Source: Acinetobacter tandoii DSM 14970 = CIP 107469 (lineage in GTDB: Bacteria > Pseudomonadota > Gammaproteobacteria > Pseudomonadales > Moraxellaceae). Taken from it: a stretch of 64,000 nucleotides of DNA. Below are positions 1-64,000 of the stretch, in pieces (position 1 is the stretch's first letter; every line of letters starts with the position of its first letter). Position numbers and translations under genes: made by a program. Under the pieces are notes generated by a model. That model did not search any database, was not told the origin of the DNA, and was given only the letters and a program-made list of their open reading frames with translations. The stretch is taken from positions 645,882-709,881 of the forward strand of contig NZ_KE007367.1 of NCBI RefSeq assembly GCF_000400735.1, given 5' to 3'.

Positions 1-581
1 GCAGCAAATACAAAGTTCCAACCCAAATCTGCTGCGAGTCGAGCACTTTCAAGGCTTGCACCTAGCAAGAACTTCTCTGCGACCTGATCTGGTGTTGGAG
101 TTGCAGCAACTTGATCTGGCTGATTACGATCAAATTTAGAATGTAAATAATGATCTAATGCTTCTAGTTGTACTTTAAAACTTCCTTTTAATGACTGATC
201 AAGCCCGAGCTGTAGAGCCTGAGTTGAGACAGGAAAACCACCAGGTGCTTTACCAACGCCTAAATCCACTCGATTGTTTGCTAGACCTGCCAGTACATTA
301 AAATTTTCTGCAACTTTATAAGGGCTGTAGTGCTGCAACATTACCCCACCAGAGCCAATTCGAATGGTTTTAGTCTGAGCCAACAGCCATGCAATTAAGA
401 TTTCGGGAGATGGACTTGATAGCAATGCTGTGGAATGGTGCTCAGCCACCCAGTAACGATAAAATCCTAGAGCTTCTGCTGTTTGAGCAATTTGCAATGC
501 ATTTTTAAATGACTGTTCTGCGCTAATCCCTTCGGCTCTTGGACATTTATCCAGTATGCTTAATTTATAATTCAGCCCCAT
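1..581 (-). CDS. LLM-class flavin-dependent monooxygenase, MsnO8-like (3' end outside window)
   Basis: Reading the minus strand from the ATG at 581-579 gives about 193 residues of open frame that continue past base 1, so the C-terminal part is missing. The N-terminus (MGLNYKLSILDKCPRAEG), the WVAEHH motif near residue 44 and the LQHYSPYKVAENFN segment near residue 83 are typical of the luciferase-like TIM-barrel family, MsnO8 subgroup. Members use reduced flavin and O2 to oxidise small organic substrates. The substrate here is unknown. It is transcribed away from the TonB receptor gene, so the two share a divergent upstream region. Confidence 0.8.
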   Translation of the reverse strand, partial: MGLNYKLSILDKCPRAEGISAEQSFKNALQIAQTAEALGFYRYWVAEHHSTALLSSPSPEILIAWLLAQTKTIRIGSGGVMLQHYSPYKVAENFNVLAGLANNRVDLGVGKAPGGFPVSTQALQLGLDQSLKGSFKVQLEALDHYLHSKFDRNQPDQVAATPTPDQVAEKFLLGASLESARLAADLGWNFVFA

Positions 582-898
582 TTTCTATTTTCCAAAAGAT
601 ATAAAGTTGGAACCTATTAAACGGATTTAGCTTTTAAAAATTAAATATTAAATAAACTTAAAGTTATATAAAAAAGTGAAAATATGGTTTTTATAAAGAG
701 ATTGAAGTGTTATTAAAAATAAAGAAAACCTTATTAAAATTTCAATGTAAATATATTTAATCAAAACTGATATTCAAATGATTATTTAATATTTAACAAT
801 AAAAAAACAATCGATATATTGACTACCAGAGTCGAAATACTCATCGGATTATTGTTTTAGGTAAAACTTTATAAATTACATCATCATTGGAAAATATA
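582..898. other. Divergent AT-rich intergenic region
   Basis: About 315 bases between the monooxygenase start and the receptor start, very A+T rich. It must hold the promoters of both genes. I see no clear hairpin, no convincing Fur box and no extra gene. Confidence 0.5.
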
Positions 899-3436
899 AT
901 GTGGCAAACCAATCTAATACTGGCTCAGCGTGAAAAGCTGGGTTTTAAAATATCCCCTCTTCATCAATCCATTTTCTTTGCTTTAACTTGTGGAATTACA
1001 GGTTCTATTTATGCGCAAGATGTGAATAAAAATGCACCTACATCTTCTGAAAAAGAAGATGTTCAGCAACTAGAAAGTGTCGTTGTGGTGGGAAATCGTG
1101 GAGGTATACGCACCGTTACTGAAAGCCCAGCACCTGTGGATGTAATTAGTGGTGAACAGTTGCTCAAACAAGGTAATACCCTTGCGCTAAGAGACATTTT
1201 GGCAAAAGTGATTCCATCTTTCAGTGTTGCTACCGTACCTAGTCAACCTGATGGTTATGGGGCTGTTGCCCGTTCTGCAGGTTTACGTGGTTTGGGTGGT
1301 GGTCATACCCTCGTGTTGGTGAATGGAAAACGTCGTCATGTCGGTGCTTTAGCCATTAACAAATACGGTTTTGGTGAAGGTTACCAAGCAGCAGATTTAG
1401 ACCTCATCCCGATTGGTGCTATTGCACGTGTTGAGGTTTTACGTGATGGTGCTGCGGCGCAGTATGGTTCCGATGCGATTGCTGGAGTGATCAACATTGT
1501 ACTCAAATCTGCTGATAATGGCGGCAATATTAGTACCACCTATGGTGGACGAGAACACTATGATGGAACTGGTCGAAATGGAGAAACTTTTCAACTGAAT
1601 GCCAATGCTGGTGCACCTTTGGGTCAAGACGGTTTTATCAATTTTGGTTTTGACCTGAAAAATCAGGATGCTACTACCCGTGCTGGCCCAGTTTCAGGCA
1701 GAATTTATTCTAAAGTAAATGGTCAGGATGACCCACGCGAAGCCACAATAGATCGTAATTTAAATAAATTGGGGCTGCCTTCGGTTGAACAGTTTAATGT
1801 TTCTGCAAATGCTGAACTTCCTTTAAGTAAAGCTGCAACTTTGTATAGCTACACCACCGCAGGTTGGCGTGATGCTTCTACAGGAGCTTCCTATCGTCGT
1901 CCGAACTCTAGATCGGGTATTGTTGAAATCTTCCCGAATGGTACGACACCCGATGTCATTTTAAATGAAACAGATGTTCAAACTGTTTGGGGGCTAAAGG
2001 GCGATAATGTACTCGGTTGGGCATGGGATGCGAGTAGTTCTTACGGAAAAAATACACAAGATCACTCTACACGAAACAACCTCAATCCATCTCTTGGACC
2101 ATCTAGTCCGACTTCATTTGGGCTACAAAGATATGAAGCATATCAGTGGGTGAGTAACCTTGACCTTAAAAAAACCTTCGATATTGGTTTTGGTGCCAAC
2201 CCACTGAGTGTTGCATGGGGACTAGACTATCGTAAAGAAGGTTGGGCATCTAAAGCCACTGATCCTTTAGCCTATAAAAATGGCGGTTATATTATTCCTA
2301 CAGGTGATAATGCAGGTTCACCAGCAACTGTTGGAACTTTTGGAGCACGAGTCTTATTACCTGAAGATGAAGCTGATATTAGTCGGACTAACACTGCTGC
2401 CTATTTAGATTTAGGGTTAGATGTAACCAAAAACTGGTTTGTGGGTTTAGCAGGTCGTTTCGAACATTATGATGATAGTTCTGGTGATACATTCAACGGA
2501 AAAATTAACAGCCGTTATGAATTCACACCTGAACTTGCAATCCGAGGAACCGTAAGTACAGGCTTTATTGCACCGTCGCTATACCAACAAGGATTTGCTA
2601 GTACGGGCATTGTAAGCACGGTAAACAATGGCGTCCGCTCAGATGTATACAGTAAATCTGTACGTACTGATTCAGCATTAGGAAAAGCTTTAGGTGCAGA
2701 GGCACTTGATCCTACCGAATCGACGAACTTTTCTCTGGGTTTAACTTATAGCCCATTCAAGAATTTCAACCTTGCAGTTGATGCTTATCGTATTGAATTA
2801 AAAGACCGTATTGCTTCAACAGCAGGTCTTACTGGTAGTGGTATTAACAACATTTTGGCAGCCAACGGCTTTTCTAACGTCAATTATGTGACTTATTACG
2901 CCAACTTATTTGATACAGAAACCAACGGTGTTGATGTTGTTGCAGACTATACACAACAACTGAATAAATATGGACGTATCCGCTGGAGTTTAGGCTTCAA
3001 CTGGAATGAAACCGATATTACAGCAATTGCGGATAATCCAAGCCAGTTAGACGGTATCAATATTGATCGTATCACCCGTCGTACCAAAGGCATGATTACC
3101 GATGCAGATCCGAAAACAAAATTCACTCTAGCAGCAAATTGGCAGTATGCAAAAGTCGATTTGAATACCCGCTTATCTCGTTATGGTAGCTATATCGCAC
3201 GCAGTGAAACAGCCGCCACAGACCAGACCTTTGATGCTAAATGGATTGTTGATTTAGATGCAACCTACCATCTTACAGACAGTCTTTCATTGACTTTAGG
3301 CGCAGACAACTTATTTAACACCTACCCTGAAAAATCCAACATTGTCGATGGTTTGGGTGAGAATTATTATGCACAGCTTTCGCCTTTTGGACTCTATGGT
3401 GGCTATTACTATGGTCGTGTCAATTATCGCTTCTAA
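899..3436 (+). CDS. TonB-dependent outer-membrane receptor
   Basis: About 845 residues. The N-terminus has a long signal region ending in a Sec-type site near IYAQD. It is followed by a TonB-box-like stretch (ESVVVVGNRGG), the plug domain (PVDVISGEQLL, LRGLGGGHTLVLVNGKR, RDGAAAQYGSDAIAGVINIVLK) and a 22-strand barrel ending in aromatic NYRF, the usual outer-membrane C-terminus. The frame is open from a TTG at 887, but GGAAAA at 888-893 is well spaced for the ATG at 899, so I use 899. It imports a ligand, possibly a siderophore or cofactor, with TonB energy. The ligand cannot be read from the sequence. A tonB-exbB-exbD operon lies 1.2 kb downstream on the same strand. Confidence 0.9.
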   Translation: MWQTNLILAQREKLGFKISPLHQSIFFALTCGITGSIYAQDVNKNAPTSSEKEDVQQLESVVVVGNRGGIRTVTESPAPVDVISGEQLLKQGNTLALRDILAKVIPSFSVATVPSQPDGYGAVARSAGLRGLGGGHTLVLVNGKRRHVGALAINKYGFGEGYQAADLDLIPIGAIARVEVLRDGAAAQYGSDAIAGVINIVLKSADNGGNISTTYGGREHYDGTGRNGETFQLNANAGAPLGQDGFINFGFDLKNQDATTRAGPVSGRIYSKVNGQDDPREATIDRNLNKLGLPSVEQFNVSANAELPLSKAATLYSYTTAGWRDASTGASYRRPNSRSGIVEIFPNGTTPDVILNETDVQTVWGLKGDNVLGWAWDASSSYGKNTQDHSTRNNLNPSLGPSSPTSFGLQRYEAYQWVSNLDLKKTFDIGFGANPLSVAWGLDYRKEGWASKATDPLAYKNGGYIIPTGDNAGSPATVGTFGARVLLPEDEADISRTNTAAYLDLGLDVTKNWFVGLAGRFEHYDDSSGDTFNGKINSRYEFTPELAIRGTVSTGFIAPSLYQQGFASTGIVSTVNNGVRSDVYSKSVRTDSALGKALGAEALDPTESTNFSLGLTYSPFKNFNLAVDAYRIELKDRIASTAGLTGSGINNILAANGFSNVNYVTYYANLFDTETNGVDVVADYTQQLNKYGRIRWSLGFNWNETDITAIADNPSQLDGINIDRITRRTKGMITDADPKTKFTLAANWQYAKVDLNTRLSRYGSYIARSETAATDQTFDAKWIVDLDATYHLTDSLSLTLGADNLFNTYPEKSNIVDGLGENYYAQLSPFGLYGGYYYGRVNYRF

Positions 3437-3573
3437 AAATATTTAAACCAAATGCTTTGGTGAAATTTCAATATCGTTTAAGCCTTTCTGATGGTTCAGA
3501 ATCGATGATTATTTAAATACTGAATTTCACCAAAGGACTGTTTCACACACATTCAAAATTTTTGAGAAAATAT

Positions 3574-4194
3574 ATGAGCATTACTATTTGGGGCAGACCC
3601 AATTCTTTAAATGTCCACAAAGTACTTTGGCTAGCAGCAGAACTTGGACTTCAATTTGAACATATTCCTGCGGGACAACAGTATGGTGTGGTTGATACTG
3701 CTGAGTTTTTGGCGCTTAATCCAAATGGTCTGATTCCTGTTATTCAAGATGGCGACACGGTTTTGTGGGAGTCCAACACCATTTTGCGTTATTTGACTGA
3801 AGTTTATGGAAAAGAATCATTATGGATTGAAGACCCTAAACTACGCTTTAGCGCAGAAAAATGGATTGACTGGTACACCACCACTGTCCTACCTGTGTTT
3901 GGGATCGTGTTTTTTAATTTGGTTCGTCAAGCAGCAGATAAAAGAGATTTGGCTGCGGTTAAAGTTGCAGCAGAAAAACTAGAAAAAATATTGGATGTTG
4001 CCAATAGCGAGCTGGCTAAACAGCCCTATCTGTCTGGTTCAAATTTTGGCGTTGCAGATATTCCTTTGGCCTTAGCCCTCAATCATTGGTTCAATTTAGA
4101 CGTTCAGCGTCATCATGATCATACGCACTTAAAAGCATGGATCGAACGTATTAGAGCGCGGGAACACTTTTTAAAAGTGGCCAGTATTCTTTAG
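3574..4194 (+). CDS. Glutathione S-transferase family protein
   Basis: 206 residues from the ATG at 3574; an in-frame TTG at 3562 is the alternative start. The N-terminal thioredoxin-like domain starts MSITIWGRPNSLNVHKVLW, with the active-site Ser/Asn region in NSLNVHK. It carries the cis-proline and glutathione-binding NPNGLIPVIQDGD and the ESNTILRYL segment. The helical C-terminal domain contains the N-capping motif in FGVADIPLALAL. The family conjugates or reduces electrophiles with glutathione in the cytosol. It lies 137 bases after the receptor gene with no obvious terminator between, so it may share that transcript. Substrate unknown. Confidence 0.85.
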   Translation: MSITIWGRPNSLNVHKVLWLAAELGLQFEHIPAGQQYGVVDTAEFLALNPNGLIPVIQDGDTVLWESNTILRYLTEVYGKESLWIEDPKLRFSAEKWIDWYTTTVLPVFGIVFFNLVRQAADKRDLAAVKVAAEKLEKILDVANSELAKQPYLSGSNFGVADIPLALALNHWFNLDVQRHHDHTHLKAWIERIRAREHFLKVASIL

Positions 4195-4638
4195 TTAAGC
4201 ATTATTGCTCTATTTTTAAAAATTTTAGCTTTAAATAGCATAAGGCTGTTCTATCTATGGACGGTCTTATTGCATATAAATTGATTTATTTAGTAGAGAT
4301 ATTAAAAATAGATGCAGAGAGAAAATAAATACAAATAAAATAGATATCTTGAATATAAAATAAATTATCTTTAATTATTATAAGTCGCTATATTTGATTA
4401 ATCTATTATCACTTTTTATAAAAATACTAATCTAAAAAAGTTTGTTTTCTATTTTTAAAAAATAACTCATTATGTTTTTAATGTTTTATTTAGCTAAATT
4501 AATTTTCTTATTTGTAAGTTAATGGGGAAATTCAAATCTGAAGAATTTTTTCATATTCAAAATTAAGCCGATTTAACTTAAGAAATAAAGAAGATTCTGC
4601 AATACAAATTAAATCTTATTGAATGGTGTATTACTGAT
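4195..4638. other. AT-rich intergenic region before tonB
   Basis: 444 bases, mostly A and T. A weak imperfect stem (ATAAGGC with GTCTTAT, one wobble pair) just after the GST gene could be a terminator but lacks a T run. The rest should contain the tonB promoter. I looked for a Fur-type palindrome and found none I would defend. Confidence 0.4.
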
Positions 4639-5478
4639 ATGAGTGAAGTCAGTCGAAGTCCTTATAAAAAGGCAATTTTGTTTGAACAACTTCAAAATGT
4701 TCAGTCCAATGTATTTCATGCTGTCGATCCATATCCATTTGCTGCCAATCTAGCAAATTCGATCTCAGCAGAAAAACCTGTTCAAACCAACAACATTTTT
4801 TGGGCAATTGCTGCTGTTCTGTCATTACATTACGGCATCTTTTATCTTGCAAAGCATCTTCCTACTCCACCTTTGATTGTAAAAAAAACAGAACCTATCG
4901 CGGTTGTAATTGAAAAACCCAAGGAAGAGCCGCCTAAGGTGATTGAACCCAAACTTAAACAAGAAATACAAAAACCAATCATTCCACCTGTTTCAGCAAA
5001 GCCTCAGCCTGTCCAAAAACCAGTGGTTGAAAAGTCCGTGCAGAAACCTGTCGAACAGAAGCCAATTGAGCAGCCTAGACCCGTTGCTAAATCCGTTACG
5101 CAACCAGTACCGCAGGCTGAACCTACAGAAAACGTCACACCGACCCAGAAAGTTGCTGAACTTGCGACTAAGCCCGCACAAGAAAACTTACCTGTGACAG
5201 CAGCCAAAGGTTATGCCGGTTATCTCAGCAATCCTGCCCCTGAGTACCCAGAAGTGGCGTTAGACCGTGGTTGGGAAGGCGTTGTGATGTTGCGTGTAAA
5301 AGTTTCACCCGCAGGCAGCCCTTTAGAAATCAACCTGAAAAATAGTAGCGGCAAAAAAGTACTAGATGATGTGGCTGTAAAAACTGTGAAGCGCTGGAAA
5401 TTTTCACCGGCGCTGCGTGGCAACACGCTAGTAGAAGGTTGGGTCGATGTTCCGATTCACTTCAAATTACCCAATTAA
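4639..5478 (+). CDS. tonB: TonB energy-transducing protein
   Basis: 279 residues. It has an unusually long cytosolic N-terminus of about 50 residues, one membrane anchor (about residues 53-70), a Pro/Lys/Glu-rich periplasmic spacer (about 75-175, many EPK, KPV and QKP repeats) and the TonB C-terminal domain (about 190-279: PAPEYPEVALDRGWEG, then VKRWKFSPA and a final VPIHFKLPN). TonB passes proton-motive energy from ExbB-ExbD to outer-membrane receptors. It is first gene of tonB-exbB-exbD, with 31 bases to exbB. Classical TonB has a very short cytosolic tail, so the long one here differs, as in some Pseudomonas TonB1-like proteins. Confidence 0.92.
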   Translation: MSEVSRSPYKKAILFEQLQNVQSNVFHAVDPYPFAANLANSISAEKPVQTNNIFWAIAAVLSLHYGIFYLAKHLPTPPLIVKKTEPIAVVIEKPKEEPPKVIEPKLKQEIQKPIIPPVSAKPQPVQKPVVEKSVQKPVEQKPIEQPRPVAKSVTQPVPQAEPTENVTPTQKVAELATKPAQENLPVTAAKGYAGYLSNPAPEYPEVALDRGWEGVVMLRVKVSPAGSPLEINLKNSSGKKVLDDVAVKTVKRWKFSPALRGNTLVEGWVDVPIHFKLPN

Positions 5479-5509
5479 ACTGTAAAATTTTATCTTAGGA
5501 AAATTCGAT

Positions 5510-6244
5510 ATGTCTGATATTAATACGATTATTCATGATGCAACCATTTGGTTATTGATCGGTTTTTCGATCATCACTTGGGTTCTAATTGTGGTGAAAG
5601 CCGTACAAACCTCAAAAGCCTCTAAACAATCTAAGCTGTTTGTCGACAGTTTTTGGTCAGCTCAGAATTTGGCAGATGCGATTAACCAGTCTGAAGATGC
5701 GCAGGGACCGACAGCACGTATTGCCCAAACTGGTTTTAAAACACTGACAGAAGCCAATGAAAAAACCCATCAAGACTTACAACAAACATGGAGCCGTCAG
5801 GATTTGTTAGAACGACACTTACGCAAACAAATTCTGGCCGAACGTCGTCAACTGGAAAAAGGCTCAGCTATTCTCGCATCCATTGGCAATAATGCTCCAT
5901 TTATTGGTTTATTTGGCACCGTGTTTGGGATTATCCATGCCTTACAAGCGATTGCCAAATCTGGTAGTGCCAGCATGGATGTGGTCGCAGGTCCAATTGG
6001 TCAGGCGTTAGTTGCAACAGGTATTGGTATTGCTGTGGCCGTACCTGCAGTGCTTGCCTATAACTATTTTGTCCGTAAAGTGAAAGGCATCGGTGCAGAT
6101 TTAGATGACTTTGCAACAGACTTTGTCAGCCTTACTCAAAAAGTAGGTTTCCAACTGCCAACCAAAACTCAAAGTCCACATGTTGCAGCAAAACCAGCCG
6201 CGGCACATCCGTTGTCATCTCAAGAAAAGGAGGCTTTGGCTTAA
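5510..6244 (+). CDS. exbB: ExbB proton-channel subunit (MotA/TolQ/ExbB family)
   Basis: 244 residues. The first membrane helix is at about 12-32 (IWLLIGFSIITWVLIVVKAV). A cytosolic domain follows, then the conserved MotA/TolQ/ExbB region with LASIGNNAPFIGLFGTVFGI and GPIGQALVATGIGIAVAVPAVLAYN as helices 2 and 3. It forms the inner-membrane pentamer around ExbD that powers TonB. The stop codon overlaps the exbD start by one base (TAATG at 6242-6246), indicating translational coupling. An Ala/Lys-rich tail of about 25 residues follows the last helix region. Confidence 0.93.
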   Translation: MSDINTIIHDATIWLLIGFSIITWVLIVVKAVQTSKASKQSKLFVDSFWSAQNLADAINQSEDAQGPTARIAQTGFKTLTEANEKTHQDLQQTWSRQDLLERHLRKQILAERRQLEKGSAILASIGNNAPFIGLFGTVFGIIHALQAIAKSGSASMDVVAGPIGQALVATGIGIAVAVPAVLAYNYFVRKVKGIGADLDDFATDFVSLTQKVGFQLPTKTQSPHVAAKPAAAHPLSSQEKEALA

Positions 6245-6648
6245 TGGCGATTTCAACTTCTCAAGATGACGATGTCGTCAGTGACATCAACATTACCCCA
6301 CTCGTCGATGTGATGCTGGTGTTATTGATCGTGTTTATCGTTACTGCGCCTTTATTGACCAATAGCGTGAAGGTTAACTTACCCAAAGCTGCACCGACAC
6401 AGTCTACAGATCAAAACAAAGCACTGGTGATTAGTGTAAAACCTGATGGCACTATCTTTTTAGATAAAGACCCAGTCAAACTCGAAAATTTTGAGCAAGC
6501 AATCACACAGCGTAAAAATGCCAACAGCAAGTTAGCATTAAACTTAAATGCCGATGAAACTGTCCCTTATGGCACTGTGGCTAAACTTTTAGCCAGTATA
6601 GAACGCGTCGGCGTAGAGAAATTATCCGTGATCACAACACCTCAATAA
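6244..6648 (+). CDS. exbD: ExbD biopolymer transport protein
   Basis: 134 residues. A short cytosolic N-terminus leads to the signature DINITPLVDVMLVLLIVF, whose transmembrane Asp is the proton-carrying residue of the ExbD/TolR family. A periplasmic domain with the usual DGTIFLDKD and TVPYGTVAKLL segments follows. It works in the inner membrane with ExbB and TonB. It is last gene of the operon and is followed by a perfect hairpin at 6668-6695. Confidence 0.93.
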   Translation: MAISTSQDDDVVSDINITPLVDVMLVLLIVFIVTAPLLTNSVKVNLPKAAPTQSTDQNKALVISVKPDGTIFLDKDPVKLENFEQAITQRKNANSKLALNLNADETVPYGTVAKLLASIERVGVEKLSVITTPQ

Positions 6649-6667
6649 TGTGATGTTTAGTTCACGA

Positions 6668-6695
6668 CAGACCTATTTAAAATTAAATAGGTCTG
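6668..6695 (+). terminator. Hairpin after exbD
   Basis: Perfect 11-bp stem CAGACCTATTT / AAATAGGTCTG with a six-base loop, 20 bases after the exbD stop. There is no clear T run after it, so it may be a weak terminator or an RNA 3'-end stabiliser. Confidence 0.55.
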
Positions 6696-6807
6696 GTCAA
6701 ATAAACATAATTTTCGTTAAGTCAAAATCCTTTGTTTTTCTGTTCTCTGGATGTATTGGTCTAAGTTGATGAACAGCAATGTCTATCTATCTTCTATCTC
6801 GTAATGA

Positions 6808-7839
6808 CTAGACATTTAAAGCGAAAACCTCGGCCGTATTTTGCTGTTCAAGCAAGCTATGAATCGTAAAGTTATTATTCTCTTTTTTCTGTTCACATGT
6901 AAACTCAGATTTTTGATTCAGAGATAAGGTACATCCACTTAGTAGTGGACATTCAGCAAATAATGCAGCAACCCAATCTACAAACACACGTACCTTAGGC
7001 GATAAATGACGATTCTGTAAATAAACCACAGAAATAGGTAAAGGTTCAGGTAACGATTGATGTAGAACTTCCTTGAGTGCACCAGACTCCAGATGTTTTG
7101 CAACCATGAAGTAAGGACATTGAATTAAACCAAAGCCTTGAAGTGCCAGTTCAATATACGAGTCACCATCATTGACAGAAACTGGTCCATTGACTGAAAT
7201 ACTTTGAATTTCACCATCTACCACAAAATTCCAGTCAATATTACGGCCTGTACGACTGTTGAAATATTGCACGACCTGATGCTGCTTTAAATCTTCAATT
7301 GTTTCTGGTTTACCGTGTTCAGCGAAATATTTTGGCGATGCAACAGTCACAAACTGAACTGTGCCAATACGGCGGGCCACTAAACTAGAGTCTTTAAGCT
7401 GACCAATCCGAATCACGCAATCCACAGCATCCTGAACTAAATCTACAGGGCGGTCATTCATCCCAATGACTAAATCGATATCAGGATATTTCGCATGAAA
7501 ATCACACAACATAGGGATTAAAATCATACGCCCTATGGAGGCTTTAACATCAATTCTTAAACGGCCACGTGGTCCACGCTCAGTGTCATGGAAGTGAGAC
7601 TCAATGTCCTCAACATCAGCCAGAATTTGTACACTGCGCTCATAATATACAGCACCATCAGGAGTCAAACTAAGCTTACGCGTGGTTCGATTCAATAAGC
7701 GAATTTGTAAATGTTTTTCTAATCCCTGAATCGTCGTAGTCACTGAAGCACGAGGTAGTCCTAACCTATCTGCTGCCAAACTAAAACTGTTGGTTTCGAC
7801 TACTTTATTAAACACTTTCATGGCATGAAAAAGATCCAC
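6808..7839 (-). CDS. adeL: LysR-type regulator of the RND pump (AdeL-like)
   Basis: 343 residues. The start is GTG at 7839, supported by AGGAG six bases upstream; an ATG at codon 7 has no such site. The N-terminal winged helix-turn-helix (about 1-65: LAADRLGLPRASVTTTIQ, LLNRTTRKLSLTPDG) is followed by a periplasmic-binding-protein-like effector domain (about 90-295). A further tail of some 45 residues rich in Asn, Gln and Glu is not part of the usual domain. It is divergent from the pump operon. In Acinetobacter, AdeL is the LysR regulator located this way next to adeFGH, and effector-domain changes in it raise pump expression. The symbol rests on this context and similarity. Confidence 0.78.
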   Translation of the reverse strand: MDLFHAMKVFNKVVETNSFSLAADRLGLPRASVTTTIQGLEKHLQIRLLNRTTRKLSLTPDGAVYYERSVQILADVEDIESHFHDTERGPRGRLRIDVKASIGRMILIPMLCDFHAKYPDIDLVIGMNDRPVDLVQDAVDCVIRIGQLKDSSLVARRIGTVQFVTVASPKYFAEHGKPETIEDLKQHQVVQYFNSRTGRNIDWNFVVDGEIQSISVNGPVSVNDGDSYIELALQGFGLIQCPYFMVAKHLESGALKEVLHQSLPEPLPISVVYLQNRHLSPKVRVFVDWVAALFAECPLLSGCTLSLNQKSEFTCEQKKENNNFTIHSLLEQQNTAEVFALNV

Positions 7840-8033
7840 GCATTGCTCCTAAGACAGTAACATTTGAAATTCAGTATTCGATTGTTATGAATTTTCGAAT
7901 AGTGTTATCAAATTTAATATATTTATTCGTAATTCACAAACATTTAAGCTCCGATTTCTTCACCTCACCTGTTTCTCCCATCCGATATGTATTTGTCGTC
8001 AAACAGGTATACGAATAAAAATAGGAGCTTTTC
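7840..8033. promoter_or_regulatory. Divergent promoter region adeL / adeF
   Basis: 194 bases between divergent start codons, A+T rich, the expected site of LysR binding and both promoters. A good Shine-Dalgarno (AGGAG) for adeF lies at about 8022-8026. I do not see a single unambiguous LysR T-N11-A palindrome. Confidence 0.5.
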
Positions 8034-9248
8034 ATGTCAATTTCCCGCAAACAGTTCACGCTGTCTGCAGTGCTTGTCGCTATTTTAGCTACGGGGGGTA
8101 GTTTTATGTTTTTACATAAAAATGCCGATGCTAAAGCTACACAAGATACAAATGCACAAGCTGCTGTGACCGTCGATGTTGCAAATGTTGTGAGCCAAAC
8201 CATTACCGATTGGCAAGAATATTCTGGTCGCCTAGAAGCCATTGACCAAGTGGATGTCCGACCGCAAATTTCAGGCAAACTCATCGCTGTTCATTTCAAA
8301 GATGGCAGTCTGGTCAAAAAAGGTGATTTACTTTTTACGATTGACCCACGACCATTTCAAGCAGAGCTGAATCGTGCCAAGGCACAACTGGCTGCGGCCG
8401 AAGCCCAAGTGACTTATTACACAAGTAATTTATCTCGCAATCGACGTTTGATTGAAAGCAATGCTGTCGCTCACCAAGAGCTTGAACAAGCAGAAAATGA
8501 AGCACGCACTGCAAGTGCCAATGTTCAAGCCGCCAGAGCTGCTGTCGAATCAGCACGTTTAAATCTTGAATATACCCGCATTACTGCACCTGTCAGTGGT
8601 CGTATCTCTCGTGCCGAAATAACGGCTGGAAACGTGGTATCTGCGGGTAATGGTGCACAGGTTTTAACCAGTATAGTGTCAGTTGCCCGTTTATACGCAT
8701 CTTTTGATGTCGATGAACAAACTTATCTGAAATATTTGAGTGATCAAAATAATGCCGCTCAGATTCCTGTATCTATGGGACTTGCTAATGAAGAAGGTTT
8801 TTCACATACAGGTGTAATTAGTTCATTTGACAATAATTTAAATACCACATCGGGAACGATTCGTGTCCGAGCTACTTTTGACAACCCTAAAGGGTCTCTT
8901 CTGCCAGGTTTGTATGCTCGCATTCGACTGGGAGGTGGGCAGCCTCGTGCCGCAATTTTGATTAGTCCAACCGCAATTGGGGTTGATCAAGATAAACGCT
9001 TTGTCGTGGTTGTAAATCGTAAAAACCAAACCATGTACCGCGAAGTAAAACTGGGCACAGTTCAAAATGGCTTGCAAATTGTTGAGAGCGGACTACAAGC
9101 AGGTGAACGGATTGTCGTGAATGGTTTACAGCGCATTCGACCTGGGGATCCTGTTACACCGCATCAAGTCATCATGCCAAATAGTCAAGTTTCAACTGCG
9201 CAACAACCTCAGCCAACTGAAAACACAGCTAATTCGGCAGCGGGTTAA
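8034..9248 (+). CDS. adeF: RND efflux periplasmic adaptor (AdeF/MexE-type)
   Basis: 404 residues. An N-terminal hydrophobic segment (about 10-27) serves as signal or anchor; there is no lipobox Cys. The membrane-fusion order follows: first lipoyl half (VDVRPQISGKLIAVHFKDG), alpha-hairpin rich in Ala/Glu/Gln (about 115-175), second lipoyl half (ITAPVSGRISRAEITAGNVV) and beta-barrel domain (about 215-300). It bridges the inner-membrane pump and the outer-membrane channel. It is six bases before the pump gene in one operon with it. Sequence and the LysR neighbour fit AdeF rather than AdeA or AdeI; certainty on the exact name is moderate. Confidence 0.8.
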   Translation: MSISRKQFTLSAVLVAILATGGSFMFLHKNADAKATQDTNAQAAVTVDVANVVSQTITDWQEYSGRLEAIDQVDVRPQISGKLIAVHFKDGSLVKKGDLLFTIDPRPFQAELNRAKAQLAAAEAQVTYYTSNLSRNRRLIESNAVAHQELEQAENEARTASANVQAARAAVESARLNLEYTRITAPVSGRISRAEITAGNVVSAGNGAQVLTSIVSVARLYASFDVDEQTYLKYLSDQNNAAQIPVSMGLANEEGFSHTGVISSFDNNLNTTSGTIRVRATFDNPKGSLLPGLYARIRLGGGQPRAAILISPTAIGVDQDKRFVVVVNRKNQTMYREVKLGTVQNGLQIVESGLQAGERIVVNGLQRIRPGDPVTPHQVIMPNSQVSTAQQPQPTENTANSAAG

Positions 9249-9254
9249 TCTCAT

Positions 9255-12200
9255 ATGAACATCTCTAAATTTTTTATTGATCGGCCGATCTTTGCAGGTG
9301 TGTTATCAATCCTGATTGTATTGGCGGGGATATTGTCAGTTTTTAAACTGCCTATTTCTGAATATCCAGAAGTTGTTCCACCTTCTGTGGTTGTGCGTGC
9401 ACAGTATCCAGGTGCAAACCCTAAAGTGATTGCTGAAACCGTGGCTTCTCCGCTTGAAGAATCAATCAACGGCGTTGAAGACATGTTGTATATGCAATCT
9501 CAAGCCAATAGTGATGGTAATTTAACCGTTACTGTAAACTTTAAACTTGGGGTAGATCCAGATAAAGCACAACAACTGGTACAAAATCGCGTATCACAGG
9601 CTTTGCCACGTTTACCCGAAGATGTACAACGTTTAGGGGTGACGACCCTGAAAAGCTCTTCCAACTTAACCATGGTGGTGCATTTAACTTCGCCAGATAA
9701 TCGTTACGACATGACCTACTTACGCAACTATGCGGTGCTGAATGTCAAAGACCGTTTAGCACGTTTACAAGGTGTGGGTGAAGTAGGTTTATTTGGTTCT
9801 GGGGATTATTCTATGCGGATCTGGCTCGATCCACAGAAAATCTCTGCGCGTAATTTGACTGCAAGTGAAATTGTCAGTGCCATTCGTGAGCAAAATATTC
9901 AGGTTGCCGCAGGAACCATCGGTGCATCTCCAAGTAATGCTCCGCTTCAGCTTTCGGTAAATGCACAAGGTCGTTTAAGTACAGAGCAAGAATTCTCCGA
10001 TATCATTTTAAAAACAGATCCAGATGGTGCGGTAACCCGTTTGGGCGATGTTGCCCGTGTTGAGCTTGCAGCATCACAATACGGTTTGCGTTCTTTACTT
10101 GACAATAAACAAGCGGTTGCCATTCCAATTTTCCAAGCACCGGGTGCGAATGCATTGCAAGTGTCTGAGCAAGTCCGTGACACCATGCAGGAATTGTCTA
10201 AAGATTTTCCTTCATCGGTGAAGTATGAAATTGTTTATGATCCAACTCAGTTCGTTCGCGCGAGTATTAAAGCGGTTGTCAGTACTTTGCTAGAAGCAAT
10301 TGCACTGGTTGTCGTGGTGGTAATTTTATTCCTGCAAACATGGCGTGCTTCGATTATTCCTTTACTTGCAGTACCCGTGTCTATTATTGGTACATTTGGA
10401 TTGATGCTAGCCTTTGGCTATTCCATTAATGCACTTTCGTTGTTCGGGATGGTCCTTGCGATTGGTATTGTGGTCGATGATGCGATTGTGGTGGTGGAAA
10501 ATGTCGAGCGGAATATTGAAGCTGGACTTAGTCCAAGGGATGCAACCTACCGTGCCATGCGTGAAGTAAGTGGACCGATTATTGCCATTGCATTAACGCT
10601 GTGTGCAGTATTTGTCCCGCTGGCTTTTATGACAGGTTTAACAGGTCAATTTTATAAACAGTTTGCCATGACCATTGCGATTTCAACGGTCATTTCGGCA
10701 TTTAACTCACTTACGTTATCCCCTGCTTTAGCTGCAATCTTGCTGAAAGGTCATGATGCTAAGCCCGATGCTTTAACACGAGGCATGAACCGAGTCTTTG
10801 GGCGTTTTTTTAAGGCATTTAACCGCCTATTCTCACGTGCGTCAGATCAATATGGTCGTGGTGTAAGTCGGGTTATTTCGCATAAAACCTCAGCGATGGG
10901 CGTTTATGCCATTCTACTCGGTTTAACCATTGGTATTTCCTATATTGTGCCTGGCGGATTTGTTCCTGCTCAGGACAAACAGTATCTGATTAGTTTTGCG
11001 CAATTACCGAATGGTGCCTCTTTAGACCGTACTGAAGCCGTCATTCGAAAAATGAGTGATGCTGCGTTAAAACAACCTGGTGTTGAAAGTGCAATTGCCT
11101 TTCCCGGCTTATCGATTAATGGTTTTACCAACAGTTCCAGTGCAGGCATTGTTTTTGTCACACTAAAACCTTTTGAAGAGCGTAAAAGCAAAGAACTTTC
11201 AGCCAATGCGATTGCGGGTGCTTTAAACCAAAAATATGCTGCCATACAAGAAGCCTATATTGCTGTTTTCCCACCGCCACCAGTAATGGGACTCGGCACA
11301 GTGGGTGGTTTCAAAATGCAGCTTGAAGACCGCGGAGCATTGGGTTATTCCGCATTAAATGATGCTGCGCAGAACTTTATGAAAGCAGCACAAGCTGCAC
11401 CCGAACTTGGTCCAATGTTTTCAAGCTATCAAATAAATGTACCGCAGTTAAACGTAGATCTCGATCGTGTTAAAGCCAAGCAACAAGGTGTTGCTATTAC
11501 AGATGTATTTAACACCATGCAAATTTATCTGGGCTCACAATATGTGAATGACTTTAACCGTTTTGGACGTGTTTATCAGGTACGTGCACAAGCTGATGCA
11601 CCATTTCGTGCAAATCCAGAGAATATTTTGCAATTAAAAACCCGCAACAGTGCTGGGCAAATGGTGCCTTTATCTTCTCTGGTGAATGTCACACAAACTT
11701 ATGGTCCAGAAATGGCCGTACGTTATAACGGATATACTGCTGCGGATATTAATGGTGGCCCTGCTGCTGGTTATTCATCTAGTCAGGCAGAAGCTGCCGC
11801 AGAACGCATTGCCGCTCAAACCTTACCGCGTGGAATTAAATTTGAATGGACAGATTTAACCTACCAGAAAATTCTGGCAGGCAACGCTGGGCTATGGGTC
11901 TTCCCGATTAGTGTGTTGTTGGTCTTTTTGGTATTGGCTGCGCAGTATGAAAGTTTAACTCTACCACTGGCTGTGATTCTTATTGTACCGATGGGGATTT
12001 TAGCTGCGCTTACAGGGGTGTGGCTGACTAATGGTGATAACAATATTTTCACGCAAATTGGCTTAATGGTACTGGTGGGACTGGCCTGCAAAAACGCGAT
12101 TTTGATTGTGGAATTTGCCCGAGAACTTGAAATGCAAGGCATGACCGCATTTAAAGCAGCAGTTGAAGCGAGCCGTTTACGTTTACGTCCAATTCTAATG

Positions 12201-12431
12201 ACTTCAATTGCATTCATTATGGGTGTTGTTCCCCTTGTGACTTCTACAGGTGCGGGTGCAGAAATGCGTCATGCAATGGGCGTTGCCGTATTCTCAGGCA
12301 TGATCGGGGTTACCTTCTTTGGCTTATTCCTGACCCCTGCCTTCTATGTACTCATTCGGACTTTAAACCGTGGACATAAGCTGCATTCAGCCAGTCCACA
12401 TGAAGCTCCAATCAATCCAAATCACTCATAA
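9255..12431 (+). CDS. adeG: RND multidrug efflux transporter (AdeG/MexF-type)
   Basis: 1058 residues, normal for hydrophobe/amphiphile RND pumps, with twelve membrane helices and two large periplasmic loops. Family marks are FFIDRPIFAGVLSILIVLAG at the N-terminus, YPGANPKVIAETVASPLE, the proton-relay pair Asp408-Asp409 in LAIGIVVDDAIVVVENVE, and a second-half relay Lys in GLACKNAILIVEFAREL. It exports drugs and other amphiphiles using the proton gradient. The preserved relay residues and intact length point to a working pump. In the MexF/AdeG subgroup, typical substrates are chloramphenicol, fluoroquinolones and trimethoprim; this is family knowledge, not seen here. Confidence 0.85.
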   Translation: MNISKFFIDRPIFAGVLSILIVLAGILSVFKLPISEYPEVVPPSVVVRAQYPGANPKVIAETVASPLEESINGVEDMLYMQSQANSDGNLTVTVNFKLGVDPDKAQQLVQNRVSQALPRLPEDVQRLGVTTLKSSSNLTMVVHLTSPDNRYDMTYLRNYAVLNVKDRLARLQGVGEVGLFGSGDYSMRIWLDPQKISARNLTASEIVSAIREQNIQVAAGTIGASPSNAPLQLSVNAQGRLSTEQEFSDIILKTDPDGAVTRLGDVARVELAASQYGLRSLLDNKQAVAIPIFQAPGANALQVSEQVRDTMQELSKDFPSSVKYEIVYDPTQFVRASIKAVVSTLLEAIALVVVVVILFLQTWRASIIPLLAVPVSIIGTFGLMLAFGYSINALSLFGMVLAIGIVVDDAIVVVENVERNIEAGLSPRDATYRAMREVSGPIIAIALTLCAVFVPLAFMTGLTGQFYKQFAMTIAISTVISAFNSLTLSPALAAILLKGHDAKPDALTRGMNRVFGRFFKAFNRLFSRASDQYGRGVSRVISHKTSAMGVYAILLGLTIGISYIVPGGFVPAQDKQYLISFAQLPNGASLDRTEAVIRKMSDAALKQPGVESAIAFPGLSINGFTNSSSAGIVFVTLKPFEERKSKELSANAIAGALNQKYAAIQEAYIAVFPPPPVMGLGTVGGFKMQLEDRGALGYSALNDAAQNFMKAAQAAPELGPMFSSYQINVPQLNVDLDRVKAKQQGVAITDVFNTMQIYLGSQYVNDFNRFGRVYQVRAQADAPFRANPENILQLKTRNSAGQMVPLSSLVNVTQTYGPEMAVRYNGYTAADINGGPAAGYSSSQAEAAAERIAAQTLPRGIKFEWTDLTYQKILAGNAGLWVFPISVLLVFLVLAAQYESLTLPLAVILIVPMGILAALTGVWLTNGDNNIFTQIGLMVLVGLACKNAILIVEFARELEMQGMTAFKAAVEASRLRLRPILMTSIAFIMGVVPLVTSTGAGAEMRHAMGVAVFSGMIGVTFFGLFLTPAFYVLIRTLNRGHKLHSASPHEAPINPNHS

Positions 12432-12438
12432 GGACGAT

Positions 12439-13902
12439 ATGATCATGCCTAAAAAACAGATCTGGTTATTGTCCTCGCTCATGGGAAGCCTGCTGCTTGC
12501 AGGCTGCTCACTGGCACCACAATATGAACCAGAAAGGGTTGTCATTCCATTGCAATTTAAAGAAGCTAACCCCTTGCAAGAAAATGAAAACTGGAAAATA
12601 GCGCAACCGAGTGATGCAGCCTCCAGAGGTGAATGGTGGCTTATTTTTCAAGATGCTCAACTCAATGCACTTGAGCAACAAGCTATTCGGGAAAACCAAA
12701 ACTTAAAAGCAATTGCAGCAAATGTTCAGGCATCACGTGCTTTGAAATCCGCGGCAAAGGCTGAACAACTGCCGAGTATAGGTACGGGCTTTGGTCCAAC
12801 CCGACAAAAACTTTCACCTGCATCTCAGGGGCTTGATGCGAATGCTAATACCTCTGCCCAGACGTTATGGCGTGCCCAGACAAATGTGTCTTATGAGTTA
12901 GACTTATTTGGTCGTATTGCCAGTAGTGTCAATGCGGCAACAGCAGATGCGCAGCAACAAGAAGCCTTATATCACTCTGCACTTTTGGCTTTGCAAGCCG
13001 ATGTCGCGCAAAATTATTTCCAAATCCGACAACTCGATACGGAACAAATCATTTATGCGCGAATGATTAAATTGCTGACTGAATCAAGAAATTTAATGCA
13101 AGCTCGTTTTAAAAATGGAGCCGTCAGTGAAATGGATGTATTTCGTGCGCAAACGGAATTGTCTACAGCACAGACTGGTTTATTGAGTCTTATGCGCCAA
13201 CGAGCAAATACAGAACATGCGCTTGCCGTGTTATTAGGCAAAACGCCTGCGGAGTTTAATTTGGCGCAGCAAAGCTTAACGATCAATACCGTTCAAGTAC
13301 CTGCGTGTTTACCTTCTAGTCTTCTTGAAAGGCGTCCTGATGTCGCGGCTGCTGAACGTGCTATGGCGGCAGATAATGCCAGAATTGGTATTGCACGTGC
13401 TGCTTTTTTCCCACGACTTAGTCTTACAGGAGCACTGGGTTATGAGTCTTCAACGCTTGGAGATTTAGCCCAATGGTCGAGTCGCACTTTCTTGCTGGGG
13501 CCTATCGCAGGGACAATTTTATCCTTACCTTTGTTTGATGGTGGTCAACGTAAAGCAGGCGTCGTACAGGCCAGAGCTGCCTATGAAGAAAGCGTTGCCA
13601 ATTATCGACAAACTGTACTGAATGCATTTCGTGAGGTTGAAAATGGGCTGACGGATCAACGTATTCTGGATCAACAAATGAATACTCAAACGCAAGCTCT
13701 GATTGCTTCACGTCATGCCAATAAACTTTTACATCTGCGCTATCGTAAAGGTGCAGTGAGTTATCTAGAGGTTATAGATTCTGACCGCACTATTCTTCAG
13801 CAAGAGCAATTGGCGATACAACTTAAAGGTAGCAGAATGATTGCAAGTGTGGACTTAATTCGAGCATTAGGGGGTGGTTTGACAACTCAGGATCAAACCT
13901 AA
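12439..13902 (+). CDS. adeH: Outer-membrane efflux lipoprotein (AdeH/OprN-type)
   Basis: About 487 residues. The frame is open upstream into adeG, but the lipoprotein signal (MPKKQIWLLSSLMGSLLLAGC) and AGGA at 12431-12434 place the start at the ATG at 12439 or 12445, seven or more bases after the adeG stop. Two OEP repeats (about 75-270 and 300-480) carry family motifs such as SYELDLFGRI, SSLLERRPDVAAAER and RTFLLGPIAGTILSLPLFDGG. It is the NodT-type channel completing the tripartite pump. A long hairpin follows at 13924-13969. Confidence 0.82.
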   Translation: MIMPKKQIWLLSSLMGSLLLAGCSLAPQYEPERVVIPLQFKEANPLQENENWKIAQPSDAASRGEWWLIFQDAQLNALEQQAIRENQNLKAIAANVQASRALKSAAKAEQLPSIGTGFGPTRQKLSPASQGLDANANTSAQTLWRAQTNVSYELDLFGRIASSVNAATADAQQQEALYHSALLALQADVAQNYFQIRQLDTEQIIYARMIKLLTESRNLMQARFKNGAVSEMDVFRAQTELSTAQTGLLSLMRQRANTEHALAVLLGKTPAEFNLAQQSLTINTVQVPACLPSSLLERRPDVAAAERAMAADNARIGIARAAFFPRLSLTGALGYESSTLGDLAQWSSRTFLLGPIAGTILSLPLFDGGQRKAGVVQARAAYEESVANYRQTVLNAFREVENGLTDQRILDQQMNTQTQALIASRHANKLLHLRYRKGAVSYLEVIDSDRTILQQEQLAIQLKGSRMIASVDLIRALGGGLTTQDQT

Positions 13903-13923
13903 GTTTTACCGCAGTAACCGATC

Positions 13924-13969
13924 AGGCTTATGGGTATGAATGGGTAATATGCTCATTCATACCTAAGCT
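13924..13969 (+). terminator. Hairpin after adeH
   Basis: Perfect 10-bp stem GGTATGAATG / CATTCATACC (13933-13942 with 13954-13963), extended outward by AGGCTTA/TAAGCT with a small bulge. It lies 22 bases after the stop. There is no strong T run, so its strength as a terminator is uncertain. Confidence 0.5.
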
Positions 13970-14076
13970 ATTCAAATTACCAGCACCATAAAACAGTCCC
14001 AACGGATTGTGTTTTTATCGGCCATAAAGCCTGTACATCATGTCTTCATTCGTATGGTCTTCATGGCCAGTTCAGA

Positions 14077-15015
14077 TTATAAAAAAAAGTCCGTATCACT
14101 CTGAATTTTTGGCGAAATATGCTGCTCAACCCATGTTAACCATGCTCTTGTTTTAGCATCAATAAAATGACGTGATGGTATTAAGGTATAAACGCCAATA
14201 TCAGGCGATCTCCAATCTGATAAAACACGGCGTAATCGTCCAGTACGTACCGCTTCAATTACAGTAAAGGTCGGAAGCAATGCAATACCCATGTCTTGTT
14301 GTACCATGTCCAGTAACAGTTCCGGTGTATCTGCAATCAATGGTCCCGTAATATCAATTTGATACGAGCAACTTTTTTCACTGATAAGATGCCATTGCGG
14401 TGTAATTGATGGATTTACCAATCTTAAACATGCATGTTTTTGTAAATCATCTAATGATTTCGGCTCACCATATTTTTCTAAATAGGTTGGTGATGCACAA
14501 AGTAATGAAAATATTGTCCCAATTTGACGAGCAACAAAGCGTGAATCAGCCAAAGATTCCGCGAGATATAAACTAACGTCAATTCCTTTACCTAAAAGGT
14601 CTGGTACATTCTGTGAAGTACGATATTCCACGGTCAGTTCTGGATAGGTTTGACAGAACTCCGCCATCGTCGGAGATACATAATGATGACCAAAACTGGC
14701 CATACTCAACACACGTAACCGTCCCTGTGGTTTAGTTGCCCTTCCCATTGCTTGAGTTTCGGCTTCTTCCACCATTGCGAGTACATGACGACATTGCTCT
14801 GCATAAGTTGCACCAATATCGGTCAATGCGTGTTGCCTCGTGGTTCGTTGTAGTAATTTTGTTCCTAAACGCCCTTCTAACTCACTAATGAGTCGCGACA
14901 CTTGCGCTGTTGTCAGTTCCATCTGCTCTGCGGCGGCTGTAAAGCTTCCACTATCAATGACTTTCAGGAAAGCTTGCATTGCATGGAGTAATCCACCATC
15001 AAGATTTTTGCGCAT
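14077..15015 (-). CDS. LysR-family transcriptional regulator
   Basis: 312 residues with an N-terminal winged helix-turn-helix (about 8-68: SFTAAAEQMELTTAQVSRLI, LLQRTTRQHALTDIG) and a LysR substrate-binding domain of the CrgA/YafC-like subgroup (SMASFGHHYVSPTMAEF, GKGIDVSLYLAESLADS). It is divergent from the indolepyruvate-type oxidoreductase gene, with about 200 bases between starts, so it most likely controls that gene. The inducer cannot be read from sequence. Confidence 0.85.
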   Translation of the reverse strand: MRKNLDGGLLHAMQAFLKVIDSGSFTAAAEQMELTTAQVSRLISELEGRLGTKLLQRTTRQHALTDIGATYAEQCRHVLAMVEEAETQAMGRATKPQGRLRVLSMASFGHHYVSPTMAEFCQTYPELTVEYRTSQNVPDLLGKGIDVSLYLAESLADSRFVARQIGTIFSLLCASPTYLEKYGEPKSLDDLQKHACLRLVNPSITPQWHLISEKSCSYQIDITGPLIADTPELLLDMVQQDMGIALLPTFTVIEAVRTGRLRRVLSDWRSPDIGVYTLIPSRHFIDAKTRAWLTWVEQHISPKIQSDTDFFL

Positions 15016-15218
15016 AACGTAAATATCTTTTGCTTAATTACGCATTGTTGCACCAGTCTGGATCAATCACAATGACATTAATGTACATACATTGAGCAGT
15101 TTTTTGTGTTCTGAACAAACTGATCAACCTTTTTCCGAGTATGTCATTTACTCCAAATATTCAACGGGATGTTGAGAAAATAAAGTAGCTCGAACTACAA
15201 AATTCCAAGGAGAAATAA

Positions 15219-18200
15219 ATGAATATAGCGACAAAATTTACTCCACATAAGATTCCAACAAAGGATGTATCACTTGATGATAAATATCTAAGTGATGACG
15301 GTACTGCTTACATGACAGGTATTCAGGCAATGGTGCGTTTACCACTTGCGCAAACACGGCGGGATACTTTAAACGGTTATCATACTGCTGGTTTTATTTC
15401 AGGTTATCGAGGTTCCCCTGTCGGAAACTATGATAATTTTCTCTGGCAAGTTGAAGGCATACTCAAAGACCATCATGTGGTTTTTCAACCTGGCGTAAAT
15501 GAAGATCTCGCTGCTACTGCAATTTGGGGTACCCAACAAGCAAACCTCACAGGTCAAGGTAAATATGATGGCGTGACTGCTTGGTGGTATGGTAAAGGTC
15601 CGGGTGTAGATCGCTCTGGAGATGTTTTCCGTCATGCCAATCTTGCAGGAACATCAGAGTTAGGCGGTGTGGTTGCCTTCTTTGGTGATGACCATTCTTG
15701 CAAATCATCAACTGTTCCGCACCAGTCAGAACACGTGATGATTGGCTGTGGCATTCCAATTTTCTATCCGACATCCATACAACAAATTCTTGATTTAGGT
15801 GTTCATGCCATCGCAATGTCACGCTTTGCTGGGGTATGGACGTCAATGAAACTGGTCAGTGAAATTGTTGAAACCTCTGCTTCTGTTCATGTTGATTTAG
15901 ATCGTATTACTCCCTTATTACCGCAAAATGTGCAAATGCCAGAAGATGGTGTCAACATACGTTGGCCAGATCATGGCATTCAACAAGAAGAGCGTCTTTA
16001 TAAATATCGTTTACCCGCTGTATTGGCTTATGCCCGTGAAAACGAACTGAATCAGGTGACGTGGCATTGTCCTGATGCGCGTATTGGTATTGTTGCAAGT
16101 GGTAAAGGTTATTTAGATACCATTGAAGCCTTACGTATTTTAGGTATTGAAGGTGAAACAGCCGAGCAACTTGGTCTTCGAGTGTATCAAGTTGCTTTAA
16201 TTTGGCCCTTGGAACCACAAGGTCTACATGAATTTGCTGAAGGTTTAGAAGAACTGATTGTTGTAGAGGAAAAGCGCCCAATTCTGGAAGCACAAATTAA
16301 AGATGAACTCTATGCACTTCCAGATGGAAAACGCCCTCGTATCATCGGTAAAGCCTGTGATGGTAAAGGTGAATGGAGTACATCGATTGATGAAGCCCCT
16401 TTGATTGGCCATTATGAGTTCCAACCTGAACCTATTGCAAAAATGTTGGCAGCTCGGTTCTTAAAATTAGATATTCCAGAAAGCTTAAAAACGCACATTC
16501 AGAGTAAAATTGAGCTATTGCAAAAAGCAGAGCAAGCGTCACAGCATGTTTTAGATATCGCAGAACGCAAACCTTTCTTTTGTAGTGGCTGCCCTCACAA
16601 TTCATCAACTAAGTTACCCGAAGGTAGTCGCGCACTGGGCGGGATCGGTTGTCATTATATTGCCGTGTTACAGAATCATGGAACAGAAACATTCTCGCAA
16701 ATGGGCGGCGAAGGCGTAAGTTGGGCTGGTGCTTCCCATTTCACCAATGAAAAGCATATTTTTGCCAATCTAGGCGATGGAACGTATTTCCATTCAGGCT
16801 ATCTGGCTATCCGCCAAGCGATTGCTGCAAAACTTAATATGACCTACAAAATTCTCTATAACGATGCAGTGGCAATGACGGGTGGACAGCATGTCGATGG
16901 TCATCTTAGCGTGGCACAACTAACACGACAACTTGATGCAGAAGGCATCACAAAACAAGTGATCGTCACAGATGAACCTGAATTGATTCATGCCGAAGAA
17001 GGTATAGCGTCTCATGTCGAGATTTACCATAGAAATGAATTAGATGATGTTCAGCGCAAATTACGCGAAATTTCTGGTGTTACAGCATTAATTTATGTTC
17101 AAACCTGTGCCAGTGAAAAACGCCGTCGTCGTAAACGTAATGCTTATCCAGATGTTGCAGAGCGAGTTTTTATCAATAGTGAGATTTGTGAAGGTTGCGG
17201 GGACTGTTCTAAAAAGTCCAATTGTTTATCTATCGAACCTATTGAAACCGCGTTAGGAACAAAACGTCAAATCAATCAAAGCAGTTGTAACAAAGACTTT
17301 TCTTGTGTGGAAGGTTTCTGTCCAAGTTTTGTGACCGTGCATACCCGTGACATAAAACGCCCAGAAGTATTTAAAGGTATAGAAGCTGGCTGGCCAGAAA
17401 AGCCAATCATCCCAGAGTTAGATCAACAACCCATCCGCATTATGGTTGGTGGTATTGGTGGTACAGGCGTAGTGACCGCAGGTGCTTTACTTGGTATGGC
17501 TGCACATTTGGAGAATAAAGCAGCACGTATTATGGATATGGCTGGACTTGCTCAAAAAGGTGGTACAGTTTATTCCTACATACAGCTTGCGACAGAAGAT
17601 GATCAAATCTCTGCAACCAAAATTCCTGCGGGTCAATGTGATGTTTTAATCGGTGCAGATGCCATTGTTGCAGGAAGTAATGCAGCACTTTCACGTTTAA
17701 AAGCGGATGCTGTTGTCATCGTGAATGAAGATGGTTCCCCTACTTCTACTTTCCTTGAGTCGCGTGACTGGTATGCACCAATTACTGATTTAATTCAGCG
17801 ACTTCGTGGTCGGACGACACAAGGTAAACTAATATCTTTACCTGTAACACGTATTGCCACACAAGTACTAGGTGATGCAATCTTTGCAAATCAGATTTTA
17901 CTTGGCATGGCTTGGCAAGCAGGTCAGATTCCGTTGAAACGTGAAAGTATTGAAAAGGCAATTCACCTAAATGGTACAGCTACTGAAAAAAACCTTGAAG
18001 CTTTCCGCATTGGTTGCCATTTGATTAGCAATCCTGACTTGATAAAAAACATTATTGCAACGATACCAACAACGCGTAAACCAACTACTTTGGCTGAACT
18101 CGTTGAAGATCGTTCTGCGCGTCTGGTCGAGTATTGGAATGATGATTATGCAACGCAGTATCGAAATCTTGCTGAACAAGCAGCCAAAGTATTGCCTGAA

Positions 18201-18698
18201 GAACTCGCTGAAACAATTGCGACACAGCTCTATAGAGTCATGGCCTATAAAGATGAATATGAAGTTGCACGCTTACTCACAGGAAAAAGCTTTAAACAAT
18301 CAATCGAAGCACAGTTTGGTCAAGGGTTACGTTTAACCTATCACTTAGCTCCTCCTGCTTTGGGGGCTCATGGCGCTATACGCAAACGTGCTTTCGGCTA
18401 TTGGATGCGTATTCCAATGATGATTCTTGGTCGACTACAGTGGCTTAGAGAAACATTCCTTGATCCATTTGCTTTACAGCAAGAACGTCAAAAAGAACAT
18501 GCGTGGCGTGATCGTTATATCGCATTTGTCAAAGCGATTAGTTCTGCACCTGAAAAATATGACTTATCTGTGGCAGAGAAAATCGCTCAATTACCAGCAG
18601 ATGTACGTGGTTTTGGCCATGTCAAAATGCAAGCAATGGAAACCGCAATACAACGTTGGGATCAACTTTCATTGAGTCTTCGTAAAGCGGATCAATAA
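15219..18698 (+). CDS. Fused indolepyruvate ferredoxin oxidoreductase-type enzyme
   Basis: 1159 residues, the single-chain proteobacterial form combining the IorA and IorB parts. The order is an N-terminal pyrimidine-binding domain (GYRGSPVGNYDN, FQPGVNEDLAATA), a TPP domain with CSGCPHNSST and GGIGCHY near 455-490, a Cys-rich iron-sulfur stretch (EICEGCGDCSKKSNC and CNKDFSCVEGFCPSF) near 655-715, and the gamma domain (GGIGGTGVVTAGALLGMAAH) near 745. Such enzymes oxidatively decarboxylate aryl- or branched 2-oxoacids to acyl-CoA, passing electrons to ferredoxin. The start has AAGGAGA just upstream. It stands alone, divergent from a LysR gene and followed by a hairpin. The substrate, perhaps from aromatic amino acids, is an inference. 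Confidence 0.88.
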   Translation: MNIATKFTPHKIPTKDVSLDDKYLSDDGTAYMTGIQAMVRLPLAQTRRDTLNGYHTAGFISGYRGSPVGNYDNFLWQVEGILKDHHVVFQPGVNEDLAATAIWGTQQANLTGQGKYDGVTAWWYGKGPGVDRSGDVFRHANLAGTSELGGVVAFFGDDHSCKSSTVPHQSEHVMIGCGIPIFYPTSIQQILDLGVHAIAMSRFAGVWTSMKLVSEIVETSASVHVDLDRITPLLPQNVQMPEDGVNIRWPDHGIQQEERLYKYRLPAVLAYARENELNQVTWHCPDARIGIVASGKGYLDTIEALRILGIEGETAEQLGLRVYQVALIWPLEPQGLHEFAEGLEELIVVEEKRPILEAQIKDELYALPDGKRPRIIGKACDGKGEWSTSIDEAPLIGHYEFQPEPIAKMLAARFLKLDIPESLKTHIQSKIELLQKAEQASQHVLDIAERKPFFCSGCPHNSSTKLPEGSRALGGIGCHYIAVLQNHGTETFSQMGGEGVSWAGASHFTNEKHIFANLGDGTYFHSGYLAIRQAIAAKLNMTYKILYNDAVAMTGGQHVDGHLSVAQLTRQLDAEGITKQVIVTDEPELIHAEEGIASHVEIYHRNELDDVQRKLREISGVTALIYVQTCASEKRRRRKRNAYPDVAERVFINSEICEGCGDCSKKSNCLSIEPIETALGTKRQINQSSCNKDFSCVEGFCPSFVTVHTRDIKRPEVFKGIEAGWPEKPIIPELDQQPIRIMVGGIGGTGVVTAGALLGMAAHLENKAARIMDMAGLAQKGGTVYSYIQLATEDDQISATKIPAGQCDVLIGADAIVAGSNAALSRLKADAVVIVNEDGSPTSTFLESRDWYAPITDLIQRLRGRTTQGKLISLPVTRIATQVLGDAIFANQILLGMAWQAGQIPLKRESIEKAIHLNGTATEKNLEAFRIGCHLISNPDLIKNIIATIPTTRKPTTLAELVEDRSARLVEYWNDDYATQYRNLAEQAAKVLPEELAETIATQLYRVMAYKDEYEVARLLTGKSFKQSIEAQFGQGLRLTYHLAPPALGAHGAIRKRAFGYWMRIPMMILGRLQWLRETFLDPFALQQERQKEHAWRDRYIAFVKAISSAPEKYDLSVAEKIAQLPADVRGFGHVKMQAMETAIQRWDQLSLSLRKADQ

Positions 18699-18719
18699 CA
18701 GGAATAAGTGTTTATCAAC

Positions 18720-18795
18720 AAGTAGCTGATACAGGATCAAACTTAGCTTATATTCAAACGAAGCTTATATTGATCAGGTTCAGCTACTTTATCTT
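18720..18795 (+). terminator. Long hairpin after the oxidoreductase gene
   Basis: A 10-bp perfect outer stem AAGTAGCTGA / TCAGCTACTT (18720-18729 with 18780-18789) and a shorter inner GATCAA/TTGATC pair, followed by a T-rich run. It begins 22 bases after the stop, so it is the likely terminator. Confidence 0.65.
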
Positions 18796-19183
18796 TATGA
18801 TCTAACAGCGAGCATAAATACAATGTAGAGGTTCTCTAAATAATCACGACTTAGCTGCGAGGAAATTTAAGAAATCTTCTCAAATACATTCGTCAGGTTT
18901 ATAAGCTATAACGGTTTTAAATAATTTATATGAATAAGATATTGGAAGTTATAGATAAATTTAAAAATTATTGATGAACTAGCCCCTCGGTGAGCATAAG
19001 TTAAATACCCTAAACGAGGCTCTAGCTTACATAACTCAAATAAATATAAATGCGCTAAAGAAAAAATTTTCCCTAGCGACCTGTTGAGCACTTTTATCAT
19101 TATCTACATCTTTTCCATCGCGAACATTGATGTCATTTTGAATTGTATAAACATCGGCTATGGTTTTCGTATTCGCTGATGTA
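18796..19183. other. Non-coding stretch between convergent genes
   Basis: About 390 bases between the oxidoreductase (+) and the metallo-hydrolase (-). Only an imperfect inverted pair was seen (CTAGCCCCTCG near 18971 with CGAGGCTCTAG near 19014), which could be a decayed element end or a structured RNA. A 64-codon minus-strand frame at 18906-19100 has no ribosome-binding site or family resemblance, so I do not call it a gene. Confidence 0.4.
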
Positions 19184-19984
19184 CTAGTTCAGATGAAAGC
19201 TTAGAGTTTGTCCATCATCAGGAATATAGACACGATCTTTTTCCCCAATTTCGGTAACAAGATTTTGAATATCAGCTCTTTTCACTGGGCAGTGATTTAA
19301 CGCCTCAAAATGATTTGCAATCACATGCTTTGGGGAAAGTTGAATGAATTTTCTAACTTCACTTTCAGTCATTAAAATGGGTTTCCCAACATCCATTTGT
19401 GCTTCGCCTGCCGCCACAACAGTAATATCTGGATTAAACTGAAAAATCGCAGTTTTTACATCCTCAGTGAGTACGGTATCACCACTGATGTAAATTGATG
19501 GTTCATTCGGTAGATCCAGAAAAAAGCCACAACCATTCGCCATAAATTTACTGATCCAACCATGCCCATGCTTCGCAGGGACAGCAACAAGGCGACCACC
19601 CAAAAACTGGATTTCTTTCCAATGCTCAATTCCTGCCTGAACATTTAGACCCAGATTTTTCAGGTAAGGTGCATCATGACTAAACGTATATACAGGAATT
19701 TGTTTATCCGCTAAAAACTTCTCTCCAGTTCGATCTAAATGATCGGTATGCTGGAATGCTCTGATATTGAAGGTTTGGCTGTGAGTAATAAAACAATGCG
19801 TGACTTTATCTAAAAGTTCCGCTGCATTGTCGGTAAGTTCAACCAACGGATTTTTCTCAGCCTTAAATTTCACATAGGAAAATGCAGGGAGAGAACCTTT
19901 TTTACCTAACATTGGGTCAATAAGAATGAAATTATTCCCAGTTTCAATGATAAAAGTAGCACTACGTAAATGATGAATGTTCAT
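19184..19984 (-). CDS. Metallo-beta-lactamase-fold hydrolase (UlaG/RomA-like)
   Basis: About 266 residues from the ATG at 19984; an in-frame TTG five codons earlier is less likely. The N-terminus NIHHLRSATFIIETGNNFILIDP is a typical MBL first strand pair. The metal-binding region HTDHLDRTG near residue 100, later GHGWISKF and ISGDTVLTEDV, and the C-terminal ANHFEALNHC are UlaG-like. The usual compact THxHxDH is stretched here: THSQ is separated from HTDHLD by about eight residues. Members hydrolyse phosphodiesters, lactones or related bonds; the substrate is unknown. The gene is unlinked in function to its neighbours. Confidence 0.78.
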   Translation of the reverse strand: MNIHHLRSATFIIETGNNFILIDPMLGKKGSLPAFSYVKFKAEKNPLVELTDNAAELLDKVTHCFITHSQTFNIRAFQHTDHLDRTGEKFLADKQIPVYTFSHDAPYLKNLGLNVQAGIEHWKEIQFLGGRLVAVPAKHGHGWISKFMANGCGFFLDLPNEPSIYISGDTVLTEDVKTAIFQFNPDITVVAAGEAQMDVGKPILMTESEVRKFIQLSPKHVIANHFEALNHCPVKRADIQNLVTEIGEKDRVYIPDDGQTLSFHLN

Positions 19985-20331
19985 TGTAAAGTCTGTCAAT
20001 TTTATTGCTATAAAGTAGAAATATGACCTTACAATGACTTTACCAAATGGTGCAATAACGCTTTTGGGTTATATTTTGCTAAATTAAACAAAAACTGACT
20101 TTGTCCATGTGAAGTGAACTTATGTCAAAGTTGATAAGATCTGTCCTCGCTCTCTTCGGATACCCAATTTGAATCTACTAAATGCAGTTTGAGTGAGGAA
20201 TTTCATTGGACACAGAGGAATTGTCCATCCCGATTTAGCCACTCCATAATTAATAATCTGGAGTGGTTTTATTGTGAAAGCATATAGGTAGATTTATGAT
20301 ATTTAGCTAGGTCATTAATTTTTTTCTAAAG
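19985..20331. other. Intergenic region with possible small RNA
   Basis: About 345 bases upstream of the metallo-hydrolase and downstream of the small protein gene, with no coding frame I trust. It contains CTTTG...CAAAG and TGGACA/TGTCCA pairings and ends with a good terminator hairpin pointing to the plus strand at 20239-20270, although no plus-strand gene precedes it. This is the arrangement expected for a small RNA gene, but the promoter is not evident. Confidence 0.3.
20239..20270 (+). terminator. Orphan intrinsic terminator
   Basis: Perfect 8-bp stem CCACTCCA / TGGAGTGG with a 12-base loop, followed by TTTTATT on the plus strand. Both flanking genes are on the minus strand, so it does not end a known coding transcript. 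Confidence 0.55.
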
Positions 20332-20670
20332 TTAAATATTGGACAGTGCCGTAATATGTTCAGAAAAGCTAGTTTCCTTGCCAGCAGCATTAACATGGTT
20401 GAAATAGTCATACCAACCACTCGCTTTAATACCAGCAAGTAACACATCACGAATTTCTTCGTTAGGGAAATGCCAAATTCCTAAAAATTGATGCTCGCTA
20501 CTTTGATCAACATTAGAGTCAATTTGTGTGAGTGTTAATGCTTTAACACCAAGGTCTGATAATTTGCCCATTGCAGCTCCAACATTATTTAAATATTGGG
20601 TACGCTCATCTAATGATAATGCTTTCCAAGCTGAATTAGGGGTATAGAGTTCGATCAAATACTGATTCAT
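20332..20670 (-). CDS. Small conserved protein, DUF6616-like
   Basis: 112 residues, no signal peptide or membrane segment. The pattern MNQYLIELYTPNSAWKALS, DERTQYLNNVGAAMGKL and ASGWYDYFNHVNAAG resembles small ferredoxin-like-fold proteins grouped, as I recall, under DUF6616; this is from memory and unverified. It starts two bases after the stop of the MarR gene, so the two are one transcript and the protein is probably under that regulator. Function unknown. Confidence 0.7.
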   Translation of the reverse strand: MNQYLIELYTPNSAWKALSLDERTQYLNNVGAAMGKLSDLGVKALTLTQIDSNVDQSSEHQFLGIWHFPNEEIRDVLLAGIKASGWYDYFNHVNAAGKETSFSEHITALSNI

Positions 20671-20672
20671 AA

Positions 20673-21164
20673 TTATTCCTTGTGATGAAGATTATTGGAA
20701 ACCTTTGTTAATAATTGGGTTAACTGTTTGTGCTCTTGTGTAGATAAATTCCCAAATATTTTTGCAATCCAACGGCTATGCTGATCAAATACATTTTTAG
20801 CCATAGACTCCCCTTTCAATGTAAGTCTAACTTTGAGAGCACGGCGGTCTTCTGTATCAGCATGTCGTTCTACCAACCCTTCACGCTCTAAACCATCAAG
20901 TAGACCTGTAACTGTTGATCGGGTGATACCTGCTTGCTCAGCTAAAGTCTTCGGTGCTATTTCTTGATTTGCTGCATCAAGTAAAAATAACAAAATAAAC
21001 CGTCCTTCAGATAAACCATGGATAGAGAGTTGGTCTGCACAATCTTTATCTATATGTGAAGCAAGAGAAAGTGTCAAAAAGCACAGCTCAATACTTTTAA
21101 TATCAGGAAGTTGACGTTTATTTGCTTCACTTAGAAGCACTTGGTATTTTTTATCAAGAGGCAT
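20673..21164 (-). CDS. MarR-family transcriptional regulator
   Basis: 163 residues with a winged helix-turn-helix in the middle (about 65-135). The recognition helix is in TLAEQAGITRSTVTGLLDGL and the wing in RHADTEDRRALKVRLTLKG, both classic MarR. The N- and C-terminal helices (about 20-60 and 135-160) form the dimer interface. It is first gene of a two-gene operon with the DUF6616-like gene and is probably autoregulated through the imperfect palindrome at 21181-21198. The ligand is unknown. Confidence 0.88.
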   Translation of the reverse strand: MPLDKKYQVLLSEANKRQLPDIKSIELCFLTLSLASHIDKDCADQLSIHGLSEGRFILLFLLDAANQEIAPKTLAEQAGITRSTVTGLLDGLEREGLVERHADTEDRRALKVRLTLKGESMAKNVFDQHSRWIAKIFGNLSTQEHKQLTQLLTKVSNNLHHKE

Positions 21165-21180
21165 TTAGTTAGTCACAAAA

Positions 21181-21198
21181 TAGTAAGTCAGCTAACTA
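21181..21198. promoter_or_regulatory. Candidate MarR operator
   Basis: TAGTAAGTCAGCTAACTA is an 18-bp imperfect palindrome (7 of 9 positions symmetric), ending 17 bases upstream of the MarR start codon. Another TAGTTAG lies next to it at 21166-21172. Size and position fit MarR autoregulation. Confidence 0.4.
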
Positions 21199-21368
21199 TA
21201 TTGGTATCTATGTAATATTGTCAATATTAGATTTGAGTTAAACAAAAATTAATTTAATAGGTCTTTTCGACATAATATAAAACCTACATGCCTCTGAATC
21301 GCTAGGAAAAACATGAGATATGATTCTCCTAACCCCCATAAACAATAGGTTTTATACCATTCACTTAT

Positions 21369-21806
21369 CTAAAGTTTGAGTTCATATTTAATTTTTGCAC
21401 AGACCTTTAAAGTCGAATCCACTTCATTTTCATTCAGATTGAGTTTGCACTTAGTATCGTGGAAGATTTTCGCAACAGGATCTTTTAAATTCTGACCAGA
21501 TTCAGTTAATGAAATATATTTTCGACGACGGTCGAGCGTGTCCACTGATATAACAACAAAACCCGCTTTTTCAAGTCGTTTTATGATTGGGGTAAGTGAA
21601 CCAAGATCAAACAGCGTTTGTTCACTCAATTCGCTAGATGACAAGTGATTTTGATTCCAAAGAGCAGCCAACACCAAAAGTTGAGGATATGTTATTCCAA
21701 GTTCAGATAATGGTTTGGTGTAGTTTCGCATCATAGCATTCGTCGTCGAATACAGTGTAAAACAGAGCATTTTGTCAAAATTAAATGTATCTAGCATCGA
21801 ACTCAT
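21369..21806 (-). CDS. OhrR-type MarR regulator, last gene of the biosynthetic operon
   Basis: 145 residues. The N-terminus DKMLCFTLYSTTNAMMRNY places a Cys at residue 15, with a nearby Tyr and the GITYPQLLVLAALW helix, matching the peroxide-sensing OhrR group in which that Cys is oxidised to release DNA. The helix-turn-helix is at about 55-100 (SSELSEQTLFDLGSLTPIIKRL; RRRKYISLTESG). It begins 20 bases after the hemE-like stop on the same strand, so it closes the six-gene operon. It may repress the operon through the palindrome at 27816-27851. That link is an inference, and the palindrome is not the classical Bacillus OhrR site. Confidence 0.8.
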   Translation of the reverse strand: MSSMLDTFNFDKMLCFTLYSTTNAMMRNYTKPLSELGITYPQLLVLAALWNQNHLSSSELSEQTLFDLGSLTPIIKRLEKAGFVVISVDTLDRRRKYISLTESGQNLKDPVAKIFHDTKCKLNLNENEVDSTLKVCAKIKYELKL

Positions 21807-21825
21807 CTGTTATGTCCTGAAAAAA

Positions 21826-22890
21826 TTAAAAACGATGAACAGCCTCAATTAACACGGACACCGAATCTGGGTTTGTTTCCTTCGAAATTCCATGCCCCAA
21901 GTTAAACACAAAACCTGTATCATCTTTTTGTTTTCCATAAAAAGATGTCATGACTTTATTCACTTCGTTTTGAATTACAGAATCATGGGCAAGTAATACT
22001 GCGGGGTCGAGATTACCCTGCAAGGCAACTCTAGAACCCACTCGCTGACGTGCTAAATCCAGATCAGTCATCCAGTCGAGTCCTAAAGCATTAGCTCCAC
22101 ATCCTGCCATTTCTTCAAGCCATTGACCACCTCCTTTTGTAAAGACAATTGAAGGAACTGAACGCACACCTAACTGGTTTTTTAAACTATCTAAAATAAA
22201 GGTAATGTACCTGAGAGAAAATTCTTGATAAGCAGCTCGACTTAGTAACCCTCCCCACGTATCAAAAATCATGATGGCCTGTGCGCCAGCCTCCACCTGA
22301 CATTTAAGATGCTGTACAACGGCTTTGGCATTTTTTTCTAGTAATTGATGTAAGATTTTAGGGTTGCTATAAAGCACACTTTTTATCGTTATAAAATCTT
22401 TTGAACCCTGTCCCTCAATCATGTAACAGGCCAATGTCCACGGACTACCAGAAAAACCAATCAGTGGAACTTGACCATTGAGCTCATGACGGCATTGGCT
22501 GACTGTTTGATAGACGTAAGATAAAGATTCATGGGAAGGAATCTCTAAATTATTGATCGCTTGTTCAGAACGTATAGGGTTTTTGAATTTAGGTCCATGA
22601 TTTTCTTGAAAATATAAACCTAAACCCATTGCATCAGGAATAGTCAAAATATCAGAAAATACAATTGCTGCATCTAAATCATAACGTCGAATAGGCTGCA
22701 AAGTTACTTCAGTTGCATAGTCAGGTGTTTTCATTAAATTAATGAAATTTCCTGCCATTTTACGTACTGCTCGATATTCAGGAAGATAGCGCCCAGCTTG
22801 GCGCATCATCCAGATTGGTGTTCGATCTACGGGTTGTTTTTGTAAGGCTCTAATAAAATTAGTATTTTTAAGCGGTGCAAAGTTTGTCAT
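21826..22890 (-). CDS. Uroporphyrinogen decarboxylase homologue (HemE-like, probable paralogue)
   Basis: 354 residues, full length for UroD. The substrate-anchoring motif TPIWMMRQAGRYLPEYR (about 24-40), SDILTIPDAMGLGLYF (about 79-94), GFSGSPWTLACYMIEG, FTKGGGQWLE and NLGHGI are all intact, so catalytic function looks preserved. UroD decarboxylates four acetate groups of uroporphyrinogen III in heme synthesis. Here the gene sits inside a non-heme operon, 29 bases after an epimerase gene. It differs at many positions from the Acinetobacter hemE sequence as I remember it, so it is probably a second copy. It could be a pathway enzyme, a resistant duplicate, or the only hemE; a genome search would decide. 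Confidence 0.85.
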   Translation of the reverse strand: MTNFAPLKNTNFIRALQKQPVDRTPIWMMRQAGRYLPEYRAVRKMAGNFINLMKTPDYATEVTLQPIRRYDLDAAIVFSDILTIPDAMGLGLYFQENHGPKFKNPIRSEQAINNLEIPSHESLSYVYQTVSQCRHELNGQVPLIGFSGSPWTLACYMIEGQGSKDFITIKSVLYSNPKILHQLLEKNAKAVVQHLKCQVEAGAQAIMIFDTWGGLLSRAAYQEFSLRYITFILDSLKNQLGVRSVPSIVFTKGGGQWLEEMAGCGANALGLDWMTDLDLARQRVGSRVALQGNLDPAVLLAHDSVIQNEVNKVMTSFYGKQKDDTGFVFNLGHGISKETNPDSVSVLIEAVHRF

Positions 22891-22918
22891 TTGAGACTCT
22901 AATTATATAGATAAGGAT

Positions 22919-23596
22919 TTAGCTAATTCGATTATGATTCGCAGCATTTTTCATTTCTGAAATAGCTTCTTGATAATTAGAAGTATTGAAAATCGCCGTT
23001 CCAGCTACGAATGTATCTGCGCCCCATTTAGCAATTTCAGCGATATTGCTCGCATTCACGCCACCATCCACTTCAAGACGAATATTTCTACCACTTGAAT
23101 CGATTAACTTTCGTGCCTCAGCAATTTTAGGAAGAACAGCAGGTATAAATTTTTGTCCGCCAAATCCTGGATTTACTGACATAATGAGCATTAAATCGAT
23201 TTTATCCATAAGGTACTTGCATGAATCAAGCGAAGTAGCTGGGTTGAACACCAAACCAGCTTTGCATCCTAAGTCTTTAATGAGCTGAATTGAACGATCT
23301 AAATGAATAGTGGCATCAGGGTGAATAGAGATATAGTTTGCACCCGCTTTTGCAAAATCAACGATCAAGGAATCCACGGGTGAAGCCATTAAATGCACAT
23401 CGATCGGTGCTTGAATTCCTTCAGATCTAAGTGCAGAACAAACTTGGGCCCCCATGGTTAAGTTGGGAACATAGTGATTGTCCATAATATCAAGGTGAAT
23501 CATATTTGCACCAGAATCTAATACCGACTTCACTTCTTCACCTAAACGGGCGAAATTTGCTGCTAGAATTGAGGGAGCAATCCAAATGTCATTCAT
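22919..23596 (-). CDS. rpe: Ribulose-phosphate 3-epimerase family protein (probable paralogue)
   Basis: 225 residues, a complete TIM barrel. The motifs are [16 protein letters not shown], the metal-binding [18 protein letters not shown] (His and Asp ligands), [35 protein letters not shown] and [12 protein letters not shown], all conserved for RPE, which interconverts D-ribulose 5-phosphate and D-xylulose 5-phosphate. The start ATGAATGAC at 23596 follows the hydrolase stop by 28 bases, so it is in the operon. Why a pentose-phosphate enzyme should be here is unclear. It may be a second copy or may act on another phosphosugar. Confidence 0.85.
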
Positions 23597-23624
23597 ATAA
23601 AGAGCCTAAATATAAAAATAGTTA

Positions 23625-24542
23625 TCAATGATTTGCAAAAGAGGATTTGATATCCAAAATCATCTCGTGACTTAAGTTTTCTAAATGTAAGTGATGACCA
23701 CCTTCGTACCAGCTTACTTTTGCATTTTTTGCTAAATACTGTGATTTTGAATGAAATTTATCACCAACAAATAAACCGTTTGTTCCAAGCAGAATAGTCA
23801 AAGGACAATCAATTTGGTTTAGAAAGCGACCAGCTTGTTCATCAGTTAACTGAATTGGTTCGGGTATAGTAAGTCGAGGATCATGTCGCCACCGATAGCC
23901 TGATTCGACTGCTCGAAGATCACGTTCTGCAAGACGTCTGGCACTGTCTAAAGAGATAAATCCACCAACTACTTTCTGGCGGGTTTTCACTGCAACTTCC
24001 ATACTTGAAAACAGAGGTTGGTTCTTTTCTGAAAAACCGTTGAGTTTGGTCAAATGTGCCATTTCAGAGAGTCGAAGTGATGTTTTCAAATGCCGTACGA
24101 CATCTTCAGCCGAGACAGTAAAAGGAGCTCCCATACCATCAATGAAAACTATGCGTTTTATTCCTTTACTAATGGTATTTAAAATTGATGCAACACCCGT
24201 ACCCATTGAATGAGCCAAAATAGAATAACTGTTCCACCCCATTTTTCTGACAAAGATAGATAATTCAATTGCATAATCCCATAAGTAATATGCGTGATTT
24301 GGTTTTCTATGATCTGATTTACCGTGTCCAGCTAGGTCAGGAGCCACAACATAGTAGTGATCTAAGTAGGGAGCTATTCGTGAGAATGATGCACAATTGT
24401 CCAACCACCCATGTATTGCTAGAATTGGGGGATTTTTTTCATCCCCCCAAGTTTTCACTGCTAAGTCCAAGCCATTCACATTCATCGTGAATTCACGCTC
24501 TATAGCAGGTAAAACTTTAGAAGTTAAGCTCATCATATTCAT
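23625..24542 (-). CDS. Alpha/beta hydrolase of the decarboxylase-ACP operon
   Basis: 305 residues. The fold marks are HGWLDNCASF (oxyanion region, about 44-53), PDLAGHGKSD, the nucleophile elbow AHSMGTG with Ser112, a cap region (about 140-225) and a C-terminal GGHHLHLE with the catalytic His. No signal peptide, so cytosolic. It lies 43 bases after the ligase gene. In a pathway that works on carrier-bound acyl groups, such a hydrolase is a plausible thioesterase that releases the product, but esterase or repair roles fit the sequence equally. The same trio of decarboxylase, AMP ligase and hydrolase is also known near exosortase A systems; no exosortase is seen here. Confidence 0.82.
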   Translation of the reverse strand: MNMMSLTSKVLPAIEREFTMNVNGLDLAVKTWGDEKNPPILAIHGWLDNCASFSRIAPYLDHYYVVAPDLAGHGKSDHRKPNHAYYLWDYAIELSIFVRKMGWNSYSILAHSMGTGVASILNTISKGIKRIVFIDGMGAPFTVSAEDVVRHLKTSLRLSEMAHLTKLNGFSEKNQPLFSSMEVAVKTRQKVVGGFISLDSARRLAERDLRAVESGYRWRHDPRLTIPEPIQLTDEQAGRFLNQIDCPLTILLGTNGLFVGDKFHSKSQYLAKNAKVSWYEGGHHLHLENLSHEMILDIKSSFANH

Positions 24543-24585
24543 ATCGTTTTCTGTTTAAATTAAGTCTCGACGAATTAAATAACTT

Positions 24586-26178
24586 TTAAACAGCGACATC
24601 TGATCTTGAGGTTGTTTCGGCAGCTAATTCGCTCTCAATAATTTGTTTTAAGTGGATTAAATCAAATTTACCGTTTGGAGTGCGGGGAAACGAATTCAAG
24701 AATCTGATCGTATTGGGAACTTGATGAGGTTCCAAATCATTTCTGCATTTTCCTAATAGCTCAAGCTCGTTAATATTTTCATTATCAGCTATTTGAATAA
24801 AAGCATGTAAGGTGCCACCTAAGTTCTCATCTTCAATGCCAACGACAGCAGCCGATTCAATGTTAGGCAAACTATAGAAATAATTTTCAATTTCAACAGG
24901 GCTAACTTTCATACCACGAGATTTGATAACGTGATCTGTGCGACCACGGAAGTACAAGTAACCATCTTCATCAATAAGGCCCAAATCGCCAGTATGTAAG
25001 ACATATTCATTAGGCAAAGGTCCTGGTTTGAGTTTTTCTTGGGTCGCTTTAGTATCGCGCCAGTACCCTGCCATAACAGTTGCACCACGTATCACAAGTT
25101 CGCCGATTTGGTTTGGCTTATTAATTTTGTTTCCATGAGAATCCACTAACCACATTTCTGTATTGGGAATTGCGATACCAACACTATCAGGTTTCTTGTC
25201 TATTTGGTCTGGTGGGAGATATGTGCAGCGCTTACACTCCGTTAACCCATACATAGAGAATATTTCTGCGTTCGGAAAGAGTAATTTCATCTGCTGGATG
25301 TGATGAGATTTCAGTGCTGCACCAGTGTTTGTTACTATTCGGACATCAGGAAAGGTAACGCCTGATCGATGTGAATACTCATAGAGAAGTGATAGCATCG
25401 TAGGAACAAATGGAATGACCGTTATCTTATGCTGTTTTATTTTTTTAATTAAAAATAACGGCCATGTAAGTTCCTGTTCGAGAAATAACGTTGCACCTTT
25501 ACTCATAGACATAATCATTTGGTAAAGACCATAGTCAAACGATAATGGCAGTGAACAAAGAATATGATCTGATTCTTGATAACCTAGATAAGTATTCAAT
25601 GAATCTAATGCTGCACACATGTTTCTATGTGTCAGCATTACACCTTTGGGTGTTCCAGTTGAGCCAGACGTATAAACAATGGCTGCTAAATCAATGTCGA
25701 GAATATTATTATTCAGATATTCTACTTCATTGTAAGAAGTTGCTAGCTCCCATGAATCTACATCAGGATTCACTACTGAATTGGTAACAACAACACTTTT
25801 AAATAGAATACTTTTAGATGCTACAGATACATCTTGAAACTTTTGATCATTGGTGATCAAAATGGAAGCCTGAGAATTATCGATAATATAATTTAATTTA
25901 TCGGCGGTTGTGTCTAAGCCTACATTACATACAACATAGCCCGCTTTCAGTACGCCCCAAAAAGCAATAATAGTTTCTACTTTATTTCCTAAACAAAGTA
26001 CTACTCTATCACCACGATGAAGACCCTGTGCTTGTAAATAGCCACTTAAGCGCGAAGACAATTCATCAATCTTGCCGTAAGAATGGGAGATTCCATTCTC
26101 CACAACTGCTACCTTTTCGGCATATTGTCGTGCGATATAAGGTAAGGTGTGATGCAGCAAAACATTACACATTTGCAT
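24586..26178 (-). CDS. AMP-forming acyl/aminoacyl ligase of the decarboxylase-ACP operon
   Basis: 530 residues, ANL superfamily. The ATP-binding P-loop VYTSGSTGTPKG is at about 169-179. It is followed by MYGLTECKR, HTGDLGLIDEDGYLYFRGR with the hinge, SRGMKVSPVEIE, and the catalytic Lys near 504 in RTPNGKFD. These show a complete adenylating and thiolating enzyme. Its start, with AAGGAG seven bases upstream, overlaps the decarboxylase gene by 14 bases, so the two are translationally coupled. The natural acceptor is probably the carrier domain at the end of that decarboxylase. The acid or amino acid activated is not evident from the sequence. Confidence 0.85.
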   Translation of the reverse strand: MQMCNVLLHHTLPYIARQYAEKVAVVENGISHSYGKIDELSSRLSGYLQAQGLHRGDRVVLCLGNKVETIIAFWGVLKAGYVVCNVGLDTTADKLNYIIDNSQASILITNDQKFQDVSVASKSILFKSVVVTNSVVNPDVDSWELATSYNEVEYLNNNILDIDLAAIVYTSGSTGTPKGVMLTHRNMCAALDSLNTYLGYQESDHILCSLPLSFDYGLYQMIMSMSKGATLFLEQELTWPLFLIKKIKQHKITVIPFVPTMLSLLYEYSHRSGVTFPDVRIVTNTGAALKSHHIQQMKLLFPNAEIFSMYGLTECKRCTYLPPDQIDKKPDSVGIAIPNTEMWLVDSHGNKINKPNQIGELVIRGATVMAGYWRDTKATQEKLKPGPLPNEYVLHTGDLGLIDEDGYLYFRGRTDHVIKSRGMKVSPVEIENYFYSLPNIESAAVVGIEDENLGGTLHAFIQIADNENINELELLGKCRNDLEPHQVPNTIRFLNSFPRTPNGKFDLIHLKQIIESELAAETTSRSDVAV

Positions 26179-27766
26179 GACACTGCTCCTTCATCTCAAC
26201 TTGATTAAAGCGGTTTTTTTCAGCTTCGATATAAGATGCAAGTGTTTCAATTGTATTGAAGTGCTTAGGTTCTATCGTTTCTGGATTAACAAAGAAATGT
26301 TCGATTTGATCTTCTAAAGCGACCAATACTTCTACAGAAGAAAGTGAATCAATCCCCAAATCGTCACGAAGATGAGAGTTTGCAAGAATAGTTTTGTCTT
26401 GAGGTAATTTTAGAATTTTACTAACAATAGTGGCAACGATACGCTGTGTGTCATCTGTAATGACTTCATTATGCTTTTCTTCAGTAATGACTTTGTTTTG
26501 TCCTAGCAGTTGCTCTAATGAAATATCGGTGTGCATCGAAATAATATCTTCAACTGTATCTCTATAACGTACTAAGTTTAGATTTCCATTTGAGTACAGA
26601 ACTTCTGCTGGATAGCCATGACCGTGAAATAATATTGGGGAAGCCGTAGCCCCATAAGCACCAGATGATAAGACTGCAAGAAGATCGCCAGATTTTAATT
26701 TTTCAAGTTTTATATCTTTTGCTAATAAGTCGTCAGGATTACATAATGGTCCAGAAACATGGTAGGTTTCAATTTCATCTGATTTTTGATTAGTAACTTT
26801 AATAATCTCAAAATTTCGTTTTAAAACCTGACCAGAACCTACAGCTGCTGAATGGCAGTTTGTTCCACCATCGGTTACGGCGAAATTTTTGCCATGGTTT
26901 TGCTTGATATTATCAACAGTTACTAACAGAGCCGCACTTTTACCAGCAATGAAACGTCCTGACTCCATAATGATGCGAGTTTTAGGATGTTTCTTGTGAA
27001 AGTCATTGAATAAAGGATGTAATAATCTTGTTAATTCTTTGATGTCTAGATCTTTTTCATTTTCATAATACTTAATACCTAGACCACCACCAACATCAAC
27101 CATCATCATGTCTAATCCATACAGACGTGAAATAGTTTCAAATAGCTCCAAAACATATTTTGAATTGTCGTAGATAGACTGTGCATCTAAAATTTTCGTT
27201 CCATTATAAACATGGAGTCCTTTTAGATGAATGTTAGGAAGTTTTGCGTAACTCCCCATTTTTTTTACGGCCGTTTCTTCTTCAATACCAAAATGTGTTG
27301 GTCTCCCCCCCATTTTCCATGGAGAACCAGATGCTGAGAAATTCGGATTAATACGTATTGCTACTGGCGCTAAAACCCCCATTTTTGAAGCTAAATCTGA
27401 TAATTTTTCGAGTTCTTCTTCAGATTCAACAACAATAGCAAAAATATTTAATTCTAAAGCGCGTCTATGTTCTTCTTCTTTTTTCATTGGCCCCAAGAAA
27501 ATTATATTTTGAGGGTTCACACCCGCTTTTATTGCAATTTCTAGTTCAGTTAAAGAACATACTTCGGTGTTCCCACCGTAAGACTTGATTAATTTAACAA
27601 CCGATAAGTTAGGATTAACTTTGAGAGCATAAAAAATATCAACACATTCTGGTAATGCATTTCTTAGTTCTTGAAAGCTGCTTTTCAACTGGCTTTCATC
27701 ATAAATATACGTTGGTGTCCCAAAATTTTTCTTTACTTTCAATAAAGTATCTAGAGATAGATTCAT
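26165..27766 (-). CDS. Fold-III PLP decarboxylase fused to an acyl carrier protein domain
   Basis: 533 residues from the ATG at 27766; a TTG-started extension to 27838 runs through the promoter palindrome and is unlikely. The decarboxylase part (about 1-410) has the PLP Lys49 in FYALKVNPN, LHVYNGTK, the phosphate-binding DVGGGLGIKYY, IMESGRFIAGKS, GPLCNPDDLL and SSGAYGATASP, as in diaminopimelate/ornithine decarboxylases. ESGR replaces the usual EPGR. A linker leads to an ACP-like domain (about 445-520) with DDLGIDSLSSVEVL, whose Ser near 474 would carry phosphopantetheine. BtrK of butirosin synthesis decarboxylates a glutamyl group held on the separate ACP BtrI; this protein joins both parts in one chain. 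It is first gene of the operon. Confidence 0.85.
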   Translation of the reverse strand: MNLSLDTLLKVKKNFGTPTYIYDESQLKSSFQELRNALPECVDIFYALKVNPNLSVVKLIKSYGGNTEVCSLTELEIAIKAGVNPQNIIFLGPMKKEEEHRRALELNIFAIVVESEEELEKLSDLASKMGVLAPVAIRINPNFSASGSPWKMGGRPTHFGIEEETAVKKMGSYAKLPNIHLKGLHVYNGTKILDAQSIYDNSKYVLELFETISRLYGLDMMMVDVGGGLGIKYYENEKDLDIKELTRLLHPLFNDFHKKHPKTRIIMESGRFIAGKSAALLVTVDNIKQNHGKNFAVTDGGTNCHSAAVGSGQVLKRNFEIIKVTNQKSDEIETYHVSGPLCNPDDLLAKDIKLEKLKSGDLLAVLSSGAYGATASPILFHGHGYPAEVLYSNGNLNLVRYRDTVEDIISMHTDISLEQLLGQNKVITEEKHNEVITDDTQRIVATIVSKILKLPQDKTILANSHLRDDLGIDSLSSVEVLVALEDQIEHFFVNPETIEPKHFNTIETLASYIEAEKNRFNQVEMKEQCHANV

Positions 27767-27809
27767 TTCTAAAAATTCCAATAATTTGTACTTATATAAT
27801 TCGGGCACT

Positions 27810-27851
27810 ATTCTACAAAAGAAATACTTTGCGCGCAAAGTATTTCTTTTG
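27810..27851 (-). promoter_or_regulatory. Predicted promoter with 36-bp perfect palindrome operator
   Basis: Bases 27816-27851 form a perfect 36-bp palindrome with half-site CAAAAGAAATACTTTGCG and no spacer. On the minus strand, TTGCGC at 27838-27833 and TAGAAT at 27815-27810 are 17 bases apart and read as -35 and -10 elements, so the palindrome covers the -35 and the whole spacer. The ATG of the decarboxylase-ACP gene follows about 44 bases after the -10. This is the layout of a repressor operator. The OhrR-type protein at 21369-21806 is the obvious candidate ligand. Confidence 0.6.
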
Positions 27852-28162
27852 GTAATTGCAACTAAAATAATTTTATGCTTGTTGTATGAAGTTTAATCAA
27901 AATTATAGGATTCGAAGTTTTCCCAATTTATCAGGTCGCTAATTAATGCACGAAAGGTTTATCGCTGAAATCCATTTGTAATCATAAGTTTTGATGTAAT
28001 TTTTTTAAGTAATTTTTCACATTTTAACGGTGTTAAGCCAAAATCTTTGTCATATGGCTTAGGTCATAAAACCTGTAATAATACCTGTTTAGGTAATAGA
28101 CCTACCAAAGATTACATTATATTTCACCATACTTGCTTGAATTTGGCATTTAACAGCATCAA
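27852..28162. other. Intergenic region upstream of the decarboxylase operon
   Basis: About 310 A+T-rich bases between the uncharacterised upstream gene and the operon promoter, both on the minus strand. It contains an inverted pair TAGGTC/GACCTA (28060-28065 and 28099-28104) enclosing two direct ACCTGT copies at 28071 and 28083. That cluster could end the upstream transcript or bind a regulator. No gene seen. Confidence 0.4.
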
Positions 28163-28978
28163 TTAAGCCATTATCTTTAGATTCGAGGCATCTTTCTGTA
28201 AGCAAGTTTGAATGTATTCAGCATAAACTGATAGTTTTTCATATATATGCTCTGCATAAAACATATCTTCAATCAATCTGGATGCTTGTTCCAAGCTATA
28301 ACTACCATTCGCGCAGAGTAATTGTGCGTTTAGTTTTGAAAATTTTTCACATATTTCGATATAAGTTTCATCTTTACGTTTAAACAGTAACTTATGCATG
28401 TTAAGTTCAGTGCAATCCGCTATTCGGTCATATGGAACAGTTTGAATAATATGAATTTGAATTTTTAAAAATTGCTCAAGTTCCTTTATTTTCTGTTGAT
28501 TCAGCTTTAAGTCAGTGATCAGATAGATACTGGAAACATCTGTTCTAGAAAGTGCCTTGAGTAAGGAATAATAAAAAAAATCAACTGCATTAAGCTCTAG
28601 ATAACTCAAATCTAAATACAAATTGAGCGCTTCTAGCGCCGCATCAGCTTTAAAATTTTGGCTTTTTTCAGCTTGATAATATCGATTTAAGATATTTAAA
28701 ACAGCAGTTGTAGCGGGACTGTGATAAATGACCTTTTGGTTCAGGTTGGCCAATACAAAAGGTGAAAATAAATAGGCTAAACTGTATTGGTGTTCGTAAA
28801 TTGCAGATTGAACAATATATTGCACTTTAGATTTCGAAAGTTCGCGTAAGACTTTAGCCCGAAGTAATGTTGCCTCTAAATTGACATAGTGTTGTGCAAG
28901 CTTCTTTTGCAGGGCTTCGGAAAAAAATTCATTTTCAACAATTTCAGGAATACTGTTTAAACTCTGCGTTACAAACAT
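28163..28978 (-). CDS. Uncharacterised protein upstream of the decarboxylase operon
   Basis: 271 residues from the ATG at 28978; a TTG five codons earlier is possible. I do not recognise a family. It is largely helical, with heptad-like Leu spacing, no signal peptide and no membrane segment. It has a Lys/Glu-rich first third, a Tyr/Leu-rich middle (DLSYLELNAVDFFYYSLLKAL) and several Cys near the end. It is on the same strand as the operon, 396 bases upstream, and divergent from the cioA leader. A regulatory role for either neighbour is possible but not supported by any DNA-binding motif that I can see. Confidence 0.65.
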   Translation of the reverse strand: MFVTQSLNSIPEIVENEFFSEALQKKLAQHYVNLEATLLRAKVLRELSKSKVQYIVQSAIYEHQYSLAYLFSPFVLANLNQKVIYHSPATTAVLNILNRYYQAEKSQNFKADAALEALNLYLDLSYLELNAVDFFYYSLLKALSRTDVSSIYLITDLKLNQQKIKELEQFLKIQIHIIQTVPYDRIADCTELNMHKLLFKRKDETYIEICEKFSKLNAQLLCANGSYSLEQASRLIEDMFYAEHIYEKLSVYAEYIQTCLQKDASNLKIMA

Positions 28979-29056
28979 TTCATGACCGACCAAAGTGACT
29001 TATTTCGACCTATTTTCATCTTATTTGATTGTCATAAGTAGCTACAAAAAACTATA

Positions 29057-29109
29057 AATAAAAATATAACAGAAATGCTAGAACTTTTTAGTTCTGTTAT
29101 ATTTTTATT
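29057..29109. repeat. 18-bp perfect inverted repeat between divergent genes
   Basis: Arms 29057-29074 (AATAAAAATATAACAGAA) and 29092-29109 are perfectly complementary, with a 17-base spacer that itself contains a short AGAAC/GTTCT stem. T-rich flanks make it look like a two-way terminator, but it lies between start codons, 76 bases before the leader ORF of cioA. It could be an attenuator or an operator. Confidence 0.6.
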
Positions 29110-29184
29110 ATCGGCATCTTGTACCTACAGCTTAAATATATTGTCCTGCAAAATCTTGACAATTATTTAAAGTAGGTAGTTTTT

Positions 29185-29274
29185 ATGAAACGATCTATAG
29201 TTTGTCATGACATTGCACTACGCTTTGCTTGTCTCGTTTGTATTCATTGTAGTTTGCAAAGGAGGTTTCTATGA
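29185..29274 (+). CDS. 29-residue Cys-rich leader ORF before cioA
   Basis: The frame ATG 29185 to TGA 29272-29274 encodes a 29-residue peptide beginning MKRSIVCHDIALRF, with four Cys and a basic end (SLQRRFL). AGTAGGT upstream is a fair ribosome-binding site. Its stop overlaps the cioA start as ATGA, and the cioA Shine-Dalgarno AAAGGAGG lies inside its last codons, so ribosomes finishing it would restart on cioA. It may be a regulatory leader rather than a functional peptide. The length is short enough to arise by chance. Confidence 0.35.
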   Translation: MKRSIVCHDIALRFACLVCIHCSLQRRFL

Positions 29275-30740
29275 GCCTTGGGTTAACTGCACTAGAACTG
29301 GCTAGAATTCAATTTGCTTTCACTGTTTCTTTTCACATTATATTTCCTGCCACCTCGATAGGTTTAGCCTGCTTTCTAGCCCTGCTTGAATGGAAATGGT
29401 TACGTACTCAAAATCCAGTTTATAAAGATCTATTCAAGTATTGGATCAAGATTTTTGCTGTCGCCTTTGCCATGGGCGTTGTCTCAGGTATTGTCATGGC
29501 ATATCAGTTTGGTACCAACTGGAGTGAATTTTCACGAATTGCAGGTTCAGTTACAGGACCTTTACTCACCTATGAAGTTCTCAGCGCCTTTTTCCTAGAA
29601 GCGGGTTTTTTAGGCATCATGCTGTTCGGTTGGGGACGTGTGAACCCTAAAGCCCATTTCTTTGCCACTTTAATGGTCGCGATTGGAACTTGTATTTCCA
29701 TGTTTTGGATTTTGTCATCGAATAGCTGGATGCAGACTCCACAAGGTTTTGCCATAGAAAATGGCATTATTGTTCCTATGGACTGGTGGGCTATTGTATT
29801 TAATCCTTCTTTCCCATACCGCCTTGCCCATATGGCAACAGCAGCTTTCCTTGTGTCTTCATTATTGGTGGTAGGCACCGCTGCATGGCATTTGCTTAAA
29901 GGGCGCCGTGATGAATTGGTGAAAAAATCCTTTTCGATGGGGCTATGGATGGTTCTGGTCACTTCATGCCTACAAGTTGTTATTGGTGATCAACACGGTT
30001 TAAATACGTTAGAACACCAACCGAGCAAATTGGCTGCCATAGAAGGTCATTGGGAAACCAATCATGATCATGGTATGCCTTTACTGTTATTTGCCTTACC
30101 TGATATGGAAAACGAACAAAATAATCTAGAAATAGGTGTACCGAATTTAGGTAGTTTAATTCTAACCCATTCTGTAGATGGCAAAGTGACAGGTTTAAAA
30201 GATTTTGCTCCTGAAGACCGACCGAATGTTCCAATTGTATTTTGGAGTTTCCGAGTTATGGTTGGGCTAGGCATGCTTATGGTTTTGATGTCATTCACAG
30301 CATTATGGTTGCGTAAAACAGGAAAGCTTTATGAAAGCAGTGGGTTCCATCGTTTTGCTACGATTATGGGGCCAACGGGTTATATCGCCTTACTCGCAGG
30401 TTGGATCACAACTGAAGTCGGACGTCAACCTTGGGTTGTCTACGGTATTTTACGAACCAAAGATGGTTTATCCATGACAGTTACCGCAGATCAAGTTGGG
30501 ATAAGTCTGATCATTTTTGTATTGGTTTATACCATTGTATTTGGTGCAGGCATTTATTACATGTTACGCCTGATCAAAGCTGGTCCAACAGCAATAGATA
30601 GTCTTGAAAATTTAACTGCGGGTGTGGGGCATTTTAAAACACCAATGCGACCATTAAGTGCGGTTGATGAAGCCATTGATGTGACGCAAGCTTCATCACA
30701 AGAGAATAACCTTGATCATAAGGAGAATCGCCATGATTGA
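29271..30740 (+). CDS. cioA: Cytochrome bd-type (cyanide-insensitive) oxidase subunit I
   Basis: 489 residues, the short-Q-loop length of CioA rather than about 520 of E. coli CydA. Heme ligands lie in the N-terminal FAFTVSFHIIFPATSIGLA (His19, heme d/b595) and in LAHMATAAFLVSS; GHWETNHDHG lies near the quinol site. There are nine membrane helices. It oxidises quinol at the inner membrane and reduces O2 without pumping protons. A strong AAAGGAGG precedes the start. The end overlaps cioB by eight bases. The last 60 residues form a polar, weakly conserved tail. Confidence 0.9.
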   Translation: MSLGLTALELARIQFAFTVSFHIIFPATSIGLACFLALLEWKWLRTQNPVYKDLFKYWIKIFAVAFAMGVVSGIVMAYQFGTNWSEFSRIAGSVTGPLLTYEVLSAFFLEAGFLGIMLFGWGRVNPKAHFFATLMVAIGTCISMFWILSSNSWMQTPQGFAIENGIIVPMDWWAIVFNPSFPYRLAHMATAAFLVSSLLVVGTAAWHLLKGRRDELVKKSFSMGLWMVLVTSCLQVVIGDQHGLNTLEHQPSKLAAIEGHWETNHDHGMPLLLFALPDMENEQNNLEIGVPNLGSLILTHSVDGKVTGLKDFAPEDRPNVPIVFWSFRVMVGLGMLMVLMSFTALWLRKTGKLYESSGFHRFATIMGPTGYIALLAGWITTEVGRQPWVVYGILRTKDGLSMTVTADQVGISLIIFVLVYTIVFGAGIYYMLRLIKAGPTAIDSLENLTAGVGHFKTPMRPLSAVDEAIDVTQASSQENNLDHKENRHD

Positions 30741-31737
30741 TTTTGCTTTAGTCTGGGTCGGTATTATTGGACTGGGCGTAATGATTTATGTCGTTATGGA
30801 TGGTTTTGACCTAGGTATAGGTATTCTTTTTCCATTCATTCAAGGACAACAAGAGCGCGATGTTATGATGAATACGGTCGCTCCTGTATGGGATGGCAAT
30901 GAAACCTGGATGGTTTTAGGCGGAGCAGGATTATTTGCCGCCTTCCCTTTGGTTTATTCAACCGTATTATCTGCACTGTATATGCCGATTATTCTGATGG
31001 TCGTGGCTTTGATTTTTAGAGGTGTAGCGTTTGAGTTTCGCTTTAAAGCACATCGCACTAAATACCTCTGGGATTTGGCTTTTATTGGCGGTTCTTTGTT
31101 CTCAAGCTTCTTTCAAGGTGTCATTTTAGGTGCTTATATTCAAGGAATTGAAACTCAGAATGGTATTTATAGTGGTGGTGCACTCGATTGGTTAACGCCA
31201 TTTTCGATATTTGTCGGGTTTGGAGTTGTCATTATGTATGCAGCCTTAGGTTGTGCATGGTTGATTATGAAAACTGAGGCAGATTTGCAACATAAAATGT
31301 ATAGTTTGATGCCCAAGTTGATTATTGTTTTATTAATTGTCTTTGGAGCTGTAAGTATCTATACGCCGCTGAATCATCCTGAAATTGCACAACGCTGGTT
31401 TACGATGCCGAATCTTTTCTATTTCAGTCCAGTCCCTGTTTTTGTTCTGATTTTATCGGGATTGATTTTTAAAGCATGTGCTCAACGAAAAGACGTTCAA
31501 CCCTTTGTTTTTACACTAGGTTTGGTCTTCCTCGCATTTACAGGCTTTGTCATCAGTTTATGGCCGAATATTATTCCTCCTTCTGTATCTATCTGGCAAG
31601 CAGCGGCACCTGAATCCAGTATGAAATTTGCGTTGGTGGGTGCCATCATTCTAATTCCAATTATTTTGACTTACACCTTTTTGTCCTATTGGGTATTTCG
31701 TGACAAAGTACGTATAGGTGATGAAGGCTATCATTAA
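30733..31737 (+). CDS. cioB: Cytochrome bd-type oxidase subunit II
   Basis: 334 residues from the ATG at 30733, supported by AGGAGA at 30721-30726; a longer upstream frame lies within cioA. It contains the family signatures VMDGFDLGIGILFPF, PVWDGNETWMVLGGAGLFAAFP and RGVAFEFRFK, with eight membrane helices. It stabilises the hemes of subunit I. The start overlaps the cioA end by eight bases, indicating coupling. It is followed after 14 bases by a small third-subunit gene. Confidence 0.92.
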   Translation: MIDFALVWVGIIGLGVMIYVVMDGFDLGIGILFPFIQGQQERDVMMNTVAPVWDGNETWMVLGGAGLFAAFPLVYSTVLSALYMPIILMVVALIFRGVAFEFRFKAHRTKYLWDLAFIGGSLFSSFFQGVILGAYIQGIETQNGIYSGGALDWLTPFSIFVGFGVVIMYAALGCAWLIMKTEADLQHKMYSLMPKLIIVLLIVFGAVSIYTPLNHPEIAQRWFTMPNLFYFSPVPVFVLILSGLIFKACAQRKDVQPFVFTLGLVFLAFTGFVISLWPNIIPPSVSIWQAAAPESSMKFALVGAIILIPIILTYTFLSYWVFRDKVRIGDEGYH

Positions 31738-31751
31738 TGGAGATAATTACG

Positions 31752-31886
31752 ATGCAAAATCCGATGCAAAAATTGCAAAATCGATTGAGTCCGACTGCTT
31801 GGTTCATTCTATTATGGTTTTTGGGTTTCTTATCGCTTAGCTTAATTGCTGGATTCTTTAGACTTTTGTTAAGCTTTGCATATTAA
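31752..31886 (+). CDS. Small third oxidase subunit, DUF2474/CydX-like
   Basis: 44 residues starting MQNPMQKLQNRLSPTAWFIL, with one membrane helix (about 17-40) rich in Leu and Phe. The position, 14 bases after cioB on the same strand, and the LSPTAWFILLWFLGF pattern fit the DUF2474 proteins that accompany cioAB, functional counterparts of CydX. It probably helps assemble or stabilise the oxidase. Confidence 0.8.
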   Translation: MQNPMQKLQNRLSPTAWFILLWFLGFLSLSLIAGFFRLLLSFAY

Positions 31887-31962
31887 TAATCAACCTCCTA
31901 CTTTAAACTGTGGATAGCTGTATGAAGGCAGCTATCCATTTCTTATATGAGCATAATTCTTT

Positions 31963-33360
31963 ATGTATAAATCAGAACAACTTGCACTAAGTCTAAAACA
32001 TCTGATTGAAACAGGAACTTGGAAGCTTCACGAAAAACTTCCTTCATTACGTCAACAAGCGGAAACATCAGGATTTAGTCTGATTACCGTTATGAACGCG
32101 TATCAAGAACTTGAAGCACAAGGACTCATCTACTCAAAAGAAAAATTAGGTTATTTCGTTGCTGACAATCCATTACAGACTGCTTTGGCCAAAAAGGTTG
32201 TACTGAATGAAAAAATAGAAATCAACTCTTTAGTTTTTAGATATTTAAAATCAATTCAATCTGAAAAAATTGTACCTTTAGGAAGTGCATTTCCAAATAG
32301 CCAATTGCTTTATTCTCCTAAGCTGATGCAAACCTTAGCACAACAGGCAAAACACCGTATTAGCTATGAACAAACACCGAGTTTACCACCTGGTAATTAT
32401 GAATTAAGAAAACAGATAGCCCAACGCTATTGTATGCAAGGTATTCCTACAGATCCTTCAGATATTGTAATTACCTCGGGCGGGTTAGATGCTTTAAATC
32501 TATCCCTCAAAGCCATGACTCAAATGGGTGATTACATTCTTTTGCAAGAAACCATTTTTTATGGTGCATGGCAAGCTGCCGAAAATTTGGGCTTAAAGGT
32601 CATTACCATTCCAGAACACCCAGAACATGGCCTAGATTTAGAAGCTTTTAAAAAAGCCATTACAAGCTACCCTATTAAAGTTTGTTTACTCATGCTGAAT
32701 AGTCATAATCCAATTGGGTTTACGGTAAGTGAAGATATCAAATTTGAATTAGCAAAGCTCCTACATGAACATGAAATTTATTTAATCGAAGATGATGTTT
32801 ACGAAGAGCTTTATTATGATCAAAAAAAACCACTTTCCATGAAATATTATGATCAACAAAATTTAGTGCTGCATTGTTCTTCTTTTTCTAAAACCTTGGG
32901 TGCAGGGTTTCGTGTAGGTTGGGTCTATGCGGGAAAATTCTCTGAACATATACAGCACTTGCAACTTATGAGCACCATTTCGGTAAACTCTTTTATTCAA
33001 AATGCACTGGCAGATTATCTAACACATCGCCATTATGAAAAACATTTAAAGAATTTGAGAAATACACTTAAGCGATTAAAAAATCAATATTATCAATATT
33101 TAATAAAGAAATTACCCGAAGATTGTCAGGTCAGTTATTATCCTTCAGGTTATTTTCTTTGGATTACCCTACCACAACATATTGATAGCAGTCGCATTTA
33201 TGAAAAAATGATTCTGAATGATGTTGGTGTCGCCCCAAGTATCCTTTTTTATCGGAAAAATAAAAAGCAAAACCACATCCGTATCAACTGTTCTTTTGAA
33301 ATGAACGATGAAATGATCAATAAGATAGACCTTTTGATTGCTCAGATTTCAGAGCGATAG
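31963..33360 (+). CDS. MocR-type GntR/aminotransferase regulator
   Basis: 465 residues. The N-terminal GntR winged helix-turn-helix (about 1-70: WKLHEKLPSLRQQAETSGFSLITVMNAYQEL) is fused to a fold-I aminotransferase domain. The PLP Lys lies in SSFSKTLGAGFRVGWV near 315. NSHNPIGFTVS and EDDVYEELYYD complete the PLP pocket. MocR proteins usually sense PLP or an amino-acid adduct and control vitamin B6 or amino-acid genes. It stands alone on the plus strand 76 bases after the small oxidase subunit; its target is not evident. Confidence 0.88.
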   Translation: MYKSEQLALSLKHLIETGTWKLHEKLPSLRQQAETSGFSLITVMNAYQELEAQGLIYSKEKLGYFVADNPLQTALAKKVVLNEKIEINSLVFRYLKSIQSEKIVPLGSAFPNSQLLYSPKLMQTLAQQAKHRISYEQTPSLPPGNYELRKQIAQRYCMQGIPTDPSDIVITSGGLDALNLSLKAMTQMGDYILLQETIFYGAWQAAENLGLKVITIPEHPEHGLDLEAFKKAITSYPIKVCLLMLNSHNPIGFTVSEDIKFELAKLLHEHEIYLIEDDVYEELYYDQKKPLSMKYYDQQNLVLHCSSFSKTLGAGFRVGWVYAGKFSEHIQHLQLMSTISVNSFIQNALADYLTHRHYEKHLKNLRNTLKRLKNQYYQYLIKKLPEDCQVSYYPSGYFLWITLPQHIDSSRIYEKMILNDVGVAPSILFYRKNKKQNHIRINCSFEMNDEMINKIDLLIAQISER

Positions 33361-33473
33361 TTCAGTCTTGATCAAAATAATCAGGTTTTGCGACTTTTTA
33401 CCTAGACGTACTTTAGATTTTAAACCTGTTCAGTTACCGAGTATTAAACTTGATCTTCAAATACAAGGACGTT

Positions 33474-33587
33474 TCAGGTTAAAAAATATTCCCAAATAAT
33501 GAAACCGATAAAGAACCCGAGAAATGAATATAAGGTAATGATAAAGAATACAAACCAAGCTTTATTTTTTTTAAGTAAAAAATTCAT
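33474..33587 (-). CDS. 37-residue single-span membrane protein
   Basis: Minus-strand frame from ATG 33587 to TGA 33474, with AAGG about nine bases upstream. The peptide starts MNFLLKKNKAWFVFF and has a basic N-terminus, one strongly hydrophobic span (about 11-32) and an acidic, aromatic end (WEYFLT). This is the shape of a genuine small membrane protein. No family recognised, and chance cannot be excluded at this length. Confidence 0.45.
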   Translation of the reverse strand: MNFLLKKNKAWFVFFIITLYSFLGFFIGFIIWEYFLT

Positions 33588-33749
33588 AGTGAATGCCTTG
33601 CTGTCCTAACTTAGTTATTATTTTACTGCCCATAAAATTTAACAATAGGTACAGTTCGCGTCGAAATCAATATAACAGACAGCACGTATATCATTAAAAA
33701 TAATAGTTTTAGCTGTTGTTGCCTTTCAGAAAATCATTTATAGAATGCG

Positions 33750-33974
33750 TTATATTTCCCGAACAGAAATATCGGTGATTTGATCAGAGTCTCGATAATG
33801 AGATTTTAAAAGTAGCACCAATTCCTTTGCCCTTTTTTCCGTATAGTGACAATTACCATCATTTAAGCTAGCCAACCACTCTGGAAGCGAACCGAGTATG
33901 GTTTGCTTACATTCGCGAGTGCCATAATACACTTCTCTGCCCGATTGCTTGGCAATAATGATAAAATTTGACAT
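33750..33974 (-). CDS. Small hypothetical protein (74 residues)
   Basis: MSNFIIIAKQSGREVYYGTR opens a compact 74-residue cytosolic protein with two Cys (GTRECKQTI and DGNCHYTEKRA) and a Lys/Glu helix near the end. No recognised domain. The codon use and length fit a real gene, and ATTCC precedes it weakly. It is isolated, between two small ORFs and a 530-base non-coding stretch. Confidence 0.55.
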   Translation of the reverse strand: MSNFIIIAKQSGREVYYGTRECKQTILGSLPEWLASLNDGNCHYTEKRAKELVLLLKSHYRDSDQITDISVREI

Positions 33975-34506
33975 AAGGAATATCCTAAGTCACGGAATCA
34001 ATTTTAAGAAGTTATTTTGAATAATATCCTGAGTTTTTTCTTCAACATGTGTAGTGATTCACTGTTAATTTTATTGATGCGGTTATCATTTTTGTTGCAC
34101 TTCATGATAAAAACCACTATATCAATTTAACAACTTTACGTACATAAAAGAAGCCTATTTTGAATGTGAATCTTGTTTAAGTCCTTTACTAAAACTGCAT
34201 GCTCTTGAATAGATGATGATTAAATTCGATACAGAGAAACCTCGGCCGTCTTAACAGTGAGTGCACAGATGGAATTAAGCTATTTATACTTTGTAGTTAC
34301 GCAGAAAAAGCTTAAATAACATAAATTTGTTCTATACATTTCACTTAGATTGATACAAATTTGAGAAGATCATCATCCATTACACAGAAGAACTGAATAT
34401 TATGGAACGAAAGATTCGGCGTTATGTGGTCAATCAAAAAAATCTCATCTTTTTCTAAATCAACAATTTATATTATATTTGATATTAAGTTTCTTAAGGA
34501 TGAAAT
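33975..34506. other. Non-coding stretch
   Basis: About 530 A+T-rich bases. No frame with a credible start, no strong hairpin and no repeat was found. It may be remains of lost genes, since a broken gene follows directly. Confidence 0.4.
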
Positions 34507-34704
34507 ATGCCAAATAATTCATACAGTTCAGGGGTAATTTGTCCCAACGAAGCATGTAAAGGAAAAATATTCATTTCCCTACAAGATTTATTGTATAAAA
34601 AATCTATCTAATGCCCTCATTGTTTATTGGAATGGACCCTATACAGCCAGCAATCTGATGACGATATTGAGTGTGCAATGAAAATAAAGAGTGTTTTAAC
34701 TTAG
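34507..34704 (+). pseudogene. Small zinc-ribbon protein gene with one in-frame stop
   Basis: From ATG 34507 the frame gives 34 residues including ICPNEACKGK, then TAA at 34609-34611. The same frame continues without shift as CPHCLLEWTLYSQQSDDD to TAG at 34702. The two halves together make a 65-residue protein with a CxxxxC...CPHC zinc ribbon, split exactly before the second Cys pair. A single base change from AAA or CAA would create the stop. It is most likely a recently inactivated gene; a sequencing error or stop readthrough is possible. Confidence 0.6.
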
Positions 34705-34787
34705 AACTTTAACCTCAAAGAAAAAGCAATCTTAGTCTTTAAGTCTATGTTAAAATTAGAGTAAATCTATGACAAATAGGTCCAGCT

Positions 34788-34865
34788 ATGGAAACAATTA
34801 TTATTACATTCATCATGGCGATCATTCTTGTGCTACTTATCTTTTTCTATAATAAGAAAAAGTGA
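34788..34865 (+). CDS. 25-residue single-span membrane peptide
   Basis: ATG 34788 to TGA 34863-34865, beginning METIIITFIMAIILV, followed by more hydrophobic residues and a basic end (YNKKK). TAGG lies about nine bases upstream. This is almost entirely one membrane helix with positive-inside topology, typical of bacterial small membrane proteins. It is short, so confidence is limited. Confidence 0.4.
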   Translation: METIIITFIMAIILVLLIFFYNKKK

Positions 34866-34918
34866 AAACGTTTAGCACTCACCTTTTAACCTTATTAGAA
34901 ATCTATGATAATAAAAAG

Positions 34919-34944
34919 AAAAACATCACCTAGGCGATGTTTTT
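34919..34944 (-). terminator. Terminator after the DAACS symporter gene
   Basis: 9-bp stem AAAAACATC / GATGTTTTT around ACCTAGGC. Read on the minus strand it is followed by CTTTTT. It ends about 25 bases past the symporter stop and may act both ways. Confidence 0.75.
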
Positions 34945-34968
34945 CAACAATAAAATCATTTTGATTGA

Positions 34969-36258
34969 TTAGGATGCTTTTTGATCATTTGGAATGAGCG
35001 GTTGCGCCAAAACGCTTTCTTGCTCCTCAACTCTATTGCCTTCAGTTTTTGCAATTACAGCAGTTGCAACACTGTTACCAATAATATTGGTTGCGGTACG
35101 CCCCATATCTAGGAAATGATCAACTGCAAGAATCAGTAAAATACCTGCTTCTGGTAGTTTAAACATCGCTAATGTCGCAGCAATAACCACTAATGATGCA
35201 CGAGATACACCTGCAATCCCTTTACTGGTGATCATCAAGGTTAAAAGCATTAAAATTTGCTGGGATAGGCTTAATTCAATGTTATAAGCTTGTGCAATGA
35301 ATAACACTGCAAAAGACATATAAATCATTGATCCATCTAAATTAAATGAATAACCTAATGGTAGTACAAAACTGGTAATGCGCTTAGGTACACCAAATTT
35401 TTCTAAGGCAACCATAAGCTTTGGATAAGCCGATTCACTACTTGCAGTGGCAAAACCTAAAACGGCTGGTTCACGTACTGTTTTGAGTAAACGGAAAACA
35501 TCCTTTTTAAGAAAAATGTAGCCTACAGTAATGATGATTGCCCACAGAATGAGTAAACTTGCATAAAACTCGCCAATAAAAACACTATAGTCGAGAATAA
35601 TTTTTGGACCTTTTAAGGTAATTGCGGATGCAATTGCTGCGAATACAGCGATTGGTGAAAACGTCATGACATAGTCTGTAATACGGAACATGACACGGCA
35701 TAATTCATCAATAATTTTTGCAATCACGATACCTTCATCTTGCTGATGATGGACATATGCAAGTGCTGAACCAAAGAAAATAGAGAACACCAAAATTTGT
35801 AGAATTTCATTATTCGCCATAGCTTCAGCGAAGCTTTTCGGGAAAATATGTGTAATAAAGCCTTGTAAGCTTAGATTTGTTGCTGTTACACCGACATCAA
35901 CTGGTGCAGTTGGAATTGGGAGATTCATACCCACGCCAGGTTGAAATAAATTGGCTAAGCCCATGCCTAAAAGTAGAGAGATAAGTGAAGCGCCAATGAA
36001 CCAACTCATTGCTTTAAGTGTAATTGAACCTAAAGATGATGATTTACCCATTGAGATGAGGCCAGAGACAATCGTGGCAAATACCAGTGGAGCGATAATC
36101 ATTTTAATTAATCTTAAGAATACATCTGTAAGAATCTTAAAATATGAAGCAATGTTTTCAGCCTGAGTAGTGCTCAAATTACTATGAAAAAGCCAACCAA
36201 TTAATATTCCAGAGACCATAGCAACTAGAATAAACTTTAACAGTTTCTTCTGATTCAT
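34969..36258 (-). CDS. gltP: Dicarboxylate/amino-acid:cation symporter (DAACS, GltP-like)
   Basis: 429 residues with eight membrane helices and re-entrant loops. Motifs include IKMIIAPLVFATIVSGL, FATASSESAYPKLM (substrate-binding serine-rich hairpin), PLGYSFNLDGSMIYMSFAVLFIAQ and DHFLDMGRTATNIIGNSVAT. These are the binding and ion-coupling elements of the GltP/DctA family, which imports glutamate, aspartate or C4-dicarboxylates. It is divergent from the asparaginase/glutaminase gene, whose products are aspartate and glutamate, which favours an acidic amino-acid carrier. GltP versus DctA cannot be settled from sequence alone. Confidence 0.85.
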   Translation of the reverse strand: MNQKKLLKFILVAMVSGILIGWLFHSNLSTTQAENIASYFKILTDVFLRLIKMIIAPLVFATIVSGLISMGKSSSLGSITLKAMSWFIGASLISLLLGMGLANLFQPGVGMNLPIPTAPVDVGVTATNLSLQGFITHIFPKSFAEAMANNEILQILVFSIFFGSALAYVHHQQDEGIVIAKIIDELCRVMFRITDYVMTFSPIAVFAAIASAITLKGPKIILDYSVFIGEFYASLLILWAIIITVGYIFLKKDVFRLLKTVREPAVLGFATASSESAYPKLMVALEKFGVPKRITSFVLPLGYSFNLDGSMIYMSFAVLFIAQAYNIELSLSQQILMLLTLMITSKGIAGVSRASLVVIAATLAMFKLPEAGILLILAVDHFLDMGRTATNIIGNSVATAVIAKTEGNRVEEQESVLAQPLIPNDQKAS

Positions 36259-36420
36259 ATAAAATTTCCTTTTAATACCCTAAAATCTATAGAAACATCT
36301 TATTGTTTTATAAGATGTTCTGATTTCCTTCCTACTACGTCAAATATCCATTTGACTTAGGGGTGTTTGGCTGAATCTAAACAATATCAATACAAATTAA
36401 CAATGCAAAAAAGTATTTAT

Positions 36421-36439
36421 CTATGCAAAAAATGCATAG
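36421..36439. promoter_or_regulatory. Candidate operator between gltP-like and asparaginase genes
   Basis: CTATGCA-aaaaa-TGCATAG is a perfect 7-bp inverted repeat. It is flanked by AACAAT and ATTGTT, which are also inverted relative to each other, and AAGTATTTAT occurs on both sides. It lies between divergent starts, so it may coordinate both genes. Confidence 0.35.
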
Positions 36440-36495
36440 TGATTGTTAAGTATTTATATAAAATGCCAATGACTGTTTGAATTAAAGAAACTTAA

Positions 36496-37626
<1,131 letters not shown>

Positions 37627-37658
37627 GCGTTAAATTAACGTTATTGATCTAAAACATT

Positions 37659-37700
37659 AAAGGCAGATTCAGCAAAAAATAGTTGAATCTGCCTTTTAGT
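37659..37700 (+). terminator. Terminator after the asparaginase gene
   Basis: Perfect 13-bp stem AAAGGCAGATTCA / TGAATCTGCCTTT with a 12-base loop, followed by TAGTTTT, 32 bases after the stop. Confidence 0.8.
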
Positions 37701-37914
37701 TTTCATACTTTCAATCAATATATTTTTTTCTAAAAAACTTTTTTGTGATGTTTTTTTGTTATTTCCTCGATATTTTTGGTAGCTATAAACAACATTACTT
37801 CTTAAGTTTGTAACATTTTGCCAATCGCCACTTAGCAAAAATAACTTAAATCTTACTCCCCATTCTTTATGAAGACTGAAAATATCATTCTAACTTAGAA
37901 TCTAATCTTAAATA

Positions 37915-38373
37915 TTACTGACAATCTGAAGAATTCACCCTATTCACAGCATTAATTCGTCCATTGTATGTAACTGTTGCAATACAACTATAATTACTGG
38001 CATTCCACCAATAATTGGTCTTCGAGCTATAATCTGCTGATCGACTAGTGAGTAAGTAATTGTACCGATGAAAGACAGATTTTGCCGCATTTGCTTTTGT
38101 TTCTTCTAGGTTTTTGATTTCGAGAGGCATTTGTATACTTTCATTTTTTTTATTACTGGCACGTTCATATTGAGCTAAAGCGGAAAATGATGCGATGGAT
38201 AAAGCAGCATTAGAGAATGTTGATGTATCTGCTAATAGATTCAATTCATTTTCTCCAGAGCTAGCCGTAGTGCTTGCCAAGTCAGAATGTTCAGACAAGG
38301 TTTCCGCTTGAGCTATAGAAAAAAATGGGCCAATGAAACATAAAATATAAATTGTTTTCTGGATATTGTTCAT
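37915..38373 (-). CDS. Secreted hypothetical protein
   Basis: 152 residues. A signal peptide (MNNIQKTIYILCFIGPFFSIAQA, cut after AQA) precedes a Ser/Thr/Ala-rich stretch (about 25-70), a Lys/Glu segment and a C-terminal part with NYWWNASNYSCIATVTYNG and a last-but-one Cys. The two Cys of the mature C-terminus may form a disulfide in the periplasm. No family recognised. It stands alone between terminators; the region around it is A+T rich. Confidence 0.65.
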   Translation of the reverse strand: MNNIQKTIYILCFIGPFFSIAQAETLSEHSDLASTTASSGENELNLLADTSTFSNAALSIASFSALAQYERASNKKNESIQMPLEIKNLEETKANAAKSVFHRYNYLLTSRSADYSSKTNYWWNASNYSCIATVTYNGRINAVNRVNSSDCQ

Positions 38374-38556
38374 TTTATGACTCCCCGTATCCGTGAGAAG
38401 ATTATTGTTATAGAAATACTCTAAGCCTTTTTTTTCAAAAAAAAAAGAGCTGGAATGGTTTTAAATAAAACAAATCTTATTGAATTTTATCCTTATTTTT
38501 GGACGACTTTATTCTAATCAGTACTTTATCAAAAACCAGAATTTGTCCATTTTAAA

Positions 38557-38587
38557 AAACAGCTAGAAGCATAGGTTCTAGCTGTTT
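38557..38587 (-). terminator. Terminator after cycA
   Basis: Perfect 12-bp stem AAACAGCTAGAA / TTCTAGCTGTTT with a 7-base loop. On the minus strand it runs into TTTTAAAA, 25 bases past the cycA stop. Confidence 0.8.
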
Positions 38588-38612
38588 AAGCTTATCGTTT
38601 TAAAGAAATGTT

Positions 38613-40076
38613 TTAAACGTAATCGACTTTACTTTGATCTAATAGATTCAGCTTTAATATTTTTTTCTTTTTATAACGATAACCGATAAAGAGACCTACA
38701 AACCAAATTGGAGAAAGTACAAGTGCAATTAAAGTATCATGGTCAAATGCTAAAATGACAATCGTGAATACCAAGAACAGCATAGTAAACCATGCCATGA
38801 ATAGACCACCTGGCATTTTATAGTTTGATTTAAGATGTAATTCAGGATCTTTTTTACGATATGCAATATAAGAAAGTACAATCAACATAAATGTAAAAAT
38901 ACATAAAATTGAAGTCAATGCAGAAATAATCGTAAATGCAGTCATGACATTTGGCACAATAAATAGAATTGATGTTCCAAGCGTTACGCACAGCATAGAG
39001 AAAACTAAGCCACGAATCGGAACTTTACGTTTCGACAATTTGCTAAAGCTTTTAGGTGCATCATTTTCTAAAGATAAACCGTATAACATGCGGCTGGTCG
39101 CAAAAATACCACTGTTTGCAGAAGAAAGAGCCGATGTTGCAACAACAAAGTTAATTAGGCCCGCGGCAATAGGTAAACCGACATGGGTAAACATTTCAAC
39201 GTATGGGCTTTTTTCTGGTGAAACTTGTGCCCAAGATGTCACGGCAATAATACAAACCAATGAACCTACATAAAACAGTAAAATTCTTAATGGAATAGAG
39301 TTAATTGCTTTAGGTAGAGATTTGTGAGGGTCTTTGGTTTCAGCAGCAGTAGTTCCGACCAATTCAATACCAACAAAGGCAAAAATGGCAATTTGGAAGC
39401 CTGCCAAGAAACCAGTTAAGCCATACGGAAACATCGAGCCACTTTCTAGTAAATGTGAGAAAGATGCTGTGACACCATTTGGTGAAACATAGTGCGTACT
39501 AATTAAATAAAGCCCCGCGACAATAAATAAAATAATCGCAACAATTTTAATCAGAGAGAACCAGAACTCTAATTCACCAAACATTCTTACCGCAACAAAA
39601 TTTAATATGGTCAAAATGGCAAGTGAAGCAAAAGCGGGTATCCATACGGGCATATCTGGATACCAAAATTGCATATATCCACCTATGACAATGACATCTG
39701 CAATTGCGGTAATAATCCAGTTACACCAATATGACCAGCCCAGAAAAAAACCTGCCCATGGGCCTAAATACGCGGTCGCAAAATCGGCAAAGGTTTTAAA
39801 ATTTGTATTGGCCAGCAATAGTTCTCCCATTGCACGCATAACAAAGAAAAAGAAAAAGCCGATAATTAAATAAGTCAGAATAATTGAAGTTCCTGAAACA
39901 CTCAGTGTTTTACCAGAACCCATAAATAATCCTGTGCCGATTGCACCACCAATCGCAATCATCTGGATATGACGATTTGTCAATGAGCGTTGCAATTTTT
40001 CTTCATCTTGTTCAGTCATGTGTTGACTGCCAAGAAGGTCTCCTTCTAGAAATTGCTTTCCCTTGTTCTTACTCAT
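38613..40076 (-). CDS. cycA: APC-family amino-acid permease, CycA-like (D-Ala/D-Ser/Gly)
   Basis: 487 residues with twelve membrane helices. The N-terminus SLTNRHIQMIAIGGAIGTGLF, AFVGIELVGTTAAETKDPHK, SSANSGIFATSRMLYGLS and the YKMPGG segment match the amino-acid transporter group, and closely match CycA of E. coli as I recall it, including FFVMRAMGELLL. It imports glycine, alanine and D-amino acids by proton symport. It is monocistronic, with its own terminator and a long upstream region that separates it from the ast genes. Confidence 0.82.
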   Translation of the reverse strand: MSKNKGKQFLEGDLLGSQHMTEQDEEKLQRSLTNRHIQMIAIGGAIGTGLFMGSGKTLSVSGTSIILTYLIIGFFFFFVMRAMGELLLANTNFKTFADFATAYLGPWAGFFLGWSYWCNWIITAIADVIVIGGYMQFWYPDMPVWIPAFASLAILTILNFVAVRMFGELEFWFSLIKIVAIILFIVAGLYLISTHYVSPNGVTASFSHLLESGSMFPYGLTGFLAGFQIAIFAFVGIELVGTTAAETKDPHKSLPKAINSIPLRILLFYVGSLVCIIAVTSWAQVSPEKSPYVEMFTHVGLPIAAGLINFVVATSALSSANSGIFATSRMLYGLSLENDAPKSFSKLSKRKVPIRGLVFSMLCVTLGTSILFIVPNVMTAFTIISALTSILCIFTFMLIVLSYIAYRKKDPELHLKSNYKMPGGLFMAWFTMLFLVFTIVILAFDHDTLIALVLSPIWFVGLFIGYRYKKKKILKLNLLDQSKVDYV

Positions 40077-40525
40077 GTAATATTTACTCCAATTTATAAC
40101 AACCGTTACAAATCCTTTAATAACGACTTAGCCCACATAATGAATAAACTTATTTATTTAAATCCACTATTCAATTAATCAAAATAATTAGGAATAAAAT
40201 CCATTTATTCTGATTTCTTAAGTCTTGCTTTGCAGCTTCTAATTAAATGGATGACTTAAATAAAGCTTATTTAAAAATCAATAATCACCCCAAAAACTGA
40301 AAATAAATATTTAACCAATAATCAGGTTGAATTTGGTTCAGTACTATATTTAACCCAATAAAATTTCTGCTGGATCATACAGCACGCTTTAGACTTTTTT
40401 GTTTAATTGCTCTTTGTTTTTGTTTAATTTAAAACCATTTGTTTGCTTTAAAATGTACGTTTAGTTAAAAAATATACGAGTAAATGGTTACAATTATCCA
40501 TTAGTCTAGTGTGCATTATTTTAAA
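40077..40525. other. Intergenic region upstream of cycA
   Basis: About 450 A+T-rich bases holding the cycA promoter. No gene and no clear operator seen. It is bounded on the far side by two terminators of the ast transcript. Confidence 0.4.
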
Positions 40526-40557
40526 AATTGATGGTTTAAAATAAAAAACCATCAATT
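40526..40557 (-). terminator. Second terminator after astA
   Basis: Perfect 12-bp stem AATTGATGGTTT / AAACCATCAATT with an 8-base loop, followed on the minus strand by TTTAAAA. It is in tandem with the hairpin at 40588-40613. Confidence 0.65.
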
Positions 40558-40587
40558 CAATTGTGAATTTTCTGAGTATTTAAAAAA

Positions 40588-40613
40588 CCTGATATTGATA
40601 AAAAAATATCAGG
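40588..40613 (-). terminator. First terminator after astA / astD remnant
   Basis: Perfect 9-bp stem CCTGATATT / AATATCAGG with an 8-base loop. On the minus strand it is followed by TTTTTTA. Probably the original terminator of the ast operon, now close to astA after a deletion. Confidence 0.7.
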
Positions 40614-40699
40614 TGAAAGCTTATCAGCTAAAATAACTTAGTCACTTTCTAATGAAGCTATAGGCCACGCACAATAATCAATAGAAAGCACTATTGCAG

Positions 40700-40776
40700 A
40701 CTGGATCTATCTTAATTCATTCTGCACTAAGCTCATTCAGCCACTGCCCTTGTATAAATTATTTGCCCTGAATCAT
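40700..40776 (-). pseudogene. astD: astD N-terminal remnant (succinylglutamate semialdehyde dehydrogenase)
   Basis: Directly after astA, with the classical ATGA overlap (ATG 40776-40774, astA stop 40775-40773), the minus strand reads MIQGK, stop, FIQGQWLNELSAE, stop, IKIDPV. FIQGQWL followed by a INPxT-like stretch is how AstD begins. At least two stops interrupt it, and after about 25 codons the similarity ends. The rest of astD and all of astB and astE are absent before the two terminators. I infer a deletion with decay of the leftover. Confidence 0.6.
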
Positions 40777-41810
40777 GCTTTATGTTCCTTCGGATTTAAG
40801 GACAACACACGAACCACATCACCCTGAGTTACTTTGAGTTGCTCAGCCTGCGTTTGCGTTAGCTGTATAGTTTTATGTTCAGGATCATGCTGAACCAAAA
40901 TGCCACGGTAGTCTTGGTAATGATCATTTGAAATTAAGTAGGGTTCAGCTTCATCCAAAGTTGCTGTGTCAACAATTTCAACAGGAAGAACAGTACTTTC
41001 TTTAATTGAACGTAAGTTCTCTACATCGGCTTCTAAAGTCGCACCACCATCGAAAATATCTACATAACCTTGGAAACGTAAACCTTCACCCAACAGTAAT
41101 TTGTATGCAGGTAAAGTATTTGGATGGACTTTACCAATCACTTCTTGGGCTGCCGCAGGTAACATATCGACATATAATGGATAACGTGGCATCAATTCTG
41201 CAATAAAAGACTTCTGCCCTGTACCGCTAAGATAATCTGCCTTTCTAAATTCCATATCGAAAAACTTATGTCCGACTGCATCCCAGAACGGAGAATTCCC
41301 GACTTCATCCGAATAGCCGCGCATTTCAGCAACAATGCGTTTTTCAAAAATATTTCTGAATGCTGCGATAAACAGAAAGCGGATTTTTGAAAGAAATTTT
41401 CCATTCATTTCTTTACGATAATCCGGATCGAGGAACAACGTACATAATTCACTACACGTAGTATGATCATTGCTTAAAAACAAGGTTTGGTGCGCCTTAT
41501 ACACATTGAGTGTTTTTGAAGAATGTACTTGAGTGCCCACATGAAAGTTGTACCAAGGTTCACTTAAGCCCAAAGCAACTTCAATCCCACAGAGTCCAAC
41601 CACTTTGTTAATGCTGGTATCTTCTAAAACAAAGAAATAGCCCTGGTCTGCTTTGCTCAGTTTACCGCGCACGGTATCACAAGCGCGTTTCAGTTTTGCC
41701 GCCAAAATTTCCAAGTTAGGCTGTAATGAAGTAAGCCCATAACCTGCTTTTTCAGCAAGTTGATAAATGTCATTGATATCATCTTCTCGGATATAACGAA
41801 TAATCATCAT
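40773..41810 (-). CDS. astA: Arginine N-succinyltransferase
   Basis: 345 residues, normal length for AstA. The family N-terminus MIIRYIREDDINDIYQLAEKAG, GLTSLQPN, YFFVLEDTSINKVVGLCGIE, the CSELCTLFLDPDYRK segment and EMRGYSDEVGNSPFWDAVGHKFF are conserved. It transfers succinyl from succinyl-CoA to arginine, the first committed step of the AST pathway. It starts immediately after the astC stop. No intact later genes follow, so the enzyme's product has no local route onward. Confidence 0.9.
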   Translation of the reverse strand: MMIIRYIREDDINDIYQLAEKAGYGLTSLQPNLEILAAKLKRACDTVRGKLSKADQGYFFVLEDTSINKVVGLCGIEVALGLSEPWYNFHVGTQVHSSKTLNVYKAHQTLFLSNDHTTCSELCTLFLDPDYRKEMNGKFLSKIRFLFIAAFRNIFEKRIVAEMRGYSDEVGNSPFWDAVGHKFFDMEFRKADYLSGTGQKSFIAELMPRYPLYVDMLPAAAQEVIGKVHPNTLPAYKLLLGEGLRFQGYVDIFDGGATLEADVENLRSIKESTVLPVEIVDTATLDEAEPYLISNDHYQDYRGILVQHDPEHKTIQLTQTQAEQLKVTQGDVVRVLSLNPKEHKA

Positions 41811-43040
41811 TTATGCACACTCCTTCAATTCGTGCGAAAATTTTTCAAGAGCTTGCTCAAAACGGCTTAACCCTTCATCGATATCTTCAAATGGAATAAT
41901 CAGTGAAGGTGTAAAACGAACAACATTTGGACCTGCAACCAACGCCAGTAAGCCTTGCTCACCTGCCAAATTGACGATATTTTTGGCTTGACCAGCGTGT
42001 TCTGCTTTCAGGACACATCCGATGAGTAAACCTTGACCACGAATTTGCTCAAAAACATTGAATTTCGCATTTATCTTATTTAGACCAGTGACAAAATAAT
42101 CAAATCGTTGCTGGACACCCTCTAAAACTTCTGGTGTATTGATAAATTCGAATACTGCATTTGCCACTGCGCAAGCCAAGGGGTTGCCGCCATAAGTTGT
42201 GCCATGATCACCCACTGCATACATATTGGCGTATTGATTTGTGATAATCATCGCGCCGATTGGGAAGCCACCACCTAAAGCTTTGGCAGTGGTTAGAATG
42301 TCAGGAGTAACACCTGTATTCATATAAGCATAGAGTGAGCCAGTACGCCCAACACCTGTTTGAACTTCATCAAAAATAAGCACTGCACCATGTTCATCAC
42401 AGAGTTGGCGCAAGCCTTTTAAAAACTCAAGATCAGCAGGAAGTACGCCGCCTTCACCTTGAATAGGCTCAACAATAACGGCACAAGTATTTTCATTGAT
42501 CACGGCTTTTGCCTGCTCTAAATCATTAAATGCAGTATGTTGAATACCTTCTGGTAGCGGTGCGAAATCTTGAGAATACTTTGGCTGACCACCAGCAGTC
42601 ACAGTGAATAAAGTACGGCCGTGAAATGCATTCTTAAACGCAACAATTTGATTTTTATTTGCGTGACCACTGAGCAAACCAACTTTGCGTGCAAGTTTTA
42701 AAGCAGCTTCATTTGCTTCTGCGCCTGAATTACAGAAAAAAACTTTGTCTGCAAACGTGTTCTCAACGAGCTGCTTTGCTAAACGAAGAACAGGCTCATT
42801 GGTATAACCATTGCCAATGTGCCAAAGTTGAGTCGCCTGTTCCGTTAAGGCCTGAACTGCAACTGGATGTGCATGACCTAATGCATTTACTGCAATACCA
42901 CCTGCAAAATCAATATATTGCTTGTCATTTTGATCCCAAACATGAGAGCCTTGACCACGAACTAAGATAAAATTTGCTGGGGCAAAAACTGGAACCATCC
43001 AATCATTAAAGTTTTGACGAGTTACTGCTAAGTTATTCAT
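41811..43040 (-). CDS. astC: Succinylornithine/acetylornithine aminotransferase
   Basis: 409 residues, class III PLP aminotransferase. The motifs are [41 protein letters not shown], the Asp of [14 protein letters not shown], and the PLP Lys in [14 protein letters not shown]. It fits the AstC/ArgD group; position next to astA supports AstC, the third catabolic step. The start has TGGAGAG upstream. The promoter region toward the divergent Lrp/AsnC gene contains a permease-like fragment. Confidence 0.88.
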
Positions 43041-43108
43041 TTTGCTATTCTCTCCAATAGGTTTTAAATTCGCTTTATCTTAAGTGGCTTAGAAATGGGT
43101 CTGGATAT

Positions 43109-43264
43109 TCATTCATGTGGCTGTGTGATGTGCCCTAATTCCGTGTAGCAATAGCCGTTATGGGAAAAAGAAAATGATGAAGACGGCTTGAGACCGTGTG
43201 AAATTTTGGATTGAGGAGAAGAACCTACAATCGTGTTGCCAGTATGATTTTCTGTGTTAGTCAT
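43109..43264 (-). pseudogene. Probable amino-acid permease N-terminal fragment
   Basis: A 51-codon minus-strand frame with a strong AAGGAAAAAA site. It reads MTNTENHTGNTIVGSSPQSK then ISHGLKP, which resembles the polar N-terminus of GabP/AroP-type permeases just before the conserved RHVTM-like first helix. After LKP it turns to Ser/Phe-rich unrelated sequence and stops. I read it as the leftover start of a deleted permease gene upstream of astC. A small independent gene is the alternative. Confidence 0.35.
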
Positions 43265-43475
43265 CTTTTTTCCTTAACGACCTAAGCTTCCATCTGCGCT
43301 TAAAACCCCTTAGCGAGACTTTAGATCTCTAACTGAATTTAAGTTTGGAATAAAACCGAAACATCAGCAGGCTTAGCGCATTTTTCTATTATTAAGGATC
43401 AAAATGACTTAAAAAATTTGTACTTTTTTCTAAAATGAATTATTTTTTTCCAAATTGACAATTGCAGGAAGCAAA

Positions 43476-43898
43476 ATGAGCGAAATCGACCAAGTAATTC
43501 TCGGTTTACTAAAAGAAAATGCTCGAATATCTGTTACCGATTTGGCAGAAAAAACAGGAGTATCTCGCCCAACCATCAAGAGCCGAATTGACTATATGGA
43601 GTCCTCTGGCATCATTACTGGATATACTGTGCGATACCGTCCAGATGTAGATAAAAATATTATTCGTGCTTGGATGAGTATTATGGTGGAAGGTACTAAA
43701 GCCAGATCGGTCATTAGTGAATTACGTTTAGATTCAGCCGTTGAGCGCTTGCATAAAACCAATGGGAAATGGGATATTTTGGTTGAAATTCAAGCAGATT
43801 CGCTAGAGAGCTTTGATAAAGTCTTAGAAAGAATTCGATGCATTTCTGGTATTTATAATAGCGAAACGAGTATCTTGCTCTCGACTTTTAAAACCTAA
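43476..43898 (+). CDS. Lrp/AsnC-family transcriptional regulator
   Basis: 140 residues from the ATG at 43476 (AGGAAG just before); an in-frame TTG at 43455 is unlikely. The N-terminal helix-turn-helix (about 1-55: ISVTDLAEKTGVSRPTIKSRI) and the RAM ligand domain (about 65-138) are complete. It is divergent from astC, so it may control arginine or amino-acid genes, as Lrp-type regulators often do for neighbours. The ligand is probably an amino acid. Confidence 0.85.
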   Translation: MSEIDQVILGLLKENARISVTDLAEKTGVSRPTIKSRIDYMESSGIITGYTVRYRPDVDKNIIRAWMSIMVEGTKARSVISELRLDSAVERLHKTNGKWDILVEIQADSLESFDKVLERIRCISGIYNSETSILLSTFKT

Positions 43899-44188
43899 TC
43901 TTAATAAAACTTAATTTGGATATTCTAGTGATCACAATACTGCACAAATCTAAATATAGATAAAATTTAGGTTTTATTTGTTTTTTATAAGCTAAAATTT
44001 TTCTACTTTGATCAGTTTTTTATTAAGTATTTTAAACAATGAAATAGTGCCCTTAATTTAAGCTTTCTTAGCATTAAAACAACCTGTTGGGGTGAATGAA
44101 GAAGATGGTATTTAAAATACTTTAGAAAATAAAAAGTAATGTTAGGATGTAAGTGGGATAATCTTATGAGTTACAAGGAAATATAAGT

Positions 44189-44590
44189 ATGACAGTATCG
44201 CAATTAGAGTTTTATCAAGCCAAGTTAAATTATGAAATGGACTCATGGGATTTGTTTGAAGCATTAAGTCAGGGACAAAAGATTATTGTGGTTGATGGGC
44301 GCAGTGCTCTAGCCTATCAACATGAGCACATTCCAAATGCAATTAATATTCCGCATCGAAGTATTACGCAGGAGACATTGGCTCATTTGGATCAAACTGT
44401 GTTGTATATCACTTATTGTGATGGTATAGGCTGTAATGCTTCGACCAAAACAGCGCTCAAAATGTCGACTCTAGGCTTTCAGGTTAAAGAATTAATTGGC
44501 GGCCTAGATTGGTGGAAACGAGATGGCTACCAAACAATGGGTGATAATGCACATGCTGGAACGAGTATCGATTGTGGTTGTGCAGGTTAA
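44189..44590 (+). CDS. Rhodanese-domain protein
   Basis: 133 residues, single rhodanese domain: IIVVDGRSALAYQHEHIPNAINIPH (CH2A-type motif), active-site loop YCDGIGCNAST with Cys77 and a second Cys82, then GGLDWWKRDGY. It moves sulfane sulfur in the cytosol. The C-terminus carries an extra IDCGCAG with two Cys. Preceded by AAGGAAATATA. It may be cotranscribed with nothing; the next gene is 270 bases away. Confidence 0.85.
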   Translation: MTVSQLEFYQAKLNYEMDSWDLFEALSQGQKIIVVDGRSALAYQHEHIPNAINIPHRSITQETLAHLDQTVLYITYCDGIGCNASTKTALKMSTLGFQVKELIGGLDWWKRDGYQTMGDNAHAGTSIDCGCAG

Positions 44591-44862
44591 ATTATTCAGA
44601 AGAAACTGTGCTGCACTACAGTGCAGCTTCTTTCAATTTCTAGTATTTTTGACTTAATCTTATATATTTTAAATACTTAAATTTTGCTGTGTGAGTCTTT
44701 AGATTGGTTGATTGCATTGATATACTTTATGAAGAAAACTGAATTTCAGAATAATAAAATAGCGATAAAATGAATAAGGCATTGAAATTTTTATTTGCAC
44801 AAGAACAAATAGCATTACTCTAAAAAAACTTTATTTATGCGCTCAAGCTAAGGATAGCGAGT

Positions 44863-46068
44863 ATGGATTTTAAGTCACGCGGTAAAACCCATCACCTCTT
44901 TTCTTCACATGCAATTTTGATTATTACTTTTGCCCAGCTTTTTGGTACATCGTTATGGTTTAGTGCAAATAGTGCAGCAGCCAATTTAATTCAAGAATGG
45001 CACATTACTGTTGCGGATATTGGTTGGTTGACCAATGCTGTACAAGCAGGTTTTATCCTTGGAACCTTTTTGATTGCCTTTACGGGTTTTGCAGATCGTT
45101 TTAAAGCGAGTTTTATTTTTACTGGTGCAGCACTATTAGGTGCTTTTTTTAATTTATGTTTTGCATGGTTAGCGCAGGGTTTAATCGATGGCATGATTTA
45201 TCGCTTTTGCGTGGGTCTGTGTTTGGCTGGCATCTACCCCATTGGGATGAAATTGATTGTGCAGTGGGCGCCTCATCGAGCTGGGGCAGTTTTAGCACTT
45301 TTGGTTGCCATGCTTACATTAGGTACGGCATTGCCCCATGCTCTGAATGGCTTATCAGCCAATTTAAACTGGCATTATGTCATTACTTTTTCATCTATTT
45401 TGGCTTCAGTTGCCGCATTGCTTATTTTTATATTGGGTGATGACCAATCTGCACAGGTCGTTAAAAAAAGAATATCGACTGAAAATGCATTCCAAGTCTT
45501 TAAAATCAAAAAATTTAAAGCATCCGCTCTCGGATATTTTGGTCACATGTGGGAGTTATATGCTTTTTGGACCATGTTGCCTCTTTTTATTGCTCATTCT
45601 GGCGTTTTAAAAGCCCTCGGCTTATCGAATGTACCATTGGCTACATTTTTAATTATGGCATGTGGTGCTGTTGGCTGTCTTTTAGGTGGATACTGGTCAA
45701 AGACATATGGTAGTGATCGCGTTGCAATGGGTGCTTTATTTCTCTCTGGCCTATCTTGCCTGATTTTTGCATTTGCTTGGCGTTATTTACCTGCGTGGTC
45801 CTTGCTGATCGTTCTAATTGTATGGAGTGCATCTGTAATTGCAGATTCACCACAATTTTCTGCATTGGCTTCCGTTGCATGCCCACTAGAAAAACTGGGT
45901 GCAGCACTCTCTATTCAAAATTCTATTGGCTTTGCGATAACCATCGTATCGATTGCATCTACGACCTATGCTTTTGATCAGATAGGTTTAGATTCTGCCT
46001 GGATTCTTTTATTGGGTCCTGTTTTGGGTATCTTGGGCTTTTATAGGACGATGTCAAAAACTGAATGA
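44863..46068 (+). CDS. MFS transporter
   Basis: 401 residues with twelve membrane helices (first: ILIITFAQLFGTSLWFSANS). It has GWLTNAVQAGFILGTFLIA, the loop 2-3 motif GFADRFKASFIF and a central cytosolic loop near 195-215. It belongs to the small-solute/drug antiporter group of the major facilitator superfamily; the substrate is not evident. AAGGA lies nine bases before the start. It is convergent with the vanP porin gene and shares the repeat-bearing terminator at 46147-46223. Confidence 0.78.
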   Translation: MDFKSRGKTHHLFSSHAILIITFAQLFGTSLWFSANSAAANLIQEWHITVADIGWLTNAVQAGFILGTFLIAFTGFADRFKASFIFTGAALLGAFFNLCFAWLAQGLIDGMIYRFCVGLCLAGIYPIGMKLIVQWAPHRAGAVLALLVAMLTLGTALPHALNGLSANLNWHYVITFSSILASVAALLIFILGDDQSAQVVKKRISTENAFQVFKIKKFKASALGYFGHMWELYAFWTMLPLFIAHSGVLKALGLSNVPLATFLIMACGAVGCLLGGYWSKTYGSDRVAMGALFLSGLSCLIFAFAWRYLPAWSLLIVLIVWSASVIADSPQFSALASVACPLEKLGAALSIQNSIGFAITIVSIASTTYAFDQIGLDSAWILLLGPVLGILGFYRTMSKTE

Positions 46069-46146
46069 AGTTTTGTTCTTGGTAAATTGATTTTTGACTA
46101 AGTTTTTGATTTATATTAGTTGGTTTTATAAGTTAGATCGCTGTGT

Positions 46147-46223
46147 GATAGCTTATTCATATTCATATTCATATTCATATTCATATTCATATTCATATTC
46201 ATATTCATATTCAATAAGCTATC
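46147..46223. terminator. Shared terminator hairpin with repeat-filled loop
   Basis: Perfect 11-bp stem GATAGCTTATT / AATAAGCTATC, followed by TTTTAAAAA, between convergent MFS and vanP genes. The loop is about 55 bases and consists of hexanucleotide repeats. Confidence 0.7.
46154..46213. repeat. Hexanucleotide tandem repeat (TATTCA) x10
   Basis: Ten uninterrupted copies of TATTCA. No base deviates, which indicates recent expansion or ongoing slippage. It lies wholly between genes, inside a terminator loop. Confidence 0.97.
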
Positions 46224-46250
46224 TTTTAAAAAGACTAGAAGAAAAACGTA

Positions 46251-47534
46251 TTAAAATTTAAAACTATAATCCACATTAATACGTGTTTCATTTGTGGAAT
46301 GGAAGGTCATATTGGTTGGCATATCATTTCGATAATGAGAAAAACGTGTTCTAAGTCCTAAGCCTTTTAAACTCCCTTCAGGTATGCGATAACCGAGCTC
46401 AAACTCTAAGGATTCTTCTTCAAAACGTCGGTCGCCATATGTTAATAAATCAATGTCATCTCCTTTGGCATAGCGCGTCATAAAGCGTAAACCATTGAGT
46501 GAAGTTTCACCAAGGCGGACATTTTTAAAATCATAGTCATAACGCAAAGAAACCACTTTTTCATTTTTATTGGAGTAATCCGAACTCATAAAATCAAGTA
46601 CAACTGGGCTTTCCGCACCCGATAAAAATGGCAGACCTGTATCACCAAAAGACTGCATATAGCCAATCGATAGTGTATGTCCCTGTGTATTTAAGCCAAA
46701 CAATCCACCTAAGTGACGATTATCTACAGTGCCTATTTTCTCGCTTCCCATATCATTACTTTTAAAGAAGCGAACATCGGTTAAAAAATTATACTGATCT
46801 GAAATAGGATACTTACCTACAATACCTACAAATTGTTGCTGATAAATATCCTGTAATTCAGCATGATACATACGAATACGATAAGCATCACTGAGTTGGT
46901 AAACTCCTCCAAGCGTAAAGAACTGATCAGTGGTTGCAGCCCGATCAAAGCGATGGTTGATATTATCAATACCGACGTCAGTGTAGTGAATAGAATCTCT
47001 TTGACGGACTTTATCGACATAAAACCCTTCCAATTGCAGCTTAGGGATTTCTGTAGAAACCAATCTTACACCACGATAAGTTTGCGGGAATAATCTTGCT
47101 GGTGAAGAAAAAATTGTCGGTAGCTGCGGAACGAGACCTCCCACAAAAAGCTCATTTTGACTCAATCGAACTTTGCCAGTTACGCCAATTTTTCCATAAT
47201 AATCATCTCTTGAATTGTCCGAATTGACAGCCAATAAGCCCGTTCGTGCATAATCATCTGCATGACTTCCCAATAAATTAAAACCAGCCATTGCAAGGAC
47301 ATCTATACCAAATCCTATGGTTCCATCGGTATAACCCGATTGTCCTTTGAATATAAAACCCTGAGCCCAATCTCGAGCGGCAGTGTAAGGATAAGGATCT
47401 TTTTTATAATCCCGATCAAAATAGAAATTTCGCAATGTGATTTCGGCCTGACTATCTGCAATGAACTGCGCATGTGCCATGTTGGCAAAAATTGGGCACA
47501 AGCAGATCCCCATCCATAAAGATGTCTTTTTCAT
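46251..47534 (-). CDS. vanP: OprD-family porin of the vanillate cluster
   Basis: 427 residues. A signal peptide (MKKTSLWMGICLCPIFANMAHA) precedes the OprD start AEITLRNFYFDRDYK and RDWAQGFIFKGQSGYTDGTIGFG, later SSPARLFPQTYRGVRL, and a final beta-strand ending VDYSFKF. It is an outer-membrane channel for small aromatic acids. It lies 33 bases after vanK in the same direction, so vanKP is one transcript, divergent from vanAB as described for Acinetobacter. A homologue, hcaE, is 12 kb away and shares the RNFYFDRDY start. Confidence 0.85.
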   Translation of the reverse strand: MKKTSLWMGICLCPIFANMAHAQFIADSQAEITLRNFYFDRDYKKDPYPYTAARDWAQGFIFKGQSGYTDGTIGFGIDVLAMAGFNLLGSHADDYARTGLLAVNSDNSRDDYYGKIGVTGKVRLSQNELFVGGLVPQLPTIFSSPARLFPQTYRGVRLVSTEIPKLQLEGFYVDKVRQRDSIHYTDVGIDNINHRFDRAATTDQFFTLGGVYQLSDAYRIRMYHAELQDIYQQQFVGIVGKYPISDQYNFLTDVRFFKSNDMGSEKIGTVDNRHLGGLFGLNTQGHTLSIGYMQSFGDTGLPFLSGAESPVVLDFMSSDYSNKNEKVVSLRYDYDFKNVRLGETSLNGLRFMTRYAKGDDIDLLTYGDRRFEEESLEFELGYRIPEGSLKGLGLRTRFSHYRNDMPTNMTFHSTNETRINVDYSFKF

Positions 47535-47567
47535 TTTTATCTCAGCTTTTAATTTTTAAACAGATAC

Positions 47568-48914
47568 TTAGATCGATGTATTGAGTGAATAATTTTGAGT
47601 TTTTTGATGTCGATACACCGCTTTACCCAAGATTAAAATCAGGAAAATTGCCAAGATAAATACAATGCCGTAGTACGCATAAAGATGCTGTGGCTTCATA
47701 CCTTGATCTAAAAATAGACCTGCTATGGTTGGAGATAAAATGGCTCCAATGCGCCCAAACCCAATTGCATAACCTACACCACGACTTCTAATCTCTGCCT
47801 CATAAATGGTCGGTGAGATTGAATAAAGTCCCGCAACACAGCCGTTAATGAGTGTGCCCAGTAATAAACCGACCAGTAGTGCAATGCTGACTTGCGATGA
47901 AACAGCAACAAATAGGAAAATACAGAGTGCTGTTGAGCCTAAAAATAAGCTGAGCGCATAGAAAATTTTAATCCGTGAAGCTAAAAGCCCAATAATTGCT
48001 GCACCAAAAATACCACCGATACTGATTAAAATTCCTGTGCTGACACCTTGGTCTGGCGACATGCCCATTGCAATTAAAATTTTAGGCGTCCAACTCATTA
48101 CAAAGTAAAAACCAAACATGACCAAGAAAAAGGCAAACCATAGACACAAGGTTTGAAACCCCTGATGACCACGAAATAATTTCGCTATATCACTGCCCTT
48201 TTGCTGTTCGACTTGAGCATACTCTGGTAGCTCCTGTAAATGCTGCAACTGCATACGTTGTAAAATCGTATTGGTATTTTCTAACGCACGTGCAGGTTTT
48301 TTTGCCAATAAATAATCCAGTGATTCAGGTAATAACCACAAAGCAAAGGCAAACATGATCAGTGTTGTCATACCACCTGCTAAAAAAACTGAACGCCAAC
48401 CTAGATGTTCAATTAAGAAGAACGTTAATACGCCACCTAAAGTTGCGCCAATACCGTAACCTGTAGACATCAAACTGACTGCCAAACTTCTCCAACGCAC
48501 GTTTGCATATTCACTTGCCAGAACGTTACTACTCGCCAGAATCCCACCAACGCCAACACCTGTAATAAAGCGTAAAATAGCCAACATCATGTGGTTTTGA
48601 ACCAATGCACATGCTGACATACTTAATCCAGAAACAATCAAACAAATTAGAATTAAGAAGCGACGACCTATTTTGTCTGCTAGAGGTGCCAAGAAAATAG
48701 AACCTGCGGCCATGCCAAATAGGCCTGCACTGAGTAATATCCCGATTTGTGCGCCAGACAACGCCCATTCTGCGGATACTGAAGGTGCTGTGAATGCCAT
48801 CACCATAACGTCAAAGCCATCAATGACATTCAGAAATATACAAATCAGAATCACGAACCATTGATAACGGCTCATTTTATTGTGGTTGATTTCGTCTAAA
48901 ACGTTTCTTTGCAT
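47568..48914 (-). CDS. vanK: Aromatic-acid:H+ symporter (vanillate transporter)
   Basis: 448 residues, AAHS family of MFS with twelve helices: FLNVIDGFDVMVMAFTAPSV (the DGFD motif of aromatic-acid carriers), LADKIGRRFLILICL and RFITGVGVGGILASSNVLASEY. It imports vanillate and related acids with protons. GGGAGA precedes the start. It shares the operator-rich 500-base region with vanA, suggesting joint control by VanR. The PcaK/HcaK paralogues differ; vanK is chosen by position. Confidence 0.85.
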   Translation of the reverse strand: MQRNVLDEINHNKMSRYQWFVILICIFLNVIDGFDVMVMAFTAPSVSAEWALSGAQIGILLSAGLFGMAAGSIFLAPLADKIGRRFLILICLIVSGLSMSACALVQNHMMLAILRFITGVGVGGILASSNVLASEYANVRWRSLAVSLMSTGYGIGATLGGVLTFFLIEHLGWRSVFLAGGMTTLIMFAFALWLLPESLDYLLAKKPARALENTNTILQRMQLQHLQELPEYAQVEQQKGSDIAKLFRGHQGFQTLCLWFAFFLVMFGFYFVMSWTPKILIAMGMSPDQGVSTGILISIGGIFGAAIIGLLASRIKIFYALSLFLGSTALCIFLFVAVSSQVSIALLVGLLLGTLINGCVAGLYSISPTIYEAEIRSRGVGYAIGFGRIGAILSPTIAGLFLDQGMKPQHLYAYYGIVFILAIFLILILGKAVYRHQKTQNYSLNTSI

Positions 48915-49084
48915 TGTGTATCTCCCAATTAGGAACGGAAATACACACGACCATGTAGGAACACAACATTGGGTGATTATGCATATCCATATCCATAATT
49001 GCCTTGAAGGGATAATTAAGAATTAAAGTGATCTGATGTACAGATCATTTTTATGAAGCATCCTGCTCTTTTTCTATACTGTAT

Positions 49085-49096
49085 AATTGGATCCAT
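49085..49096. promoter_or_regulatory. VanR operator-like site 1
   Basis: ATTGGATCCATA: palindromic core TGGATCCA (49088-49095). TATAAT at 49082-49087 abuts it, so a regulator bound here would block a promoter. Confidence 0.6.
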
Positions 49097-49220
49097 AAAA
49101 TCAACCAATTTATTTGGTTTTTTATGTCATTGTTAAAAAATGATATAAATCAAATTATTAAATTGGGGTTATTATTAACATAAAGGCAAAAATGATTTTA
49201 AAAGTTTCAAAATCATGATA

Positions 49221-49232
49221 TATGGATCCATT
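49221..49232. promoter_or_regulatory. VanR operator-like site 2
   Basis: TATGGATCCATT: palindromic core TGGATCCA (49223-49230), 135 bases from site 1. Confidence 0.55.
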
Positions 49233-49267
49233 TATCAGAAAGCCCAAGAATCTAAATTTAATGGAAA

Positions 49268-49279
49268 AGTGGATCCATA
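49268..49279. promoter_or_regulatory. VanR operator-like site 3
   Basis: AGTGGATCCATA: palindromic core TGGATCCA (49270-49277), 47 bases from site 2. Confidence 0.55.
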
Positions 49280-49384
49280 AAGTAAACTTCATAAAATATA
49301 GAATTCGCTAAAACCAATAAATTACAAACTAAAAATCATAAAAAATGCCAAATGGCATTTGACAAGACCATTAAATCGACATAA

Positions 49385-49396
49385 ATTGGATCCAAT
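49385..49396. promoter_or_regulatory. VanR operator-like site 4 (exact ATTGGATCCAAT)
   Basis: ATTGGATCCAAT is a perfect 12-bp palindrome, identical to the operator I remember for the GntR-family VanR of Caulobacter. It ends 21 bases before the vanA ATG, just ahead of the AAGGAG ribosome-binding site. Confidence 0.7.
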
Positions 49397-49417
49397 AATT
49401 GACAAGGAGTCATTACA

Positions 49418-50494
49418 ATGTTCATAAAAAATGCATGGTATGTTGCATGCCGTCCTGAAGAAATCCAAGACAAGCCCCTCGGTCGTACTATCTGCGGCGA
49501 AAAAATTGTTTTCTACCGTGGCAAAGAAAATAAAGTGGCTGCTGTCGAGGACTTTTGTCCACATCGTGGCGCACCACTTTCACTCGGCTATGTTGAAGAT
49601 GGAAATTTGGTCTGCGGTTATCATGGACTGGTCATGGGCTGCGAAGGAAAAACCATTGCTATGCCCGCACAGCGAGTCAATGGTTTCCCCTGTAATAAAG
49701 CCTATGCAGTGGTGGAAAAGTTCGGTTTTATTTGGGTCTGGCCGGGTGAAAAAGATCAAGCCGATGAATCCAAACTGCCTGTACTGGAATGGGCAGATCA
49801 CCCTGAATGGAGTTATGGCGGTGGCTTGTTCCACATTCATTGTGACTATCGCCTAATGATTGATAACCTCATGGATTTAACTCATGAAACCTATGTGCAT
49901 TCCAGCAGTATTGGGCAAAAAGAAATTGATGAATCCTTACCGATCACCAAAGTGGATGGCGATCATGTCATTACCGAACGTTATATGGATAATGTGATTG
50001 CCCCTCCTTTTTGGCAAATGGCACTTCGTGGCAATCATCTCGCAGATGATGTACCTGTAGATCGTTGGCAGCGTTGTCATTTTTTCGCCCCAAGTAATGT
50101 GCATATTGAAGTAGGTGTTGCTCATGCAGGTCATGGTGGCTATGACGCCCCTAAAGACAAAAAAGTGTCTTCAATCGTGGTGGATTTTATTACGCCTGAA
50201 ACAGAAACCTCTCATTGGTATTTCTGGGGCATGGCACGCAACTTCCAGCCTGAAAATATCGAACTCACCGATCAAATTCGTGAAGGACAAGGCAAAATCT
50301 TTACGGAAGATTTGGAAATGTTGGAGCAACAACAACAAAACATTCTCAATAATCCGCAGCGCAAACTGCTGATGCTTAATATTGATGCGGGCGGAGTTCA
50401 ATCACGCAAAATTATTGAGCGCTTATTGAGTGAAGAAAGACAGGCTGCAACCCCAATTGAAGTGGTCAAATTTCCAAATATTCATGTGATTTAA
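49418..50494 (+). CDS. vanA: Vanillate O-demethylase oxygenase subunit
   Basis: 358 residues. An N-terminal Rieske domain has CPHRGAPLSLGY and CGYHG (Cys47, His49, Cys66, His69). The C-terminal catalytic domain holds iron ligands His156 and His161 in DLTHETYVHSSSIG, and a later Asp. With VanB and NADH it demethylates vanillate to protocatechuate and formaldehyde. AAGGAG nine bases upstream sets the start. It lies ten bases before vanB in one operon, downstream of four operator-like sites. Confidence 0.95.
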   Translation: MFIKNAWYVACRPEEIQDKPLGRTICGEKIVFYRGKENKVAAVEDFCPHRGAPLSLGYVEDGNLVCGYHGLVMGCEGKTIAMPAQRVNGFPCNKAYAVVEKFGFIWVWPGEKDQADESKLPVLEWADHPEWSYGGGLFHIHCDYRLMIDNLMDLTHETYVHSSSIGQKEIDESLPITKVDGDHVITERYMDNVIAPPFWQMALRGNHLADDVPVDRWQRCHFFAPSNVHIEVGVAHAGHGGYDAPKDKKVSSIVVDFITPETETSHWYFWGMARNFQPENIELTDQIREGQGKIFTEDLEMLEQQQQNILNNPQRKLLMLNIDAGGVQSRKIIERLLSEERQAATPIEVVKFPNIHVI

Positions 50495-50504
50495 GGATAA
50501 AAAC

Positions 50505-51449
50505 ATGGACGTGATTATCAATAAGATTCATCAACTCACCCCTTCCATTCGTGCATTTGAACTGGTTTCCAGCTCAGGCTCGGCTTTGCCGCGCTTTGAG
50601 GCAGGTTCGCATATTGATGTCCATCTTAAAAATGGACTTACACGACAATATTCACTTTCTAATTGTTCGAGTGAAAACAATCGCTATGTGATTGGGGTGT
50701 TACACGATGAAAATTCACGTGGAGGTTCACGCTGCATACATAATGACTATCAAGAAGGTGATGTATTAAGTATTGGGCAGCCTCGTAATTTATTTGTATT
50801 GCATCGCAATACAAAAAAAGCTGTATTGTTTGCAGGGGGAATTGGAATTACCCCTATTCTTTCAATGGCTTATCGTTTAAAAGCACAGAATATTCCATTT
50901 GAGTTGCATTATTTCGTACGTAGCCATGAAATGATCGCCTTTTATGGCAATTTAACCCAACACTTTGCAGAGCAGATTCATTTTCACATTCAAAATCGGG
51001 TTGATACTGAATGTAATATGGCAAACGTATTACAACAACCCGATGTGATTAAACATTTGTATGTCTGCGGGCCAACAGGCTTTATGCAATTTGTGATGCA
51101 GTCAGCTGAAACAGCAGGTTGGCAACCAGAACAACTGCATCAAGAGCATTTTGTTGCACAACAAAGCAAGCAGGAAAACGATGAAGCATTTACTTTGGAA
51201 ATTGCTGGCACAGGAAAGCGAATTGAAATTCATGCAGAACAGACCGTAACTCAAGCCTTGTTAGAACATGGTTTTGATGTGCCTGTATCTTGCGAACAAG
51301 GTATTTGCGGTACTTGTATTACCCGTGTTGTTTCAGGGGTTCCAGATCATCGGGATGTATTTATGACTGACGAAGAACGTGCCTTGAATAATCAGTTCAC
51401 ACCTTGCTGCTCTCGCGCTAAATCCAAACATTTGGTAATTGAGCTATAG
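50505..51449 (+). CDS. vanB: Vanillate O-demethylase reductase subunit
   Basis: 314 residues. The N-terminal FAD/FMN barrel has RQYSLSN, the NAD-binding half has LFAGGIGITPILSMAYRL, and the C-terminal plant-type 2Fe-2S domain has Cys263, Cys268, Cys271 in CEQGICGTC and Cys301. It transfers electrons from NADH to the VanA Rieske centre. AAGGA precedes the ATG. A good terminator follows at 51463. Confidence 0.95.
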   Translation: MDVIINKIHQLTPSIRAFELVSSSGSALPRFEAGSHIDVHLKNGLTRQYSLSNCSSENNRYVIGVLHDENSRGGSRCIHNDYQEGDVLSIGQPRNLFVLHRNTKKAVLFAGGIGITPILSMAYRLKAQNIPFELHYFVRSHEMIAFYGNLTQHFAEQIHFHIQNRVDTECNMANVLQQPDVIKHLYVCGPTGFMQFVMQSAETAGWQPEQLHQEHFVAQQSKQENDEAFTLEIAGTGKRIEIHAEQTVTQALLEHGFDVPVSCEQGICGTCITRVVSGVPDHRDVFMTDEERALNNQFTPCCSRAKSKHLVIEL

Positions 51450-51462
51450 GAATACTCATTTT

Positions 51463-51495
51463 ACTCCTGCCCAAATTCATTGAGCAGGAGTTTTT
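51463..51495. terminator. Terminator between vanB and vanR
   Basis: Perfect 8-bp stem ACTCCTGC / GCAGGAGT with a 13-base loop, followed by TTTTT on the plus strand; it serves vanAB and probably the convergent vanR. Confidence 0.8.
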
Positions 51496-51497
51496 CA

Positions 51498-52190
51498 TTA
51501 CACTTCAGTCAATATTTTTTTTACGGTTTCACCGAGTAAAGCGACACTGCTATGTTCTCGCATTAAAGTTTCGGCACGACCTGACTGGCGCTGAAGTAAA
51601 GCTTCATAAATAGAGCAATGCTGCAAATGTGCGTAGTGTAAGCGACGATATTCAGATAAGGCTCGTGATTCATCGTAAGTAATGGCTTGAACGGAAGCCA
51701 TAGGCAATTGATTGTTTTTTGCCAAGGCTTGAATAAGTGCAATATTTTGCGCACCTTGAATAATCGTGTCATGAAAAATCACATTAAATTCATGATAACG
51801 CTCTAATTCTGCATCCCCAAATTCGGTATGTTCTGCAAAAAGCTGTTCAATTTGTTCTATACAGTTTTTGAGGGTTTGTTGCTGTACGTCCGATAAACCT
51901 TGCTCGGCTAAAGTTTTGGCTGCTAAGCCTTCGAGTACGCCGCGAACTTCCAAAGCATCATTGACCAATTCATTTGAAATTTCACGAACGGTATAACCAC
52001 GGGTTGGGTTCTTAATCAACAGTCCTTCTTGTTCTAAAAGTCGAAAAGCTATACGTACAGGCTGACGGGATACCCCAAGCAACTCTGCTGTTGGAATTTC
52101 TGCAATGCGACTACCGCCTTCAAGTTCACCTGCGATAATCATTTTTCTTAATTTAATTAATACTTGTTGTCCTGAAGACATCCTAGCCAC
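51498..52190 (-). CDS. vanR: GntR-family (FCD) regulator of vanillate genes
   Basis: About 230 residues; the GTG at 52190 or the ATG at 52181 could start it. The N-terminal GntR helix-turn-helix (about 10-75: ELEGGSRIAEIPTAELLGVSRQPVRIAFRLLEQEGL) and the helical FCD effector domain (about 85-215, with an AxxRGVLEGLAAK start and a metal/ligand His pattern in HEFNVIFHDT) are complete. It is convergent with vanB. VanR is a vanillate-released repressor in other bacteria, and the TGGATCCA sites upstream of vanA fit that kind of regulator. Confidence 0.82.
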   Translation of the reverse strand: MARMSSGQQVLIKLRKMIIAGELEGGSRIAEIPTAELLGVSRQPVRIAFRLLEQEGLLIKNPTRGYTVREISNELVNDALEVRGVLEGLAAKTLAEQGLSDVQQQTLKNCIEQIEQLFAEHTEFGDAELERYHEFNVIFHDTIIQGAQNIALIQALAKNNQLPMASVQAITYDESRALSEYRRLHYAHLQHCSIYEALLQRQSGRAETLMREHSSVALLGETVKKILTEV

Positions 52191-52307
52191 ACTTGTTCAA
52201 ATATTTCAAAGTCATGCTAACAAGTTCAATCCTCAAGTGACAATACATTTTGAATAGAGAAAAGGTCTACATGATATGCATTGGGATATTAAAGCTTAAT
52301 TTTTGAT

Positions 52308-52793
52308 TTACTCTGAAGGTGCTTCAACTTGAGATTGTTTTAAGTTATTGACCATAATGTCTAAATTATTGCGAATTAAATAAGCCAAATTCATATCAAC
52401 TCCCTGCAACATTTTACTTTCCAACGCTTCAACCACTGCATTGCACTCGGCTAATTTAGCCAAACCAGTTTCTGTTACAGTAAGCAAAATACGACGACCA
52501 TGAGTTGGATCTGGCGTTTTCTCAATCCATTGTTGTTGCAATAAATCTTGCAAAATTTTATTGGCCGACTGTGGCTTAATAAACGAACGTTCTGCAAGCT
52601 TGGCATTCGATAAATTATTTTTAGAGGCTAAAACAGATAAGGCCGTGAACTGAGGCAAAGTGATGTCTAAATCTTTTAAATGTTCTGTTAAATATTTACT
52701 AATTACTCGATCTATACGTGCGATGGTATAGCTTAAGCGTGGACCATCTTCTATTTTTTTATCAACGATATTTGAACGCATCATAATTTTCAT
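52308..52793 (-). CDS. hcaR: MarR-family regulator of hydroxycinnamate genes
   Basis: About 161 residues; the GTG at 52796 and the ATGs at 52784 and 52781 are other possible starts. The winged helix-turn-helix is at about 55-115 (NLSNAKLAERSFIKPQSANKILQDL, THGRRILLTVTETG). HcaR of Acinetobacter is a MarR repressor released by hydroxycinnamoyl-CoA thioesters. The gene is downstream of hcaK on the same strand but separated by a hairpin followed by a T run (52815-52840), so it may need its own promoter. Confidence 0.78.
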   Translation of the reverse strand: MKIMMRSNIVDKKIEDGPRLSYTIARIDRVISKYLTEHLKDLDITLPQFTALSVLASKNNLSNAKLAERSFIKPQSANKILQDLLQQQWIEKTPDPTHGRRILLTVTETGLAKLAECNAVVEALESKMLQGVDMNLAYLIRNNLDIMVNNLKQSQVEAPSE

Positions 52794-52814
52794 CACAAAA
52801 GCTAAAACTAAAAA

Positions 52815-52840
52815 AAGTATGAGAGTAGACTCCCATACTT
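52815..52840 (-). terminator. Hairpin between hcaK and hcaR
   Basis: AAGTATGaGAGT and ACTCcCATACTT pair with one A-C mismatch and a very small loop. On the minus strand it is followed by a T run of at least five. It would reduce readthrough from hcaK into hcaR. Confidence 0.6.
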
Positions 52841-52848
52841 CCTTGGAC

Positions 52849-54081
52849 TTATCGAGCTGTCGAACTTTGTATTAACTGTACAGGCTGTTTAGGCTTTCTG
52901 ACAAGCATCAAAGCAGAAATCGCCGCGATCAGAATAACAGGAATACTTGAGCCAATTACAATCGTGGCACTTTTACCAATCGACAGTAAAAATCCTGCCA
53001 AGAGTGGACCTGCAAATGAGCCGATGCGCCCAATTGCCACTGCTGCACCCACACCCGTACCACGCATTTCGGTCGGATAGTACATCGCTGCCAGACCATA
53101 CAATGCTGATTGCCCACCCACAATAAACAAGCCACAACCCACTGCTGATAACGCCAGTAAAGCCACAGTAGGAGAAAAGGACAAACAGCACAGTGAAACC
53201 AAAATACCCAAATAGATAAATTTGATCACGAAACTCATGCGCATTTTATCAAGCATCATACCCATCAAGATTGAACCAAAGATGCCGCCTACGTTGTAGC
53301 CCATTTGAATATAGTTTGCCTCTAATTTTGAAAGCCCTTGAGCGCCCATCAACAGTGGCAACCAGTTCAACAAGAAATACAGCACAACGAGGGTACAGAA
53401 AAAGCTGATCCAAATCTGAATGGTCGACATACGACGGTCTTTGGCAAACAGTACTTCCATAAAAGATGTGGTTTGCTGACTTTGGGTTTTTCTTTGCAAA
53501 TAATCGCTAGATTCAGGCAATAATTTTAACAACAACGGAATTAATAAAATCGGTGCAATACCGCCGACATAAAAAATATGACGCCACTCTGCATCTCCTG
53601 CCAACATCATGGCAACCACCGAAGTTAATAGCCCTCCAAATGGAATACCGCTATACATCACACTGACCGCAGTTCCTTTACGGTCAGATGAAACTGCCTC
53701 AGATGCCAAAGTAATCATCATGGGTAAGGCACCACCCATTCCTAAACCGGTTAGAAAGCGAATGACTAACAGGAGTTCATAATTAGCTGCAAAAGCAGTC
53801 ACTAAAGACATGACTCCGAAGAGTAAAATACTAAAAATTAATACTTTTTTACGACCAATAATATCTGCCAGTCTTCCTCCAATAATAGCACCTGGCAAAG
53901 TACCTAAAATTGCTGCACTAAAAGCCAAGGCCATTTGTGCATTATCCAACATAAACTCTGCGCGCATGCGCGGTGCTGCAACCCCCATGGATTGAAGATC
54001 AAAACCTTCAAAGATGGCGATGGCAAAACACAGCAATAAAGTGATTTTCGCCTTTCCTGACGGATGTAACACTTTTTCCAT
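52849..54081 (-). CDS. hcaK: Aromatic-acid MFS transporter (hydroxycinnamate)
   Basis: 410 residues, AAHS family with twelve helices: FAIAIFEGFDLQSMGVAAPRM carries the EGFD variant of the aromatic-carrier motif, followed by GGRLADIIGRKKVLIFS and RFLTGLGMGGALPMMITLASE. AAGGA is seven bases before the ATG. It is divergent from hcaA and is the likely importer of ferulate, p-coumarate and caffeate, as hcaK in A. baylyi. Exact substrates are inferred. Confidence 0.83.
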   Translation of the reverse strand: MEKVLHPSGKAKITLLLCFAIAIFEGFDLQSMGVAAPRMRAEFMLDNAQMALAFSAAILGTLPGAIIGGRLADIIGRKKVLIFSILLFGVMSLVTAFAANYELLLVIRFLTGLGMGGALPMMITLASEAVSSDRKGTAVSVMYSGIPFGGLLTSVVAMMLAGDAEWRHIFYVGGIAPILLIPLLLKLLPESSDYLQRKTQSQQTTSFMEVLFAKDRRMSTIQIWISFFCTLVVLYFLLNWLPLLMGAQGLSKLEANYIQMGYNVGGIFGSILMGMMLDKMRMSFVIKFIYLGILVSLCCLSFSPTVALLALSAVGCGLFIVGGQSALYGLAAMYYPTEMRGTGVGAAVAIGRIGSFAGPLLAGFLLSIGKSATIVIGSSIPVILIAAISALMLVRKPKQPVQLIQSSTAR

Positions 54082-54156
54082 AGTTCAATCCTTTTTTCAC
54101 AGTTATTTCCATTAGATTTTGTTGTTTTGTGCTGTTCATTGAACACCCAATAAAAT

Positions 54157-54171
54157 ATCAGTTAGACTGAT
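54157..54171. promoter_or_regulatory. Candidate HcaR site 1
   Basis: ATCAGT-tag-ACTGAT is a perfect inverted repeat, 76 bases upstream of the hcaK start. MarR-type size. Confidence 0.5.
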
Positions 54172-54277
54172 TAAAAAATCAATAGTAATTTTAAATATAA
54201 TTTTAAATAATATTTAATTTTTATATTTTTCATTGATTTATAAATTTTATTTGAAATTTTTCAAAAAACACTTGAAT

Positions 54278-54292
54278 GTAAGTTTAACTGAT
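54278..54292. promoter_or_regulatory. Candidate HcaR site 2
   Basis: GTAAGTTTAACTGAT; its reverse complement ATCAGTTAAACTTAC shares ATCAGTTA-ACT with site 1. It overlaps a possible -10 (ATTATG) of the hcaA promoter, about 50 bases from the hcaA start. Confidence 0.5.
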
Positions 54293-54340
54293 ATTATGTT
54301 GGATACAGAACAAACAAACTGTCATTCAAGGAGTAAGCAC

Positions 54341-55174
54341 ATGACATATGAAAAGCGCTGGGAAACCGTTGATGTTAAAGTTCAAAATGGAATTGCATGG
54401 GTCACATTCAATCGCCCAGAAAAGAAAAATGCCATGAGTCCAACATTGAATCGTGAAATGATTGATGTATTGGAAACTATCGAACTGGATCAAGAGGCTC
54501 GCGTGGTAGTTCTTACAGGTGCTGGCGATTCATGGACTGCGGGCATGGATTTGAAAGAATATTTCCGTGAAGTGGATAGCCAACCAGAAATTGTACAAGA
54601 GCGTATCCGCCGTGATTCTTGTCGCTGGCAGTGGCAATTATTGCGTATGTATTCAAAACCAACCATCGCTATGGTTAATGGATGGTGTTTCGGTGGCGGC
54701 TTCTCCCCGTTAGTGGCTTGTGATCTGGCTATTGCAGCAGACGAAGCAACCTTTGGTTTATCTGAAATTAACTGGGGAATTCCACCGGGCAACTTGGTCA
54801 GTAAAGCAATGGCTGATACTGTTGGACACCGTACCTCTCTGTATTACATTATGACGGGCAAGACTTTCAGCGGAAAAGAAGCGGAAAATATGGGCTTGGT
54901 CAATAAAAGTGTGCCTTTGGCTCAACTTAAAGAAGAAGTCACTGAACTTGCCAATATTTTACTAGAGAAAAACCCTGTGGTATTGCGTACTGCGAAGAAT
55001 GGCTTTAAACGCTGTCGTGAACTCACTTGGGATCAAAATGAAGATTATTTATATGCCAAGTTAGATCAATGTAACCATCGCGATACCGAAGGCGGACGCC
55101 AAGAAGGTCTGAAACAATTCCTAGATGAAAAATCAATTAAACCAGGTTTACAAAGCTACAAGCGTACTGGCTAA
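54341..55174 (+). CDS. hcaA: Hydroxycinnamoyl-CoA hydratase-lyase (feruloyl-CoA to vanillin)
   Basis: 277 residues from the ATG at 54341, marked by AAGGAG; the open frame runs further upstream but lacks a site. Crotonase fold: TFNRPEKKNAMSP, LTGAGDSWTAGMDLKEYF, and active-site Ser122 and Glu142 in NGWCFGGGFSPLVACDLA and GLSEINWGIPPG. It matches the well-studied Pseudomonas enzyme (Ech/HCHL) nearly throughout. It hydrates and cleaves feruloyl-, coumaroyl- and caffeoyl-CoA to the benzaldehyde and acetyl-CoA. First gene of hcaABCD. Confidence 0.95.
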   Translation: MTYEKRWETVDVKVQNGIAWVTFNRPEKKNAMSPTLNREMIDVLETIELDQEARVVVLTGAGDSWTAGMDLKEYFREVDSQPEIVQERIRRDSCRWQWQLLRMYSKPTIAMVNGWCFGGGFSPLVACDLAIAADEATFGLSEINWGIPPGNLVSKAMADTVGHRTSLYYIMTGKTFSGKEAENMGLVNKSVPLAQLKEEVTELANILLEKNPVVLRTAKNGFKRCRELTWDQNEDYLYAKLDQCNHRDTEGGRQEGLKQFLDEKSIKPGLQSYKRTG

Positions 55175-55213
55175 TTTCTGGTTTTTTTAAATGGTTAAGT
55201 AAGGATACAACCC

Positions 55214-56713
55214 ATGAACAATGTACAGTTAAAACAAGATGAATCTATAGACATGCCAAACAGTCCTACGGTGCAATTGCTCATTCACGGGCAATCTGTC
55301 GATGCATCGAATCAGGCAACATTTGAACGGATTAGTCCTATTGATGGTCAAGTCGCCAGTGTTGCGGCGGCTGCGACATTAGCCGATGTTGATTTAGCAA
55401 TAGCATCTGCGGAAAAGGCTTTTCCTATTTGGTCGAAACTTTCTCCTACTGAACGTCGCTTACGTTTACTCAAAGCAGCGGACTTGATGGATGCAAGAAC
55501 AGATCAATTTATTGAAATTGGGATGCGTGAAACAGGTTCAACTGCGACATGGTATGGGTTTAATGTCCACCTTGCTGCCAACATGTTGCGTGAAGCAGCA
55601 GCCATGACCACACAAATGGATGGCAGTCTTATTCCGTCTGATGTGCCGGGAAATATGGCAATGGGGATCCGTGTTCCGTGTGGCGTTGTAGTTGGCATAG
55701 CGCCTTGGAATGCTCCTGTAATTTTACCGACTCGTGCATTAGCAATGCCACTGGCCTGTGGTAATACTGTGGTACTCAAAGCATCTGAAGCTTGCCCTGC
55801 AACACAGCGTTTAATTGGTCAAGTGTTGCATGAAGCAGGACTTGGCGATGGTGTGGTAAATGTCATTACTCATGCTGCTGAAGACGCACCACAAATTGTG
55901 GAACGCTTGATTTCGCACCCTGCGGTCAAACGAATTAATTTTACTGGCTCTACCAAAGTCGGAAAAATTATTGCAGAAACCGCGGCCAAATATTTAAAAC
56001 CTGTTCTACTCGAACTTGGTGGAAAAGCGCCTGTAGTGGTGTTGAATGAAGCTGATGTTGATGAGGCTGTCAATGCAGTTGCATTTGGTGCTTTTTTCAA
56101 CCAAGGGCAAATCTGTATGTCTACCGAACGTGTACTCGTTCAAGATGGGATTGCAGATCAATTTATTGAAAAACTGATTGAAAAGACCCGTACCATTCAT
56201 GCAGGAAATCCAGCATTTAAAGGGCACACTCTTGGGGTATTGGAAAGCCAGCGCGCTGCAAATCGCATTCGACATTTACTTGAGGATGCGCAAAGTAAAG
56301 GGGCAAATTTACCGCTCGGCATTCAAATACAAGACACCACCATGCAACCAACTTTGGTTTTAAATATTCAACCCGAAATGCTGCTATATCGTGAAGAATC
56401 TTTTGGCCCTGTTTGCACGGTACAACGCTTTAGCAACGTTGAAGAAGGCATTGCCGTTGCCAATGACAGTGAATTTGGTTTATCTGCTGCCGTGTTTAGT
56501 CAAAATATTGCACAAGCACTGGATGTTGCAAAACAAATTGACTCAGGTATTTGCCATATTAATGGTGCAACCGTACACGATGAAGCACAAATGCCTTTTG
56601 GTGGAACCAAAGCCAGTGGATACGGACGCTTTGGCAGTAAGGCTTCGATTGCAGAATTTACCGAATTACGTTGGATTACCATTCAAACCCAGCCTCGCCA
56701 TTATCCAATTTAA
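55214..56713 (+). CDS. hcaB: Aromatic aldehyde dehydrogenase (vanillin / 4-hydroxybenzaldehyde)
   Basis: 499 residues, ALDH superfamily. It has IAPWNAPVILPTRALAMPLA with the cofactor region, the NAD-binding INFTGSTKVGKIIAETA, catalytic Glu in LLELGGKAP and catalytic Cys in FFNQGQICMSTERV, and FGGTKASGYGRFG near the end. It oxidises the aldehyde made by HcaA to vanillate, 4-hydroxybenzoate or protocatechuate. AAGGA precedes the start, 39 bases after hcaA. The N-terminus has about 15 extra residues before the core. Confidence 0.92.
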   Translation: MNNVQLKQDESIDMPNSPTVQLLIHGQSVDASNQATFERISPIDGQVASVAAAATLADVDLAIASAEKAFPIWSKLSPTERRLRLLKAADLMDARTDQFIEIGMRETGSTATWYGFNVHLAANMLREAAAMTTQMDGSLIPSDVPGNMAMGIRVPCGVVVGIAPWNAPVILPTRALAMPLACGNTVVLKASEACPATQRLIGQVLHEAGLGDGVVNVITHAAEDAPQIVERLISHPAVKRINFTGSTKVGKIIAETAAKYLKPVLLELGGKAPVVVLNEADVDEAVNAVAFGAFFNQGQICMSTERVLVQDGIADQFIEKLIEKTRTIHAGNPAFKGHTLGVLESQRAANRIRHLLEDAQSKGANLPLGIQIQDTTMQPTLVLNIQPEMLLYREESFGPVCTVQRFSNVEEGIAVANDSEFGLSAAVFSQNIAQALDVAKQIDSGICHINGATVHDEAQMPFGGTKASGYGRFGSKASIAEFTELRWITIQTQPRHYPI

Positions 56714-56802
56714 GGCTTGGACTGGCGTAGAAATAAAATATAAATTGCATGATGCAAAAAATATAAAAGCGCAGTGATGCGCTTTCCATGGAGTGAAAAA
56801 CA

Positions 56803-58680
56803 ATGCAAATGAATGCCACTCAATCACAAGATCGCGAACGACTGGTAAAACTTGGGCGTCATGATATTGATTACGTCTACAAAGATCAGGTTTTGTATCT
56901 GCATCCGAAAGAACAACTAAACAGCTATCCGCAAAAACTGACTGATCGCCTGATTCATTTTGCACAAACCAAACCAGAGCATATTTTTGCGGCAAAACGG
57001 AATACTCAAGGTGAGTGGGTTAAACTCAGTTATGCCGACACCTTGCAACGTGCATGGCATATTGCCCAAGCCTTACATAATCGCAATTTGAGCGAGCAGC
57101 GCCCTTTGCTTATTTTATCGGGCAATGATCTTGAGCATTTAACGCTGTCGATGGCTGCGATGTTGGCTGGTGTTCCATTTTCTGCCATATCCCCTGCTTA
57201 TTCACTGATTTCACAAGATTTTGGCAAACTCAAACATGTTTTCGATGTACTTACTCCGGGTATGGTTTATGCCAATGATGGTCAGGCTTTTGCTAAAGCC
57301 ATTCAAAGTTGCGCCCAAACGGAGATTGAAGTTGTTACCAATAAAGGGATTCTAGGCGAACATGGTTGCACTGCCTTTCAAGAACTATTAGATACGCCTG
57401 TCACGAATGTGCAAGAGCATTATCAAAGTTTAGACGAACATCAAATTGCCAAATTTTTGTTTACTTCTGGTTCGACTAAACTACCGAAAGCTGTTCCAAC
57501 TACACATTTGATGTTAAGTGTAAATCAGCAAATGTTATTACAAACTTTCCCAGAGTTTGAAGAAACACCACCTGTATTACTCGATTGGTTGTCTTGGCAT
57601 CATACCTTTGGTGGTAGCCACAATGTCGGGATCGCCTTATATAACGGCGGCACTATCTATATCGATGATGGTAAACCTGTTGCAGGCAAGTTCGATGAGA
57701 CGATTCGAAACTTAAAAGAAATTTCACCCACAGTTTATTTAAATGTACCCAAAGGTTGGGAAGAACTCACCGATGCACTGGAAAAAGATGCTGAATTGCG
57801 TGATCGCTTTTTTGCCAAAGTGAAAATTCTATTCTTTGCCGGTGCTGCTTTATCCGAAGCGGGTTGGAATCGATTAGACCGAATTGCACAGCAACATTGC
57901 GGTGAAAAAATCCGCATTATGAGTGGCCTTGGCATGACCGAGACAGCCCCCTCTTGTGCCTTTACCACAGGCCCGCGTGTTATGGCAGGCTTTATTGGCT
58001 ACCCTGCACCCGGCTGTGAAATCAAATTGGTTCCATATGGCGATAAACTTGAATTCTGTGTCCGTGGCAAACATGTCATGAAAGGTTATTGGCGCTTAAA
58101 TGAAGATCAGCAAAGTACAGTCTTTGATGAAGAAGGCTTTTTCCATACTGGAGATGCGGTTCGCTTAGTCGATGTCAATGATCCAACTCAGGGCTTGATG
58201 TACGATGGCCGTATTGCAGAAGACTTTAAACTCAATACAGGCACGTTTGTAAATGTTGGTACCTTACGCAATAAAGTGCTGATTCAGGGAAATTTACTGA
58301 TTCAAGATGTCTGTATTACGGGGTCTAACCTAAACGCGATTGGTTTTTTAATTTTTCCCAAACTGGATGCCTGTGCCGATTATGCAGGGCTGTCTTTATC
58401 AGAACATCGCGCTGAAGAAATTTTGAAACATCCAAAAATCCAGCAATGGTTCCGTCAATTCTTGATGCACTACAACAAAGATGCAACAGGAAGTTCCAAT
58501 CGCGTTTCTATGCTGTATCTGCAAACTGAACCACCGCAACTGGATGCGGGTGAAGTCACCGATAAAGGTAATCTCAATCAAGGCAATATTATTAAGCGTC
58601 GTGCCGAGAAAATTGAAGAGTTGTATCAAAAACAGACCGATAATTCGCTGATTATTCGAGTCCCAACTTTAAACAACTAA
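56803..58680 (+). CDS. hcaC: Feruloyl/hydroxycinnamoyl-CoA synthetase
   Basis: 625 residues, ANL ligase of the feruloyl-CoA synthase length. The P-loop is in FLFTSGSTKLPKAVPTTH. Next come HTFGGSHNVGIALYNGG, LGMTETAPSC, and GFFHTGDAVRLVDV with YDGRIAEDFKLNTGTFV in place of the usual RxKD hinge sequence, as is normal in this subgroup. It adds CoA to ferulate, p-coumarate and caffeate using ATP. A 7-bp hairpin AAAGCGC/GCGCTTT (56766-56785) lies just before its GGAG site and may tune translation within the operon. Confidence 0.92.
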   Translation: MQMNATQSQDRERLVKLGRHDIDYVYKDQVLYLHPKEQLNSYPQKLTDRLIHFAQTKPEHIFAAKRNTQGEWVKLSYADTLQRAWHIAQALHNRNLSEQRPLLILSGNDLEHLTLSMAAMLAGVPFSAISPAYSLISQDFGKLKHVFDVLTPGMVYANDGQAFAKAIQSCAQTEIEVVTNKGILGEHGCTAFQELLDTPVTNVQEHYQSLDEHQIAKFLFTSGSTKLPKAVPTTHLMLSVNQQMLLQTFPEFEETPPVLLDWLSWHHTFGGSHNVGIALYNGGTIYIDDGKPVAGKFDETIRNLKEISPTVYLNVPKGWEELTDALEKDAELRDRFFAKVKILFFAGAALSEAGWNRLDRIAQQHCGEKIRIMSGLGMTETAPSCAFTTGPRVMAGFIGYPAPGCEIKLVPYGDKLEFCVRGKHVMKGYWRLNEDQQSTVFDEEGFFHTGDAVRLVDVNDPTQGLMYDGRIAEDFKLNTGTFVNVGTLRNKVLIQGNLLIQDVCITGSNLNAIGFLIFPKLDACADYAGLSLSEHRAEEILKHPKIQQWFRQFLMHYNKDATGSSNRVSMLYLQTEPPQLDAGEVTDKGNLNQGNIIKRRAEKIEELYQKQTDNSLIIRVPTLNN

Positions 58681-58754
58681 ATCACTGAAATAACAGTAAA
58701 AAAACTCAATTTATTTTGGGCTTTACCCTTACTTTTGCCAAAAAAAGGTTAAGT

Positions 58755-59894
58755 ATGCAACAAGATACTGAATTTGAACTGTTTCGCGATAACTATCGCC
58801 GCTTTTTGAAAGAGTTTGTCACTCCACATTATGAGCAATGGGAAGAAGATGGTCTGATTCCGAGACAATTATGGAACCAGTTAGGTGAAAACGGCTTTTT
58901 ATGTGTGGATGTACCTGAAGAATATGGCGGTTATGGCGCCCCCATTCACTATTCTCTGATGCTGGTACAGGAAACTGCACAAGCAGGTTTTACCTCCTTG
59001 GCTGTTGCAATTGGTGGACAAAATGAACTGGTTTCTCCATATATTCAAAACTTAGGCAGTGAAGAACAAAAGCAATATTGGCTACCCAAAATGGTTACTG
59101 GCGAAGTGGTGACTGCGATCGCCATGACGGAAGCCAATGCTGGCTCTGACTTACAAGCCATTCGTACTCAAGCCATTTTGAACGATGACCATTATCTGGT
59201 GGATGGTTCAAAAACCTTTATTTCCAATGGGATACATGCCGACCTCATTGTCTTGGTGGCAAAAACAAATCCTGAAGCTCGAGCAAAGGGTATTTCCCTA
59301 TTATTGGTTGATGCTACATTAGAAGGTGTTGAAAAAGGGCGATCTCTGAAAAAAATTGGACTCCATGCCCAAGACACCGCTGAGTTATTTTTCGATCAGG
59401 TCAAAGTACCTAAGAATCAAAGACTGGGAGAAGAAGGTCAAGGTTTTGCCTACCTCATGCAGGAATTGCCCCGTGAACGTTTAAGTATTTCCATGATGGC
59501 ATTGGGTTCAATTTTAGGTGCGATTGAACTCACCAGTGATTATGTTCAGCAACGAAAAGCCTTTGGTCAACCTTTAAGTCACATGCAAAACACGCGTTTT
59601 GTGTTGGCCAACACGCAAATTAAAGCCAAAGCAGCTCAGGCCTTTGTCGATCAATGTGCGGAACAATATAGTCGAGATGCGTTAAGTGTCAGCCATGTTG
59701 CTGCCTTGAAATGCTTTATTACCGATACTCAATGCGATGTGATTGATCAATTACTGCAATTGTTTGGTGGTTATGGCTACATGCAGGAATATCCAATTTC
59801 ACGTTTCTTTGTCGATGCGCGTGTGCAAAAAATTTACGGCGGCACCAATGAAATTATGAAAGAAATTGTCGCGCGGGAAATGCTCGGAAAATAA
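58755..59894 (+). CDS. hcaD: Acyl-CoA dehydrogenase for hydroxyphenylpropionyl-CoA
   Basis: 379 residues from the ATG at 58755 with AAAGG upstream. It has the FAD and substrate motifs AMTEANAGSDLQAIRTQA, FISNGIHADLIVLVAKT and RQKAFGQ-type QQRKAFGQPLSH. IYGGTNEIM near the end lacks the usual MCAD Glu, so the base is probably the Glu of PRERL near 241, as in isovaleryl- and long-chain-type enzymes. In A. baylyi, HcaD is thought to desaturate dihydro side chains into the hca route. It is 74 bases after hcaC. Confidence 0.85.
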   Translation: MQQDTEFELFRDNYRRFLKEFVTPHYEQWEEDGLIPRQLWNQLGENGFLCVDVPEEYGGYGAPIHYSLMLVQETAQAGFTSLAVAIGGQNELVSPYIQNLGSEEQKQYWLPKMVTGEVVTAIAMTEANAGSDLQAIRTQAILNDDHYLVDGSKTFISNGIHADLIVLVAKTNPEARAKGISLLLVDATLEGVEKGRSLKKIGLHAQDTAELFFDQVKVPKNQRLGEEGQGFAYLMQELPRERLSISMMALGSILGAIELTSDYVQQRKAFGQPLSHMQNTRFVLANTQIKAKAAQAFVDQCAEQYSRDALSVSHVAALKCFITDTQCDVIDQLLQLFGGYGYMQEYPISRFFVDARVQKIYGGTNEIMKEIVAREMLGK

Positions 59895-59976
59895 TTCGTT
59901 TAAACGACAAATGAAGAACAGACCTTGGTTTGAGGTCTGCATGTAAAACAACAATGATATTTCAGGAAGAAATGCA

Positions 59977-61230
59977 ATGCAGTCTAAATTATGGATGTAC
60001 TCTACCCTTATGCTCTCCAGTTCAGTATTTGCTGGTAACTTTATTGATAACAGCACAGTCGATTTAACCACGCGAAATTTTTATTTCGATCGAGATTATC
60101 AAGAGCAGTCTAAATACCCAGCCGCTAAAGACTGGACACAAGGATTTATTCTAAAAGCCAATTCAGGCTATACCGAAGGAACAATTGGTTTTGGGATAGA
60201 TATTTTAGCGACGGCTGGGTTGAAATTGGATGCTAGTGCTGACTATGCAGGAACAGGAAATTTACCACGAGATACTGTGACCAATGAACCTGCTTCCAGT
60301 TATGGGGAAATTGGAGTCACAGGTAAAGCTAAAATCAGTAAAACTGAATTAAAGGTTGGAACACTTCGACCAATGAACCCTGTACTGGTTGCCTCACCTG
60401 CCCGTTTATTACCACAAACCTACCGAGGCATTTCCTTAGAATCGAAAGATATTCCAAATCTGGATTTTCAATCGGCGTATATCGATCAGGTCAATCATCG
60501 TGATTCAACTAACTGGGAAAATCTGCGCATTTCAGCAGTCAATGGTCGCTTTAAAAGTGCCGATACCGACCAACTGTATTATCTAGGTGGTCATTATCAG
60601 CTTATTCCAAGTACCAAACTGACCAGTTTTTATATGGATGTAGAGGATCTATATAACCAGTCCATGTTTGGCATTACCTATAATCACAAATTCAATGACA
60701 GCAATAATTTTAGCTCACAATTACGTTACTACCGCAGCCGTGAAGATGGGCAAGCCAAAGCAGGTTTGGTGGATAACGACCTGATTCATGGTTATTTTGA
60801 ACTGAAACATCAAAATCACAAATTTATTTTGGCGACTTTTCATCATAGTGGCGACACAGCATTTCCATATTTAACGGGCGGAGAAACGGGGCTACTGATC
60901 GATACTTGGCCTGCGGAATTTTTAAATCCCAAAGAGCGTGTTTATAGCTTCCGTTATGAATATGACTTCAAAAACTATGTACCAGGTTTACGTTTCATGA
61001 CCCGTTACACCACAGGCGATAATATTTATGCACCAAATTTGGGTGGAACCGATTTAAAAGAACACGAAACCGATTTTGACATTGGTTATACCGTGCAAAA
61101 CGGGCCATTAAAAAATCTAGGTTTACGTGCTCGCTACGCCATGTATGACAACAACATGCTCTCAACCGCCAACATCAAACCGTCCAACGAAACACGTATT
61201 AACATTGACTACACTTGGAAATTTAAATAA
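59977..61230 (+). CDS. hcaE: OprD-family porin of the hydroxycinnamate cluster
   Basis: 417 residues with a signal peptide (LMLSSSVFAGNF). The OprD start VDLTTRNFYFDRDYQ, AKDWTQGFILKANSGYTEGTIGFG and SPARLLPQTYRGISL parallel vanP throughout, and it ends IDYTWKFK. AGGAAG seven bases upstream. It should admit hydroxycinnamates through the outer membrane. A 7-bp hairpin (59929-59949) separates it from hcaD. It is directly followed by a strong terminator. The vanP likeness suggests the two porins arose by duplication. Confidence 0.87.
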   Translation: MQSKLWMYSTLMLSSSVFAGNFIDNSTVDLTTRNFYFDRDYQEQSKYPAAKDWTQGFILKANSGYTEGTIGFGIDILATAGLKLDASADYAGTGNLPRDTVTNEPASSYGEIGVTGKAKISKTELKVGTLRPMNPVLVASPARLLPQTYRGISLESKDIPNLDFQSAYIDQVNHRDSTNWENLRISAVNGRFKSADTDQLYYLGGHYQLIPSTKLTSFYMDVEDLYNQSMFGITYNHKFNDSNNFSSQLRYYRSREDGQAKAGLVDNDLIHGYFELKHQNHKFILATFHHSGDTAFPYLTGGETGLLIDTWPAEFLNPKERVYSFRYEYDFKNYVPGLRFMTRYTTGDNIYAPNLGGTDLKEHETDFDIGYTVQNGPLKNLGLRARYAMYDNNMLSTANIKPSNETRINIDYTWKFK

Positions 61231-61236
61231 TGCCTT

Positions 61237-61271
61237 GAGGTTCTGCTGTTGCCAGAACCTCTTTTTTTTTT
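61237..61271 (+). terminator. Strong intrinsic terminator inside the hca gene series
   Basis: Perfect 9-bp stem GAGGTTCTG / CAGAACCTC with a 7-base loop and ten T bases. It begins 6 bases after the hcaE stop and ends 15 bases before the next start codon. Confidence 0.85.
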
Positions 61272-61285
61272 GCGAGAAAATTCTA

Positions 61286-61822
61286 ATGAAAAAAATACTC
61301 GGACTTTGCTTTGGCCTGAGCTTATTCAGCCAGAGCTATGCTGAAACGCAATACCATCCGCCAGTACCTCATTTAGAACCACTGGCTCAATTTAGCGTGG
61401 ATTTGAATGCACCTGTTTGGGAGCTTGGAACCACTAGCGATAGCGGCAAACGTCGAATAATTCCAATTACAGGTGGCACCTTCCAGGGGAAACAACTCAA
61501 AGGTCGAATTTTAAATAATGGAGCAGATTGGCAAATTGTGGACAATCAAGGACTTGCCATTATTGATACACGTTACCTGTTAGAAACAGATGATGGCGCT
61601 TTAATTTATTTACAAACCAAAGGTTATCGACATGGCTCAAAAGAAGTGCTGCAACAACTGGCGCAAGGTAAAGATGTCGACCCGAACAAATACTATTTCA
61701 AAATCACCATGCAATTTGAAACCAGCTCACCCAAATATGCGTGGCTGAATCAAACTGTTGCCGTCGGGAGTGCCATGCGTTTAGGCAAAGCCGTAATTTA
61801 TGACGCTTACACGCTGCAATAA
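61286..61822 (+). CDS. DUF3237-type exported protein
   Basis: 178 residues. A signal peptide (MKKILGLCFGLSLFSQSYA) precedes the DUF3237 pattern LEPLAQFSVDLNAPVWELGT, ITGGTFQGKQLKGRILNNGADWQIVD, DDGALIYLQTKGYR and YAWLNQTVAVGSAMRL, a small beta-barrel family of unknown activity often found near aromatic catabolism. The start is the ATG at 61286; upstream frame belongs to hcaE overlap. It starts right after a terminator, so it may depend on partial readthrough or its own promoter. A periplasmic role, perhaps binding a phenolic, is an inference. Confidence 0.75.
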   Translation: MKKILGLCFGLSLFSQSYAETQYHPPVPHLEPLAQFSVDLNAPVWELGTTSDSGKRRIIPITGGTFQGKQLKGRILNNGADWQIVDNQGLAIIDTRYLLETDDGALIYLQTKGYRHGSKEVLQQLAQGKDVDPNKYYFKITMQFETSSPKYAWLNQTVAVGSAMRLGKAVIYDAYTLQ

Positions 61823-61876
61823 GCATCGAAGCTCTATCTATCTTTTCGTCATTATTCGAGGAACGGATCTTTCATT

Positions 61877-62269
61877 ATGACTCCAAGCACTTTAACAAAC
61901 CTTCCCCCCATTCATCATCTTCTGGGAGGTCATAATATCCAATGGAATGCTGACCAGACTGAACTAGAAATTAGTTATGTCGCATTGGACAGCTTTACCA
62001 ATCCGCGAGGCAGTGTAGAAGGTGGCATGGTCTGTGCCATGCTAGATGATGTGATGGGGCTGTTTGCTTATCTTGCCAATAATCAAACTCCAGCAACCAC
62101 CATTAACTTGACTATGGATTTTTTACGTCCCTGCCAAGTGGGAACTGTACTCACCAAATGCCGCTTTACCAAACAAGGCAAAGCCATTCTGAGCCTTGAA
62201 AGCGAAGCATGGCAAAACCAAAAAATGATTGCACGAAGTACCGCCAATTTCATGGTTCTCCAATCTTAA
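61877..62269 (+). CDS. PaaI/hotdog-fold thioesterase
   Basis: 130 residues. It has the hotdog fold with SVEGGMVCAMLDDVMG (central helix) and TTINLTMDFLRPCQVGTV, typical of the PaaI/4HBT group. Members hydrolyse acyl-CoA esters, often rescuing CoA from dead-end aromatic thioesters. In this cluster it would recycle excess hydroxycinnamoyl-CoA. It lies 54 bases after the DUF3237 gene and 32 before the esterase gene, same strand. GGAACG upstream is a fair ribosome-binding site. Confidence 0.8.
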   Translation: MTPSTLTNLPPIHHLLGGHNIQWNADQTELEISYVALDSFTNPRGSVEGGMVCAMLDDVMGLFAYLANNQTPATTINLTMDFLRPCQVGTVLTKCRFTKQGKAILSLESEAWQNQKMIARSTANFMVLQS

Positions 62270-62301
62270 CCTTCAACATTGATTGATATGGAATTTCAAT
62301 A

Positions 62302-64000
62302 ATGCAAAAAAATTTAAAACAAAAAAATTGGTTCACACCGTTAAGTGTATTGACCTTATGTATTGGTCTTTCAGCCTGTAGCGATAATGACAGCTCAAAT
62401 ACGCCACAAGCGACAGTATCAATTCCGCAAGTGACGCCTGCTGTGGGCACCAATTTAAAAGGTGCTTGTACAGATTTAAATGGCTTTCACTATGCAAACA
62501 CCAGTATCACTTCAGCAACTTTACAAGAAGCGGGCAGCCTCAAGGTTGCGGGGCAAGACATCGCTGCACATTGCTTAATTACAGGCTACATGTATCCACG
62601 CGTCAGTCCCGTAGATGGTCAAACCTATCAAATTGGTTTTGAAATGCGCTTACCTCTAGATTGGAATGGTCGTTTCCTTTATCAGGGGAATGGTGGTACA
62701 GATGGCAATATTGCGACAGCAACGGGGCAAGTGGGCAGCGGTGGCCCATTGACCAATGCCCTGCATGATGGCTTTGCTGTTATTTCATCTGATGCGGGAC
62801 ACAATGCAGCCCAAAACCCATTGTTTGGCTTAGACCCACAAGCTCGAATTGACTATGGGTATGGCGCAATCACTAAACTCACGCCAATGGCGAAAAATCT
62901 GATTCAAGCCGCTTATGGAAAATTGCCAGATCGTTCTTATGCAGGTGGAACTTCAAACGGTGGTCGACATGCCATGATGGCGGCAACACGTCTAGCAGAT
63001 CAGTATGATGGGATTCTTGCCAGTACACCGGGTTTCCATTTGCCACGTGCTGCGGCAGCCCAACTTTATACGGCGCAACAATTACGCCGAGTGGCTACCG
63101 ATGAAAACGATTTAAGAACAGCCCTCACCCTATCTGAACGGAAAGTGCTGGCGCAAGCTATTTTAAATCAATGTGATGGACTTGATGGTATTACAGATGG
63201 TTTAGTCCAAGACGTTGAAGCTTGTCGTACGGCATTTGATATTCACCGCGATGTTCCAGTATGTTCTAGCACACGAGATGGCAGTTGTTTATCTACAGAT
63301 CAAATTGATGTGCTTGCCAATATCTATCAGGGTCCTGTAAATGCAACAGGTGAAGCATTATATGCCACACAACCGTTTGATCCGGGGCTGATCGGCAGTA
63401 ATTGGGCGAGTTGGAAATTTGATTCATCTGTTGGTACAGCACGTGACCCAGTTGCAGTCGGAATCATTTTTCAGGTTCCACCAAATCCAGACGTTATGCT
63501 CAATTCTCGCCAATTTGCTTTCAACTTTAATTTTGATGTGGACTATGCAAAATTATCTGCCACCAATGAAACCTACCCAGAAAGTGCCATGTCTTTTATG
63601 ATTCCACCTGATGAGTTGAATTTGGATAAACTCCTTGCACGTGGCGGTAAAATGATTGTAGTTCAGGGCACTGCTGACGGTGTATTTTCTGTAGATGACA
63701 CCCAGAACTGGTACGATAAATTACTACAAAAATATCCAAATAACGCCTCTGGCAATGCTCCAAGTTTTGTTCGTTTTTTTCGTGTTCCAGGCATGAATCA
63801 CTCTCGTGGTGGTATCTCAACCGATCAGTTTGATGCACTCACAGCCTTGGTCAATTGGGTGGAATATGGTCAGGCGCCAGATCGAATCATTGCTGGAGCA
63901 CGGGGTGAAGGCAATGCCAGTGGGCAAGTGAATACTGAATTACCTACCGATTGGTCGGCCACTCGTACACGCCCACTTTGCCCATATCCTTTAATCGCAC
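62302..64000 (+). CDS. hcaG: Tannase/feruloyl-esterase-type lipoprotein (3' end outside window)
   Basis: At least 566 residues and still open at base 64000. The lipoprotein signal ends LSACSDN with lipobox Cys26. The tannase-family core has DWNGRFLYQGNGGTDG, nucleophile Ser218 in GGTSNGGR, Asp459 in GTADGVF and His500 in GMNHSRGG. Such enzymes cleave chlorogenate and feruloyl esters, and hcaG is the chlorogenate esterase of A. baylyi. Unlike the usual family pattern, the residue before the Ser is Thr and that after the His is Ser, so the disulfide joining those sites is missing. Outer-membrane or periplasmic location is inferred. Confidence 0.83.
   Translation, partial: MQKNLKQKNWFTPLSVLTLCIGLSACSDNDSSNTPQATVSIPQVTPAVGTNLKGACTDLNGFHYANTSITSATLQEAGSLKVAGQDIAAHCLITGYMYPRVSPVDGQTYQIGFEMRLPLDWNGRFLYQGNGGTDGNIATATGQVGSGGPLTNALHDGFAVISSDAGHNAAQNPLFGLDPQARIDYGYGAITKLTPMAKNLIQAAYGKLPDRSYAGGTSNGGRHAMMAATRLADQYDGILASTPGFHLPRAAAAQLYTAQQLRRVATDENDLRTALTLSERKVLAQAILNQCDGLDGITDGLVQDVEACRTAFDIHRDVPVCSSTRDGSCLSTDQIDVLANIYQGPVNATGEALYATQPFDPGLIGSNWASWKFDSSVGTARDPVAVGIIFQVPPNPDVMLNSRQFAFNFNFDVDYAKLSATNETYPESAMSFMIPPDELNLDKLLARGGKMIVVQGTADGVFSVDDTQNWYDKLLQKYPNNASGNAPSFVRFFRVPGMNHSRGGISTDQFDALTALVNWVEYGQAPDRIIAGARGEGNASGQVNTELPTDWSATRTRPLCPYPLIA

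Follow-up and report, generated by a model that had tools for sequence, protein, structure and literature searches.

A two-layered palindrome before an Acinetobacter operon: a probable operator core of an OhrR-type regulator, with outer arms probably homogenised by template switching

In a window of 64,000 nucleotides from Acinetobacter tandoii (the whole stretch of DNA that we analysed), a perfect 36-bp palindrome at 27816-27851 precedes a minus-strand operon, the last gene of which, marR1, encodes an OhrR-type MarR regulator. The palindrome is two-layered, comprising a conserved 16-bp core and outer arms mirrored around it. The explanation that best accounts for both layers, and that we hold with good confidence, is a joint one: the core would be the operator of MarR1, which would be released upon oxidation, and the outer arms would have been homogenised by template switching during replication. 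Both parts rest on sequence comparison between genomes.

The palindrome and its conserved core

The two arms of the palindrome (27816-27833 and 27834-27851) are 18 nt each, 100% complementary and separated by a spacer of 0 nt, and the whole lies 50-85 nt upstream of the ATG (27766) of the first operon gene. Our inverted-repeat search found it to be the longest perfect inverted repeat of the window among those with a spacer of 6 nt or less. When the window was simulated 200 times with a first-order Markov model, no spacer-free arm was longer than the 12 nt reached once or more, and the expected number of spacer-free 36-bp palindromes was ~2e-6 per window, so that a chance origin was rejected. 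The probability of an 8-nt symmetric core growing to 18 nt by chance was ~5e-6 under the local composition. These results bear out the initial annotation, which had described a perfect self-complementarity over 36 bp with no spacer, a length far beyond chance and a position 50-85 bases before the ATG. When the 18-nt arm was searched against its own genome at 2 mismatches or fewer, four places were returned, namely both arms of the palindrome and two single places with 2 mismatches; this leaves the palindrome without a second copy at this threshold, and a repeated element was rejected. A further long inverted repeat of the window, with 13-nt arms and a 2-nt spacer, is located at 6668-6695.

The core, ACTTTGCGCGCAAAGT (27826-27841), was delimited by comparisons across the genus and Pseudomonas and by an alignment of the arms. 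At 0-1 mismatch it was found in 14 of 175 Acinetobacter genomes. Seven of these sites are at this operon or its remnants (G000, the genome of the window, and G123, G125, G126, G138, G150 and G165), and tblastn detected no operon gene within 1.5 kb of the other seven. A search for marR1 (E<=1e-40) among the same 175 genomes yielded seven, which are exactly those carrying the core before the operon. In G150 the core precedes rpe, and marR1 is the next gene found. The association extends to Pseudomonas, in which 10 of 398 sampled genomes matched the decarboxylase of the Pseudomonas locus L018 (E<=1e-120); together with P. vranovensis (L017), they provide 11 loci. All 11 carry the exact ACTTTGCGCGCAAAGT at 141-147 nt 5' of the ATG, and the position of the core relative to the promoter is constant in this genus as well. 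Both Pseudomonas genomes that were searched whole have a single core site at 1 mismatch or fewer. marR1 lies inside the operon in L017 and L018, the two loci long enough to show it, the other nine being too short for this check.

Three distant marR1 homologues were recovered from 390 order-level genomes (E<=1e-35) and 369 class-level genomes (E<=1e-26): G518 (46%), G1026 (44%) and G1221 (38%). In both G518 and G1026 a pair of TTTGCGCGCA sites with a spacing of 48 bp lies just 5' of the regulator gene (L042, 211-274; L065, 1397-1460), and a scan of the whole G1221 locus found no TTTGCGCGCA site. A 10-mer end of the core appeared in 9 of 20000 single-letter shuffles of L042 1-303. The neighbours of the two site-bearing regulators are of redox type, the G1026 regulator being beside an FMN oxidoreductase and a cupin, and the G518 regulator near an OsmC gene.

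We therefore have a two-fold symmetric MarR-type site of 16-20 bp that overlaps a consensus-predicted promoter and is conserved along with a regulator, and the core most likely serves as operator for the OhrR-type regulator encoded in the same operon. The initial annotation had proposed such a site for the product of 21369-21806, and the comparison supports it (the same 7 of 175 genomes, 11 of 11 Pseudomonas loci and two of three distant homologues). Conservation in homologous operons, which it had suggested looking for, was seen for the core (seven Acinetobacter genomes and all 11 Pseudomonas loci); mirrored outer arms were seen in Acinetobacter only. A literature search with the core sequence returned no related paper, as judged by titles.

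Another regulator might bind the palindrome instead, for instance the second MarR protein (20673-21164), whose gene adjoins the operon in the window, G138 and G150. Nevertheless, tblastn searches (E<=1e-5) of the stretches fetched for G125 (L010), G126 (L013), L017 and L018 detected no marR2, no core with 4 mismatches or fewer precedes marR2 in the window, L011 or L032, and the gene that tracks the core is marR1. We regard this alternative as very improbable.

MarR1 and the genes under its putative control

The product of marR1 (21369-21806, minus strand), the proposed core-binding repressor, matches solved SarZ and OhrR chains with E values of 4.5e-21 and 3.1e-20, respectively. In the OhrR of Bacillus subtilis the reactive cysteine is C15, with Y29 and Y40 as its partners, and 2-Cys OhrR proteins such as that of Xanthomonas possess a second cysteine for an intersubunit disulfide. 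MarR1 has both traits: (i) an N-terminal reactive cysteine with partner tyrosines (C15, Y29 and Y40), and (ii) a second cysteine (C120), which aligns with C127 of the OhrR chain 2pfb_A. C15, Y19, Y29, Y40 and C120 are invariant in 8 of 8 aligned regulators, and in 4 of 4 when the three distant homologues are included. A third OhrR trait, an AATT-type operator core, is absent, the conserved core being TTTGCGCGCAAA. We call the protein OhrR-type rather than OhrR because it scored 111.6 bits against the NCBI OhrR model NF052638, below the cut-off of 200 bits, and because its operator is unlike the AATT-type cores. No OsmC domain was found in the 10 gene products scanned around marR1, and thus no adjacent ohr/OsmC gene. 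HucR-type MarR operators of 18 bp have TACTT/AAGTA-type half-sites around a variable centre; the core has the same type of half-site, and its centre is CGCG. A literature search for the HucR site gave no match.

If the core is indeed the operator, a reduced MarR1 dimer would sit on it, overlapping the promoter, and would thereby keep RNA polymerase off and restrain expression of its own gene. MarR1 would come off the DNA when Cys15 is oxidised, probably with subsequent formation of a Cys15-Cys120' disulfide. The scheme resembles the OhrR systems of Chromobacterium (PMC3469484) and Sinorhizobium (PMC3107159), in which 2-Cys OhrR likewise has an N-terminal reactive cysteine, partner tyrosines and a second cysteine, and a palindromic operator overlies promoter elements and mediates autoregulation, as we suppose here. 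The operator cores given for them are AATT-N-AATT or GCAATT-AATTCG, in contrast to TTTGCGCGCAAA here. Unlike the OhrR systems, the present one has no ohr/OsmC gene among the scanned neighbours, and its regulator is in a biosynthetic operon with a spare Rpe and a spare HemE.

The operon, all on the minus strand, begins with a PLP-dependent decarboxylase-ACP fusion (26165-27766), followed by an AMP-dependent acyl/aminoacyl ligase (24586-26178), an alpha/beta hydrolase (23625-24542), the second ribulose-phosphate 3-epimerase (Rpe) of the genome (22919-23596) and its second uroporphyrinogen decarboxylase (HemE; 21826-22890), before ending with marR1. The two HemE copies of the genome are 55% identical. 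Rpe occurs in two copies in all nine carrier genomes searched, and H34, D36, H68 and D177, which we take to be its metal ligands, are invariant in six aligned proteins. The genes for a DUF6616 protein and the second MarR protein (20332-21164), which adjoin the operon in the window, G138 and G150, have no core before them.

The operon has been reduced in some relatives. The decarboxylase and hydrolase are truncated and fused in G126, G123 and G165, and their rpe, hemE and marR1 are kept; no ligase was found in the fetched stretches of these three genomes. The truncated proteins of G123 and G165 share the same apparent breakpoints. Behind the core of G150, rpe and marR1 alone were found. This pattern of gene loss looks like protection retained after the product was lost, and the persistence of rpe and marR1 in genomes that have lost the biosynthetic genes provides a hint to what the regulon protects against. 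Rpe is described in passages of PMC8115020 as a mononuclear iron enzyme that is damaged by H2O2. A role in peroxide stress would be in keeping with an OhrR-type switch that controls extra copies of Rpe and HemE. Alternatively, the operon suggests a role in self-protection against its own product.

Among plasmids, the decarboxylase matched 88 records at E<=1e-30, all below 60% identity, and the promoter region matched none. G145 and L020 were set aside as carrying different decarboxylases (43% and 30% identical, respectively). A literature search on the gene set of the operon found no paper.

Present and former promoters

The initial annotation had placed the palindrome over a promoter on the minus strand, and the geometry holds: TTGCGC (27838-27833) is followed by 17 nt (27832-27816) and then by TAGAAT (27815-27810). 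The promoter label itself is weaker. TAGAAT (27810-27815, minus strand), the putative -10 box of this present promoter, P2, is invariant in 6 of 6 aligned Acinetobacter loci. TTGCGC (27833-27838, minus strand), within the operator centre, is a weak putative -35 box with 3 of 6 consensus letters. TTGCGC-N17-TAGAAT thus has 8 of 12 consensus letters, equalled by TTTGCG-N18-TAGAAT, and is not listed by a promoter scan with a threshold of 9 of 12. P2 is plausible but weak, and probably derived.

A second candidate, P1, appears on the 5' side of the core. TTGACA is present 31-34 nt 5' of the core in 14 of 18 loci (the 11 Pseudomonas loci, G150, G126 and G165), and 18 nt further on comes a hexamer that shares 4-5 of 6 letters with TATAAT, which puts the core at the predicted transcription start. 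In the window, the place occupied by the TTGACA -35 box of P1 in G126 and G165, 34 nt from the core on its 5' side, reads CAAGCA (27876-27881, minus strand). The corresponding region of G138 has TTCTCA, the best candidate in G000 and G123 reaches 7 of 12 letters, and the stretch has been replaced in G125. P1 would be the older promoter, lost in the window. The core overlaps the predicted promoter whether P1 or P2 is used.

Mirrored outer arms

Perfect arms extend for 9 nt in G150 and for 8-11 nt in the 11 Pseudomonas loci. We compared the arms of six aligned Acinetobacter loci (G000, G123, G125, G126, G138 and G165), leaving G150, the flanks of which could not be aligned, out of the statistics. 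The letters at positions 10, 12 and 13 vary by species, yet the two arms match in four of the six (G000, G125, G138 and G165). For instance, the arm pair at position 13 is C/C in G000, A/A in G125 and T/T in G138 and G165; that at position 12 is T/T in G000 and G125, C/C in G138 and A/A in G165; and that at position 10 is A/A in G165 and T/T in G000, G125 and G138. The outer arms of G123 and G126 are not mirrored. G123 is unmatched at positions 11, 12 and 13, and G126 has T and C at positions 10 and 12 on one arm, as in G138, and A and A on the other, as in G165. Further unmatched pairs are found at position 17 in G138 and G165 and at position 2 in G125 and G165.

The most extensive mirroring occurs in G125, the arms of which match to 27 nt except at position 2, with TAGAAT duplicated on the other side. 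The result is a near-perfect 54-bp palindrome (L010, 8570-8623) with 25-nt arms, a 4-nt centre and TAGAAT on both sides. A divergent promoter was considered for G125 and rejected, as no ORF of at least 70 aa leads outward from the palindrome before the next gene is reached, and that gene has the same direction as the operon.

Over positions 9-18 the arms match at 52 of 60 places, against a permutation mean of 46, and 2.2% of permutations were as high, a value based on six loci with kinship ignored. Across five position sets, 1.9-6.7% of permutations reached the observed match, most for positions 13-18, again with kinship ignored. The covariation score was 0.179 versus 0.072 after shuffling, with 4 of 500 shuffles as high (six loci; kinship ignored). 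Three pairs have changed on both sides, a weak measure that 48 of 500 shuffles reached. In a tree of rpe and marR1, support is 0.25 for the node that unites G000 with G123 and G165.

Template switching at a hairpin is the best explanation we have for the mirrored arms, albeit six loci are few. An inverted repeat would fold into a hairpin during replication, and one arm would be copied onto the other, a process known as quasipalindrome template switching. Symmetry beyond ~10 nt from the centre would not be needed for recognition. With arms copied in this way, the letters would drift between species and stay mirrored within each genome. Compared with MarR1 of the window, the regulators of these loci show 88-95% identity and a near-identical helix-turn-helix stretch, and since the DNA-binding stretch barely differs across species, any letters that the protein prefers should be shared between the species rather than differ and be mirrored.

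The same observation bears on the possibility that protein contacts the whole 36 bp, through two MarR1 dimers or one with extended contacts, which would make the outer arms part of the operator. Passages of PMC3469484 and PMC3107159 lend it some weight, as they report a DNase footprint of 41-43 bp for the Chromobacterium OhrR and binding of the Sinorhizobium OhrR to two adjacent motifs, respectively; the paired sites 48 bp apart in two distant homologues point the same way. Nevertheless, each Acinetobacter or Pseudomonas promoter has a single core with no second one in the outer arms, the arm letters vary in spite of the close similarity of the regulators, and the perfect arms of Pseudomonas are just 8-11 nt. 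We consider contact over the full length unlikely, and the 'double' repressor site of the initial annotation is not favoured: there is one conserved 16-bp core without a second copy in the outer arms, and the letters of these arms vary.

Covarying arms are also the classic sign of a hairpin, and the symmetry may have been selected for a nucleic-acid structure, either a cruciform or a hairpin at the 5' end of the P1 mRNA. DNA hairpins of -13.4, -23.5, -11.2 and -11.1 kcal/mol are predicted for the window, G125, G138 and G165, respectively; transcripts from P1 would start close to the palindrome, and G165, with mirrored arms, retains the TTGACA of P1. Against this, the two longest palindromes (G000 and G125) are in loci without P1, where P2 transcripts would lack the hairpin, and the folds are weaker in G126 (-5.1 kcal/mol; z -1.7) and G123 (-6.0 kcal/mol; z -2.7) and at shuffle level in the Pseudomonas locus L018 (z -0.9). 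Selection for structure seems to us quite unlikely. A cruciform as the function of the palindrome, which the initial annotation had offered as an option, is likewise not favoured; formation of a hairpin in replication is rather the likely cause of the long symmetry. A terminator was rejected, as the scan found no terminator-like site.

The G125 locus raises one more alternative, in which the palindrome marks the end of a mobile or recombining unit. The operon of G125 is relocated, and its DNA match to the window stops at the edge of the palindrome (27851) and near the marR1 stop codon. Since the arms match each other, however, any position of the left arm may be the true edge of the match. Reading the ORFs of L010 by eye revealed no transposase beside the operon, and in Pseudomonas, too, the core stands at a constant position with respect to the promoter. 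Such a unit is scarcely probable here.

For template switching, by contrast, precedents exist. The quasipalindrome process is established in Escherichia coli according to passages of PMC7202029, and template switching has been proposed, in part of PMC8794818, to create and maintain RNA hairpins. As in the cases described there, imperfect inverted repeats here appear to have been perfected, arms homogenised and changes paired. Unlike in those cases, as far as these passages describe them, the trace is in a repressor operator and promoter of natural relatives and is deduced by comparison, and in G125 the -10 box was apparently copied too. Searches of the open-access literature for template switching in operators and for palindromes and regulation returned no paper on concerted evolution of operator arms among the top 12 and 10 titles, respectively, and the beginnings of their abstracts.

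It is attractive to go one step further, to a broader proposal that we make tentatively and rate at a little under an even chance: the operator arms would evolve concertedly and be kept symmetric by mutation, the -10 box of G125 would have been copied over the old promoter, and MarR1 would represent a distinct OhrR-like subfamily with a TTTGCGCGCAAA code that controls spare housekeeping enzymes. The core and marR1 offer a testable regulator-operator pair for such a subfamily. The outer arms would illustrate, in nature, that covarying arms in a DNA palindrome are not necessarily a sign of selection for structure, and replication errors may in part create and preserve the symmetry of operators.
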